A stretch of DNA of 64,000 nt from Physcia stellaris (lineage: Eukaryota; Ascomycota; Lecanoromycetes; Caliciales; Physciaceae), in NCBI GenBank assembly GCA_018902385.1, contig JABSSW010000017.1, positions 558,001 through 622,000 of the forward strand, given 5' to 3'. This document shows, piece by piece, positions 1 through 64,000 of this stretch. Position numbers and translations under genes: made by a program. The first letter of the stretch is position 1, and every line of letters begins with the position of its first letter. The notes beneath the pieces were generated by a model. The model worked only from the letters and a program-made list of their open reading frames with translations. It was not told where the DNA came from and ran no database searches.

Positions 1-204
1 GGGAATCCATCCTTCTTCACACCGACACTGCGTCCCTATGTCCACCTTTCATTCCCTGACACTTTTGCACATAATTCGATTACCTGACTTCCCCCAACTA
101 TTGCTTTTCCTTTCTTCCTGACAGTCAGTCTTGCCGAATCATAACGCTTCAACAAGCCATTTACCTGGTCAGGCTACAACTCCGCCCTTGTCGCCGCGGA
201 CACA

Positions 205-948
205 ATGTTCGCAGCTAAACGTCTGGGTAAAGTCAGTATATCACGTATGAATAAGGACACTCACTCTCCAGCTTACTAACGCCCCATAAATGCAGGAGCT
301 AGTAAAGGTACGCCCAGCCTACCCATCCCTCGAATCACCATTTGCTTCCTACCTCCAACACCGCCCACGACTTCACTCAATTGACTTGCCCTTGATCTCA
401 GATCCAGCAATCCCTACCTCCGGGCATAACGCTCGTCTCGGCCGATGACTACAAAGAATGGCAAATGGACATCCAAGTCCTCGACCACAACCCCCTCTAC
501 CTAGACCAAACCTACCGCCTACGCTTCCGCTTCAGCAAGAACTATCCGATCGGTGCGCTCCCCTTCATCCCGCGCCCCTTCTTCCACCTCTTCTCCACAC
601 AACCCCAACCAGCTGACCCCATCTCCCCCAGAACCCCCCGAAGTCGTCTTCCTCCGTCTAGTCCCGCACGGCCCATCCTCCTCTCCCTCAGACCCCGCCG
701 CCGCCCCACCCCACCGCACCATCCCGATGCACCCGCACATCTACTCCAACGGCATCATCTGCCTCGACCTCCTCGGCTCCGCCGGCTGGAGCCCGGTGCA
801 GAATGTGGAGAGCGTCTGCATGAGCATCCAGAGCATGCTGACGGGGAACACGAAGAACGAACGGCCTGAGGGGGACGAGCAGTTCGTGAGGCATAACACC
901 CAGCGGCCGAGGGATATCAGTTTTGTTTATCATGATGATGGGTGTTGA
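205..948 (+). CDS. UBE2W-like ubiquitin-conjugating enzyme E2
   Basis: The spliced model is join(205..231, 296..307, 402..552, 632..948), 168 codons, and all junctions keep phase with GT-AG borders. The protein has the E2 fold. The active-site region reads MHPHIYSNGIICLDLLG with the catalytic Cys, followed by a WSP motif, the SVCMSIQSML helix and a C-terminal YHDDGC. The HPH..SNG.ICL and ...YHDD signatures match the UBE2W family, which conjugates ubiquitin to protein N-termini; that function is family knowledge, not shown here. Exon 2 is only 12 nt (Glu-Leu-Val-Lys) and is needed to restore the KRL.KEL..I helix of E2 enzymes. The first ATG in frame is used. The gene converges with VPS33 downstream. 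Confidence 0.9.
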
Positions 949-1521
949 GGCTGGCGTTGAGGCAAAGGGAGGGAGGGGCCTTTTGGGAAGCCGTGCTGGG
1001 GATGGGTAACTGCTGGAGCTTGTGGATTGGGGACTGGGATCACTGCTCGGTGGGCAAAGAGCTTGTTGCCGGCTGTTACGCTCGAGGTTGTTTGTGGAGA
1101 TTAGCGAGGAGTTTATCTTAGGATCATCACGCATGGACATTGGCATTTGATACCTGGCGAGACGGACTGGGGCGATGGAGTTGTGCATAGAACCACCTCT
1201 TTTCGATAGGGACTTTGGCGGATGGGAAGAGTAGTGTACTTAGGCGAACGAATGGTTCATAGCCTCTCGCTATATCTCCGATTTTCACCAAGAGGGTGAC
1301 GAGCTTTGCTTTCGCATTTGGGTTCACCCTGAGTCTAGCAATCGTATGTCTGTTGAGCTACCACAAGTCAAAATTTACTATCTACACGACCAATAGCCAG
1401 GCGCATGGGTCGAGCAAACCGTCATGATGCTATGCTAATCACCTCTGTAACAACCCAATAGACAATCCACACAATCCACACCACCCTTCACCTCCTCCCA
1501 GCCTTCCTTTCCCCCTCTCCA
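949..1521. other. convergent intergenic region
   Basis: This 573-bp stretch lies between the 3' ends of the E2 gene and VPS33. Open frames here have no recognisable domains. It presumably holds the two 3' UTRs. Confidence 0.5.
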
Positions 1522-3801
1522 TCAACTCCTCCCAAAATCCCCCATCTCCCTCGCCGCCTCAATGATCCCATCCCCATTAACAACCCCCGTCGTCAACACC
1601 AGCACCCTCCTCCTCTCCTCCTCCTGCTTCGCCACAAACCTCAACGCCGCAATCTCCGTGAACGTGACGCCCCCTAGAAACATCACCAACACCGTCTTCT
1701 TCCCTCCCTGGCCCGTAAGCATATGTCTCGCCTTGACCGCCGTCTCGTTATCCGCTTTCTGGACTTTGTTGAACGTCTCGCCTTTGACGTTGCGCAGGAG
1801 GTCTTCGAAGGGGGTCCAGCTCGTTGACGTGTGGCCGCTGGATGAAGAGGAGGAAGAGGATGGGGAAGTGAAAGAGGAGATGTAGGATTTCTGGAGGATG
1901 CATTGCACGAGGCGAACGGAGAGGGGCGCGTACATGCTGTAGACGTAGGCGATGTCGTCCGGGTCCTGCTCGTTGACTTCGTCAAGGACCAGGCGCAGCG
2001 GTTTGCGGATCGCGGTGTAGTTTGTTCCGCCGGAATATGAGGCTGCGACGCCGGGGATGAGCAGTGGGTTGCCGGTGCGGGATTGAAGGAGGCCCATCTT
2101 CTCGAGGGAGGAGAGCGTGAGGAGGTTTTGGTAGCCGTAGGCGTGTAGGATTTGGCGCTTGAAGTTGTCGAGGTCTTTTTGGCGTAGGCCGCCTGCTACG
2201 GTGGATTCTAGGCATAGAAGGCGGAGGATTGTTGGGAGGGGAATGTCGCGCGAGATGAGCTCTTCGATGGCATCATGCTGGGAAGAGGGGTCGGCGCCTG
2301 CGATGAGGTTTTGTTGAATTTCGAGGACACGGCTGAAGGTATCGGAATGGAGCGTTTGCTTCTCGATTTCTTGAGCGAGGCCAACTTGGATTTTGAGGGA
2401 TTGTTGCTCTGATTGATAGGCTGGGAGTTTGGAAACAAAGTCTCGCAGCTCAGAGGTACTTTTGGCCACGTGCCGGCTTTCGTAGTCGCTCTGGAGGCGC
2501 TTGGCGAATTTGTTGAGGAGGCGGCTGCCTGTTGCGAAGTTGGTGTCTCGTAGCTGGCCGTAGAGTTTGTCGGAGGAGTCCAATTGAATCTTGCGCTTAA
2601 GTCCTTGCTGGGTGGTATTCTGTTGTGGCCCAGGTGCAGGGCCGACGACTGAGGTGTCGATCTCGGCTTGATTATACTGGATGCCAAACACTTCGTCTAC
2701 GAGACCTTCGTAGGTAAGCTGGGTGAGGAGGGGTGTTGCAAGATCGACTTGTCGGTCTATGATAATCAGACTCTCTATTGACGCACTGGGCATCATCCCA
2801 ATCATCGATGGGCTCGTATTGATGGTTTCCTCTGCCGCTAATTCGGAACGCATACGCATTAAAAGGTCCATAAGCCGGCGTGCATTGTCACCTTTCCCGA
2901 TAATGCGAGGAAAGAGCCCAAATTGGCGCTGGAACGGCATGAGAGCTTGAGCAGCTAAGAAGATTGCTGTCGGATCTTTTCGCTTCGCGTTGTCAGGACT
3001 TGACATAGATAATGCAATACCAACATACCAAGTACAGATCGCTGAAGGAATCATCCAGCGCCAGTGACATAACATCCTGCTCCAATGGTATGAAATGTAA
3101 TGGGAATTCTTCAACGCTGATATCGCCTAAAACTCCAGCTTCCTCAAGTATTTGGTTACAGACCAGGGTCCGCCTCGGTACCCACAGCACGGAGAAATCA
3201 TGTTCAATGCTACTGTCCTTTTGTAGCCGCTTTATCTGTTCTGCAGGTTAAGCGCATGTCAGCACGTAATGATGGCGTGGAACCTATGTGGAGCAAGTGA
3301 ATACGCTATAGATCATGCTGGAAATAGGAGTTGAATCATATTGGGATCAAGACTGATTAAGTAGAGTAGAGGAGCTTCTACGTAATCTACTTTATGGTCC
3401 CTTGACTAGAGAGAGAGAACCATTCCGGGAAGAGTTGACTCTGGACATGAGGAGAGCTGTTACGTACTCACCAGCAACTGCTATGGCTTGACTGGCCTTC
3501 TCTCCTCGAGCCAGGAAGATAACATTCTTCTGTGAAACATCGACATTGTCATTCTCCAGAAAGAAGACTTTGTCGACGCCATAGTCCTGGAGGGTTGAGA
3601 ATTTAAGAAAAAGACCAACAGGACCAGCCAGGGATTTTTCGATGACTAGATTCTTTTTCCCACGAACCTATGCAGTTTAGTAGCTTCCAGACGGTATGAA
3701 GGGGTAAGCGAAGCCTTACATACGCCTTGCAAAAGATCGAGAAGATCTTTCTTCGCTTTGTCCCTTATCTGATCTACGTCAATGCCTGGATGAGGAGCCA
3801 T
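1522..3801 (-). CDS. VPS33: Vacuolar sorting SM protein Vps33
   Basis: The model is complement(join(1522..2982, 3029..3240, 3472..3667, 3724..3801)), 648 aa, with all phases consistent. Vps33 is the Sec1/Munc18 subunit of the HOPS and CORVET tethering complexes, which chaperones SNARE assembly at the vacuole and endosome. Family hallmarks visible are the N-terminal IRDKAKKDLLDLLQGV, RGKKNLVIEKSLAGPVGLF and GVDKVFFLENDNVD segments, then FPRIIGKGDNARRL and a C-terminal FLGGVTFTEIAALRF. The start at 3801 (MAPHPGIDVD) is chosen because it matches family N-termini; an in-frame ATG at 3840 would add 13 residues. The second intron is long for this window (231 bp). A low-complexity serine run (about 9 Ser) lies near the C-terminus. 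Confidence 0.93.
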
Positions 3802-4590
3802 AGTCATTCGTGCTGGAAAAGTAGGACGATGTACCTTCAAAGGGAAGATCTTGTTTGAGCTTCAAGGTCGCTTCTGCTTGCCTCTTTGGGTAACGTCGCT
3901 GAAAAGCTCGGACTTAACTCGGATCTGTTCACATTCATTGCTGAGGCATCGGCATATCTACATATCATAGTACATTTGCTTCAGCTTTCCCGAAAACTTC
4001 AGATCATGACCTCAGTTGGTGATATCAACAGAGTGAGACTGCATGTGCGGGACTAAGAATACTGACAGTCATCCATAGTCTGTACTTTTAGTCTGTCTGG
4101 GAAGCTTTTCATGAGAAGTACGTAATGCTAGTCTACCTAAGTCAGTATCTGCGTTTGATACGGTCCCTCTTTCTTCGAGAAGGCTTTGACATGATCCGAG
4201 CCCTTGGGTGAAATCTGTAGGACTGTATCTCACACTTCAGCAAGCAAACAGACCAAGCTGTGCAATAATGTCCCACATACCATTTTCCGACATGAAGTCA
4301 GAAAGAACGGCCCTTGGATGTGTTCTCCAGAAACAATGGCGGATAGTCCGCACTCTTCCACGCGGCTGTCTGTTTATTTCAGAAGCTGTGAATCAGAGAG
4401 ATCCACGTCATGCATGGTATCTCTCATATGGTATCTCATATAATATCTCTCATCATATATCTCTCATAAAACATCCAAGGCAGCTGAAGACCAAGTTATA
4501 AGCTCTACGCAAAAGACCGTTCATGAAATCGAAGCCTGGCTCTACACCCTAAATTTCTATAAGCCTGACCTAGATACAACGGTGCGAAAG
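3802..4590. promoter_or_regulatory. divergent intergenic region VPS33 / BTB gene
   Basis: This 789-bp gap separates two divergently transcribed genes and should hold both promoters. Around 4415-4470 there is a short run of degenerate repeats of the type ATCTCTCATATGGTATCTCATATAATATC. No conserved coding sequence was recognised. Confidence 0.4.
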
Positions 4591-5336
4591 ATGGATGCAA
4601 AGGCTGATTCGACAAGCGAGGAGTCTATGAGGTATTCTCTCAACGCCTAAGCCAAATCGCCCGCTGACTGAGAGTTGGCTACAGGTTACTTAATGATCCG
4701 ACTGTCACGCTTCGATGCGGCGATGCCAGTTTCATGGTTCACCGTAATTTGGTTTGCCAGGCATCTCCCTTCTTCAAGTCAGCGTTTACGGGAGATGGAG
4801 AATATGTCGAGACCAGCACGCAATCGATGGACCTGAGCGGTACAGAGGTCACAGTTGATGCCGTGAACCGTTTCGTTGAGTGGCTGTACACTCGTTGCTA
4901 CGCTCTATCCAGTACAAGTACACCACAAGAAACTCAAGAGCGATATATGGAGTTGGCGAGACTGTTTATTTTCGCCGAGGAATATATTGTTGTTGACTTA
5001 AAGAACGACATCGTTGACAAGCTCTTCGATATCAAAGCCAAGTGCGTTGACCCGCCTCGACTGCCGCTTGTTCGCTACGTCTACGAGAACACTCCCATGG
5101 GTTCACCGTTTCGGCAGTTACTAGTTGCCTATTACTCGTGGCATATTGATATGGAATGGTATGGACGTGAAGCCATTTCTACTCAGCTCTACAAAAACCC
5201 CGAGTTTACTACAGACTTGGCGGTTAGTCTGGGAAAGCGATTGGATGGGAAGCACAAGTCTCTATTCGATGGGAAGCCATCGGACCTCTACGCCGTCAAG
5301 AACACGGAAAGTGGACAAAAGGAGGCGGAGAAATAG
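4591..5336 (+). CDS. BTB/POZ domain protein
   Basis: The model is join(4591..4631, 4685..5336), 230 aa. The BTB core starts after the intron: LLNDPTVTLRCGDASFMVHRN, then SPFFKSAFTG, and VNRFVEWLYT. The layout fits the large family of small fungal BTB proteins, which act in dimerisation or as Cul3 substrate adaptors. The specific partner is unknown. The region after residue 95 (YMELARLFIFAEEYIVVDLKN) continues the family's helical BACK-like segment. The first exon (13 codons plus two bases) is an inference from the GTATTC donor and the CTACAG acceptor; the true start could lie further upstream. Confidence 0.75.
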
Positions 5337-6923
5337 TCAAAGGGCCCTTCTCACTGGGGAACAGTATCTGCGAAGCCTCCGCGAAACGATAGCAGTGAAT
5401 TGCAGTTCTGGAATTAGTGCGACATGGGAAGGGAGTTTCGCGCCTCACAGCACGTCTACTCGACGCTGCTGAAGAATGGTACCATGGTGTTGAAGGTTTG
5501 ATTTGAATCTTACCAGAGTCAGACGAATGGCTCGAAAGAAATCCGAGGACTCAGGTACTTCAAATCCTCGGATAGATGGTCCAGAACCACCCAAGCACCA
5601 CCATATCGAATCTTATCCACAGATCTGTATTGCTGCACTCTTTCTCTATTTTTCCGATCCTGCTGACGACGTTACCGCGCTTTCTAGTATCCACACTACT
5701 CTTATTCAAGACATCGTCTCTCTGTAGGTCTTCCTTTTTGTTTTGAAATCCAAGTGTATTACCGCCCCGAATGATCTTCCCTTACCTATACACCACCGCA
5801 GAAGTCGTCTTTAATAGCCCTCGCCGTTTGTCGTATCTGCAATTCGAATACTTAGATCAAACCACGAATGATTCTCCATCGATATCATACCTACATATCT
5901 TTTTACGCCAATCATCAGCCTCTACCACCTTTCGTTTTTGCTCTCTATTGAGCTCTATCTCTAACCGGATAGCTCATTCAATTCTCTAATCTCATGCTAT
6001 TCTCTCAGCTCATTCCATCCTCTAAGTTCAAGCACACCCTAGCAGCCTTCATCTCCGCACGTCTCTCTCTATCTGTCCCACGGGCCCTCCAATTCCGGAC
6101 AAATACCCGGAGTCACCTACGAAGCGAGACCGCCAGCTCGGCTTTGCTGTCATAAGACCTCTCTGAATCAAATACACTCTACGCCGTTCACGGCAGCATC
6201 CAGATTTATCGAGCACAAAAAAAGGCAGTAATCGTGGGTCAGGACCGCACTGAAACTCGGAGCCTTGAACTAGAAGGGGACGATCCATATTATCCCGATA
6301 TTATCGCATAGCATGGTACTCTATATCTGCAGATGTGATACTCGTTGCTCATTCCTAACCCTTTTCCAATGTCATCTCCGGCCAAAAAGTAAACCCATCT
6401 TAGAATGCAAAATCGCATCGTTACATCCCTTTCCTCTGATATCCGAATAATCCGTAAAATCATCCCATGTCATGCCCACTCCTACAACGAATTGCACCAC
6501 TTCGCGTCAGTCATTTTACAGAGTAAACGCGAACAAGCTTCTCGCCAGGCATTGGTCAAGCTAGTACCAGTGAGGTTCATCAACATTAACAACACGACAT
6601 TGGAACGGCGACATAGCATCCGAGCGCTGATGGCCTTGTAATTGGAACCAGTAACCTCTATTGGTGCACAATCCCAAAGGCCAAAGGCTCGCTCTAGCCT
6701 CGCTGATGCAGTATGTGGGGCTGATCTATGTACACGGTTTCAACAGAAATCCGAGAAATGATAGTAAATACTAGAAGCCGTGCAAAGACACAATGAAGTC
6801 TATGTAAAAGGTCTCCCGCAAACAACCTGTGCTCCTTTCCTTCCAATGCAGCCCCGCTATGCAATTTAACGACATTGACAGAAAAGAATCCCGTCAGGTC
6901 CCACCCAATGCTCTTCGAAAATT
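5337..6923. other. gene-poor region between BTB and CAF120-like genes
   Basis: These 1.59 kb hold no open frame with recognisable homology. The 5900-6040 part is CT-rich with repeated AGCTCATTC words. A 45-bp stretch at 6229-6275 recurs at 34026-34072. UTRs of the two convergent genes presumably lie here. Confidence 0.45.
6229..6275 (+). repeat. dispersed repeat fragment, copy 1
   Basis: The segment beginning AATCGTGGGTCAGGACC matches a segment at 34026-34072 (GATCGTGGGTCAGGACC...) over about 45 bp with a few substitutions. No ends or target duplication can be seen. Confidence 0.5.
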
Positions 6924-9900
6924 TCATCGCTGCTGACTTTGACTATTGCCAAAGTACGGTCCATTATATTGCTGTTGCTGATTCTGAGTTTGCTGTGTGT
7001 GATAATAACCCTGCTGCTGACGCAAAGCTTGCTGCTGCTGAAACGCCGTCTGTTGGTACTGCTGAGGCTGCTGCGCGTACTGTTGGGTGTTCACATGCTG
7101 CAATCCCGCAGGAGGTGTCCAATGGGGCTGCTGCTGAGCGTATTGCGACTGATCGTACATTTGGTTTTGGTATTGCTGCTGCTGTGGCATACCATACCCA
7201 TACTGTGACGGAGCGTAACCTGGCGTTTGCGGCGAGTATTGGCCAGGTGTTTGTGCATACATTGAGTTTGGAGTCTGCGGCCATTGCCCCGGGACATGCA
7301 ATTGTGGAGTCGGAGCATTATAAGACTGCTGCCTCGGTGGATAACCCTGGGTATGCTGCTGTCGCTGTGCTATAGCATGCTGTACCGCCGTATTGCTGTA
7401 GCCTTGTCGAATGTCTTTCTTCTCCTGCTCGCGGGCTTCAATAGCACCAATCAGACCGCTTGGTGGAGGCGCTTGCTTCTTGGGGTTTGCTGCAACATTG
7501 ATCAAGGGTGAACCAGTGGCGCGTGCTACATGCTCCTGTTCTCGGGCGGACAGATTGTGCGAATAATCACCCTGGAAATTTGTTGGACTTGGAGCACCAC
7601 GAGGGCGTGGACTGGCCTGGGGCTCTCGGCCGTATGACATATTCCGTAAGTGTTGCTGCGACGGTACTTCTCCGGAAACATTTCGTGTGGGAGGAGGAGG
7701 CGTATTAGACCCCGATGCCTTCCGGGCATGTGCGTAGACTGGGGTGATTCGATTTGCCGCTGCACGTTGTTGTACGAACTGTTCTGGAGTGATAGACTGC
7801 CTGTTGCCAGGGCTTCCGCCGCCAACCGTAGCTCCGGGTTGCCAAGCCACGCTTCTTCGACGGTCAGGATCAGGTTCAGCAGAGGAAGGTCGACGATCGA
7901 ACTCAGGGGTCGTCATTGTGCGACTTGGCGCCCTGTCGAAGGCTGGACTATCATTCCTCTGAATTTGTGCGTCAGAGGATTTTGGTCTATCATGTATTTG
8001 TTGAGTCATAGTCCCGCTTGTGTTCGGACGGCTTGCGGACTTAGGATCATACACTTGGGTAGGCCCAAAGTCTACGATTGGTATCGCTGAATTGACTTCT
8101 TGACTGGGTGCGTCTGGCCTATACCGAGCATCACCAACCACGACTTCCTTCTGCTCAGGCACAATAGTTCCGACAGTCTTTAGCTTGCCTGCTCTGGGCT
8201 TGTCTACAGAAGGTCTGGAGCGTTTCGTCTCGGTCGATTTCCGAGTGCTGGCATAATCTGGCGAAGCAGTAGAGTCGTCATCATCATAAAGGCTGCCAGC
8301 GTCACTAGGCTGCTGAGCATAACTATCCATGGTATTCGTGCGACTACCGTGACCTGCTCCAATCCGGTTTAAAGCTTCTTCGTCTACTACATGTTGTCTC
8401 AAATCCTCTAGACTTGTTTTGCTCATGGTCGCCGGAAGCTCAGAGACTTGTGATTGAGACCTATCACGGACTGGAACAGGTTTTCTAGTGATGCTACGGC
8501 TAGTATTTATTCGGCTTAAATCGGGACGTTGGTCTACAGAAGTGGGTGGAGTCCTCGGCGAATTATCTTGGTAAGCTGCTCGTCCGGCAAGCGGAGACTC
8601 ATACATCAATGCTTCATTCCGTGAGAAGTTTCGGGTCGGCGTATATTCGGTTGGGGGCTGCTGTGAAGAAAACGGGATGGGAACAGATGATTGTGATAAT
8701 GGAGATACACTTCTAGGAGTGCTCTGAGATGGTGCCTGCAGTCCGTTCTGGCTTTGGGGGGAGTGTTCTCCGTAACTTGGTCTAGGTTGAAAATGAGGGT
8801 GCTGGATGTTAGTGGAGGCACCCGCTTGTTGTTGGTGGTTTGAGGTACGGAGTGCGGCCTCTCCTAGTATGCCTTCAGAAGCAAAAGAATGATCAGCAGT
8901 CGCCGGACGCTTACTGGAATCATCAATTACCCCTGGTTGACCTCGATCCTCCGAGTACCCTCCATCCCTCTGGGGGTTCTGAGCATATCCGTTCCGTTCT
9001 TGGGTGTCATATGACCGCCCATCTACGTGAGTAGTGTTGCTTCTACTTCTCCAAGCAGCAGTTGCCCCGGCTGCAGCAGTGACCTCACCCGTGCTGAGCC
9101 TTCCAGAGTCAGCCAGCTGAGACAGCGTAGTAATAGAGAGCCGACTCGTATTGCGGCGCATCTCAGCAGAGACACCTGGTCGTTTGGGTGGCTTGACACC
9201 GGGCTCATGAGCGAAAGCAGGTGGGGTCGCAACCGGTGCTGGCGGGGACATCGGGCGGACATCGTGGTGGATCTCCTGGGCTTCAACATCCGCTCCATTC
9301 CGCATCCTCCTCTCGCTCTCTGAACTGCTGCGATTAGGACTGTCGAACCCTGTTGTATACTTGGACACTTGAGGATTCCGCACGCCTCCGTTGGATAGCA
9401 CGACGTGAGCGGGAGGTACAGGAGGTACCGGTTCAATAGGCACATTACTGTTGGAAGCATTGGCTTCGTAGGATAATCGGGACGGGGTATAGTGGTGCTG
9501 ATCGTCATGTGGAGCATGTTGTGACTTTTGACGAGATGGTGTAGAGTAAGGTGATGCTTCTGACACAGATCTATGATGGCTATTCGTACGGACGGTTTTC
9601 GGCGGGCGAAAAGGACCATTGCCAGGAGGAGCGGAACCAGTGTGGGGAGGGGGTTTGGAACGAAATCGTCATGGACAGATGGCGACGACCTAATAGATGC
9701 GCCATCCTCATAGCGAAGAGTGCCGGCACGTGACGGAAGGCTATTGCGGTGTCCGCGGTAGCTGCTCGCTCTACTTCTTGACCGACCTCCATTCGATTGA
9801 ATCCTTGAAACCCGAGTCTGTGTTATCTCCTTGAGCTTTTGCCTCCATTGCTTTTCGCTCCATGTTTGACTGCCGGGCTCATGGATCAAGCCGGCTACGT

Positions 9901-11271
9901 CGAGGATCTCCAAGTACCCATATCTCTTTTCCTGGGGCATGGCAAACATCAAACTCCGTACGTCAAGCGTGTCAGCAATAAGTCGAATCGGGCGCCCGTA
10001 CAAGGCAAAAACATCGTAGAGCGGGAAGAGCCAACGAAGCATCATCTCGAAACCGGTCACTGCAGGGTGTACTTCTGGCATAACGAACACGAATCCTTCC
10101 TGTGTCGTCTCGGGCGTAGAGTGAATCGTAATCGTGCCTTCGACTTTGACCAGTGTCGATTGATCAATCAGTGGTTTTGATTGCGGGTAAATCGCATACG
10201 CGGAGTATGCATCCCGAATGGTTGCTATCGGAAGAGTTTTCTTCGTCTTTTTAGTGTCGTAAAATTTGACGTCTCCCTTCAGCGTTGGTACCGAGCGATC
10301 ATATGCGGATTTCTTCTTCAAGGACTTTTGCTGCTTGTGGATTTCTTTCTCGTCTGGAGGCGTGATGACGCACCAGCAGCGCCTCCATGGTGTACCAGCC
10401 CCGAAGCGCACCCTCGCCCAGTCTTCTGTTTTGAATTTCGTACGCTCCATAATAACCTTGATGTTATTCAGGGTTTTGCCTTTGCCAGCGATCAATGAAC
10501 CTGTGTAAGCTTCCTGCAATGTAGCATGCTCGAACATAGCCAATCGAATACCGGCGGTCCATTGAGTGAGTGAGTGAAGCGAGTTGAAATGAAAGAGATA
10601 TCTGTTCTTCCCTGCTGTAGATATGCTAAGTACATTCTGAAGCGGCTGAACGTCTTGTGAGCGTGTTGGCAAAGTCTCAATCTAACACCATTGTCAGTCA
10701 CATCTGGCATTGCGCCTTATTGATGTATAGGCTCACCATCTTGATCGATGCATCTGCAAGGTTGATGAAACTTGGAGCAACTTCACCATCTTGCCCAGCA
10801 ATGTCCAACGCAGTCGCGTCCCATAAGGACAGGACGGTACCGACTAATTGAGCAAAGCATTCCGTCCACGATCTGTCCAAGTTGGGTCTTCCATCTATGA
10901 TCGTGTCAGCGGTGTTAATCAGCATCGGCCAAACGCTCAACGGTCATCATACGAGTGTCAAGATCGTTGAGCTTCAGAAAGTATCCTTCTTGGTACAGCT
11001 TATTTGAATGGCTATTCAGGAAGCTAAAGATCGGTTGCAATTCGGGGATTGTGTCCTGGGCGATCTCCATCACGGGAGGTTGATATGCCTGAATCATCGA
11101 AGACGGGCGGGAAGCTGCACGCTCAGTCCTTGTTCGCGTCGGAGCCGGTGAGTCGCCCGCTGGGCTAGCGGAGTGCTGAGGCGAGGAAGAGGTGTACACT
11201 TCCTGTCGCGGTGGTTCTTTCGACAACGCAGAGGCTGATGTTGGCGATTTGGGGGCGCCGAATACCGACAT
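6924..11271 (-). CDS. CAF120: CAF120/Skg3-like PH-domain protein (apparent frameshift)
   Basis: Exons read on the minus strand are 11271..10953, 10894..10737 and 10681..6924, about 1,410 aa. The PH domain (about residues 90-215) contains YFLKLNDLDT, DRSWTECFAQLVGTVLSLWDA, NRYLFHF and QWTAGIRLAMFEHA. It is followed by KTEDWARVRFGAGTPWRRCWCV and a long disordered Ser/Pro/Gln-rich tail ending in a polyQ/Tyr region. This is the fungal family of yeast Caf120 and Skg3, linked to CCR4-NOT and the bud neck. Reading is continuous to ...VHDDFVPNP near 9655. It then resumes one base out of phase as ..PPHTGSAPPGNGPF.., across a run of five G at 9649-9653 (C on the coding strand). No intron can bridge the shift, because a TGA closes the downstream frame just upstream of it. 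It is either a sequence error or a real lesion splitting the protein at about residue 530. Confidence 0.88.
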
Positions 11272-12141
11272 GAACGACAGAACTATGCAAGGGATTAACG
11301 GTGCATAAGGTATGTCTAGGGTGCCAAACCTCTAGATCTACCCATCTTGAACGATCGTGAACTTATACGATGAGTTAATGATTTGCAGAAATCCTCGCTA
11401 TGGGTATTTCAAGGCAACGCAGTCCGGGTCAGCACGGGTAGGTGCCTCTCGGAGTGGAGCCAGAGCTGGAGTCAATGTGAAGCTGACTTTGACGGGAGCC
11501 CCCGTGAACGGTTCAACAGCAGGATTAAAAGTAGTATGAAGCCATGAAAAAGCTAGCCGAACAGATCAGGAAAGAGCGACTGATGAAGACAAAGAACGTG
11601 CAGAGGCGACAGAGTCGAGAGATGAGAGTCTTTGATGAGTGATCCGGTGCCATGCGATACTTTATTATTATGCAGAACAGGGCAGGGTCAAAATCGAATG
11701 TGGTTAGATCCAGTGATGAGGTAAGACCCAATGGGTTCACTACCTGCGGGTAGCGTCTATCTTGGCATTTGCTTGCACGAGTCAACGCTTCACCCGCCAT
11801 GGAACAGGCAATTTGGTTTCAGTCTTGACTTTGACTAGCTGGTTGGGTTAACAACATTCGGCGAAAGTTATAGTATGGCATCTAAGTCGATACGGGCAAA
11901 GCCTCTAAGCTTTTGCTACGACCGATACGAGTACTCACGGACAGTTTTGTATCCGAGCTTCCGAAGCTGACGACGACAATACTTGGCATACTACTCCGTA
12001 CATCGCGGTCTTGGAAATATCTTGGGATGCCTGACCCATTGGTATGTGCAGAAGCAGCCCAGGTCATTAGGATTGTAGATACTGGGCTAAGATACCTGAC
12101 TGCGCCACGTGCACCGAGTATCGATCTTTGAGCTATTCTCA
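11272..12141. other. upstream region of CAF120-like gene up to the retrotransposon
   Basis: These 870 bp of normal base composition precede the target-site duplication of the LTR element. No gene was recognised. The region should contain the CAF120-like promoter and 5' UTR. Confidence 0.4.
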
Positions 12142-12146
12142 CAAAT

Positions 12147-12265
12147 TGTTGCAGTTAGCTCACCTAGGGTTAAGGCTGCAGAAAGCCCGGTGAAAACCTC
12201 AACTTCAAATCCTGTACACTTAGTATTATCATCGATATAATCAATGAACTATTTCTATTTCAACA
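12147..12265 (+). repeat. 5' LTR of copia element
   Basis: This 119-bp LTR has TGTTG...CAACA ends. It differs from the 3' LTR at 15 positions, all transitions. The flanking CAAAT matches the base run after the 3' LTR. Confidence 0.93.
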
Positions 12266-15200
12266 GATTATGAGTTCGAACAGTTCGTTTTTTATCAATC
12301 AAATATTATTCGCTTCGTCATTTTCATTTTTTCAATGATTTTTGCATCGTCGTGCGCAATTTTTACGAAATCGAATACACTTTTTGAAAAAAATGAATCA
12401 AACGAACTTTTTCGATTTTCAACGTTGAATTTATTGTTTTTTTATTGATTCATTATTTTGCTGTTTTTATTACATGAATTGATTCGCGTATACATATCGC
12501 TTTTTAATTTTTCAACGAATTTCGATGATTTTCGCCGTCAAATCGACGATTTACATATTATTTCAATATCGTGCGCAAAACATTCATTTGATCGATATCA
12601 TAATTCATTGCGATATTCGAATCATTACAACATTTTGTTTTATTTACGTGTCATCAAAATATTTCATCATGATGTTTTATGTTTGAATCATTGTTCAAAC
12701 GATCAACAACATCAATCGTCATTCAAAATTTCGATTCGAATTTCACACGCAAATTTTGAACATTTGCGCACATTTTTTTATCAAATTGAATGCGTTATTT
12801 GCGTTAAATTTTTCAAATCGAGTTTTCATATTCGAATCGACGTTATTTTCGATGAAATTTCATTGTTGAAAATTATGTTTTTACATTAAATTTCATTCTT
12901 TTTATTAATTTACTGTTAAATTACATTTGATTCGAATGTTTGAACATTCGTTTATCTTGCTCGTTCAAACGTTTGATCGTTTGTTGATTTTCTCGTATCG
13001 CATAAATGAAAATTTGAACGAGATTTTGAATTCGAGAATCGTGTCATTGACTCGTTTTTTACAAAGCAAATAATTGATTTCGTTATTCTTTTCTTTTTAT
13101 CAATTTTCTGTATTTTCATTGTTCGTTATATTATTTTCAATTTATTTTCGATACACATATCAATACATCTTTTTGTCTATTTTATCTCATTGTCTGTTTC
13201 GAAATAAATCATACGATCGTCACTTCGAGAAAATCAAACAATTGACGCATTTGTTTTCGCCGTCGCTACACAATTGCTTATAAGTTTTGACAATAAGAAA
13301 ATGCATGAAACGAAACAAACACGATAATCACTTCATATCATTTCTTTAGTAAACGTATTCAAGTCAAAATGAAAAATCATTCGATCAAATTTTTGATTTA
13401 CATCAAATCATTGTATCGTTTCGAAAATTATTATTTTTGAAAATTTGAAATCAAGAATCATTTTCAATTTTTAAATGTTGAATGAATTATCACGAAATTC
13501 ATACGAACTCGTTTTATCAAAAATTTCATGACAAATGAAATCAAAGCGAAAAATTATACGAACGAACATGTCGTCGTCAAAACGTTTGATTTGAAAATCG
13601 TTCAAAATCGTTATGACTTTGAAATCATCAAAACACATAATTTTCTATTTAATTTCGTGCATGTTTCACATCGTTTCACTATTTTGAATCAAAACATTTT
13701 TTTGAAACGTTGAGTCGTTATTGCATTTCAATTCAAAAAAAAAACGCTTGCTTTCGTCATGAATATCATTTTTACACTTTTAAGTTTCAATTCAAAATCG
13801 AATGACGTTGAATCGTTCGTCGTTGTCGTGAAATTTATTCAAAATAATTTCATCATTATGAATGTCGAGATTTTCATTACTATATTCGTCATTTGTCAAA
13901 ACATTTTGCTCGTCAAAATGAAACACGTTCATTTTTTTTTCGTTCAACAGCAACGCAACAATTGAATCGAATTCAATACGAATGTCAATAAATTTTGTTT
14001 CGAATTTCGTCATTATGCAAAAATCGTTCAATTTTTCAAATTCGTCGTCATGATCACACAAATTTCGAAATCGTCAAACAAGCGAATACGTACTCACGAT
14101 GATCAGACGTTCATTCTCACGTCAAAATTTTTCAAATATGTGAAATCATCGTGATGTTTCTTTCTTAAATGCGTTGAAACAAATCAAATTCATCATGATT
14201 TCAAACGATGCTTCTGGCAAAATCTCAGCATTGCATACAAAAATTGACTAGACAAAAACATGTCCGATTACGTTAAAAGCGAAACGAATTGACAATCACA
14301 ATCGATCGTCAACTGAAAACGTGTTTTATCGATTGCTCGAACGATCAACAACATGTTATGATACGTTGACTCGAAAGCAAATATTCATGTCTGCAAAAAC
14401 AAACATTTTATTCAATCATTTCGTTTTTACGAATTTATCGTTTTAATCGTCGATAAAGTTCGTTCTTCGATTTCAAATTTGAACATAATACAACTTTTTA
14501 TCGTTTTATCAAATGAAAAAATCATTGAAATTTTCACTTTATCGATGTATTACATGTTCGACTCGTTTGTCAATCTTTTTTCGATATCTGTTTTCGAAAA
14601 ACAGAATATTCATTGAAACACATCCGATCACGTGTTTAAAAATCGTGATGTTTTTGTTGTTTGAACGTCTTTGAGCGAAAATGATTTTTATGCAATTATG
14701 TTGCAAAACAATCAAATGACTGTTCTGATCATTGTTTCGCTTATTTCGTTATTTACATGACATAAACGATTGAAACACTTTAATTATTTTGCTTTTCGAA
14801 TATATTTTAAATTCTTGCAAATCAATTATGTTGACGACGTTTCGAATAATCATTGCGATGTATGCAAACAAATCAAAATTAAACGAAAATTCAATCGAAA
14901 CGAAAACATCAGACGAGTTTCAGAATTCTTTCACATCATACATATTGATTTTGTATCAATCTCGATACTCGATTACGAGCAAAAAACGTGCTACATCACG
15001 TTCATCTGTGATTGATGTCGAAAAATTGATGTCTATACGATCAAAAACAAAACAAAATGAGTGATTCATTTCTCGATTTACATTTTCATGATTGAAAATC
15101 AATATAATGTGAAAATCAAAATCGTCAAAATTGATTATGATTTCGAATTTCGCAACATCAAATTCGATGCATTTTTGATTTTCAAGAACATTTTATTCGA

Positions 15201-17827
15201 GTTCGTCTCTATCGACGTTCAAAACGTAAATGAAATCGCTGAAACTCATCAACGTACAATTACAATCATGATTCAAACGACGTTACTTGACGACGACATA
15301 TTTGACTTTTTGTAATCGAACGTCATTTTGATCATGACATATATCAAAAACGTCGTTTTTCGATTTTTTTGACGACATGAATTTTATCGAAAAATTTATC
15401 GACATTGTTTCAAATTTTTTAATTTACATTCACTTGAAATCATTGTTTACGTTGTCAAGAATTCGAAACACAAAAATCATCTCGAGTTTCGCGATGACAA
15501 AAACATTTTCATTGAATACGACGACGACACGATTTATCGTGTATGAATTTCACTTTTTAACGACAACGAAATACGCAAAGTCAAAAACGTCGATTTTTAC
15601 GATGTCGCAATTTTCAAGCAATACACGATTTTTAACGAAGTCATTGCGATTTGAACAGAAAAGATGTTTTACTATTTCAAACACAATTTCAGACGTTATT
15701 GTTTCGAAAATTATCACATTCAAAAATAAATCGATCATTTCTCGCAAAATCAAATTCGCATCAAAAATTTCACAAAGCATATTTTCAATCATTTTTCATA
15801 AATTTATCATCATGCGTTCAAGTCGTCAAATCAAACAAATTGATTTTTTTATGAATTCATTTGTTTACTCGATTATATCAAACAATACGACAGAAATATT
15901 TAACGTTGTTATGACAAAATTACTGACAAATTGAAAACATTTTTCGACGATTTCGTCGTTTTTCTGAATTGTATCGACGAAAATTTTATTCTCGTCGAGC
16001 GTTTTTTCGAATGATACAATGATTCATGCGTTGTCAATTCAGTTTCACTGTTAATTGATTTTATCGAAATTCAAAACGTCACAAATTTTGAAAATTTTGT
16101 TGTTTTCAACAATATGAATGACGACGAACTCAACACATGATCACAAATCATAAATAATTCAAACTCGTCAAATTGAATGAACGTTGTCGAAAACGAAATT
16201 CAATCTTTGAACAAAAACAATACATGAATTTTGATAAATCGTACATTCGATAATCGAAAATTTTTAAACGATAAATGAATTTTCAAAATCAAACAAAATG
16301 TCGAAAAAAAAAATTCGTTACAAAATTCGATGAATTGTTAAAAATTATTTGCAACAATATGACATTGATTTCGAACAAATTTTTGCTTTCGTGATCAAAT
16401 CAATGATTTTTCGAATTTTGTTCGTCATCGTCGCGTTTTTGAATTTAGAAATCGAACAAATGAACGTCAAAATTGTTTTTTTTTACGATTTCATCGATAC
16501 AGAAATATACGTTAAATATTTCGAAAATTACAACGAGAAAAGAATTTGCAAATTTCGCAAAATTTTATACGATTTTAAACAATTTTCTCGTTTATGATAC
16601 GAACGTTTAACAAATTTTCTTTTTGAAAAGTTGAATTTGCATCATTTACACGTCGATCACAACATCTTTGCAACGACGAAAAATTTCAAAAATTTCATAT
16701 TCACTTTTTGAATTGACGATATCAAAATCATTGTTTTTCATCGTCATGATCAACAAAATAAAAAAAACTGTTCGTTGTTTTCGAAATGATTGATATGAAA
16801 TCAATTAATTTTTATTTAAACATGATCGTCATCAAAAATCGTGATCGCAAAAAAATTCAATTCAATCAAAAAATTTACATCAAACGCATCGTCATCAAAT
16901 TTGATCGAAATGAAGTCAAATCAATACATATTTCAATGCGAACGAATTTCGTTTCGATTTTTAACGAAAATCAAATTTTTGAATTCGACACAAAATTGTA
17001 TCAAATCAAGATTGATTTCGTCATGTTTGTCATGATCGAAATCAAATTAAATGTTTTTAACATCATTTTCATCGTCAATCGCTTCGCTCAGAACTCAAGC
17101 AAAATTCACATGAACGTCGTAAACGATATTTTCGATTATTTCAATATCATTGATCGTCTAAGCATTGTTTACGAAAAAAATTTTGATTCACAAAACTATT
17201 GCGACGTCAATTACGATGACGATTTGATCACTAAAAATCAATTGACGTTTACGTTTTCATTTTCAATGAAAATCAATAAATTGAATGTCAAAATTTCAAT
17301 TTATCGTGATCACTTTCACATGCGTTGCAAAATATATAATCATTTCGACGATTATTAAAAAAATCACGTGATTTCGAAATTTGTTCGTCGATTTACACAT
17401 TCATCATCAACGTGACAAATACGCTATTTTACAGATACATATCGATAGTCAAAGTGTCAAAATTCTCGTCGAAAATTCAATTCATCATGATCGCATCAAA
17501 CACGTCGATATCGTTTATCATTATATTCGAAACGAAATCAAAATTAATCGAATTCGTTTACATTACATTTTTATTCAAAACATGTCTATCGACGAGCTTA
17601 TCAAGATTTTGATTTCTATCAAGTTTCGTTGCTTTATTCAAATGTTGAGCATGAATTAAATTCAAAAACGTTGTATTGTTATCATAACATGTTGAATTTC
17701 TTCGATCTTAAATCATTACATTGAGTATTGAGATGTTTTACAGCGTAAAATGAAATTCACATCAATTTTTGATGATAAATTCATTCTCGTCAGTAAATTT
17801 TATTCGAATTCGATTCGAAAAAAAAAA

Positions 17828-17946
17828 TGTTGCAATTAATTCATCTAAAATTAGAGCTGCAGGAAGCTCGGTGAAAACCTCAATTTCAAATTCTGTACAC
17901 TTAGTATTATCATCGATATAATCAATGAACTATTCCTACTTCAACA
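17828..17946 (+). repeat. 3' LTR of copia element
   Basis: This 119-bp LTR is about 87% identical to the 5' LTR with no indels. It is preceded by an A-run at 17818-17827, the expected place of a polypurine tract after G-to-A mutation. CAAAT follows directly. Confidence 0.93.
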
Positions 17947-17951
17947 CAAAT

Positions 17952-19082
17952 TGTCCGTATTCACAGACTGAGTGGACATCCCCTCGGAGAATGTGCAAAG
18001 AAAGCTATCATACATATTCGACAATTGACGCCGTCAACTGCCATCTGATGAGGATTAGGGTATAATATGCCATATATGATATATCTACCCCCAACTATTT
18101 GCGAAGAGCGAAATTCTTTGCAATTACTCGGCAGATATCGATCTGCTAGCATGGGGCCTGCTAAGAGTCAGGGCTCCATGGATTTTTGAGACCAAATAGG
18201 AACCCAGCATTTTGCCTAGACCGAACTCTCCAATTGCTTCTTTGGAAGACTGAGGGTATCACCCCACAAAGCTCCCCATGTAACGGGCATTAGTGGAGAA
18301 AACGTGCTCGACTGAGTGAAAAGCTCAGCTACTCAAGCCCGTTGCTGTGGCCATCTGTAAGTGACCTGAACACGCGCCTTCACGGCATTCGGCTTCTGAA
18401 TGAACAACTATTTTGAGCTGAAGTCCAGGAAAGGTGACACTTTTGGTTCGTGGAATGCATGAATCATCTCATTATCATCCATTTCGTCTTGCTCTTGGTT
18501 GTTTGCATCTCGATCTAGAGTATCTTCAAAGACAATCTTTGACTGAACGCTTTGGCTCTGTTTCGTGTTAATTTCCACTTCGAGGTTTTGTGCTTTTCCT
18601 TTCTGGAAGACTCCGGATTGGTACAAGCGTCGCTTGAGAGATACTATTGTAAGGTGAGGAGCCCATTGTGACTCTCATAGGTGACACAACTGTCGATGTC
18701 TGAATGGAGCGGACGCCGCGGACCGGCAATGCAATTGGGTGATAGTCCCTACGTGAAGTTTGTTCCCACGGCGTGGCGTGGCGTTTAGAGTGGTACACCA
18801 AGTACACCACTGGTTGCCCGACCATGGAATCGTGGGAAATTCATATGGGTTTGAAAATTCATCCTTCAGTGGATTCTTCCAATGACAAGCCACGGCGTTC
18901 CGACGCCATCTCTTAATAGATCATGAGCGGGTAGTTGCGCCTGCACTTCAATAGGATGCGAAAATACAGGTGCCGCAGTACGGGAACCATTATTCGTCGA
19001 CTTACTGATCCGTACTCAAAGCCGAGTGGGATCGATATTGTTTGTGGTTCAGACTGGGTTAAGTGGTGATTTACTCAACTCT
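17952..19082. other. gene-poor region between retrotransposon and PTC7
   Basis: These 1.13 kb have normal composition, with an abrupt change at the LTR end. A few minus-strand frames of 60-85 codons exist (for example near 18410-18890) but none shows a recognisable domain. No gene is called. Confidence 0.4.
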
Positions 19083-20338
19083 TCAACCTTTTCGTCTCCT
19101 ACATAGCGCAGCAACGACACTAATATCGTCCAGCTTACCTGAGATGATGTCAGTAAAAGTTCTCGAAGATTCAAGCTGCGGGCCAAAAGACCTCCTTCCA
19201 TGGCCAAACCCTCTTCAACAGCTCGCTCCATGAAAGGACTTTCAGCGTACGGATCCTCAGCGACAAGTCGAGCAGCTTTCATCAGCTGATCTGCCACATA
19301 TAACATGCCACTGGCAGCGCCAGGCGCACGATCTTTTGTATTTTCCCCGAGTTCCCCAGATTCCCATTTACGAATGCTGTTTAGAACGTTCTCAAGTACT
19401 TCGTGCTCCCAAAGATTGTCCACAACACCATCCGACATTGCAATTACGATGTCATTCTCTTCGACCTCAACTTTGTCCATTCTAGCGTTGGCTTGCGGTG
19501 TATCCGGGCTGTTCGTGCCAAGCTGCCTCGGACAGTCGAACCAATGCCATTGCTCGGTGGTCTTGAAGATGATCTCCTGGTCTCTAGGGCGCATTACCAA
19601 TACTTGGGAGTCGCCAAGATTGGTCACGTATACGATGGGTTTCCCAGAAGATGAGTTAGAGTCGTGATGCAGTAAAGCAGCACAAGCAGTGGTGGTGCCG
19701 TGCCACTCATTCGGAGAGGAAGTGGCTTCTAGCGTCTGCTCGTACGCCTTCTGTAAGTAATCGACAGGACTAGGTTCCGCAGACGCGGTTGTTGAGTAAT
19801 TGACTGCGGAGTCACGCTCGGCTTCTAACGCCCAGAAATGCAGGATCAATCGTGACCATAATCTACAATTCGTTAATTTGGGGAGGTCGGCCTCAGCCTG
19901 CGACCGTTCTTACGCGGCGTGACCTTTTGGTCGCATTGCCCATGCTCCAACGCCATCGTTGGCTCCGATAAAGTTGTCTCCAACCAAAACGGCATCGTCA
20001 CCATTGGTGATGCCTCGTATCATCTCCCCATTGACATAGGACCGACTATCTCGACTTCGATTATGCGTTGTCAGAGGGTCGGAGAATGAGCCCGAGGGTA
20101 ATGAGAGGAATGGCGGTGGGAATGGACGGGATGGTCTCTTCGCAAACAATGCATATCCAGTTTCGAAGTAGAAGGGAGATTTTGGCTTTTGGTCCAAAAC
20201 TTCATCTGGTACCGGAGTAGTTGTTCCTGCTCTGGTCTGTCTCTCGGATGATTTCCATCTTCGAACGAACGGGGAAATTGAGCCGAACAGGCATCCTTCT
20301 AAGCCTGAGTATGGAATCTGTTTGCTCGAAAGGCGCAT
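19083..20338 (-). CDS. PTC7: PP2C-type phosphatase Ptc7
   Basis: The model is complement(join(19083..19138, 19192..19862, 19914..20338)), 383 aa, in phase. PP2C motifs in order are GDNFIGANDGVGAWAMRPKG, then HGTTTACAALL, VTNLGDSQVLVMRP, DIVIAMSDGVVDNLWEHE and the C-terminal GKLDDISVVAAL. The acidic residues expected for metal binding are present. The set matches Ptc7, a mitochondrial matrix or envelope PP2C; yeast Ptc7 activates the coenzyme Q hydroxylase Coq7. An Arg/Ser-rich N-terminus is compatible with a mitochondrial presequence. The last intron (19139-19191, 53 nt) uses a weak donor GTCTTT, but it restores the conserved LDDISVV end. Reading through would replace that end with unrelated sequence. 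The gene is head to head with UTP23. Confidence 0.9.
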
Positions 20339-20655
20339 GCCAGCTTTGCAACTGAGTAGCTAGCAATGTGCTGATATCTGCTACCGATGTCGAAGCGCTG
20401 GCACGGACAACAAAGCACTAAACATGTTTAGCCAACGCTGATCCATGAAAGAGAACCCTTTTAATTAATGGTTGATTAACGATGTGCGAAATGACGATAC
20501 CTTATGGCACGACGGTTGGTTGACGATAACACGGGCCTTTCCGGAGATAGCCTCTTATCTCCTGGCGGCTCATGGTTTCCCGTCAAACAGCACTTCTTAG
20601 AAATTTGTTTCGCAGCTAGCACGTTCGGCTCGAGTGATAATTTTCAGCGTTCAGA
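20339..20655. promoter_or_regulatory. divergent promoter region PTC7 / UTP23
   Basis: This 317-bp gap separates two divergent ATGs and must hold both promoters. Neither a telomere-like CCCTAA motif nor a clear TATA box was found. Confidence 0.5.
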
Positions 20656-21793
20656 ATGAGGGGTAAAAGGTCTAAGCAGTACAAGAAATTGATGTCACAG
20701 TATGGACTCGTTTTTGGCTTCCGCGAGCCTTACCAAGTCCTTGGTATGTTATCAGACAACTACCGTACTCCATGTGCCTCAGCTTACGTCCTTTAGTGGA
20801 TGCGCAGATGGTGCAAGATGCCGAGCGATTCACGATGGATCTTTTCGGGGGCCTTGAGCGCGTTCTTCATGGAAAGATCAAACCGAGTAAGATTTTCTTA
20901 CGATATCTAAATGGTTTTCAAAGCTTATGATGTGCCAGTGATTACCCAGTGGTGAGCTACACCATGATAGCCGCTCTTTTCGATGAAGCATCTCACCTTG
21001 CAGCAGCTCAATACGACATCTCTATACCCTTTCGTCGATGCCCCAGCCCCAGAAAGACGCGCTCATTCTTCGCGCAAAAAACATGGAACGCCGGCGGTGT
21101 AACCATCATCAACTTGAACAACCTCTATCTACACTTGAATGCTTGGCCAGCGTCATCGACCCGAAGGGCTCGAAAACAAATAAAAATCGTTACGTCGTTG
21201 CATCCCAGAACGAGGAAGTCAGAAGACATTGCAGAGCGATCAGAGGGATACCGCTTGTGTATGTCAAACGCAGCGTCATGGTAATGGAGCCCATGGCCGA
21301 GGCCAGCTTGAGCGCTAGGGAAGGCTTTGAGAAAGGTAAATTTAGGGCTGGGATAAGAGGCAATCATCAAGGCGTAGGTATGAAGCGAAAGAGGGAGGAT
21401 GGGAGTGGTGATGATGAGATCGAGAACGATAAGACTCAAGGGGATAAAGAGTCAGACACAACCGCAGAGCTCAACGGAGCACAGAAGAAGCGGAAGAAAA
21501 CGCGGGGCCCTAAGGGCCCTAATCCACTCAGTGTGAAGAAATCTCGAAAGATTGAAGAAAAACCACCGGCGAGCAGTAAAGATGGGGCGCAGATGACTCT
21601 GGCAGTCAAGGATCCTGAGAGTGACTCGGTTGCTGTGGATGATGTACCAGATATCATCGAACATTCGACGAATGAGAGCCAAGCTGTATCAGCCGAACGG
21701 AAACGTAAACGCAAACGGAAACATAAAACGAAAGTTTTAGAAGGACTCAAGGCCTCGTTACGAGAAAATGCGGATGATGAAGACTTGGTTTGA
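20656..21793 (+). CDS. UTP23: rRNA-processing PIN-like protein Utp23
   Basis: The model is join(20656..20743, 20797..20886, 20939..20951, 21007..21793), 325 aa. Utp23 is a SSU-processome factor needed for early 18S rRNA cleavages and snR30 release. Family signatures are the N-terminal MRGKRSKQYKKLMSQYG, GFREPYQVLVDAQ, ERVLHGKIKPMITQ, CSIRHLY, ERRRCNHH (zinc-site residues), GSKTNKNRYVVASQ and PLVYVKRSVMVMEPM. A basic tail follows (KKRKKTRGPKGPNPLS and RKRKRKRKHKTK). Exon 3 is only 13 nt but encodes the invariant MITQC. Its downstream acceptor is a tandem CAGCAG: using the second gives QCSIRHLY as in the family, and the first would add one Ser. Confidence 0.94.
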
Positions 21794-22091
21794 TAATAGT
21801 ACCATACCAAATCTTATGGCTCGAGTTGGGCCATCTTTCATCATGGTTTTTCCTCCGCAACCATTCAGACACAGTTCGTTTGAATCTCGATAATCCGTAT
21901 TGGAAACAATTGTGACTTGTAGGGAACGCATCATCTTAGCCAAATTCCTCGTTGGACAAATTCTGCCTCCTGATAGAGCTATCACCTTCTCGAAACGCCA
22001 CGCTATGCCCCAGTAAATGCTTCACGCTTCACATCCGAGTATTGTACTCCAACAAAGCTCCATCCTTCCCATCTGAAGTCACATGCAGTGG

Positions 22092-22393
22092 CTATGAATT
22101 TTCATCGATCTCTTTCCATACGGCTTTTATCCTGGCCCGTTCCTTCTTCGCGGCCTCTCTGTTCTTCGCCTGTCGCTCAAGACGTTCAGCGCGCAGGCAG
22201 GCATTGACGTCTCTTTTCGCCTCATTACATCCACCAAAGAGCTTGTGCATGAAGCCGCGGGCGTGACACTCGTCGAGTATTGCCATGACCTCCTCGCAGC
22301 CTGATATTTGTGAGAGGATGAAGCAAAATAGATTATGAGGCGGCGATCATGCGACATACCTCTGTTGTTCTTGGTATGGAGGTGAGGATGCAT
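22092..22393 (-). CDS. CMC2: Cytochrome oxidase assembly protein Cmc2
   Basis: The model is complement(join(22092..22300, 22360..22393)), 80 aa. Cmc2 is a twin-CX9C protein of the mitochondrial intermembrane space required for cytochrome c oxidase biogenesis. Visible are MHPHLH at the start, a GCEEVMAILDECHARGFMHK helix with CX9C spacing, FGGCNEAKRDVNACLRAERLERQ with the second pair, and a charged C-terminus. The 58-nt intron is GTATGT...TATCAG. The gene is head to head with prefoldin 2 and converges with UTP23. Confidence 0.93.
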
Positions 22394-22663
22394 CGTGACG
22401 AATATCGCCAGTAGATCCACCCTTCAGTGGATCTTGGGACCGCGAACTGTCTCCTTATTTAAAAGGTGAAGGCGAAACGATGTCCAACTGAGAATCTGCT
22501 CGAGGGTAAGAAATGTCTGTCCAGTAGCGATCGGACCCTAACCCTCAAGTGCAAGACGCAAGATTTGAAGCTTGGCAAAGCGAACTTACTACGTACATAC
22601 ATGTATCTTCAATGAGAGAGCCTGACTCTGCCCAGGTGAATCTTGAATTAAGAAAAGGAAAGT
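22394..22663. promoter_or_regulatory. divergent promoter CMC2 / prefoldin 2 with telomere-like repeat
   Basis: This 270-bp intergenic region contains ACCCTAACCCTC at about 22535-22546, resembling two units of the fungal telomere repeat complement CCCTAA. Whether it binds a factor is unknown. Confidence 0.45.
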
Positions 22664-23306
22664 ATGGCTCAGACACAGATCACTGTGAAAAGACAACAGG
22701 GTTCGGTAACGCCCCTATTCAAATGAGTGGTTCCATGCTAACCATCTGGGGCAGAGCTACAGCAACAATATACCAATTACAAAAATAGCCTTCAGCAGCT
22801 TGCCCAGAAAATCGGCGATGTTGAAGCAGACACGGAAGAACATAAGTACGTCAGACCGTGTTCGACATTTCTGTTCCGTCCTCTACCAATTGCTTTTATG
22901 TGAAGCTGCACACCGCCATCGTTCAGTACACCCGCTAAATCGCTCCTCTATCTAGACTTGTGCTGGACACCTTGAAGCCCCTGCCTCAGGACCGCAAATG
23001 TTTTCGCATGATCAATGGCGTTCTGGTAGAAAGGACGGTTAAGGATGTTCTACCAGCATTAGAGACGAACTCAGTGGGGTTAAAGAAAGTTTTGGATGAG
23101 CTCGTCAAGCAGTACAAGCGGCAACAAGAAGAAATGGAGAAGTGGAAGGTTAGTATAGCCTTCTCTACATGTAATTACCTAATGTTGGCTTGTATATCCC
23201 AGTGTTAAACTTGAGCTGTTGCTTCTGCGGAGATTGATCTCTGTGCATAACGCTAACTCATGATTGGACTTAGAAAAAGAACAACATCCAGGTAGTCCAG
23301 CAGTAG
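22664..23306 (+). CDS. PFD2: Prefoldin subunit 2 (Gim4)
   Basis: The preferred model is join(22664..22700, 22755..22845, 22956..23148, 23274..23306), 117 aa. Prefoldin is the hexameric co-chaperone that delivers unfolded actin and tubulin to CCT; subunit 2 is a beta-type subunit. Signatures are LQQQYTNYKNSLQQLAQKIGDVE, DRKCFRMINGVLVERTVKDVLPAL and the C-terminal EKWKKKNNIQVVQQ. For intron 1 two donors keep the frame. The one at 22701 (GTTCGG) gives the family-like QQELQQQY. The one at 22706 (GTAACG, with the acceptor two bases later at 22757) gives QQGSLQQQY. Confidence 0.9.
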
Positions 23307-25648
23307 GGTTGGTCCTCGTTATGATCAGTATCGGAGCGGCTCAATGGCAAGATTCTGTGCCCGACGTTCGAATGGATTCAGTTCATCGTCACTGCAATTG
23401 AGCGCTGCGGCACGTTTCCCTACGGACTCGCATACGGGAAGATTTTATTCAGAACAGACACTCCAAGCTCTTTCAACAGCGAAAATTCATCGCTAAGCCA
23501 GCTTGTCACCCTCAAGACTCTGTGTTCCGCATGCTATCCATGCGCTGATGCCCGACTTTTGGAAACAATATTCTCCGTCCGACAACTAAATGTGTTCGAG
23601 AATCACTAAAACAGTTCGCAGCATAAAAATACTCCATGTTATCCGACTAAATGGTTATTCGACATCAAATCCTCCGCTGTGGAAGCCTAAGAGGCTTTCG
23701 TCATGCACGGCTAGGGTCAGGTGTGGTGCGATGAGCTGGCATTACTAATTGCTTCGGCTAGGCGTTGAGGCTTGATCTTCGGGCTATGCATGCATTGCAT
23801 TTGACTAGAGGTTCGACACCTGAGCTTGGGTAGTAGATGCAGGGAAGTGCGCAACTATGTGGGCGACTCAATCATAGGGCGATGCTCACGTGGATTGAAA
23901 CATTGAAAGTAAGGTACCATTATGGGGAAGAAATTTGAGTGGATGTCGCAAAACATTCTTCGATAGACGCGGTAGCACGGCGAAGCTTTCGATTCGTAGC
24001 AACACGACTGCCGCGGGAACAAATCTGATTCGTCGATGAGGTTTCAAGTCGGGCTTCGTTGAGACGTCATCCTAATGATTCAACTATCAAACTGACCGAC
24101 TCGCAAATTCGTCAAAGCCTGATGCTACCAGGGAGGCTAAACACACGATTTCATCAGGCCATTGTCGTGCATCCTCCGGTCAAAAAGCTGCCAACTAGGT
24201 TGATTTCCGATTTTACCCACTGCTACGGGAGTGATGGCTGACCATGGATATTTGAAAACACCTTTGGTAGTTGGGCCAACAAGTCTCCACAAAATGGCAA
24301 GCGATGTAAATTGGCCTCCCTTCTTGCAATCACACGCCAGCCCACTGGTCTTTCTGCTAGGCTAGAATTGCCCCAAGCACAATGTTTAGGAGACGTAGGA
24401 AGAAGTCCATCCCACACGGCGCTGTGTCAGCAAGTTAGCAGAAACGCACATGGCGACCCGAATCAGAACGCCAGACGGGACTGGAGTGGCATTTTGAACG
24501 GTGAGAAGGAGTGTCGGTCTTTGTGATAGAATAGCGTTGCGAATCGCACGGTAGTCCCCCTCAATTGAATATCCTGATGCAGAAGGTGATTGGCACAAGC
24601 GAATCTGATTGGCAGTCCCAACGACCACTTTACCTTTCCTGTAGAATTGGTAGTATCTCAATCACACCGCTTGCGCTTCTCCGGCCACGATGTCACCTGT
24701 GTCATTGGAGCAAGTCAGAGAAACCAGCACCCCCTGCCCCTGGATGTCGCAAGGCATCATATCGCGGTAGCTTTCAGGGTTCATACCCAGGCAAGTATGG
24801 CTTGCAGTCTGCTTCAACTGTTCCTCTCCTCTCCTGCTCGACTGGAAGATCGAAGCCCGAGGCAGTCCAGTCCTTTTGTGCCGTCTTTACACGCGTTTAC
24901 CGCGTATCGGTCCTGGTCAGGATCATCGTCTGTCACCAAATTGGGGGTCGAATCTGCGCGGGTGGCTGCCGTCCTCGTCCTTGAAACATACCCGCACTAA
25001 AGTTACTCACCTTTGCCTCGACAACACGGTTTCCCTCGGGCTTTGGGATCGAGCTCTACGCGTAGCCCTACAAGTGCGCCTAACAGCCATTGACGGATTT
25101 TGTCAGCAGTTGCGCTTCAAAGGTAATACGAACCCTACGCGCCTCCAACAGCGGAGAGGAACTGAACCCTGCTTTAGATCCCTCGCAGCCATCATTGAGG
25201 CCCAATCGATACTTGTGCCACCCCACAACTCGAAGCATCAAGGTCGCGATCGCATAGGCATTGTTGTTGTTATCCGCGGCATATCCCACTTGGTCGTGGG
25301 AATTGGGCAAAAACTGAGGTTGGGAATTTGGTGATACCCTCTTGCTTACATACCCATTGTGCGGTGGCTGTAGTAAGCCTGTCGAAACGTGCAGCATTAT
25401 CAACAACTCCCAATGCCCCCTAAGCCAATTGGCGCATGAGTAGCTTGCACCCTAGGGAAGCGCGCAGGACCTGACCATAACCCGGGGCTATTACTGTGAA
25501 CGCAGAACATACCGCTTTCGACGCACCTCGACGCAGCGCTGCATTCAAGAGATCCGGGCCAACACTGACGTGGTCACCCGTGCCCAATTGAGGTCTGCTA
25601 GCCAACTGAATTTCCAAAAGAGTGTGCCTGTAGCCGTCTTTATACATC
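23307..25648. other. 2.3-kb gene-poor region upstream of hapC
   Basis: No conserved coding sequence, tRNA or repeat was recognised on either strand. Frames up to about 150 codons (24565-25334) overlap in several phases and have no domain signature, so they look like chance frames. A long hapC 5' leader could occupy part of it. Confidence 0.4.
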
Positions 25649-26788
25649 ATGTCGGTTTCCCCACCAAAGGACGATGTCGAAGCAGGAGACCCGTCGCCAG
25701 ACAATTCGGAGCCTATGGATAGAGGCGATACAGAAGCACAAGCGCGTGAACTTGCTTATGAATTTGAGGTCAAGGAGCAGGACAGATGGCTGCCGATTGC
25801 AAATGGTTGGTTACCCATGCAGATTCATCCTATGATTTACGCGTATCGATCTTCCGACGCTGCACAATGATGGCAACCCCGGAAATCGTCGCTTCAAAGC
25901 CTCACTCGCGCGATTACTGGCTTGTGCGCTCAATATGGTCAGCGATCTGCGCCGGCATTCTTTACTTCATTCTCTATGGCCCAGTTTCAGTAGCCAGTGA
26001 GAGTGTACAATGTCCCGCAAATCCCCGCAATCAATTTCACCACAGCGTGGTGGTTCGAGACATAGCAGGCCTGAATCTGATGCTAACATTCGTAATTTCG
26101 CTCCAGTCGCTCGGATTATGAAGACGGCACTCCCAGAAAATGCCAAAATAGCGAAAGAAGCCAAAGAATGCATGCAAGAATGCGTCAGCGAGTTCATTTC
26201 ATTCATCACAAGCGAAGGTATGCACGCAATGGTCGTTTCTGCGACCACTCCTCCAGCAAGCACGCTTGTCTCAAAAACTCACTCTGCTTCTAGCCTCCGA
26301 AAAATGCCAACAAGAAAAGCGAAAGACGGTGAACGGAGAAGACATCCTGTTCGCTATGACATCACTGGGGTTCGAGAACTACGCAGAAGCTCTCAAAATA
26401 TACCTGGCCAAGTACCGAGAGGTAAGCCACTCATTCTTCTTTTTGTCTTGTCTCCCCAAACGTCCGTTCCTCGGCACCTTGTGGCCCACGGATAAACCCT
26501 TTTGTAAGCTGACATTGACTTGCACTTAAGACCCAGTCTACAAGAGGTGAAAATCAACCGCGGCCAGGGAGTGGCTATGGGGCACCTCAACCCCCTCCAA
26601 CTGCAAGTAGTAGTGGAACTAGTGCTGCAAACCCGTCTTCATCCTCAACAGCGTATCACGCACCGTCGGAAGGCGTCAATAACATCCTGAGCCCGCATGG
26701 TCTGGACGCAGCTGAACAGGAGAACAGCCCCTACGGTGGTGTTTATCCTGCGAGTACAGGCAACGGGGTAGGCAGTGAACCTTATTAG
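25649..26788 (+). CDS. hapC: CCAAT-binding factor subunit HapC (NF-YB)
   Basis: The model is join(25649..25805, 26107..26217, 26294..26421, 26531..26788), 217 aa. HapC is the histone-fold NF-YB subunit of the heterotrimeric CCAAT-binding complex that controls iron, redox and nitrogen genes in ascomycetes. The histone fold is complete: [20 protein letters not shown], then [40 protein letters not shown] and [21 protein letters not shown] short acidic N-terminus and a Gly/Pro/Ser-rich tail flank it. Intron 1 is long (301 bp) and splits the domain at Asn-Val. The tail ends in a tyrosine followed by TAG. Confidence 0.95.
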
Positions 26789-28000
26789 ACCGGCCACGGC
26801 CGAGACAAGGGTTACTTGGGCACCGTGTGATCCGTGCAAGCTTGAAGTATCCATTGCAGCAGACGTACGATACACCATTGCACCCCTTGTGGAAAAGGGC
26901 TCAAGGCTGGGCGCAACATGCTCTCAGCCACTGACTTTCCGCTACTTCTCGTCGGTCGTGGGGATGGATGAATGCCAGCGACGGTGATTTTGCACACGAT
27001 CAACTACCATTTTTTGCTTATGTACAGGCGCAGGAATTGCGGTTCAGAAAAGGTGGTCTCGGTGACGTTGGCTTTCAACAGCATCGAGGCATGGGTGTCT
27101 GGCACATCTTCGGGAGTCTTTTGGAGGGAGCATAGATTTGAGCGCACTGCAAAGGGCTGGGCTGAAGCAAGATACCAAAGGGTTATAGGAAGGATATTGT
27201 AAGACTAGTCGGCCACCTAATGTTTGGAAGGAGCATTTTCACTTACATACTTATCCTCAGAGCTTTCAAGGCTGATGAGACTAAATACAGCATAGATCTC
27301 CACAAACGTCTCATGACGGCGTCAAGCCGATGTTGGATCATTGGCAGGGATTTCCAAGGGGAGGCGAGCTTCATACCGATGGATCAAAAGGCCAGTGATA
27401 TTGTGAAATACCTGGGCGAAGTACAGTAACGAGAGTAAGTACCTAAGTACCTGCTCCATCAATGGGTCTACCTACCTGATTTCAGGATAACCCTAGAGCC
27501 GCCGCGATGGACCAATCGGCAATGGCCGGGGATTTTTCCGTCTCACCTGCACGACATAAGGTATCAAACGTGGGAACAGCATAACCGCCACACTGCAAAC
27601 ATAATAATAATGGTTCATCCCAAAGCTCCAACCACTCCGTGAGTGGGAATATGCTCAACTTGACCTCCGCAGCCCCTATCAACTACTTGAAGCAAGGGGA
27701 TGTAAAGGCGGACAGGCGGCTAGACTCGGCTTTGGGTAACTGCCTGTTCAGGTCTACCGTTGTCGAACACTATCGCACGACTGATAGATTGTTGACCGGG
27801 CTTATCTTTGCATTCGCATGTAGATTTACTTTCGATCGTTTCATCTCTTATATTGAAGGGAAGAATCCGTGTCTCTTTGCTCCTGCCTAGATTTCTAGTC
27901 TCTTTCGAAGCTATCCTTCCCGCTCATCACATTCCTTACAAATACTGCTTATTTCACGTATTCCAGTCTCCTTAATATTAGCCAGCTCGCTATTGGAGCT
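26789..28000. other. gene-poor region between hapC and ARO8-like gene
   Basis: The 1.2 kb contain small plus-strand frames (for example 27220-27429) without recognisable domains. The last few hundred bases should hold the ARO8-like promoter. No other feature was seen. Confidence 0.4.
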
Positions 28001-30399
28001 ATGGCTCCCTCCGCTATTGAGCCCCAGGCAATTGCTGATACCCAATCTGCAATCTTCGTTGATCGACTTAGCGTCGATGGGGTTGAAGCGCGGCGATCGA
28101 GGGCTCCAAAACTTAATGGGGGGATCGCGGCGTACACGAGCAGTCAAATGTTCAAGGGCCCGGTACGAAATGGAGTAGTCCTATCCCATGGTCTAGTGTG
28201 GTGCTATCTTGTCTCCCATGCATTGCCACCGATACACCCAATCTGATAACACGCTTACCCGTGTTTGGCACAAAGCATATGAAGACGACATGAAAACAAC
28301 ATCATCTTCTGATTTTGCCCCAGGCCGGGTAATCGTAGATTTGTCGGTGTATCCTAAAGTCAGCACCACTTATTACCAGACCATGGGATACTTAGGCAGG
28401 CTAATATGAGATCGATGGCTGATGGGACTTTAGGCTTATGGCAGGCCTGCGGCAAAGAGATGGGACCGTATGATTATCCTCCATATGTCCCCAACAGGTG
28501 TGCAGGAATTGACCTGCTGATTGATAGATCGCTTAAATGAGGAGAGCAAGTCGAGAAAGGTATGAAACTGACTTACATTTTCTAGCATATCATTTCTGAA
28601 CAGGATCTATAGCCATCTCCATTGAAAGAGGCCGCAAGGTATCTCAGCACGCCAGGTAGATACGAACTTGCTTCACCTTGGCTCTAAAACAGTTGATCTG
28701 ATTGCTAGGCTTGATCTCACTCGGTGGAGGTTTGCCTTCAAGCGAATACTTCCCATTAGAACGGATCGACCTCAAGGTACCTACACCTCCTCACTTTTCA
28801 GAGGATGCAACCAAAAGGTTCGGCATTGTGAAAAGCATTGGAAAGTATGATATTGCAGAAGGGAAAAGCATCTATGGCGAGCGTCGCACATGACTAAGGG
28901 CTAGCACTTTCACTAATTCAGGCTACTAGACATGCATGTTGCCTTAAACTACGGGCATGCGACGGGCAGCTCGCAGCTTCTACGGTTTATAACAGAACAC
29001 ACGGAGGTAAGAGGTTGCAAGCGTAACTCTTACAGCGGACCATATTAAGGTACTAATTAGATTGTCCATCACCCACCCTACGAAGATTGGCAATGTACCA
29101 TGACCGTGGGCAACACTTCTAGCCTGGAGATAGCTTTTCGAATGCTGACCACGCGCGGCGACTGTATCCTCACCGAGAACTACACCTTTTGCTCAGCCGT
29201 CGAAACCGCTGTGCCATTAGGCCTTAAATGCATTGGCATTCGCATGGACTCTGAGGGTATCATCCCTGATGCTCTCGACTCTGCTCTTGACAATTGGGAT
29301 CCTTTTCTGCATGACGGTGCTTCTAAACCATGGCTTCTGTATACCATTCCCACAGGACAAAACCCTACAGGATCTACTCAGTCCGAACAGCGGAGGCATG
29401 AAATTTACGCAATAGCGCAAAAGCACGACTTGTACATCGTCGAGGATGAGCCATATTATTTTCTCCAAATGCAAGCTTACACTGGACCCTCCGCACCAGA
29501 CGTCCCTCCACCATCTTCACATGAAGATTTCCTTCGCCAGCTTGTCCCATCTTATCTCAGCATGGACACAGATGGACGGGTCATGCGTCTTGATTCTTTC
29601 TCCAAGGTCATCGCACCGGGCGCACGAACAGGCTGGATCACGGCGTCGCAGCAAATTGTGGAGAGATTTGGACGGCATAGCGAGGTCTCCACCCAGAACC
29701 CAAGCGGCATTAGCCAATTGGTCCTCTTCAAGATCTTAGAAGAAACTTGGGGTCATGCAGGGTATTTAGAGTGGCTGATAAATTTGAGGATGGAGTACAC
29801 CGGAAGAAGGAATATCATTTGCCAGGCCTGCGAGCGGTGGCTGCCCAAACAAGTGACAGAGTGGAGTCCGCCAATGGCAGGCATGTTTGTGAGTCCTCTT
29901 TCGTTGTCTTGTGTTCTATTACAACCGCCATTGTCATTGAATATATGTGTGACCAAGTCGTCAAACCCTCAAAGCATTTTCCAAGCCCAAAGCCTAATAG
30001 AGTCACTGTTCTCTCAAACTTCAATTGGGTTCTCCCATTCAATATACCGGCTAATCCACTCCTCGCTAGATGTGGATCCGCATCCTCTGGCATTCGCATC
30101 CCTCAGCCTCTATCAAAACCGCTCTCGAAATCGAAGAAGAGATCTTCCAAGCTGGGATCGGGGCCGGGGTCCTCATAGCGAAGGGGAGCTGGTCCCGCGC
30201 AGACCCAGACACTGAGCCGAGTAAGGATGATGATATGTTTTTCCGAATGACCTTTGCGGCAGCGAGTGGAGACGCTATCCAAGAGGCTGTAAGAAGGCTG
30301 GGGGAAGCGCTGAGGGTGGCTTTCGGTATGAATGGGGGAGAGGAGCGTGGGATTGGGAAGGATGGAGAGATGGTTGCGAACGGGAATGGGAAGGTGTAG
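28001..30399 (+). CDS. ARO8: Aromatic aminotransferase ARO8-like (PLP fold type I)
   Basis: The model is join(28001..28162, 28434..28467, 28528..28559, 28613..28655, 28709..28876, 28930..29006, 29061..29888, 30070..30399), 557 aa, all phases consistent. ARO8-type enzymes transaminate aromatic amino acids and 2-aminoadipate using pyridoxal phosphate. Motifs are KLNGGIAAYTSSQMFKGP, RPAAKRWDH, LISLGGGLPSSEYFP, VALNYGHATGSSQLLRF, TMTVGNTSSLEIAFRM, PTGQNPTG, VEDEPYYFLQM, and DSFSKVIAPGARTGWI with the PLP lysine. Two features stand out: intron 1 contains a 199-bp MITE, and intron 5 begins with GC rather than GT (28877-28929). The C-terminal exon ends in a Gly/Asn-rich tail. Confidence 0.92.
28192..28390 (+). 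mobile_element. MITE copy 1, inside intron 1 of ARO8-like gene
   Basis: This 199-bp element is bounded by perfect inverted repeats TATCCCATGGTCT / AGACCATGGGATA. Beyond the first 13 bp the ends continue imperfectly (GTGGTGCT on both sides). The outermost TA can be read as a TA target duplication, as in Tc1/mariner-type MITEs. A second copy lies at 56820-57051. There is no coding capacity. Confidence 0.88.
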
Positions 30400-30621
30400 A
30401 GCGTGCGAGACTCGGAGAGGGTTGCAACTTATCTAATTGAGAAAGAAGAGACGGTTGATTGGGAAGCGGGGAATGAGAAGAAGTAGGTCCGGTAGGGTTG
30501 GAAGATGTTGTAATTGTTCTATCAACCATTCGGATCTTGCGTTGTAACTCGATATATCTACATGGCCTGTCCCTCTCAATAACCTCTACAAAACCTCCCT
30601 TTCCTACTACTTCCGTCTTTC

Positions 30622-31487
30622 TCAATTCACAAAATTGACGCAGAAGAAATGCAATATAAGACTCCCGAGCACGAAATCGGCAAACGCCCTGTAGAACACT
30701 TTCGTCAGCCCCGTCCCATCTTCTCTACAGCCACATTTGTATGCCCATCTCCACCTCCTATCCATTCGTGCTTCCTCGACCCGCGTGTATTCCTCCACAT
30801 CTAAGCGTCTGGAAAGGGAAAGAAAGGGGAGAGACAGGGGCCACACACCTTTCGTGGCTCACGCTCTCAAACTCCTTCTTATTCGCCGGGTTACACTGGA
30901 TGCGCAACGAGGCCGTGAGCACAAACTGTCCGACCGTGGCGCTGAAGCCGGAGAGGAAGGCGTTGAAAGGCTACCATTTCTAATTAGCAATTCATCCTAG
31001 CAATTGCCAGCTCATCACCTCATCATCTCTGTACCCCTCCTCCTCAACATTCCTAATCTTGGCCCAGCCATACCCATCTCCGCACAACATCTACACCTCG
31101 CCCAGGCACATCTTCCTCTCTCATCCTTTCCACCTTCGCATCAACCGAGAAGAAATGAGAGCAGGCACTCACATAATTCCCGCCAACAACAGCATACACG
31201 AATTGCAAGACCCCAACGGTAACCAGAAACCCCATGAATACGTCAATCAGCTTCACCCGCTGCGGCGTCTCTTTCAGATAGTTCCTCCACAAGTCATTCA
31301 ATATCTCTTGCGCATCGCCTATTGAGGCCGCATTCGAAGACGAGGAGGTGGAGGAGGATTTGGTGGGCGTGAATGCTGAGGTGAGCGAGGAGGAGGGTGC
31401 GGAGGTGGAAGAGGTGGATGTGGATTGGAGCGAGGATGAGGGTTTTTGGGGGGTAGATGAGGAGGCGTTTTGGCGTTTGGGTGCCAT
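30622..31487 (-). CDS. OST2: Oligosaccharyltransferase subunit Ost2 (DAD1)
   Basis: The model is complement(join(30622..30688, 30849..30970, 31173..31487)), 167 aa. Ost2/DAD1 is a small three-helix membrane subunit of the ER oligosaccharyltransferase that N-glycosylates nascent proteins. The core matches DAD1: YLKETPQRVKLIDVFMGFLV, GVLQFVYAVVGGNYPFNAFL, SGFSATVGQFVLTASLRIQ, NPANKKEFE and ERAFADFVLGSLILHFFCVN. The N-terminal 60 residues are a Ser/Thr-rich low-complexity extension, longer than in yeast or human. The gene is divergent from the fructosamine-kinase-like gene. Confidence 0.94.
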
Positions 31488-32012
31488 TGTGGAGCTGCAA
31501 TCTTGGATCGATTAGGGGAGAACGATTGAGCTTCGCAGGGAGGTGGATAGGAGGAGGAGAAGCTGTGGAGATGGAATAGCAATGGTTCAGTGATGGCACG
31601 CGGCTCTGGAAACGTAGCGGTATCGCGGATTGGAAGCTATGAATGCCAAGACCTTTTGGTCTGTGAGCGGAAGCGGGCTTGGCGGGCTGGAGGTCGACGG
31701 GTCTCAAATCAGTGATCATCTCTGATTTGTTCATCAAAGAGCCATGGATTCATTTAGACGGGATCATGAAGACTCCTCTTTCATTGGCGCTCCAAAGTGG
31801 ACATCGAGCATCACTCTGATGACCCACAGGCATGGAGCCGTTGCTTCCGAGGGGAAGGGAGTCCCCACGGTTCTTCGTCAGTCGCGACTCCCGTAAAGAT
31901 ACGTGGAGATTATGCTCGATCTTGCAATCGTTCTCGTCAGAGAATCCAATTAACAGACGCCCCGTTCGAGAGTATACTTGATGTACTGGGAGGCTTCACA
32001 TAAACATCCATA
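31488..32012. promoter_or_regulatory. divergent intergenic region OST2 / fructosamine kinase
   Basis: This 525-bp gap sits between divergent start codons. No specific motif or further gene was recognised. Confidence 0.4.
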
Positions 32013-33564
32013 ATGGATTTAAAGCGCCTCGACCCGGCAATTCTAGCTGGTAAGCAGGACACCTCTTCCAGGAAACCTTTAGATCAGACGAGTAGCAAGA
32101 AACTGGACAAGTAATAATAATCGTAACAGCCCTTCCAACCGGGAGCCACGTGTTGTCGATTCTCCCTCACGGGAAGACCAGGGTATGGCATAACTGCGCA
32201 AGAATGTTTCCATCATGTTAATGGGAAAATACATAGTGGTCAACCGGACATCGAGTTCGTGTTATTGTGGATGGGGGACAAATAGAATACTTCCTCAAGG
32301 CAAGCACTATGCCGTACGAAGCCAGCTGCAGGACCGTGCTGATTGCTGTATCCTAGATCATTGAGAAGGCTGAATGGAGCGGGATGGCAAGAGCAGAGTA
32401 TGAGTCACAGAAGGCATTAGCAGCGATCATACCACACAACGTGGCCATTCCGATCGCATGGGGCATGTTCGAAGAGAAGGACAAACCCAAGGAGTTTCTA
32501 ATCACCGGCTTCCGCAATTTGCAAGAAGGCTCACCGCCCCATTTTCAGTTGCTGGCGATTTTGGAGAAGCTTCAGAAGAACTCAGTATCGCCTACAGGCA
32601 AGTTCGGATTCCACGTGACCACGTATAATGGCCCCCCTAAGATGGTCAATGATTGGACGGAAAGCTGGGAGGAATACTTCGGGCGCCAATTTCGTTCTGA
32701 TGTCTCCTACTTACAACAAGTTTATGGAATGGACACGGAATTGGCTGCTTTAACAGACGAGTTCGTGGAAAAGGTGGTTGCTCGGCTCCTGCGACCTTTG
32801 CAGACAGGTGGTAGAAGAATTAATCCTACTCTTTGCCACGGTAAGTAAGGCACTGGATTTCTCATCTCTTTGAGTATTCCCAAGCCGGGCCAGTGGTGGC
32901 GTCCAGCCTGATACCCGTACGTCACGCTAGGTCATGGGTTATTGCGAGAAACCTCGACTCTTGGTTTCAAGGGGAGTAGGAACGAAATATCGAGACAAGT
33001 CATAAGTTGTCCAAAACAGGTCCGCTGACTGCGGAATCTGATTTAGGCGACCTGTGGGATGGCAACGTCCAGATTGATATAGACACGGGACAGCCAATAA
33101 TTTTCGACTCATGCGCCTTTTATGGACACAATGAGAGTCAGCAGGACTTTGGGAGCCCCTGATATATTGGCATTTGGCTGATAGGAGCTTTCGCAGTGGA
33201 TCTTCAATGCATGGGTAATCCCCGATACGCACTTGAAATGGACTTTGTGAATCTGTACAAAACCGAAGTCGGGGCTTCTGAACCCGAGCAAGACTTCTAT
33301 GATCGTCACGAAATGTACTCCATGTAAGTCCTTAAGTTTCAGAGAGACCCGAAATACACATCTGATCTGTCAAGTCGCACAGACATTGTTGTGGCCGCGA
33401 TATGCCCGGAGTGGTTTCTCATAGACACGTGGGTGCTCCAAGCATAATACTAATCACCAAACTTATCAATATTCACAAAACTTAGGTCCAAACGAAATAT
33501 GCGCAAATTACTGGCCAAATTCCCCAACGGTTTCGACGATTACAAGGCAACGTCTACGAGCTAG
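32013..33564 (+). CDS. Fructosamine kinase-like protein
   Basis: The model is join(32013..32049, 32130..32205, 32237..32300, 32357..32840, 33047..33136, 33197..33323, 33375..33428, 33486..33564), 336 aa. Fructosamine/ketosamine kinases phosphorylate sugar adducts on proteins and so promote deglycation; fungal substrates are poorly known. Matches to the APH-like fold are EYFLKIIEKAEW, EYESQKALAAIIP, PIAWGMFE, KFGFHVTTYNG, LLRPLQTGGRRINPTLCHGDLWDGN (brief catalytic loop), IIFDSCAFYGHNEMDL and EPEQDFYDRHEMYS. Intron 3 (32301-32356) starts with GC in the context AAG|GCAAGC. The exon 2/3 junction is uncertain: the frame-keeping intron is only 31 nt, while a longer donor at 32183 needs another acceptor. 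Confidence 0.85.
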
Positions 33565-34389
33565 GTATAGTCAAGGAACAAAGCATGGTCGGAACTTACG
33601 ATGCAACACTTGTTTTGGTCTCAACCGGGTCATTTCCTAGAGGCATCAAGCCGTAGAATATGTCCTACGTAGCATCCTGTGCAATTCGTATGGAGCGGCT
33701 TCATAGCCCTAGATCACAGGGTCACAAATACAGCATATTTTGAGTAAAAACTCTCAATGGACTCGGAAATATCGTGCGTCTATCTAGAAGAAGTGGAATC
33801 ACAGAAGCTGTGGAGGAGCTATCAATATTGCTTGAGCTGAGAGCCAGAAACTTTCAATTGACCATTCTGCCGACAATCGGCTTCTATCCCCACAAATATC
33901 CGAATCTGTCTGTATGGTCTGCAGATACCCCGGAACTAAGATTATTGTCGAGGGGCTCAACTGTGCTGTCCATATGTCCCTTCACGTAAATGATCGCTCA
34001 AAGTAAGAACTGTTGATCAACTGATGATCGTGGGTCAGGACCTCACTAAAACTCGAGGCCTCCATTAGACACTGTAGTTGCAATTAGGTGCGGTTGAAGT
34101 TTTTCGATTTGATTGAAGAATAGCATACCTATGCAAATTATCTAGGGCATATGTTAGAGTATTCGAAGTTACTTTAACGACACATTTTGTGAAGAGTGCT
34201 TGACACTGAGGACGTGTTCGCGATTGATTTATCTAATCTCCGCCAAGCCCGCACTCGTTCGGCCAAACTCCGAAGCTCGAAGCTCTCTCCGCATCGTCAT
34301 CAGCAAGAGCTCCATCCAAGCTCTCCACTCCATCTCACGACACAAATTGAATCACCAAACCACCCGTGTAACAAACCCACCACATCATC
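33565..34389. other. gene-poor region with repeat fragment
   Basis: The 825 bp carry no recognisable gene. The dispersed repeat fragment at 34026-34072 lies here, and the final part is the leader of the TMEM14-like gene. Confidence 0.4.
34026..34072 (+). repeat. dispersed repeat fragment, copy 2
   Basis: The sequence GATCGTGGGTCAGGACC and about 28 following bases match 6229-6275 with scattered substitutions. Ends are not defined. Confidence 0.5.
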
Positions 34390-35031
34390 ATGGTAACCTC
34401 CGACACCGCCCTAACATTCCCCTCAACAGCACAACTAACCCCCAAGCCCAGGCCGACCCCTCTCAAACCGCCTTCCTCCTCGCGCTCCTCACCGCCGGCG
34501 GTGGCCTAACAGGCTACATCCGTACCGGCTCCGTGCCTTCGGTCGCGGCGGGGATGACTGTTGGGGCTTTGGTATATCCTCCCCTCCTCTCTCCCCTCCC
34601 ATTGCCCTCTTCCCTGCTACCCTCCCCATCTCCCCCTCCCCATCTCCCCTCCCCCTTTCCCTACTACCCTCTCCCATCACCCTTCCCCATCCATACCCAT
34701 CCCCACCTCACCCCACACACCACCAAGCTAACGAAACACAAAACAGTACGCACTCGGCGGCTACCGGCTCCAAAAGCGACAACCCTACGGCGTCGAAGCC
34801 GCGCTGCTGGCCAGCGTCGTCCTGGCGGGGAGCAGTGTGCCGCGCGCGATTAGGTCGATGAAACCGTTGCCGATTGGGCTGAGCGTTGTTGCTGCGTTTG
34901 GGCTGTGGCGCTTTGGGGGATGTGGGGTTCGAGGAGTTAGGTTGGGCTTTGGGAGAGGGAGGGGAGAGGGGGAGAGGGAGGGGAGGGGAGGAGGGGAGGG
35001 TAGAGAGGAGAGAGGGGGAGCCATGGGTTGA
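34390..35031 (+). CDS. TMEM14-family small membrane protein
   Basis: The model is join(34390..34392, 34452..34571, 34747..35031), 135 aa. TMEM14 (UPF0136) proteins are small mitochondrial or ER membrane proteins with three to four helices; human TMEM14C is linked to porphyrin transport. Visible helices are QTAFLLALLTAGGGLTGYI, RTGSVPSVAAGMTVGALYAL, VEAALLASVVLAGSSVPRAI and PIGLSVVAAFGLWRFGG. The first coding exon is the ATG alone. The next exon starts GCC GAC CCC, which gives the in-frame MADPSQTAF; no other ATG opens this frame nearby. The C-terminus runs into a Gly/Arg/Glu tail from a G-rich stretch that does not resemble the family, so the real 3' end may involve another intron. Confidence 0.75.
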
Positions 35032-35271
35032 TGGCTTCGTGGGCTTGTTCGTCTCCCTCGTTCAGGTTGCGTGGGACCAGGTCACCAAATGATTTAGTTT
35101 CTCCTTGATGAGAACCTCAATTAGCATTGCTTCATCTGAACGTCAAAATGACAACCATGTTCTAGCAAAACATTGTCTACAAGCCGCTCCATACCTGCAG
35201 CAATTGCTTAGTATGTAATTGCGTCTTCCAACAGATCTGACGAAAATAGACAGCCCGGTGGTTACAGATCC

Positions 35272-37153
35272 TTACATCCCAAGCTCATCATCAGATTCAA
35301 CAACGTGGATAGCCTCATCCTGTTCCTCGTTCAGCAGATTGCCAATGTCCACACTCTCTCTTAGAATCGATCTCGCGTTCTCTTCATCAACCTTCGTATC
35401 GTCCATGACGAGCTGTACTGCCATTTCGGGAGCCAGCACAAGCTGGATATACGACGGGACACCTCCTGTTGAGATTACCCTGTCCGAGGATGCCAGTCTG
35501 CGGATTCTGGACGCGAATTTCGATGTTATATTCTCGATTCTGGCAAGTATTAGCAAGTTTCCGGATTACCATTACAATTTATTCTGGTCTTCGGCAACAT
35601 CCCAAGTGACTCCAGAGGGATCGGAGAGAACGTACATTGCTCTTGCCCCTCTAGTTCCATAATAACCGGGTATCACTCCTTCCATACTCGCAACGTCAAG
35701 GAGCGTCGCTTTTAAACTCTTCATCTGCCCTTTGCTGATTCGGTCTTCAAACGCGTTGCGGTAATACGATGTTTTCCTTCCGGCGAGGATATCATCGATA
35801 ACAGGGTGAAATTTCTGCAGTCTTTTGTCAAAGTGAGCCCAGTCTATCTGCGGATAGCCTCTTTCTGCCCATTCTTGTTCGGCCGCCCGAATTTTGTGGG
35901 CTTTACAGAAGTAGGTCTGCTGCCGAGCCCGAAGCGGCTTGCCGTTGTTAAACTCTTCGAGGAAAGATCGTTCGACGGGGACCTTGCATACGGGACATAA
36001 GGCTGGGGCAGGCTCGTCTTTTCCAGCCTCCACCAATTTTGGTTTGGGCATATCATCTTCAACTGAACCCTTTCCAGGTGACGAAAGAGGAGATCTCAAA
36101 GACGAAGAGCTGCCTGCCTCGTTGGACGTGGATAGCAATGATGACTCGGTGGTCGATGACGGGGGCACCTTGAAAGCTAGGAATGATTGTGTCTTGGCTT
36201 TTTGTAGTACACTTTCCAAGTCACGAGTTCCTACATCTGTATCATCAAGCACCAAGGACTGACGATACCGCTGGATCGGCTTTTCAGCTTTTGGTGGACT
36301 CGTAATCTCAGGTACCACAGGCGCTTTGAATGTAGGCCGCTCCTTCTGAGACTTGGTTGGAGTGATGTTGCTATTGGACGGTATATCATCAAGCTTCAAA
36401 TCTTCACCTTCCGCGAGGGAGTTTGAATTCCTTGTAGACCGCCGAAGAGATGACATGTCAATCTTGCGGGGAGCTTTGAACTTCGATCCGCCTTTGCTGT
36501 GGCCTTTAATGTCAGAGACTGCGATACGTTTAGCGTAAGCCAATTAGCGACGCCCTCAGTCAGGTCACGATGGAATTCATACACTTTGCCTCAAGCTCTG
36601 TCGTATCCCGTTTCAAGAAACCCTTTGCGTCTTGTGATGTTTTGGCGGGGGAAGTCTTTGGCCGTTTGGTTTCTTGCGAATTTGAACTTTTCGTGTGGAT
36701 ATTATTGCTGCCCGTCCTGCTCTTATATGTGATCTCGCTCCTCCTTGACTGTGGCTGGCTGAAAGTTTCCTCCTCATCGCTCACGTCTGTTTTCTGAGAA
36801 GTTGTGAATGAGGTAGCCTGGATGTTTGAAGGGGCGGTGGTGAATTCATTGTGAGTATTCGAGGACTCGGACAGCGCCAGCCTTGATTTCGATCCCATCG
36901 TTACGGGACTCTCGCTCCCACTCCCCTTTCTTCGCTTCGGGGCTGGTCCATCCTCGGAGTCAGAGCCACCAAGATCTTCGTCACTCGAACCTTCTGGGGA
37001 ACGCAAAACGTCGTCGTCAGGAGTAGGCTGCCGCACAATTGGTAGCTCCTTGTTCAAATGTGGGCCATGTATACTTTTCCCATGCCAGTCCTGCTGTCTC
37101 AATCCAACCCTTCTGCCTTGCTTGGGCAGGAGCGTTGACGGAGGGGACATCAT
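35272..37153 (-). CDS. RTC4: Restriction of telomere capping protein 4-like
   Basis: The model is complement(join(35272..35539, 35636..36518, 36583..37153)), 573 aa. The C-terminal RTC4 domain begins at LCPVCKVPVERSFLEEF and continues through RARQQTYFCKAHKI, WAERGYPQIDW, RLQKFHPVIDDILAGR, SYYRNAFE and GYYGTRGARA. The last exon supplies ENITSKFASRIRRLA, GVPSYIQLVLAPEMAVQLVM and DEENARSILRES. In yeast the gene was named from telomere-capping genetics; the biochemical role is unknown. The N-terminal half is disordered, acidic and Ser/Lys-rich with an apparent nuclear signal (PKRRKGS). The first intron uses GTATGA...TCGCAG and the second GTACGT...TTGCCAG. Two consecutive ATGs open the frame. Confidence 0.88.
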
Positions 37154-38563
37154 TGGCCCGGCGACAGATGATCAATTGATTAGGTAAGTCAGCTTCATGA
37201 AGAGAGACTCACGAGTATGTCTTGAGATCAGCAATGAGACAATAAACACTGACAGTCCTCGACACCCTCGATCATTAATAAGACGAGGCGCGTTTCCTGC
37301 GCGACGCGAATCGTTCCCCCAATTGCCCCACTACCTTAGCTGCATGATGATGTAATCCTATCTACAGAGTACTCTTACTCGAAACTTCCTATCCACTGTA
37401 TTCACTCTAGAAAACAAATATGTTCAAGGCATACATGATTCTTCAAGAGGCCAAATTCTTGGAAGACTCCCACATATGGGACACAAGAGGACAATCTGGT
37501 CCTCAAATATGATACCCCCCTATTTTTACCTGCAGCTCTGGGCTGACAGCTTCATAAACCGAAGAGTCCATATGCCATAGCAGGATGTACTGGATTACTG
37601 GCTCTGTAGATTTACCTTCGAATCCACTTTCAAGGTCTATCAGCCAAGCTTAGTAGAAACATATCTCCTCCTCTCCTCTCGTTTGAAGGAACATTCGCTA
37701 CCTTCTTAATATGTAAGCTCTTCTGTCCCAAGCCAGGTTTATCCCTTGGTTCAGCGTGAGACAAGTGTGATCCAAGTTCCCTAAGCAAAGTCTTCTCTAT
37801 CTGAATCTCAGTTCCTCTCCCTTCACAAATTGAAAAAGTCATGCTGCTTAGAAGACTACTCGTCGATGTCTATCTTACTAGTACAGACTTGAACTCATGG
37901 AAAGCCACTCGGGCATACGTACTTGGCAATAGTTCTAAAGCCTGATTAGCTGTCGTAGCTCGTTTTTTGAAAAATTGGAGAATTCCTTTATGAGGTATGT
38001 TGAAGAGTACTGTACATCTTGGAAGGGAACACGTCATAAACGATAAAACGGGTCTTGAAATTAGAAGATTCGATTTGGTCGTCCACGCCGTGCGTTGATC
38101 GCACAGATTACCGGGGCGTGAGATTGTAGGATGCTTGATAGGCTATCTCATGGACATGTGCCGCGTGTGCTCATCTTTGCTTACGTCTTCTATCTCTTGG
38201 AGACATGCTACCTAACATGATCACAGGCTATCATATACACGAGGCTCCACAATACTGCCTTAGCCGAAATCTAGGATCTGTAACATAGTAACATGAGACG
38301 TGACGAATATTTCGCAACCCTTCGAGCGAGCCCGTGGAATTAGAGAATGATATTAAAACCTTGTTCAGGCTACTTCGGAATCAACCACAAGGGTCTTTAG
38401 TACATAATACACATCTCGCAGTACAATGCTCCAGTTTCCCTGACCCAGCAATGCACGCAGCAGTAAAGGTATATCTCTCTCATCTCACCCACACAGAAGG
38501 CAAACACCCCTTACGCCTCGCTAAAGTACGGAAAAAAGACACTACACTCACCAAACATTATCT
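37154..38563. other. gene-poor region
   Basis: The 1.4 kb between RTC4 and the DUF726 gene show no conserved coding sequence. Frames at 37630-37842 and 38334-38753 lack domains, and the second overlaps the DUF726 3' end antisense. Confidence 0.45.
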
Positions 38564-41500
38564 CTACCCAAATGTCATCCTAACCTCCCTTTCCCTTCCA
38601 AAGTCCTCATCTTCTTCGTCTAGCCATGCATTGTGCTCCACAACATTTAAGCCACTGGGCGGCATAGCCAACGAATTCCTCTTCGGCGACGGTATAGGTG
38701 ACATTCTTGGTGAGCCCTGCCGTGAGGCTACCGCTGCGGGGGAGGCGATATAAGACGAGCGAGCGGATTTAGCGGGCGAGGGCGAGCGTGCGGGGAGGTT
38801 GGTTGAGGAGAGGGACTGGTGGCGCTCATGGTAGGAAGAGCTGGGGTCGGAGAAGGGATTTGTCAGTTGTGGTTGGGACGAAGAAGGAGGTGGTGAACTG
38901 GGATGATCGAAGGACATTTGGATTTGTTCGGTGCTGCCGTGAGGTTGCTGAGGGGAGTCGTATTCATCGTACTCGTCGTAACGATTTTTGAATGGGTTTT
39001 GAGTACTCGGCAGTGACACCTCTGAATTTTCTGGCTCTAGTTTTGGGCGCTGCGGGAGGTCTTCGCTGTAGCTCTTCGTCTCGCGAAGAGTGGAATATGG
39101 GCTCTCCTGCTGCTGATTTTTCTTGACCGAAGGGTCCGAGTTAAGATTTAACTTCATAGGCGGAAGCGTCGACTCCAGCTGTTTGACCTCGATCTGCTCG
39201 CTCGCTAGCTCCGCCTTAATGGCTTCGATATCAAACAGCACGTTACTCGACCCATCATCTCCACCAGCACTCTGCCCTTGCCCATTCTTTCCCTCCCTCA
39301 TCTGATCGTCATAAGTCTCCCACCCCTTCTTCTCCGCCAACTTCCCCCTCTTGAAGAAACCAAACCTACGCTTCTCAGGCTTAGTCTCCGCATCTTTCCG
39401 TGCCTCGTCAATCTCCTTTATTAATTCCCGTTGGCGCTTTTCATGGTTCTCTGGATCGGGATCTTCGATCTCGGTGAAGTCGTCGCTTTCGACTTCCCAG
39501 CCTACTTCGCGCAGCAGACGAGGCATGGCGGCGCGGTAGGCCATGTGCCCGTTCACAAGCTTAGTGACGTCGATGTTTTCGAGGCCGGGGATGTTTTCGA
39601 CGGGTGCGAGGCCGGCGACGCGCATTATGCCGCCACTGGTTGCGCGGAAGAGGTAGCCTGTGATAAGATCAGATGGTGAATCTGATTCAACTTAGAATGA
39701 AGGATTTACCCAGGATCCAGTCGTTGGAGGCATAGCCATTAATGAATCGACCAGATACTACCATTCTTGCGCGCAGATACTGATCTCTGTTTGCTACTAT
39801 TGGCGAGCCAAAGAGGTACACGTTTTGTACCAGGCCGAAAGCGCCCTTGTTCGCCAATTCTTTCAGGCACGAGAAGATGACCCGAGAACCAAGCGAGAAG
39901 CCTACGAGGGTAATAGGTCTTACACCCAGATTTCTGTCAATTAGCGAATCTGCTAGAATAAGGCCTGCGGACTCTGCTCGGCCCAGAGATACGGTCCATG
40001 GATTGTCGATGAGATAAGAGAGTTTTGTCAAAACGATGGGAAGCTGAAGCGAAGCCATCAGAGCTACAAGGATAGTGCTACCAAGCACTTGTTGGAGACC
40101 TTGTGTGAGTGCCTAACCTGCGTTAGTGAGGAAAGTCTTCGCATCCTCGGACGGGATTTACCTCGGTGGCTAGAATATTGATGGTTTGGCCCATACTTTG
40201 TAGCATCTCAGGTTCCCAGAGTAATGAATACATATCACCCATGATGGGGTCTACTGTACTATATGGTAATCGGACATCATCAACTTTGCCATTCATCCAT
40301 CCAGATATAGTGACAATCAAATTTACACGCTTGTTGTTGTGTAGCGGACGATACTCGAACGTTTGAACGGCACCTGTACGCCGATGTGAAGCTCTTACCG
40401 CGATGGTTCCTCCTGTGACGACAGCCCCCGAGGTGATGAGTGCCGTCCCTCCTGCACCCGCGAGAAAGCCGCTGGTGCCGGCAACGCCGATTGTCGTGAA
40501 TCCAGCGGCCAAGCCAGCGCCAATGACAGGTGCTAGGAGACCAGCAGAGAGTCCAATGACGAGACTTCCACCAACGGTAGCAAGTCCCATCATGACATAT
40601 TTTCTTTTCAGGGCGAGCTTCCGTCGGTTTTCCATGTGTTCAGCCTCGTCCCAGGTCTCCTTACTTGCAGCCTCTTGCATTTCTAGGGCGTCCGTAACTC
40701 GCTTTTCGAAACGGCATATTTCTAGCCAGGAGACTTCTAAAGCCTTTCCCACTCGTTCAAGCAATACTCTAGATCGTGAATCGTATATCGAGTCCGCAAT
40801 CAGCACTAGGAACAGATCACAAAGCACCGTCCAGCGAAGGTCAATGTCGATGTTCTTCGTTGTCGGTAGCTGTGATGGTGTCCGGACCTCAGGCATATCT
40901 TTACTCTTTCGCTCCTCGTAAGCTGGTGGTGACTCGTCACCTTCTGCTGTTGGGCTTGGAAGGTTGGGAGAGGGTTGGGCTTTAGCCTCTCCATTGACTT
41001 GTGGAGAAGAGATGGTCTGCTGAGGTGCCGAGGATTCATCAGCCATCGGATTCTTGACTCGGGAATTCTGCATGAGCGCTGGTGTGAGATCTGCTGGTTG
41101 AACTCCATGCTCGGCCAATTGCTCGATCATGATCTGTTCTGACGAATCAATTTCCATGTGAGCGTACAACCTGACCATCATTTGCTGACTCCACATTTTC
41201 ACAGACTCAACAGCAATCCGGAGCTCTTTCTTGGTGCCCTTAGTGCCCTCTAAGCTCTCAAGTACTTGAACCATCTCTGCCATCGATAATCTTGTAACCC
41301 CAACATAGGCTATCCTTTGCCCTTCCGTTAATAGGTCTTTTGTAGCTTGCATTTGCGCCAGCGGATCCCTTTGCTCGTCATCATCGTCCATGACGTCCGT
41401 GCCCTTGTTCTTGAACAAGTAGCTTGTATTGTCATCCATACTGGTAGCTGACCGGGCATCCTCATCAACCTGGACCCGGGTATAGCCCTTCCCTGCACCT

Positions 41501-41964
41501 CCGAGCCCAGCGTAAGCATTGCCTTCCTCATCCAAGCTATTAGCCTCTCGAGCGATGAGCTTGCCATCGTCGTCATATAGGTCATAGTCGGCGAAGGCCG
41601 GCATGTCTTGCCAGTCCTCCTCATGGTCCTGGCCACTTTGGTCAGTTTTCTGAGGAGCTAGAGCCTGATGTGACCATTGTGAGACTCCCTCCGCAGGATG
41701 CACGTAGGCAGTGTTGGGCGCTTCGTCTTGTCCTTCGGTCGCGAATTTGTCCTTAGGTTTGGCTAGATGCGATTGCTCGGATTGTCTCGTGAGACCCGTA
41801 GAGTTGTCCGGGGCTTTCTTTTCGCTCGCGATTGGGGCCGAGGAACCGGCTGGCCGTGTAGGAGGTGCATCTTCGTCTTTATTCGAGTCGGTAGCTTCCT
41901 GTGATTCTGGTGGGGAACGAGTTGAATCCTTATCCTTTTCGGCGATCGGCTCATTGATGGTCAT
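38564..41964 (-). CDS. DUF726 (TMCO4/Mil1-like) lipase-fold membrane protein
   Basis: The model is complement(join(38564..39657, 39710..40112, 40162..41964)), 1,099 aa. DUF726 proteins are alpha/beta hydrolase-fold proteins including yeast Mil1 (YFL034W) and human TMCO4. A glycine-rich membrane region (GLATVGGSLVIGLSAGLLAP, then GTSGFLAGAGGTALITSGAV) lies around residues 460-530. It is followed by the hydrolase core NLIVTISGWM, MYSLLWEPEML, a nucleophile-elbow-like VGFSLGSRVIFSCL and VYLFGSPIV, then GRFINGYASNDWILGYLFRA. Both ends are long disordered acidic/Ser-Pro tails. The GFSLG motif fits a serine hydrolase; substrate is unknown. The reading starts at MTINEPIAEKDK. Confidence 0.87.
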
Positions 41965-42646
41965 GGTAGGAGGTAGAAGCGCACATGAAGTCTTTCGAAA
42001 TGCTTCTGTATTAACGCCTCAGGCTTGCATCAAAATAGCAAATGCATTCTCTAACGCGATAGATCGGACACGTAAAGCATGGTTCATTGGTTCAAAGGAT
42101 CCAGCCCACGAGCCGACAATAAACTTCAATAAAGACGAGCTAAACCATGTATCTAGGTTTGGAGCCGATGACGGGAATTCCCTGTCTCGCCTGTGTAGTC
42201 ACATTGAGGGATTACTCACTCACTCAATATGGGCAAACATGGACAAGTCAAGTGGCACATTAAGAAATCGGATTTTGCAACACTTTTATTCAGCAGCTCT
42301 AAGCTGCGTATTGACAACGCCTATTCGCCCACCCCAACCATACTTAAGAAAAGCATCGCAAATAAGGAGCGTTAGAACTCGGTGCTTGAATGACCGCACG
42401 GAAGATCTAGTCCAAATGACTGACTCCCCACTCCCTTTCTCCGTCACGTTTCATTCGGAACGCACGATGGCGAAACCTCCTTTCATCTCCACTGTAGCTT
42501 TGCCCGGCACAGAACAAGTGAATCCGATCGTAAATAGGGAAAAGTAACATATGCACAAAGAATAAGACAGCCGGTCTGGTGTTGTGGAATGTGAAGAGGG
42601 AGGCCCGTCCCCTAACCGTTACGCTCTCAGGTTGATTTCGGATTGA
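41965..42646. other. intergenic region
   Basis: This 682-bp gap lies between the DUF726 5' end and the 3' end of the next minus-strand gene. Nothing coding was recognised; the DUF726 promoter is expected here. Confidence 0.4.
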
Positions 42647-43390
42647 TCATATCCAGACAGGGGTGAAGGGTCCGAAGGGATTCGAGAAACTCCCACCGAA
42701 CAACCCATGTATCTCGTTAAGATAATCCTGCACACCTAATCTGCATAAACCATTACTTTCCAAGTATTGTTCTTCCTCGTCCAGGATAAGTACGTCTCGC
42801 GCACCAATCTCCTCGGCCAGCTCGTTCACCTTTTCGAGCTCAGCACCAAACGGATGATCTGCATCCGGTTTGCTAGAGAACATGTCAATGCTGCTACGAG
42901 CCTTCGTCGGACTTGGCAGCGCAGGTGTAGAAGGAGTTGTTCTGGATACGCTGTGTTTGCGTGCAACAGCCTGATGTGACTTCTTGGTGTGCGAGAGAGC
43001 CCGCGTCGGGATGAGTGGCGCGTCAGCTTCGCTCGATGCGTTTGACTGACGTTGAGAGCCACGACCTGACAAGGGCAGCCCGGGAGAGCGGAAGAAATTT
43101 GACAGGTGATTCTCCTCGACGGGACTAGGAGAACACTCAACGGACGAATTGTCTGGGGTGGTACCGCGCGAGGAAGCCAGCGATCCGAGAGAGCTATCTG
43201 AGTCGTCACCGTAAATATTCGGCGCATTGTAGGCGAGGACATTGGTTGTTGACAGAAGCTCGATTGGGGGTGAGATTATATCGCGAGTGATAGGGCCGTC
43301 ACGTCTACGGGCACTGGCGGCACGCGCTGGCGTCATGACTGCAATGTCCGGACGCTTGTTGCGCTTGGTGAGTGCTCTGGCAAGCTCCAT
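42647..43390 (-). CDS. conserved hypothetical fungal protein
   Basis: A single-exon frame of 247 codons. I do not recognise a domain. The N-terminus MELARALTKRNKRPDIAVMT is basic and followed by RRRDGPITRDII and TTNVLAYNAPNIYG. The middle is Ser/Pro-rich and likely disordered, with many SP/TP sites. The C-terminal 60 residues are acidic then hydrophobic (VNELAEEIGARDVLILDEEE, LGVQDYLNEIHGLFGG) and end in FGPFTPVWI, which suggests a short conserved helix. Coding potential is supported by length, a clean single frame and low-complexity patterns typical of fungal regulatory proteins. Function cannot be assigned. Confidence 0.65.
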   Translation of the reverse strand: MELARALTKRNKRPDIAVMTPARAASARRRDGPITRDIISPPIELLSTTNVLAYNAPNIYGDDSDSSLGSLASSRGTTPDNSSVECSPSPVEENHLSNFFRSPGLPLSGRGSQRQSNASSEADAPLIPTRALSHTKKSHQAVARKHSVSRTTPSTPALPSPTKARSSIDMFSSKPDADHPFGAELEKVNELAEEIGARDVLILDEEEQYLESNGLCRLGVQDYLNEIHGLFGGSFSNPFGPFTPVWI

Positions 43391-45005
43391 ATCTGACTGG
43401 GTGTTGGCGGTTCGTTTGGGAAGGCGAGGATGGTTTGTTGTGTTAGTGATTCAGGTTTATATGTAATGTTTGATATTATTCCTGGGGGATGATCGTAATC
43501 GTGACGCACAGCGACTTTAAGAATTATCGTTGGAGGTCACTTGGTATTCGTGGACAAAAGAATGATGGATGCTGTAGGAAGCGTAGCAGCGTGGCTGTTG
43601 TGGTGGATTGAGTGACAGAATCCTGCGGACACAGTCCGTGTGGTGTTTTGAAGGGTATGCAAAGAACGTGGGGCTGAGTGATCGTGAAAGAGTGTACGAT
43701 GACCTCAGACGGTGGGAGGATGAAAATAACAAATATGGAGCAAGTCGAAGTGCGGCGAAGGAAAAACAAGGTAAAAGGGGGTCGAGGGGAGAATAAGAGG
43801 TGAGAAGGGGAAAGGGGGGGTTCTCGTCTCGCTAATGTAGTAGCCTTGGTCCGTGAATAATGTGATGGCCTAGCAGATGTGCTGTAAGCCAGCCAATAGA
43901 GTTTACTGATCGATGCAGGTCCGTACACAAACAAGATATAGTGTTACATAAGCGCCATGTTTCACAGCTCAAGTGGATCATGTTCGGTGATTCCACCATC
44001 TACCGCGCCGCAAAACCAACCGCATGCTTCCTGAAACGTGAAGGTCCAGGTTAGATGAAGACCGAAGCGGTATATTTTACACCAATGCAAAACGGACCCC
44101 GATAGCCTGGACTACCCGATCGGATTGAGGCTTGATTGGAAAAGCCACCGTCACGCCCCGCTCGCTTGATGATGCCTGGTCCAAGCATTTCCGTCCCCCT
44201 TTCCGCCCTTGAAACTCTGGCTTCAATTTCGCTCTACCTACGAGGCTACTACAAACGCTCGAAGCATTGTCGAATATTGGCAGTTGACCCATGGCAGACA
44301 TCCCTCTCGACATTTGTCGCCTGCCATAAAAGTGTTAGAACGAGCAGTTTATCTAAAGGTGAGCTGTCCCTTGGATAGGCGGCTCCTGGGGGATGAGATC
44401 GGATGGAATCATTCACTGAACAACACGAACAGCGCTCACCGCAACAAACAAATAGCGTTGCCTCGCTGCATGGTAATATAGTTTATTGCACAATCATGCG
44501 AAACAGTTGGCAATGCATTTCGACGCTTCCTTGCCCTATCACTTTCTACGCGACACCGCCTGCTGATCTCATACTCGAGACTCCAAATCCTCTGGCACAG
44601 CTCTTGGCTCTTGTTTTGTAACTTCCCTCAGGAAGCAGAAACATGCCACGCCACCTTGAACATATTTTCGATCGCTCATTCAGCCGGTGTCCTATTGCTG
44701 ATCTAAGCTTTCCTTGCGAGTCAATGAATTCCAGATTAGAAATCACTACTCAGTGGACATTCCCGGATCTGTGAGTCGTGGAGATCTTTGCCCAGCGCTT
44801 AGAAGTCTCATTTTCTTCCTGGTGTTGTGTGGAGTAAGACCTTTGAATTGGAACCTGTAAAATGTGTCTGGTACAAGAGATCTTGATCAAACTGATTAGA
44901 TCAGTCGGTTTCCCTCTTTCCGACGTACGAGCAGCGCAGATCTTACTATCCGTGTTTGCTGATTCATATAACTGCACGATTCGAGCCAGAATGCATGCAG
45001 TAATC
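43391..45005. other. 1.6-kb gene-poor region
   Basis: The stretch lies upstream of the hypothetical gene and downstream of PWP1. Frames of up to 136 codons on both strands overlap and show no domain. No tRNA or repeat was seen. A long 5' leader of the hypothetical gene is possible. Confidence 0.4.
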
Positions 45006-46678
45006 TTAATCTTCATCCATGGACTCCCACCCCTTCTCATTGCCGTTCCCCTCACCAGGTTCTTCGCCTCCTTCCTGTTCAGAGTCGCTGCTATCTTCCT
45101 GTAGCGCTACTAATCTCTCTTTGACATCCTCATCAGACACTGCTACACGGTCCCCAAAGGCTCGACGAACTGCGGCGTTGGTAGATGTATCCCAGATTTG
45201 CATGGAACCCTTGCTACCAGCGACTGCCAGGCGGAAAGCTACTTCTTGATCGGGTGCAAATTTCGTGGTGAAAACTTTACCAACGTCAAGGTTCCGAGAG
45301 GTCACCATGCTAGGCCCGGAGGCTTGTACATTCCATAACTTCACTTCCTTGTCTGTTGATCCAGTCACCAAGAAGCCTGGAATGATGGGATTGACATCAA
45401 AGGCTGCGACCGATTGATCATGAGCTTGCAGTGTCCAGATAGGTTTGGACTGGTCGGGCGCCTTTGGGGCAGTTCGAATGTCATTGTAATGGATCACGCC
45501 ATTTTCTGTTGTGACATAGAAAAGATTAGCATCATGAGGATCCCAGGTGACTGTTTCAACATCGCTCTCCACACCCCATCGAGGCACCGAAGCATCTGGC
45601 GCCCTCATGTCAGCCACGACAACTGTGCGATCATAACTTCCACTGAGGAGGCAGGTGGATTCTTTCTGGTTCCAGGCTATGGAGCAAATTTTGTCTGTAT
45701 GATATGAATACGATTTGGCGCATTTGGCCGTCGTCAAATCCCACAACTTGATGGTTTTATCGGCGGATGAAGATGCCAATAAATTGCGATGGTTTTTGTT
45801 CGCAGCTAAGGACAGCACGGCATCGACATGGTAATTTTCATTGGCCTTTTTAGTCTTTTTTCGCTTCTTTTTCTTCTTCTCTGGATTATCATCCGCTCTT
45901 GGGTCGTCGCCGCCTTGACCTAGTATTGCGTTTGGATACATGCAATCTACGGTGTCAAGATCCCAGATCTCAATATCAGGATCAAAGGTCCCCACAGCCA
46001 CAAAACTTCCTTTCATACTGGCATCAAGTGCGGTTTGCCCAATGGGTAGATCTATCCACTCTACACAGAGCGGAATAGCTGGTAACATAATATCATGGTG
46101 AACATAGAGATTATCCGCCTGATCTTCGTAGACATAGATCTCCAGATGTGCTACTTCGTCCTCGACTTTTGCAGCCACTAACATGTTATCGGTTGAGAGG
46201 ACTTGCAGCTCTTCACGCTCTTCATCGTCTTCGGAATCCTGTAGAGTTATATAGGGATCTTCAGCATTTGTCTTATGATACGCCAAGGACTGAGCGTCGC
46301 CAAGCATAGCCATGGGACCTCCATCTTCGTCGCCAACATCACTATCGTAATGTTCAAGATTAAATTCTTTCAAGTCGTTGTCGATATCACTGTGAACTAT
46401 TAGCGCACGGATGCTGTGGAGCAAATTACCAGATATTCGCACCTTTGCGAATTCGGTAATGTCACACCACTCTGCTTCTCATCTTCAGAAGACTCGTCTG
46501 TTTCAGACTTTCCATTTTCTGGATGCTTTGCATGGTCGAGGTCGTGTTCGGCATCCTCCAGGTGCAGCTTTGCAAGTTTCGAAATCCTTGTAAGCTCTTT
46601 CTCATCGACCTCATATTTGGTCGGGAAATTGGCAGCTGCTCCGCGAGGTACCCACACCGATGCTGTGATCATAGACAT
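45006..46678 (-). CDS. PWP1: WD40 ribosome-biogenesis protein Pwp1
   Basis: The model is complement(join(45006..46389, 46443..46678)), 539 aa. Pwp1 is a nucleolar WD40 protein needed for 25S rRNA/60S maturation and rDNA chromatin. The N-terminus (MSMITASVWVPRGAA, YEVDEKELTRISKLAKLHLED) and SDIDNDLKEFNLEHYD are family hallmarks. WD repeats are clear at LLASSSADKTIKLWDLTT, CLLSGSYDRTVVVADMR, VIHYNDIRT, FLVTGSTDKEVKLWNVQ and GSKGSMQIWDTS. A Lys/Arg-rich nuclear signal (KKKKRKKTKK) lies mid-protein and the C-terminus is acidic. The first intron (46390-46442) joins ag|t into Ser. It is head to head with PRP16. Confidence 0.95.
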
Positions 46679-46901
46679 AGTATCCGCTTATAAAGAGTAA
46701 GGTTTTACAAAACCTACAAAATCGCAGGCATAGAATTCAATTATATGGTCGAGGTCGACCGAGAACAATTTCATAGAAAATAACCCTAAACCCTAATTCC
46801 GATACTTACTTTATGTTTCTTGCCAGCACAAAGTTGAAGTAATCGTGCTTGGATACTTGACTTAGAATCCTGTTTCAGCTGCCCTACACATATTCGCCGA
46901 T
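46679..46901. promoter_or_regulatory. bidirectional promoter PWP1 / PRP16 with telo-box-like motif
   Basis: Only 223 bp separate the two ATGs. At 46781-46796 the sequence TAACCCTAAACCCTAA contains two CCCTAA units and the AAACCCTAA telo-box. In plants such boxes mark ribosomal and translation genes; a role here is inference. Confidence 0.5.
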
Positions 46902-49900
46902 ATGTCACGCGAAGATAGTCCCAAGAGAAGAAGACTTGACACAGATCGATTTGCCGTTCCATCAAGACCTTCGACAAACCGAACATCACTCTCTGGCCAA
47001 ACTCCATTACACAAAAAATACACGGACCGAATTCAAAGCGATCATGTACATCGTAATGGATTGGAATCTCGCGCACAGTCTTCAACTCCGAGGCTGTCGC
47101 GGTACGCTCCCACCCCGCGACAGAACGAGTTTGAGGGTCCAGAACCCATGGTAAATCAGGAGGATTCGGACGCCTTGGATCGAGATTGGTATACCGGAGA
47201 AGAATTTGGTCACACATTGGGTGACGAAACGCACAACCCGTTTGGTTCAGCCGACGCGACTTGGGCGGACCAGCAGAAGGAAGCGGCTTTGGCAGAGAAG
47301 AAGCTGGGTAAGCGTGTCAATGCGAGAGCTGTGCAGAAGCAACGGGATCTGGATGCTTGGGAAGCAAATCGTATGCTCACATCGGGTGTTGCGCAGCGGC
47401 GAGACTACGAGAACGACTTCGAGGACGACGAAGAAGCTACAAGAGTGCATCTACTTGTTCACGACATTAAGCCCCCATTTCTAGATGGTCGTAAGATTTT
47501 CACCAAGCAGTTGGACCCAGTACCTGCAGTTCGGGACCCTCAAAGCGACATGGCAGTCTTCAGCCGTAAAGGCAGCAAGGTTGTCAAGGAAAAACGGCAG
47601 CAGAAAGAGCGACAGAAGCAGGCGCAAGAAGCCACCAATATGGCTGGAACTACACTTGGGAACTTGATGGGTGTCAAGGAGGACGAAGGTGACAGCGCAG
47701 CAGCTGCTCCGGGTGAAGAGGAAGTCAAATCAGGAAGCAAATTTGCAGAACACCTGAAAAAGAACGAGGGCCAGAGTGCCTTTAGCAAGAGCAAGAGTCT
47801 TAGGGAACAGCGGGAATATCTTCCAGCGTTCGCGGTTCGAGAAGAGCTCCTAAGGGTCATCCGAGATAATCAAGTGATTATCGTTGTCGGACAGACAGGT
47901 TCTGGAAAGACTACTCAGCTGACCCAATTTCTCTATGAGGATGGTTATGCAAAATTTGGTATGATAGGTTGTACTCAACCCCGACGGGTGGCTGCGATGA
48001 GTGTTGCCAAAAGAGTCAGTGAGGAGATGGAGGTCAAATTAGGTGGTCTGGTCGGCTATGCCATACGATTCGAGGATTGCACAAGTAAGGAAACTGCCAT
48101 CAAGTACATGACAGACGGCGTACTGCTTAGAGAATCCCTGGTGGAGCCGGATCTAGACAAATATTCCTGCATAATCATGGATGAAGCTCACGAACGTGCA
48201 CTCAATACAGATGTGCTCATGGGCTTGATTAAAAAGGTCCTTGCGCGACGAAGAGACCTGAAATTAATCGTCACTTCAGCAACAATGAACTCTGACCGTT
48301 TTTCCCGTTTCTATGGCGGTGCTCCAGAGTTCTTCATCCCAGGGCGAACTTTTCCTGTGGATATACAATACTCACGAACACCTTGCGAAGACTACGTTGA
48401 CAGTGCTGTAAAGCAGATTCTGGCGATTCATGTCTCTCAGCCCGCTGGTGATATACTAGTTTTTATGACCGGCCAGGAAGATATTGAGATTACATGCGAG
48501 TTGGTCGCTGAACGTCTGAAGATGCTCAACGACCCACCAAAAATGAGCATACTTCCTATCTACAGTCAGATGCCTGCGGACTTACAGGCAAAGATCTTTG
48601 ACAAGGCTGCCCCCGGTGTACGAAAGGTTATTGTAGCTACCAACATCGCCGAAACCAGCTTGACTGTGGACGGTATCATGTACGTTGTTGATGCGGGCTT
48701 TTCGAAGCTCAAGGTCTATAATCCGCGGATGGGCATGGATGCGCTTCAGATTACACCAATATCACAAGCCAATGCCTCGCAGCGTGCCGGTCGAGCAGGT
48801 CGCACAGGTCCAGGAAAGGCTTTCCATCTCTACACCGAAGTGGCATTCAAGGATGAATTTTACATCCAGACAATACCTGAAATTCAGCGGACAAATCTTG
48901 CTAATACGGTCCTCCTCCTGAAGTCGCTTGGTGTGAGGGATTTGCTGGATTTCGACTTCATGGATCCTCCACCCCAAGATACGATCACAACTTCGCTTTT
49001 TGACCTATGGGCACTCGGCGCTCTGGATAACATCGGTGATCTCACTCCGATGGGCAAGAAAATGACAGCTTTCCCCATGGATCCCTCTCTAGCGAAACTC
49101 ATCATCACGTCCGAAGAGTACGGATGCAGCGAGGAAATGCTGACAATAGTCTCGATGCTTTCTGTTCCAAGTGTTTTCTATCGACCAAAAGAACGTCAAG
49201 AGGAGTCGGATGCCGCGCGAGAGAAGTTCTTCGTCCCAGAATCGGATCATCTCACCTTACTTCACGTATACACGCAATGGAAGTCGAATGGTCTTTCGGA
49301 CGGATGGTGCATTCGGCATTTTCTCCATCCCAAGGCTCTACGACGGGCCAAGGAAATTCGCGAGCAGTTGTATGATATCATGAAAGTACAAAAGATGGTC
49401 ATGACCAGTTGCGGCACGGACTGGGATGTGATCCGCAAATGCATATGCTCAGGATACTACCATCAAGCGGCGAAGGTTAAAGGGATCGGCGAATATGTCA
49501 ATCTACGAACTAGTGTCACTGTACAATTGCATCCCACGAGTGCTCTGTACGGGCTTGGCTATCTGCCTGACTATGTGGTCTACCATGAGCTAATCCTTAC
49601 ATCGAAGGAATATATGTCGACAGTCACATCAGTCGATCCACATGTAAGTAGCAGATTTCGTCCACCCTTTTGGAAATATGAGCCTAATGGATATCTAGTG
49701 GCTTGCCGAATTGGGTGGTGTATTCTACTCAGTAAAGGAGAAAGGCTACTCCGCACGCGAGAAGCGGGTAACAGAACATGTGTTCAACCGAAAGATGGAG
49801 ATCGAGACTCAGATGGCCGAAGACAAGGAACGGGAAGCTCAGAGACTTGCGAAAGCTGCCGGTGCACTCAAGCCCGCAGTAGTTCGCCCAATGTCATCGG

Positions 49901-49971
49901 CTGTGAAGAGGATAGCGACGCAGGGCACTGTGAAACGGCCTCTAACCCCGAGGGTGGGACGAGGATTTTAG
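46902..49971 (+). CDS. PRP16: Pre-mRNA-splicing DEAH helicase Prp16
   Basis: The model is join(46902..49643, 49699..49971), 1,004 aa. Prp16/DHX38 is the RNA-dependent ATPase that remodels the spliceosome after the first catalytic step. The N-terminal third is disordered, with [16 protein letters not shown] and [15 protein letters not shown], segments typical of Prp16. The helicase core follows: [10 protein letters not shown] (about residue 330), [19 protein letters not shown] (about 426), [45 protein letters not shown] and [13 protein letters not shown]. The intron near the end (49644-49698) is needed: reading through it gives a nonsense tail up to 50012, while splicing restores [15 protein letters not shown] and the family C-terminus. 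Confidence 0.96.
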
Positions 49972-50275
49972 AGCTTATGTGTGAATTAGCAATCGAAAAG
50001 ACCTTTGCATGACTTGTAATGACGACCACGACCCGTTCGTGTCAATACTCACATCAAGGCGCTTTATCGTCCTCTCTCTTGACGGGAACCCTGATGATCA
50101 CGTGATTCCAGTTTTCTGATTTTCTTTAGCGCCATTCGCTTGACACACCGCACTTCGATTTTCATCACAACTTGCCTGTCAAAAATCAAAGCTCTTTTCA
50201 ATCTACTTACTTCCTCTAGCATACAGCGCTTTTTCAATTTTGCCTCTGATATGTCCTATCTCAAACAAATCAGCT
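49972..50275. other. intergenic region PRP16-RRN3
   Basis: This 304-bp tandem intergenic region should hold the PRP16 terminator and RRN3 promoter. A CACGTG core occurs in GATCACGTGATT near 50098. No other motif was recognised. Confidence 0.4.
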
Positions 50276-52316
50276 ATGCCCATAATCCTGCCCCGTATGG
50301 GTGCTATGTCCGCAGCCACAAAACCTCCCGTTCGCCGTCCCACCTTACAGCGCAAACACGATGAGATTGACGATAAATCTCCACCGCCTCAAGCCAAGAA
50401 AGTGAAAGTCACTTTTGACGACAATGTTCAAGTCAAGAACCTTCAGGAATGGGAGAAAGCGCCAGAGCTGGTACAAGAAGAGGTTCGGCGGGCCCTCCAG
50501 ATGCATGCGATTGGAGATGATTCAGGTTACAATGAGGTCAAGAACATCTATGATCCCGGCGTAGTGGAGGGCGAGCAACGTAGCCCAAACACCCTGAAAA
50601 ACTATACGACTGCGCTCCTGAGCAACGTCACTGCTCTTAACAAATCCTGTTCCAGTTTAGTTTACGCCGTCCTCAAGAGTGCGTGGATAGACGGCACGGA
50701 CGATTATGTCGCTGTGTACGTTCGTCTCTTGGCACACTTGATGTCAACACAGGGAACATTTCTTCCAGACGTGTTCGATATGTTGGTGCAGACTCTGATT
50801 GGTGGTGAGTCTAGCTTTGCGAGAAGGTAGCATAGCGAAATCGCTGACGCGGCTACAAGCCAAACCTCGGAGGAGGCGGTCAGACGAACCATCCAACTTT
50901 TCACATACTCAAGTCCAGACACGGATACACTCTGCTCTACAATACCTGCTTCGCTTGACTCCTTCCGCAAGCCACACTCTTTCGTCGATCCTTGCAACTA
51001 AGTTCCCTCATCAAGACGATTCTCAGCGCACACACACGAATTACGTGAACAGCTTACTGAAGATTGTCTCGTATGTACCGGAGTTACGTGGCGATGTCCT
51101 TGCACTCATCACAGACCGGCTGGTTAAAATCGATGTACAAGTGCAGGTTGATATAGAGGACCTCGCGGACGATATTGGGGAAAATTTAATACATGACTTG
51201 CCACAGATGCGGGACAAACATGTCGCAGATCAGGAGGACTCAGACTTGGGTGATGACGATTCCGATCTGAGTGAGTCAGATGATGACGACGAAGACAGCC
51301 AGAGAACGAAGGACATCTTGCGAAACGTGGAGAAAATGGATCGGGTCCTCGATGCCCTTTTCAGGTATTACGACCAAGACTTCTCCGCAAATTCTATCAC
51401 AATTCAACGAAGCGCTCTGGAAACCCTTCTCTCTCAATTCATCACCATCATCCTCCCCACACATCGATCACGGCACACGCAATTCCTTCTTTTCCATTTT
51501 GCACAGACCAGGCCTGAATTTATTGACACGTTTGTGGGAACGTGCGTCCATGTGGCATTCGACAAAGGACAATCATCAATCAATCGTCAGGCTGCAGCGG
51601 CGTATCTTGCCAGCTTCGTTGCGAGAGGTTCTCAGGTTCCTGCCAATATAGTCCGAGACGTTTTCGACTACATCGGAGTTGAGCTTGATAGACTCCGCAA
51701 GCAATACGAGCCCGGCTGTAAAGGCCCTGATCTTCGGCGGTATGCTTCCTATTATAGCCTTATGCAAGCGCTTCTGTACATTTTCTGTTTTCGGTGGCGA
51801 GATCTCGAATACGATCCTGATTCGGACTCAGAAGATGAGGACTTGACGTCGCCCTATGAGGTTGAACATCGGTGGAGATCCGGGGTCAAAGAGACTTTGG
51901 CATTGAATATCTTCTCCACTCGGTTGAACCCGCTCAAGGTGTGCTCTCCAGCCATTGTCACGGAATTCGCCAAGATCGCCAACCACCTTGGCATTCTCTA
52001 TGTTTATGGTCTCTTGGAAACGAATAAGCGCATCCACCTTTCTCGACGTGCAGGTTCCTACGGTCAGCTTGGCCGAGAGACGGCGCTTAGCGCTCGAAGA
52101 GATGAGAGCCAGTATCACCTTGACGAGTATTTCCCATTCGACCCGTACCACTTACCACGAAGTAAGAAATGGGTGGAAGGCGACTACCGAGAATGGAGCG
52201 GAATACCGGGTGTGGGTGATGAGCAGGTGGACGATAGCGAGAGTGAGGATGATGAAGGGGCCGAGAGCGAATTAGACGCGGGAACAGCAACAGATACGAC
52301 GAAAAGCTCACCGTGA
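50276..52316 (+). CDS. RRN3: RNA polymerase I initiation factor Rrn3
   Basis: The model is join(50276..50804, 50860..52316), 661 aa. Rrn3/TIF-IA binds RNA polymerase I and recruits it to the rDNA promoter. Family features are NYTTALLSNVTALNKSCSSL, YVRLLAHLMSTQGTFLP, IHSALQYLLRLTPSA, FPHQDDSQRTHTNYVNSLLK, ELRGDVLALITDRLVKIDVQ and the acidic linker after DLPQ. Further on are RSRHTQFLLFHFAQT, RQAAAAYLASFVARG, YASYYSLMQALLYIFCFRWRD and PLKVCSPAIVTEFAKIANHLG. The start is uncertain: ATGs at 50276, 50297 and 50306 are in frame. The 55-nt intron joins g|cc into Ala. The C-terminus is acidic. Confidence 0.94.
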
Positions 52317-53312
52317 CGATTTACCAATATTTTCAGACATGATGCATGGCAGGTGTGCTATCTAGCGTGGCGTCCGAGGAACCGGGAGCATTGGGAAAGG
52401 CAAAAAAGCATTGCAACGAGATGAGGGAGGCAGAAAAGGACTACCTCGGCATTGACAGGGTGATCTGTTCGAATACCAATAAGAAGTACTAGAAGCAGCC
52501 CATCCCGCCGGTTGTAGGACCGCGAGGTTGCATCAAGTGTCAGCACAACATGAACGATTCATGAGATGTTACGTCGATGTGCAGTTTGCAGATCAGCATC
52601 TGCAGGTAGCCGTTTGCAGGCCGGGTCTGTGCTCTCACCATCCCACCGTCATCCCACCCGGAGTGTTTCTGATTTGAACCTGCATTATCTTCGCTTCAAG
52701 AGATGCGACCTCATGCACGATAATATTTACGCGAGTACGGATAAGCACCAATCTACTACGTAGTAGGCTTTCTTATCGCTCAACTGGTTTGCCTAGAGCT
52801 CCATGAAGGGAGCCAGGCTCGATAAGCTGTCTGGTAGTGTCTACTCCCAACCTGCTGCTCCTTGAGTCTCCTGCTTGCCGGTTCTCCTCCCCAACACTCT
52901 CGTACCTGAACCGTAGCTGACAGGAGAGCACAGCGAGTAGAGATGAGCGAGTAAGGGTAACAATAAGAGTGGTTGCCAGGTGTTTGAGGCATTTTCCAGG
53001 TGATTGGGACAGGGTCCATGCGTGAATTCGGAAGTGTTTATCAGTTTCTCCCACCAATCCGGTCCTTTCATCGACACAGCCTCATTGTCCCAAGATGATC
53101 CCAAGATGATCCAAAGGTGATCCAAAGATGCTGTACCACCGCAGACGGTCGGCCGTAGGTGGCGCTTGCTTTTCCTGCAGACCGCCTTGGTGGGGTGGTT
53201 GACTTCACCGACATCAGGAATGTTGATAACCCACCGTGTCTCAACCTCTCTTTCTTCTTTTCAACCCTCTCCCCGTCTCCCTGCTCTGTCAATTCTAGAC
53301 ATCTAGCTTCGT
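52317..53312. other. intergenic region with short tandem repeat
   Basis: The 996 bp hold no recognised gene. At 53091-53130 four near-copies of CCAAAGATGAT-like words follow each other (GATGATCCCAAGATGATCC, then AAAGGTGATCC and AAAGATG). Confidence 0.5.
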
Positions 53313-56278
53313 ATGATGCAGGACGTGGATTCGATACAGATCATGCACGAGCCAAAGCTTACCAATGTGACCACAACCCATTCCGTAAGCGTGGGTCCGA
53401 AGCTTGATACAGAGGTGACCCGTAAAAAAGACGCCGGCTTCGTGGACAAAGAGCGTGGCGGAGATTCTGAGGCAAGAGATCTCGATAAGAAACAGGTCTT
53501 GGAGAACATCCCTGAAGAAGTCACCACCAACTCGCTGATGCACAGCTAGGACTTTACTAGACTGCAGCTGCTATGGTCCACCTCCGCAAATGCGCGAGCC
53601 AGGCGTTAGGCTGACCGATTGATCCTTAGGCTTGCCTACCAATCCATTGGTGTCATCTACGGGGACATAGGGACTAGTCCTCTTTACGTGTATTCCTCCA
53701 CATTCACCCAGGAGCCCCGTTATGACGATCTACTCGGAGCCCTGTCCTTGATCATATGGACACTCACGTTGATGGTCAGCATCAAATACGTCCTGATTGT
53801 GCTTCGTGCCGATGACCAGGGTGAGGGAGGAACCTTTGCGGTTTATTCGTTGCTCTCCCGCTATGTATGACTTTTCCTTCTGATCCAGCTGAAGAGGCTG
53901 CTGAGAACTACGCCTTCAATCGCAGGCAAACATTGTAAGGCGGGACCCAAGAGAAGAGAGAACGATTAAAATGGAGCGAGCTCTTTCCGTCGACCTCAAA
54001 CCTACTAGCAGATCCACCCGTTCGCTGCTGGAACACAGTGGTTTTCTGAAGACTCTCCTCAAGATTATTGGTGTCCTCGGAGTATCTCTCGTTATGTCAG
54101 GTATGATTTCTGTCCGCTTTTGGAGACTCTTAGGGCTTATACCGTCATAGATGGTGTCCTCACGCCTGCGCAGTCTGTCCTCGGTGCCATTCAAGGGTAG
54201 ATCACTCTGCTTTAGTCCCACTACTTTCTTCTCATGGATGCTTACCTAGGGTTTGCAGGCTCAAGGTCGTGAAAGAAGACATCTCAACAGCCACTATCGT
54301 GGGGACGTCTTGTGGCATTCTCATCCTCTTGTTCTTGATTCAGCCTCTAGGGACTTCGAAGATCGCCAGTGCCTTTGCTCCCGTTGTCATGATATGGCTC
54401 ATCTTCAACATGAGTTTTGGGATTTATGTTAGCAGAGCCTTGGATCACATAATGCCCATGCCCTTGCTGACACCAGATCTAGAATTTGGTGCATTTCGAC
54501 CACTCGGTTCTCAAAGCATTCTCACCCTATTTCGCGGGAGACTACCTCGTACGCAACAAGACCGATGGGTGGAGATCACTTGGTGGTATACTACTAGCTT
54601 TCACTGGGGTAGAAGCGCTGTTCGCCGACCTTGGAGCCTTTAGCAGAAGGTGATATGGCTTGAATCGTCAGCCGAGCCACGGTCTGACCTTGAAAACAGT
54701 GCAATCCAACTATCATGGCTCTGTTTTGGGTACCCTTGTTTGCTGCTAGCAGTAAGTTCTGTCGCCCTTGGACCACAGATTTCACTTTGCTGAATCCACC
54801 TACGCAGTACATTGGTCAGGCAGCGTATATCAGCAAGAATCCAGCTGCATATTCCAATCCCTTCTTCAACTCTACACCACCAGGAATGTTTTATCCCAGC
54901 CTGGTCGTTGCTATTCTTGCCGCGATTGTTGCGAGCCAGACAATGATCACTGCAACTTTTCAGCTATTGTCACAAATCATTAAACTGTCGTACTTTCCCC
55001 AAATAAAAGTTGTGCACACGTCCAAGATATTTCACGGACAGATATACATTCCTTGGATTAATTGGCTGCTTATGGTCGGTACAATTGTGGTGACCGCAGC
55101 CTACAACAACGTAAGTTATCTTCGGCGGTGTGCTTGTGCGTGCCGGTCCGGCGGACTCGTTAATGTCTGTTGAATTGACATGAAAACAGACTACGAAATT
55201 AGGCGAGGCATACGGTGTCTGCGTCATATTAGTGACTTTCATCACTACATCAATGGTCTCGCTCGTCGCTATCATAGTCTGGCACATACCTTTGCCTATC
55301 GTGCTTTTGGGCTTCCTTGTCTTTGGCTTGCTTGACGGCCTATATCTCTCCTCAGCACTGACAAAGGTACCGGACGGAGCTTGGTTTACGCTCGCGCTCG
55401 CAGTTCTGCTCTGCAGTATCTTTATCTTGTGGCGCTATGGGAAGGAAAATCAATGGCGGGCAGAAGCAGCTGATCGGATGCCAATGTCCCATCTGTTTAA
55501 TACAGGTAGCAGCCAAGACGGCTCCAGTCTCACAGGCAGTAATCCCAGCCAACAGCCTTTCCATCTCACGCCTGCTTTAGGTGGCGCTATCATCTCCCCA
55601 ATCAAGGGGCTTGGGGTGTTTTTTGATAAGACTGGCGATCCGGTTGCCACTCCCGTCGTCTTCATACAGTTCCTGCAGAAATTGCAGGCTGCTCCGGCGG
55701 TCGCTGTATTTTTCCATATCCAACCCATGTCTAAACCAACAGTCAATCGGGCGAATAGGTTCACGGTTTCCCGGTGCTTCCCCGACTTCAACACCCACCC
55801 ATTGGTACAAGACTTTTTCCGAGTCACTCTACGACACGGCTATACAGATCAAGTCGTCACACCGGATATTGGCATGGTGATTTACGAGGAAATCCGAAAG
55901 TTCATCATCTGCGAAAACGCTGTGCGCAAAGACAATTCGTCCCAAGACGAGACCTCATCGAGTGAGCAGGCCGAGAGTGGGAATATCAGCTCAGATAGCG
56001 AATCTACCATCCCGACCAAGGCGCGGCAGCGACGGGCTACGATGCACGGCGTTCAGCAGCGGCTCGACCGCGTCGAGGCAGCTTACAAGGACCAGGTCAC
56101 CTATGTGGTTGGCAAAGAGCAGATGCGGATCCGGGAGGGATCGAATGCCAAAAGCTGGCTGAGGAGAATGTTTCTTGCGGCATTCCTCTGGCTTCGAGAG
56201 AATACTGGTAGCAAGGTAGCGAATCTCAATGTAGATGTGGATAAGTTGGTTGAAATCGGATTTGTCAAGGTGGTCTGA
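53313..56278 (+). CDS. HAK1: HAK/KUP-family high-affinity potassium transporter
   Basis: The model is join(53313..53495, 53550..53575, 53630..53864, 53926..54100, 54151..54196, 54259..54427, 54483..54649, 54700..54751, 54808..55110, 55190..56278), 814 aa, all junctions in phase. HAK/KUP transporters are plasma-membrane K+/H+ symporters with about 12 helices and a cytosolic C-terminal domain. Signatures are [109 protein letters not shown] and [15 protein letters not shown]. The cytosolic domain contains [10 protein letters not shown]-like [16 protein letters not shown]. Ten exons, several under 60 nt, make this the most fragmented gene here. The exon 1 to 2 link ([14 protein letters not shown]) is the least certain. 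Confidence 0.93.
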
Positions 56279-56470
56279 TGTGTAGTAGTGGGTGGGTTTC
56301 CAAGAATGAGTTGAGAGTTTAGCATGATTCAATGATCGGACATTTTTATGAGGCTTGATGCTTCGTACTTACATTAGATAAAGATCATGAGCATAATGTA
56401 TCTATATAGGTAGCACATTGCTATCGCAGGTGCCCCCTGAACCGAGCCCTTATCCCGTACTCGGTCATCC

Positions 56471-57099
56471 GTACATACCGTATTAATTGGCTTATACGGA
56501 CCTATTGGGCTATAAGGCATATTTTCGTATAAGAACAGGTTCTTTTTGGGGGTTCTAGCATAATTGGGTGTACTGGCGAATAAGAACATCCGGAAAGTTT
56601 CGATGAAAATTACGTGAAATTTGTACTGTTTTCCATTTACAACCCTAAAAACAGTGGGATTTCTACGATAACCCTAGAAAAATACCCTCAAATCACGGAA
56701 TCTTGGGCTGTTTTGAGAGCTTAGTCAGGCTACTAACTGGCGTATAAAGTCCCTGCGCATAGAAGACAGAATTGCGTATAAGGACCCGTTCATTTCGAGG
56801 TCTAGACCGACGATTGGCTTATCCCATGGTCTGGTGTGGTGCTATCTTGCCTCCAATGCATCGCCATCCGTACACCCCAAATGATAACACGCTTACCCGT
56901 GTTTGGCACAAAGCATATGAAGACGATCTGAAGGCGGTATGAAAGTGACATGAAGACAACATCATCTTCTGAATCCGCCCGAAGCCGGGTAATCGTAGAT
57001 CTCTCGGTGGATCCTGAAAATAAGCACCACTTTTTACCAGACCATGGGATAAGAACAGTATCTTATAATCTTATAAGCCAATTAATACGGTATATGTAC
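56471..57099 (+). mobile_element. TIR element with iterated CGTATAAG motifs, host of a nested MITE
   Basis: Inverted ends lie at 56471-56495 (GTACATACCGTATTAATTGG...) and 57072-57099 (...CCAATTAATACGGTATATGTAC), equal except for a two-base indel. A TA flanks the shared CCGTATTAATTGGCTTATA core on each side. Without the MITE the element is about 400 bp. Inside are several copies of a C-G-T/A-A-T-A-A-G word (near 56524, 56578, 56744, 56783) resembling subterminal transposase-binding repeats. It is non-coding, and the class is uncertain. Confidence 0.7.
56820..57051 (+). mobile_element. MITE copy 2, nested
   Basis: This 232-bp copy has the same TATCCCATGGTCTGGT inverted ends as the element at 28192-28390. 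The shared interior includes CACGCTTACCCGTGTTTGGC and CATATGAAGACGA. A short extra segment near 56930 makes it longer. It sits at a TA inside the larger TIR element. Confidence 0.88.
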
Positions 57100-57664
57100 C
57101 TTGATCGGGTGCCAAGCAGCTTTGCCGAAAATGGAATGACTCCCGGCCAGGGCACTTCAATGCAATGCCGGTGGTTCGCTGAACTCTGAAGGCATAATTA
57201 CATACTGTATCCTAGGTCATTGGGAACCGCTATCATGTCCTCACTGCGCCTCTGATAGTCCCGCTTGTACTCTCGTGTATCAGACCAGTAGATGGTTTTT
57301 TGGTGAAAAAAAAAGAAGGGGGCATTGAGGGTAGGTGGGTGGGAGCCAAAGTGATGAATAGCTCTTGGGAATTACGAACACCCTCAGGGAAAGAACGTTA
57401 TCATTGTGTCGCTTGCCCTTGGTTTATTTCCATTGTCAGCTCTCCATACCTCCTCCGTTTTCATCGCTCTTGTACCACATCAAACTCGGGAAATGCAGCC
57501 GTCGCAGTTACCTGCTTGAACCGCTGCTAGAGCTGACACCTGTAATCCGCGAGGGTCCTGTATCCCTTTTGCTTGTTTGCGTCTCGCCTCATCAGCAGAT
57601 CAAGGCTAAGAAAAGCATCATCTCTCCTATCGACTCCGGCATTGCTTTAGCTCACTGCATCGTC

Positions 57665-60600
57665 ATGGCGTCCACTCATTCACGAGCTTTTCTTGACTTA
57701 CCCCCTTCCGACATGATGACACGCCAGAAGGTAGAGACCACTCGAATTGCCCAAGAACAGCAAGCGGCCATTAGCGAGAAGCTGAGACGGAACGGCCTGC
57801 CTGTCCCCGAATTCACTTTCCTCGAGCTGATTGGGAAGGGATCATACGGTCGAGTCTTTAAAGCGTAAGCTGTTTGTAACAATGTGACGGCCGACGAAAT
57901 TTAGTATCGTGCTGACACTGGAATGCAGACAAGACGTCAAGAACGATCGTGTAGTAGCTCTCAAAGTCATCGACGTCGATTCGCAAGATTATAAAGTCAA
58001 CACCGCCGCCAAAGATAATGGCATTCAGGAGACTCTGCACGAGATCCGAGTTCTACAGCAGCTTAAAGACAGCAAGGCCAAGAATATCAACCTTTTCTTC
58101 GATGCCTTCCAGATCCATTCTCAGCTGTGGATCGTCAACGACTATTGCCCAGGTGGAAGTGTCCGTACTCTGGTAAGTTCTCAAGCAATATCTCCTTATA
58201 TCTCGGTTCCTGAGAACCTACCTTTTCAGAGGCGTCGCGATCTCATCGTTTCTTTACACCCACCTTGGGCAACATAGCACTCTAGAACCCCACTTTGTAT
58301 GAAATCGCCGCTCGTATCAAGTAGTTCATGTATTGTTCCCGTACTAATGATGGAAAGATGCGTGGAACAGACAACAAACTCGAGGAGAAGTACATCTTAC
58401 CTATTGCCCGGGAGCTAGCTATTGGTCTCAAGGCAATCCATGATGCCGGGATCATTCATAGAGATATTAAGGCTGCCAATGTAATGATTCATGAAAAAGG
58501 AATGGTCCAAATTATAGATTTTGGCGTAGCCGGCGTTCTTCAAACTAGCATAGACAAGAGATCAACTGTAATCGGCACGCCACATTGGATGGCACCCGAA
58601 TTACATAAGAATGCACCTCCCGAGGGTCTGAACTATGGTACTGAGGTAAGTACTCATATTTTTCAATGACAAGGTACTTTCAGGGAGAACTAACCTGCAA
58701 AAACTTGTCAGGTCGATGTATGGGCTTATGGTTGCACTTTATATGAGATTGCCACAGGGTTACCACCATTCCCTCAAACCGCCCCAGGTCGTATGTTGGG
58801 CATCTCTTTGACAAGAGACCCTCCAAGGCTGAAGCAGTCAAAGTTTTCCGAAGGGCTGAGTGACTTGGTTGCTTTTGTCTTAAGTGCAAATCCTGCCAAT
58901 CGTCCTTCGATGGATGGTGTCCTTCGGAACTCCTACATCCAAGACACGGAGGAGTCTTACCCAACTGCATCATTGGTAGATTTAGTCAAGAAGTATTATC
59001 AGTGGGAACGATCTGGAGGGCAACGTCAATCTTTATTTATCCAAGCCGGTGCTCCTGCTGCTGAATTTCCTGAAGATCTGCAAGAAACAGAAGAACAGTG
59101 GAACTTCAGCACAACTGCCAACTTTGAACAACAATTTTCTACCCCAGCCCGGTCCCTTAACCCCACATCAGAATCTGGTCCAGGACTTGGCCACGATCAC
59201 TCGTTCGGGGACTCTTCGACACAAGCAGTAGAGGACTCATTCAACAGCTACCTTGTAGACTCCCAGATCTACACTCCCTTGACCTCACCGGGCTTTACCT
59301 CGCTAATGACAGAACCTGAACGGGACGATCAACCGGAACTCTACAATCTGGATCAGAACACTAGCAAAGAGGCACGTATTGAGCGTGGCGGGAAACATCT
59401 TCAGGGACTTTTCGATGAGACTGAGAGTCCCTACGTCTACAGCGCTAAAGATAGCTCGGCTCAAGGCCCTACTCAGTCCAGCCGTCCTACAGCAGGACGC
59501 GTCAAATCTGACCTCCCACTTCGAGACGAAACCGAGTCATCAGCCCTGATGCGTAAAGAAGTTGATGTCGTTGACATCCATAAAGCAAAAGCCGCTGTTC
59601 CTAACATCGATCTTGCCAACGTCGGAACCATAAAGGCTAATCGGCTGAATCGTAATATGGGGACTGGTAGCCAGGACGATGATAGCGACGATGCCAACTA
59701 CGGGGGCTTCAATGAGCCTAAACGTGCAACCATGAATTGGACATTCCCGCAATCTGCGACTATCGACGAACCCAAGGAGCCCAAGCGTGACACAATGGCT
59801 TGGAGCTTTCCAAAGGCCGTGGACGCTGAAGATACTGACGACGAGGCCACGCCTATGTTCCGTGAACCAAAGCGCGACACACGTGCTTTTGTGTTTCCCC
59901 AGATGAACATCCCTGAGGAGACTTCTCCGACCACTGTACCAGTCCGCCCTGCACTTAAACATGCGATCACCGCTCCTGTTGGGGATTTTCAACGTTCAGA
60001 GAGCGGAATGTTAGATCTGGATGCGATGCTGGAGGATGCAAAACCTGCAGAGCGGAAGGTTTATCGTGCAGCATTGTCATCTGACGACGAAGGCTCTACC
60101 CGACCTCCTTCCACTGACTCCGACGAGGAGCCTGGAATCACCGTTGATAATGTAAGAGGCCCCTACAACTGTAGAGTGCTCCGACCTCCTACTGCTTAGT
60201 CCGAATTGCTTGGCTTTGCTTCGGGTATTCTGTTTTTCGAACAAATAAGCTAACATCTAGTTGCAGCCAAAGGCCTCTAAAGCAACCGCCCGCCGTCTGG
60301 GAAAACTCCCTGCTAAGTATCGAGCTACCTGCGGAACCGATTCGGAGGACGAGCCGGAGGAGAAACGCCCAATTTGGAAGGGCATGCCAGCGCCTCCGCC
60401 TCTAAGCTGTAACAGACCTCGTGGTGAAATGACCAAGGAGGAGCTTACAGTCGACAACGCAGAACGTCACGCCTATGCTATGAAGATGGGCTTCCCAGAC
60501 TTCGCGCCGCTCAGCCAGGAAGCCATGGCCCAGGACGCGCCCAAGGAGGTCGTACTGGCCGAACTCATGCGTCTTCTCACGACTCATAAACAGTCGCTGG

Positions 60601-60821
60601 AGACTTTCAAGAATATCCTTCTCCATCGTCGGGAGCTTGGACTGGACGGCGGCCATGTGGAGCGCAACGAGTACATCGAGAAGTGGGAAGCAGATATGGC
60701 TGCTATTGGGATCAACAACGGCATTGATTCGGACGACGAGGACGGCGAATACGAGGGCGAGGGAGAGGAAGAAGTGGGCATTGGCCACTTGGAGAACAAG
60801 ACTGGGAGCAAGAGCGGTTGA
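57665..60821 (+). CDS. GCK-type Ste20 protein kinase
   Basis: The model is join(57665..57864, 57929..58172, 58358..58645, 58712..60151, 60267..60821), 908 aa. It is a Ste20-group Ser/Thr kinase of the germinal-centre (Kic1/POD-6/MST-like) type, a family that acts upstream of NDR kinases in polarity and septation. Kinase motifs are FLELIGKGSYGRVFKA, VVALKVIDVD, DYCPGGSVRTLM, GLKAIHDAGIIHRDIKAANV, IIDFGVAGVL, GTPHWMAPEL and DVWAYGCTLYEIATGLPPFP. The domain is N-terminal (about 55-320). The long linker carries three repeats of an EPKR.T...FP motif (59710-59905). The C-terminal exon has PIWKGMPAPPPL and a helical ELMRLLTTHKQSLETFKNILLHRRELG segment. Which orthologue it is cannot be settled from motifs alone. 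Confidence 0.92.
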
Positions 60822-61662
60822 ACGAGAATGACTGACGTGGGATAGGAGAGTTGCAATGGGGGCTGGTTTGTTGGTGGCGCTGCGATTGCTTACTGGGAAG
60901 TTATGCCCCCTTGATTTGGACGACTTGGCCGCATCGTAGGACTGTTTTTTTCCAAATCTATCTGATTAGATAACGCAGTGTGAGAGACATCGGAAATAGA
61001 GATTGAGACCTCCGAGTCTTTCTTTGTTGACGATACGGAGCCCAGCTGCTGAATGAGCGAACGTAGCTATTGCGGACTCCATTCTTCAGCTCCCGTTCTT
61101 TGGCTTGTCGTGCTCAAATACACGCTGTTCAACTCGATTTGGTTCCGAAAAGCGTTTCCCATTTTCGCCTCCCACCTCCTTCGCTAAATGAATTCCACTC
61201 AGCACGGTCAGAGAGCAGCGAAGCAGATATCTCCACGGAGAGCAGCTCCGCCATGAAGAGCTACGGTAACAGGACCTTTCCACGGCGCCTCATCCATCGC
61301 TGCCGATCCTCCACCTCTGTCTCTTGGGGAGGTTGGCAAAAAGCGTTGTTTGGCAGCTTACGGGGGTTTCACATCAACTGCTTCCTGGCTGAACGTCGTT
61401 TTGATACTCGGATTGGGGAATGGTTGGGATGAAATGGATCTTGTGATTGGTCTTGGTGGGTTGAGATGATTGGTGATTGGATGGGTAGGGAAGGGGGTTC
61501 GAATGTCTCACTGAAATATCTGGTGGCTTCTCTAATTATTATAGCATGAATGCTTTTTTGCCTTGGAATATTGGCATAGTATAACGGCCCTCTAACCCGA
61601 ACGCCAGGCAATGCCGCCTTTTTCGCCAATTCTATCCGGACTTTTATACGGATGCTTGGATC
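60822..61662. other. convergent intergenic region
   Basis: These 841 bp between the kinase and RPC40 3' ends contain no recognised gene. Around 61632-61655 ATCCGGACTTTTATACGGAT forms a short imperfect palindrome. Confidence 0.4.
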
Positions 61663-62934
61663 CTATGTCGTGATATGCATATTCGCCAAATGCCTCCTTA
61701 TTTTATTCGTCTTGGCCGCCAACGCGCGCACGCTCATGATAAATAGCTCATCGCTGTCATACTGCCCCGTGCTCTCGACGCTGAAGATGAAATGGTCCCG
61801 CACCCTTCCCAACTTGACTTTATCCTGGAACTCTGCGTGGCGCAGACACTCCCTGGACACGGTATCCTTGAAAGCGTCCTTGACCACCGCTTTCTTCTCG
61901 CCGATTTGGTCTTCAAAAGCTTCGCCAGCTTTCGCCGCATCCTCTTCGGTGAACTCTTCGAGACCGATCACCCCCTTAGGGAAACATCTCGCGAATTTCT
62001 TCGCATCATTCCCCAGAATCGGCTTCACGATGTCAATCGTCGGCATCAAGCGATAGCTAGCCGTAGCCACGGGCGAAAACTTAGCATGATCGCCCCCCCT
62101 CCCCTTCCTCGCATGCAACTCCATCGAGATCTCCTGCCCAGGCCGCAATTTCGCGATCAGAATATCCGGATTCACCGGCCTCACCGCATGCTCCCCCTTA
62201 AATGACTCAATCTGCTTACCGATCGGGTGGAACGTGATGTCCCTCGCATAGACATTATGCCCGACATACAGCTCCTCGATATCATCCGCCTTGCCCTCCT
62301 TCAACAGCCTCTGCGCGCCCTCCTTCCACTCGCACGCCACCTCCAGCTTCATGAGGATGGTATTCTGATCCGTGGCCTTGTCGCCCTCGGCGTCGCCCTC
62401 GCTGGGCGGGCGCTTGAAATTCATGTCTGTGATGGCGGCCGGGTTGCCGGTGAGCGGGATCAGGCCGAGGCGGTGCGCGAGCACTTCGTCTTGGATGATC
62501 GAGGTGTTGTTGTGCACGAAGACGTCTTCGATGGCGACGGTGGGGATTTCGGCGAGGAGGATGCGCCGGAAGGCGTTGGATAGGGAGGCGTCGATGCCGA
62601 TTAGGGAGAAGGAGGCGTGGTGGGCGCTGTTTTGGTGGAATTGGACGCGGAAGGACTGGGGATTGGTTTAGCTGCGGAGTTTACAGTATGGCTGGAATTG
62701 ATGGATGGGATTGGAGGGAAGAGGGGATCCTCACATTTCGGAATTCCTCGAGGTTCCAAGCGTGGTTTTCGCCGGGGTAGTGGCCAGGGAAGTCGGTGGA
62801 GGATACATTGGTGACTGTTCGTTCATTGACTCCAACGATCTGAATAATTTAGTGGTTGGAAGGAAGTGCAGAATCAATTGATAGCTGACCTTCCGTCTGT
62901 AAGCCTCATCAGGCGAGATACGTTCGGGCGCCAT
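61663..62934 (-). CDS. RPC40: RNA polymerase I/III subunit AC40
   Basis: The model is complement(join(61663..62655, 62735..62839, 62890..62934)), 380 aa. AC40 is the alpha-like subunit shared by RNA polymerases I and III, and pairs with AC19. Motifs are MAPERISPDEAYRRK, VGVNERTVTNVSSTDFPGHYP, SFSLIGIDASLSNAFRRILLAEIPTVAIEDV, NTSIIQDEVLAHRLGLIPL, DILIAKLRPGQEISMELHARKG, HAKFSPVATASYRLMP and the C-terminal DHFIFSVESTG. Both introns are in phase zero. It is head to head with the complex I gene. Confidence 0.96.
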
Positions 62935-63190
62935 GATGGCGCAAATAATTTGCTCTACATTGTGCCTTTGGTGGGAGAAGGACTAGGGTTTTCGATATCA
63001 AAACCTCCAAGTTCTTAGCCGCGGCAGATCGATAAGCGCCGACCAATCACAGCCCAGCCAAATCGAAATCGTCACCACAACTTCAAATGCGGCGAACCTC
63101 CAGCTTGAGATTTCAGATCTTCAGTTCAACAGTGTAAACACCAAGAGCTCCAAACCTAGTGACAGCTCAAGGAGCAAGCCATCGGCCACA
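62935..63190. promoter_or_regulatory. bidirectional promoter RPC40 / 49-kDa subunit
   Basis: The ATGs are 256 bp apart. The sequence CTAGGGTTTTC at 62983-62993 contains the complement of AAAACCCTAG, a telo-box-like core also seen between PWP1 and PRP16. Confidence 0.45.
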
Positions 63191-64000
63191 ATGGCACCTC
63201 TCACCCGTCTCCTCAGCAATTCCTCCAAACGCCTCTGCACCCGACCAGTCGCCACCCCTCGTTCTCCCCTCCTCCGATTACCTACAGCCGCACGATGTCT
63301 CTCAACGACCGCTCTACGGTGCATGGCCGAGCCTGCAGAAATGGAAGGCACGAAATTGGTACCTGTGGACGAACGCTTCGGACACCCTATCAATCCAGAC
63401 GAACCTCAGCACATGAACCTCCCGAAAGACGAAGGCGATGTATCAGAAAACCGCAAGATACGTCACTATACCGTCAACTTCGGGCCACAGCATCCTGCCG
63501 CGCATGGGGTGCTGCGGTTGATTCTAGAGCTCAATGGAGAGGAAATCGTTCGTGCAGATCCGCATGTCGGGCTATTGCATCGAGGGACGGAAAAGTTGAT
63601 TGAATACAAAACATACCTACAAGCGCTGCCATACTTCGATCGATTAGACTATGTGTCTATGATGACGAACGAGCAATGCTTCTCACTGGCGGTAGAGAAG
63701 CTACTGAATATTGAGATCCCAGAGCGGGCGAAATGGATACGGACGTTATTCGGCGAGATCACGAGGATATTGAACCATCTGATGAGTGTCCTCAGTCACG
63801 CCATGGACGTCGGAGCCCTTACACCTTTCCTATGGGGTTTCGAGGAGCGAGAAAAGCTCATGGTACTTCCCCCTCTCTCCATTCCAAAACAGTCACAAAA
63901 AAACCTAATCATCTCGCAGGAATTCTACGAGCGCGTCTCCGGCGCCCGCCTCCACGCCGCCTACGTCCGCCCCGGCGGCGTCCACTCCGACCTCCCCCTC
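63191..64000 (+). CDS. nuo-49: Complex I 49-kDa subunit (partial, cut by window end)
   Basis: The visible exons are 63191..63862 and 63920 to the window end, 251 codons so far. This is the NuoD/NDUFS2 subunit of mitochondrial NADH:ubiquinone oxidoreductase, which forms the quinone site. The N-terminus [19 protein letters not shown] is an arginine- and serine-rich mitochondrial presequence. Then follow [20 protein letters not shown] (the quinone-site HPAAHG), [60 protein letters not shown] and [20 protein letters not shown]. The intron GTACTT...CTCGCAG links Met to [20 protein letters not shown]. The rest lies beyond the window. Confidence 0.96.

Follow-up and report, generated by a model that had tools for sequence, protein, structure and literature searches.

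Probable RIP-like hypermutation of cytosines preceding pyrimidines in the repeats of Physcia stellaris

Introduction

The window, a stretch of 64,000 nucleotides of the Physcia stellaris genome (contig JABSSW010000017.1, positions 558,001 to 622,000), contains a copia element whose interior is nearly free of CC, CT, GG and AG. Which process removed these dinucleotides, and is it the RIP known from Neurospora? A sequence-only reading of the locus had proposed a RIP-like mutation of C followed by a pyrimidine, on both strands, that spares CpA and CpG.

Results

The element is organized as follows.

12142..12146, no strand: left target-site duplication CAAAT, same letters as 17947-17951
12147-17946, + strand: copia LTR retrotransposon, with the duplication CAAAT on both sides
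12147..12265, + strand: 5' LTR, 119 bp, TG...CA, slightly damaged in this copy
12266..17827, + strand: copia internal region, without nearly all CC/GG and with most CT/AG gone
16295..16732, + strand: copia reverse transcriptase remnant (RVT_2, E 1.2e-16), with 3 internal TGA stops
17828..17946, + strand: 3' LTR, 119 bp, 15 differences from the 5' LTR
17947..17951, no strand: right target-site duplication CAAAT, same letters as 12142-12146

The limits that the sequence-only reading had drawn, 12266-17827, coincide exactly with the internal region between the two 119-bp LTRs. Its counts were also exact, both in 13561-13620 (CG 6, CA 3, CT 1, no CC, AG or GG) and in 16801-16860 (CG 3, CA 6, no CT, CC, AG or GG), and the near-absence of CC, CT, GG and AG that it described holds over the whole interior. 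Observed/expected ratios over 12266-17827 were 0.03 for CC, 0.01 for GG, 0.32 for CT and 0.28 for AG, and 0.40 for TA, and reached 1.45 for CA, 1.15 for TG and 2.99 for CG; all sixteen dinucleotides lay at 0.69-1.18 in the two flanks. The interior holds 5 CC+GG for 227 expected and 172 CT+AG for 569 expected. Against 500 mononucleotide shuffles, this gave z of -16 for CC+GG, -20 for CT+AG, +10 for CA+TG, +24 for CG and -24 for TA. None of 563 overlapping one-kb windows outside the element fell below a CC+GG ratio of 0.74. The depletion of C before a pyrimidine is real and extreme, and other transposons of the genome carry the same mark.

Among the best 30 of 137 RVT_2 loci, 25 had CC/GG observed/expected ratios of at most 0.15 in their middle 700 bp. 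Both retrotransposons and DNA transposons were damaged, and their internal stops were mostly TGA (401 of 505 in RVT_2, 249 of 285 in RVT_1, 44 of 47 in DDE_1 and 47 of 55 in DDE_3, that is 79-94%), an excess expected if tryptophan TGG becomes TGA via CpC on the opposite strand. The damaged loci are repeats, the remainder of the window is normal in composition, and in one copia family three undamaged copies without stops, L035, L036 and L047, share 95-97% identity over 3.2 kb. They have diverged by 3-5%, with C-to-T changes flat at 2-4% over CC, CT, CA and CG. This family has 32 further places in the genome at 68-79% identity, and the escape of the three copies despite so many relatives indicates that the process does not now act on every repeat. 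Another copy, L033, has 4 TGA in its reverse transcriptase domain and an otherwise near-normal composition, with GG at 0.54 versus CC at 0.85, which hints at a light event on one strand.

The direction and context of the changes were read from copy comparisons, with the undamaged copia copy L032 as reference for its damaged relatives L054, L037 and L043. Respectively, C had changed to T at 94, 94 and 97% of CpC, 78, 77 and 90% of CpT, 6, 5 and 9% of CpA, and 3, 5 and 5% of CpG sites, and changes outside the C>T and G>A classes affected 1.7, 2.2 and 1.8% of positions. Relative to CpA, the rates were about 40-52 times for CpC, 26-27 times for CpT and 0.5-1 times for CpG. The base on the 5' side had no visible effect in these pairs (xCC 0.93-0.97, xCT 0.80-0.84). 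CCA (n = 418) became TCA in 362 cases and CTA in none, and CCG (n = 273) became TCG in 237 cases and CTG in none. Seven relatives compared with L033, itself a lightly damaged reference, gave 94-98% for CpC, 60-92% for CpT, 1-10% for CpA and 0-3% for CpG. From the undamaged DDE_1 transposon L062 to L068, the corresponding values were 79, 61, 7 and 6%, with 3.9% of other substitutions. Both strands were mutated to similar degrees. C:G to T:A transitions were almost exclusive in the copy comparisons and in the LTR pairs, as in RIP in the broad sense. The CpA preference and TpA enrichment of canonical RIP were both missing (CpA 5-9% against CpC 94-97%; TA/AT 0.39).

Over 16 aligned sequences, all of which have lost CC and GG, CpA damage climbed with CpT damage (rho 0.88), and CpG change held level at about 5% (rho -0.03). 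When the damaged copies were taken by themselves, most variable columns were CpT and CpA, many of them CpA with T as the minority. The proposal that C-to-T changes concentrate at C before a pyrimidine, on either strand, was upheld by the copy comparisons; of the two contexts said to be spared, CpG is hardly hit, and CpA is a weak third target. Unmutated copies with the same bias, which would have spoken against mutation, were not seen: L032, L035, L036, L047 and L062 are free of it. CpG methylation followed by deamination was rejected, given the CG ratio of 2.99 and the flat CpG change across aligned copies.

A 751-bp query from the 5' end of the window's element had 29 genome matches, counting itself and its own 3' LTR, and 17 of these were short and covered the LTR part only. 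No undamaged copy of this family was present among the 19 stretches read, so that the evidence there consists of LTR pairs, variable columns and the TGA stops of the reverse transcriptase remnant. LTR pairs were compared within 8 of 9 copies (L017 was left out because its LTRs are of unequal length), and 100 of 109 differences lay at CpC or CpT: 38 CpC, 62 CpT, 7 CpA, 0 CpG and 2 transversions. In the window's element, all 15 differences were transitions (CpC 7, CpT 8), and its 5' LTR retains 26 CpY/RpG sites in a 117-bp cut.

Towards the ends of the element, damage fades within the outermost 100-150 bp, the LTR ends being less damaged. A minimum repeat length is only suggested: of four places that are LTR-only or nearly so, L023 and L025 are little damaged, and L027 and L022 are worn, the latter with some 85 bp of internal DNA in addition; for RIP, the minimum is about 400 bp (PMC4522978). 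In the first 900 bp outside 8 copies (16 flanks), the CpY/RpG ratio was 0.79-0.85 and GC was low beside some copies. Some copies thus adjoin other damaged DNA, and the flank ratios are compatible with leakage. CpT damage was clustered along 2 of 13 single copies (z -3.8 and -4.3), and the rest had no such clustering.

The search for RID and DIM-2 homologues that the sequence-only reading had called for found three DNA-methylase genes, one DIM-2-like and two RID-type (EQT and EET). PDB 9bap is, we presume, Neurospora DIM-2. Together with matches to PRP16 and RPAC1, the DIM-2-like match would suit a filamentous ascomycete. The three genes have PCQ and open catalytic exons, and the EQT and EET proteins have PPCQ; the RID types were assigned by motif, after PMC6709928. 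Both types are known in other fungi (PMC6709928), so that neither motif alone accounts for a new specificity. The dCMP/cytidine-deaminase family had 8 matches in the genome, of unassigned role. APOBEC_N had none, which carries little weight as the control genomes also had none.

Discussion

Our data are probably explained by a RIP-like defence in which long repeats are hypermutated, on either strand, by a catalyst that reads a pyrimidine on the 3' side of the C: CpC, then CpT, CpA weakly and CpG hardly. The catalyst may be a RID-type C5-methyltransferase, the EQT or the EET paralogue, possibly together with DIM-2. The sequence-only reading had suggested a distinct methyltransferase or deaminase pathway; since a DIM-2-like and two RID-type proteins are encoded, a re-aimed RID-type enzyme would suffice. 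The target C would be methylated then deaminated, or deaminated directly, and the activity would come in bursts that probably fall in the sexual cycle.

A slow deamination of 5-methylcytosine in vegetative heterochromatin, set by a CpY-preferring DIM-2 without a premeiotic burst, appears unlikely to us. A DIM-2-like protein is indeed encoded, DIM-2 of Zymoseptoria promotes mutation from CA to TA in mitotic growth (PMC8016269), and a review table lists a CpT preference for DIM-2 (PMC13297926). However, from L032 to L043, 818 of 877 CpY had become T for just 63 other substitutions in 3,431 positions, a very large excess; the flat C-to-T profile of L035, L036 and L047 argues that repeats are not constantly leaking at CpY, and the DIM-2-dependent methylation of Zymoseptoria barely touches CT (PMC8016269). 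The almost pure C to T spectrum and the cytidine-deaminase family members would also suit a deaminase of the AID/APOBEC kind that has single strands as its substrate while reverse transcription or replication is under way. APOBEC enzymes are known to take their preference from the base 5' of the target. Here this base is irrelevant, CCA never becoming CTA, and we rejected APOBEC-type editing on these grounds; with both strands similarly affected, DNA transposons damaged as well, and the lack of APOBEC_N matches as a weak further point, such an enzyme is very improbable.

Two further readings were rejected after testing. That the elements natively have this composition or codon use, without mutation, could be drawn from the CC and GG loss common to all aligned sequences, but has almost no chance of being right: composition is normal in undamaged members of other copia families and of one DNA transposon family, and what separates them from damaged relatives is mostly C to T and G to A. 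Ordinary CpA RIP after saturation would fit the variable columns at CpT and CpA, and is just as hard to credit: TA is depleted, CA and TG are in excess, and CpA is mostly unchanged in the L032 pairs. A RIP-like defence aimed at CpY is our preferred reading.

This defence shares with Neurospora crassa RIP the C:G to T:A direction, the action on both strands and on several transposon classes, and RID- and DIM-2-type proteins. However, Neurospora ranks CpA>CpT>CpG>CpC (PMC5496416) and Physcia stellaris CpC>CpT>>CpA>CpG, with TpA enriched in the former and depleted in the latter, in line with the target preference unlike that of Neurospora that had been proposed. Trichoderma reesei also combines C to T changes in duplications with RID-type enzymes; its ranking has CpA and CpG roughly level, followed by CpT>CpC, one sign being lost in the text (PMC5496416). 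These two RIP rankings place CpC last, and here it comes first. In Magnaporthe, Botrytis and Sclerotinia, CpT is likewise targeted and RID homologues occur, with Botrytis and Sclerotinia having two per genome (PMC2432034), but CpT is hit alongside CpA (PMC4352252, a paper without the term CpC); in Physcia stellaris, CpA nearly escapes and CpC leads. Basidiomycetes and the truffle show transposon-linked C to T changes with CpG as target (PMC4352252, PMC4014442), the least mutated context here. Table 2 for Rhizoctonia AG8 gives CpC changes the tightest spacing of all classes (214 bp genome-wide, against 370 for CpG), but the authors name the bias CpG, and the data, which also tabulate CpA and CpT, are SNPs between nuclei with genes included (PMC4014442). 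An engineered M.MpeI that methylates CC is also a C5-methyltransferase reading a 3' C, but it was made in the laboratory, carries four changes in its target recognition domain and is inactive on CT (PMC10899764). It is no natural repeat-directed mutator. In the portion of the RIP literature covered, no CpC-first RIP was found; the Rhizoctonia AG8 table comes nearest, and the Clutterbuck 2011 survey, beyond this scope, may hold one.

More tentatively, and with somewhat less than even confidence, we hypothesize that this is a natural RIP machine that has come to read a 3' pyrimidine in place of A, most likely via a diverged RID-type target recognition domain, with EET as prime suspect. In some ascomycete lineages, CpY-type RIP may be common and perhaps went unseen because CpA and TpA are the basis of the standard indices. 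With cut-offs of TpA/ApT >=0.89 and (CpA+TpG)/(ApC+GpT) <=1.03 (PMC2621366, PMC10998396), the window's element (0.39 and 1.37) is scored as not RIPped. These indices can therefore call a heavily mutated element clean, and surveys based on them may undercount RIP.

No methyltransferase activity has been seen with purified RID in vitro (PMC13297926), which leaves the determinant of the RIP target open. The overturned ranking and the two RID-type paralogues in one genome make this determinant testable by gene swaps. Independently of the classic indices, a survey of k-mers in 1,239 fungi concluded that a CpA preference is common to RIP-like defences, to which the genome of Physcia stellaris would be an exception (PMC12543289).

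Composition of the copia element

The genome containing the window spans 44.0 Mb in 147 contigs. The element studied here has the following features:

12147-17946, copia LTR retrotransposon of 5.8 kb, flanked by CAAAT duplications
16295-16732, reverse-transcriptase remnant of this element

Throughout the internal region between its LTRs, CC (4 occurrences) and GG (1) are nearly abolished and CT plus AG reach about one third of expectation, while CA, TG and CG exceed it because the surviving cytosines mostly precede A or G. Shuffles gave z values of -16 for CC+GG and +24 for CG. The dinucleotide counts of the sequence-only reading proved exact on recount. The rest of the window is without such bias, the minimum CC+GG observed/expected ratio (O/E) being 0.74 among 563 overlapping one-kb windows. 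Two housekeeping genes, for the PRP16 helicase (46902-50012) and the RPAC1 RNA polymerase subunit (61663-62517), are of normal DNA composition; together with a DIM-2-like match elsewhere in the genome, they are in keeping with a filamentous ascomycete.

Direction and context of the mutations

Undamaged relatives offer the cleanest test of mutation direction. The stretches read contained none from the window's own family, and reference copies were therefore taken from other families. The copia copy L032 has a stop-free reverse-transcriptase (RT) domain and normal composition, so in its family the bias is not one that unmutated copies already share.

Table. Reference cytosines changed to T (%), by context
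Reference versus relative: CpC; CpT; CpA; CpG
L032 versus L054: 94; 78; 6; 3
L032 versus L037: 94; 77; 5; 5
L032 versus L043: 97; 90; 9; 5
L062 (undamaged DNA transposon) versus L068: 79; 61; 7; 6
L033 (lightly damaged) versus seven relatives: 94-98; 60-92; 1-10; 0-3

The proposed preference for C before a pyrimidine (CpY, or RpG on the opposite strand) was thus borne out in the L032 pairs (CpC 94-97% and CpT 77-90%, against CpA 5-9% and CpG 3-5%), with CpC mutating 40-52 times and CpT 26-27 times as often as CpA, and the order was unchanged in the DNA transposon. Substitutions other than C-to-T and G-to-A affected 1.7-2.2% of positions in the L032 pairs and 3.9% in L062 versus L068. The base 5' of the C had no visible influence. 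Of 418 CCA cases, 362 had changed to TCA and none to CTA; for CCG, the figures were 237 TCG and no CTG out of 273. Therefore, the catalyst reads the 3' neighbour of the target C. The first C was mutated slightly less in CCC (0.88) than in CCA, CCG and CCT (0.96-0.97); this would follow if mutation often strikes the middle C earlier and so leaves the weaker CpT context. L033 (G000:C20:571398-572132) carries 4 TGA in its RT domain at near-normal composition, with GG depleted beyond CC, and possibly records a light, one-strand event.

The two LTRs of an insertion are expected to be identical at the start. LTR pairs were compared in 8 of 9 copies (L017 was dropped for unequal LTR lengths), and the 109 differences comprised 62 CpT, 38 CpC, 7 CpA, no CpG and 2 transversions, the sites available in the 5' LTRs being 119, 46, 138 and 18 for CpT, CpC, CpA and CpG. 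Both transversions and 5 of the 7 CpA changes came from L014, which may be an older or recombinant insertion. The target-site duplications agree exactly in the window copy, L010, L011 and L012 (4 of 8) but not in L013, L014, L015 and L016. Mutation or recombination may have altered the latter four, whose LTR pairs therefore carry less weight; restricted to the copies with exact duplications, the count is 29 CpT, 27 CpC and 2 CpA changes.

Copies of the family

A 751-bp query from the element's 5' end matched 29 genomic places, itself included. Nineteen stretches were taken, and the alignment, which omits four places with just an LTR or a 204-bp match, holds 16 sequences including the window copy. 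L018 and L019 share a contig, as do L020 and L021; each pair may represent one split insertion, which would leave about 14 independent insertions. After 150 bp had been trimmed off either end, each sequence kept 0-4 CC, 0-2 GG and 0-128 CT. Purely C/T or A/G columns made up 954 of the 1,060 variable columns, the minority base being mostly C in variable CpT columns and mostly T in variable CpA columns. CpT damage ranged from 0.60 to 1.00 by copy; CpA damage climbed with it (rho 0.88) and CpG damage was unrelated (rho -0.03), both values being indicative only, given the common ancestry of the 16 sequences and the shortness of several. These patterns indicate a target order of CpC, then CpT, then weakly CpA. 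Of the earlier claim that CpA and CpG are spared, the CpG part holds, CpG being outside the target; CpA is hit, if weakly.

Damage declines over the outer 100-150 bp of the element, and 11-12 CpY/RpG sites remain in the first 30 bp in 6 of 11 copies. Among four places consisting only or almost only of an LTR, two were little damaged and two worn. In the flanks of 8 copies the CpY/RpG ratio was 0.79-0.85 and GC was low beside some of them; damage may thus extend past the element.

Genome-wide reach

Composition was read at sequence level at RVT_2 (reverse transcriptase) and DDE_1 (transposase) loci. Among the best 30 of 137 RVT_2 loci, CC/GG O/E was at most 0.15 in the middle 700 bp of 25, and 5 were undamaged or almost so. 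For DDE_1, 7 of 10 loci (two of which overlap) were at or below 0.04, 1 was normal and 2 intermediate. RIP at CpA would favour TAA and TAG stops, whereas TGA dominates in these transposons: 401 of 505 stops in RVT_2 and 249 of 285 in RVT_1 domains among matches listed, 44 of 47 in DDE_1 and 47 of 55 in DDE_3. A single 5.8S rRNA place (G000:C41:45899-46052) matched when 39 of 2644 candidates were scored, which makes a collapsed rDNA array in the assembly probable.

Comparison with published RIP

In the extracts cited here, RIP is ranked CpA>CpT>CpG>CpC in Neurospora and CpA about equal to CpG, then CpT>CpC, in T. reesei (PMC5496416); CpC, last in both, comes first in Physcia stellaris repeats. 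Other extracts describe signatures of CpA, CpT and CpG type across ten genomes (PMC4352252), a CpA preference common to RIP-like defences in 1,239 fungi (PMC12543289), a CpA bias across 70 repeat families of Mycosphaerella (PMC4522978), and mainly CpA or CpT changes (PMC2621366, PMC5555474, PMC7882544, PMC10998396, PMC5148876). DIM-2 methylation in Zymoseptoria favours CG, then CA, then CC, and hardly CT (PMC8016269). The bias in Rhizoctonia AG8 is termed CpG, though CpC changes are the most closely spaced in Table 2 of that paper (PMC4014442). Judged from sequence, the process is best called RIP-like: it works like RIP and differs by its overturned context preference, and RIP proper would require RID dependence and timing.

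Candidate enzymes

The PF00145 profile gave four genomic matches in three genes. One encodes a DIM-2-like protein (top PDB match 9bap, E 2e-181, which we take to be Neurospora DIM-2). The other two proteins are of RID type, both keeping PPCQ, one with EQT and the other with EET in motif VI. The EET protein (L028, G000:C6:791557-792528) is shorter, with 513 residues by gene model; its gene sits elsewhere than the EQT gene, and its two TGA codons fall inside inferred introns. Extracts describe the EQT/EET division inside the Masc1/RID group (PMC6709928), and, for Botrytis and Sclerotinia, two RID homologues (PMC2432034) and CpT signatures (PMC4352252). Because these fungi combine both traits, the EET paralogue would be a natural suspect as catalyst, and no more. 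According to a further extract, four changes in the recognition domain can redirect a C5-methyltransferase to CC (PMC10899764). The PF00383 deaminase family had 8 genomic matches, one with 4 TGA in read-through, possibly introns; the APOBEC_N profile had none in this genome and likewise none in control genomes.

Escaped copies and timing

L035, L036 and L047 (G000 C8, C42 and C7) belong to one copia family, are stop-free and 95-97% identical over 3.2 kb. A further 32 places, some of them fragments, exist at 68-79% identity; 13 overlap RVT_2 matches by coordinates, all 13 with TGA stops. Steady deamination of repeats is an alternative explanation of the damage, and the flat C-to-T rate of 2-4% across all contexts in the three intact copies counts against it. 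The RIP-like process is not acting on these copies. Thus, either the mutagenesis comes in episodes or has ceased, or the three copies are younger than its last episode.
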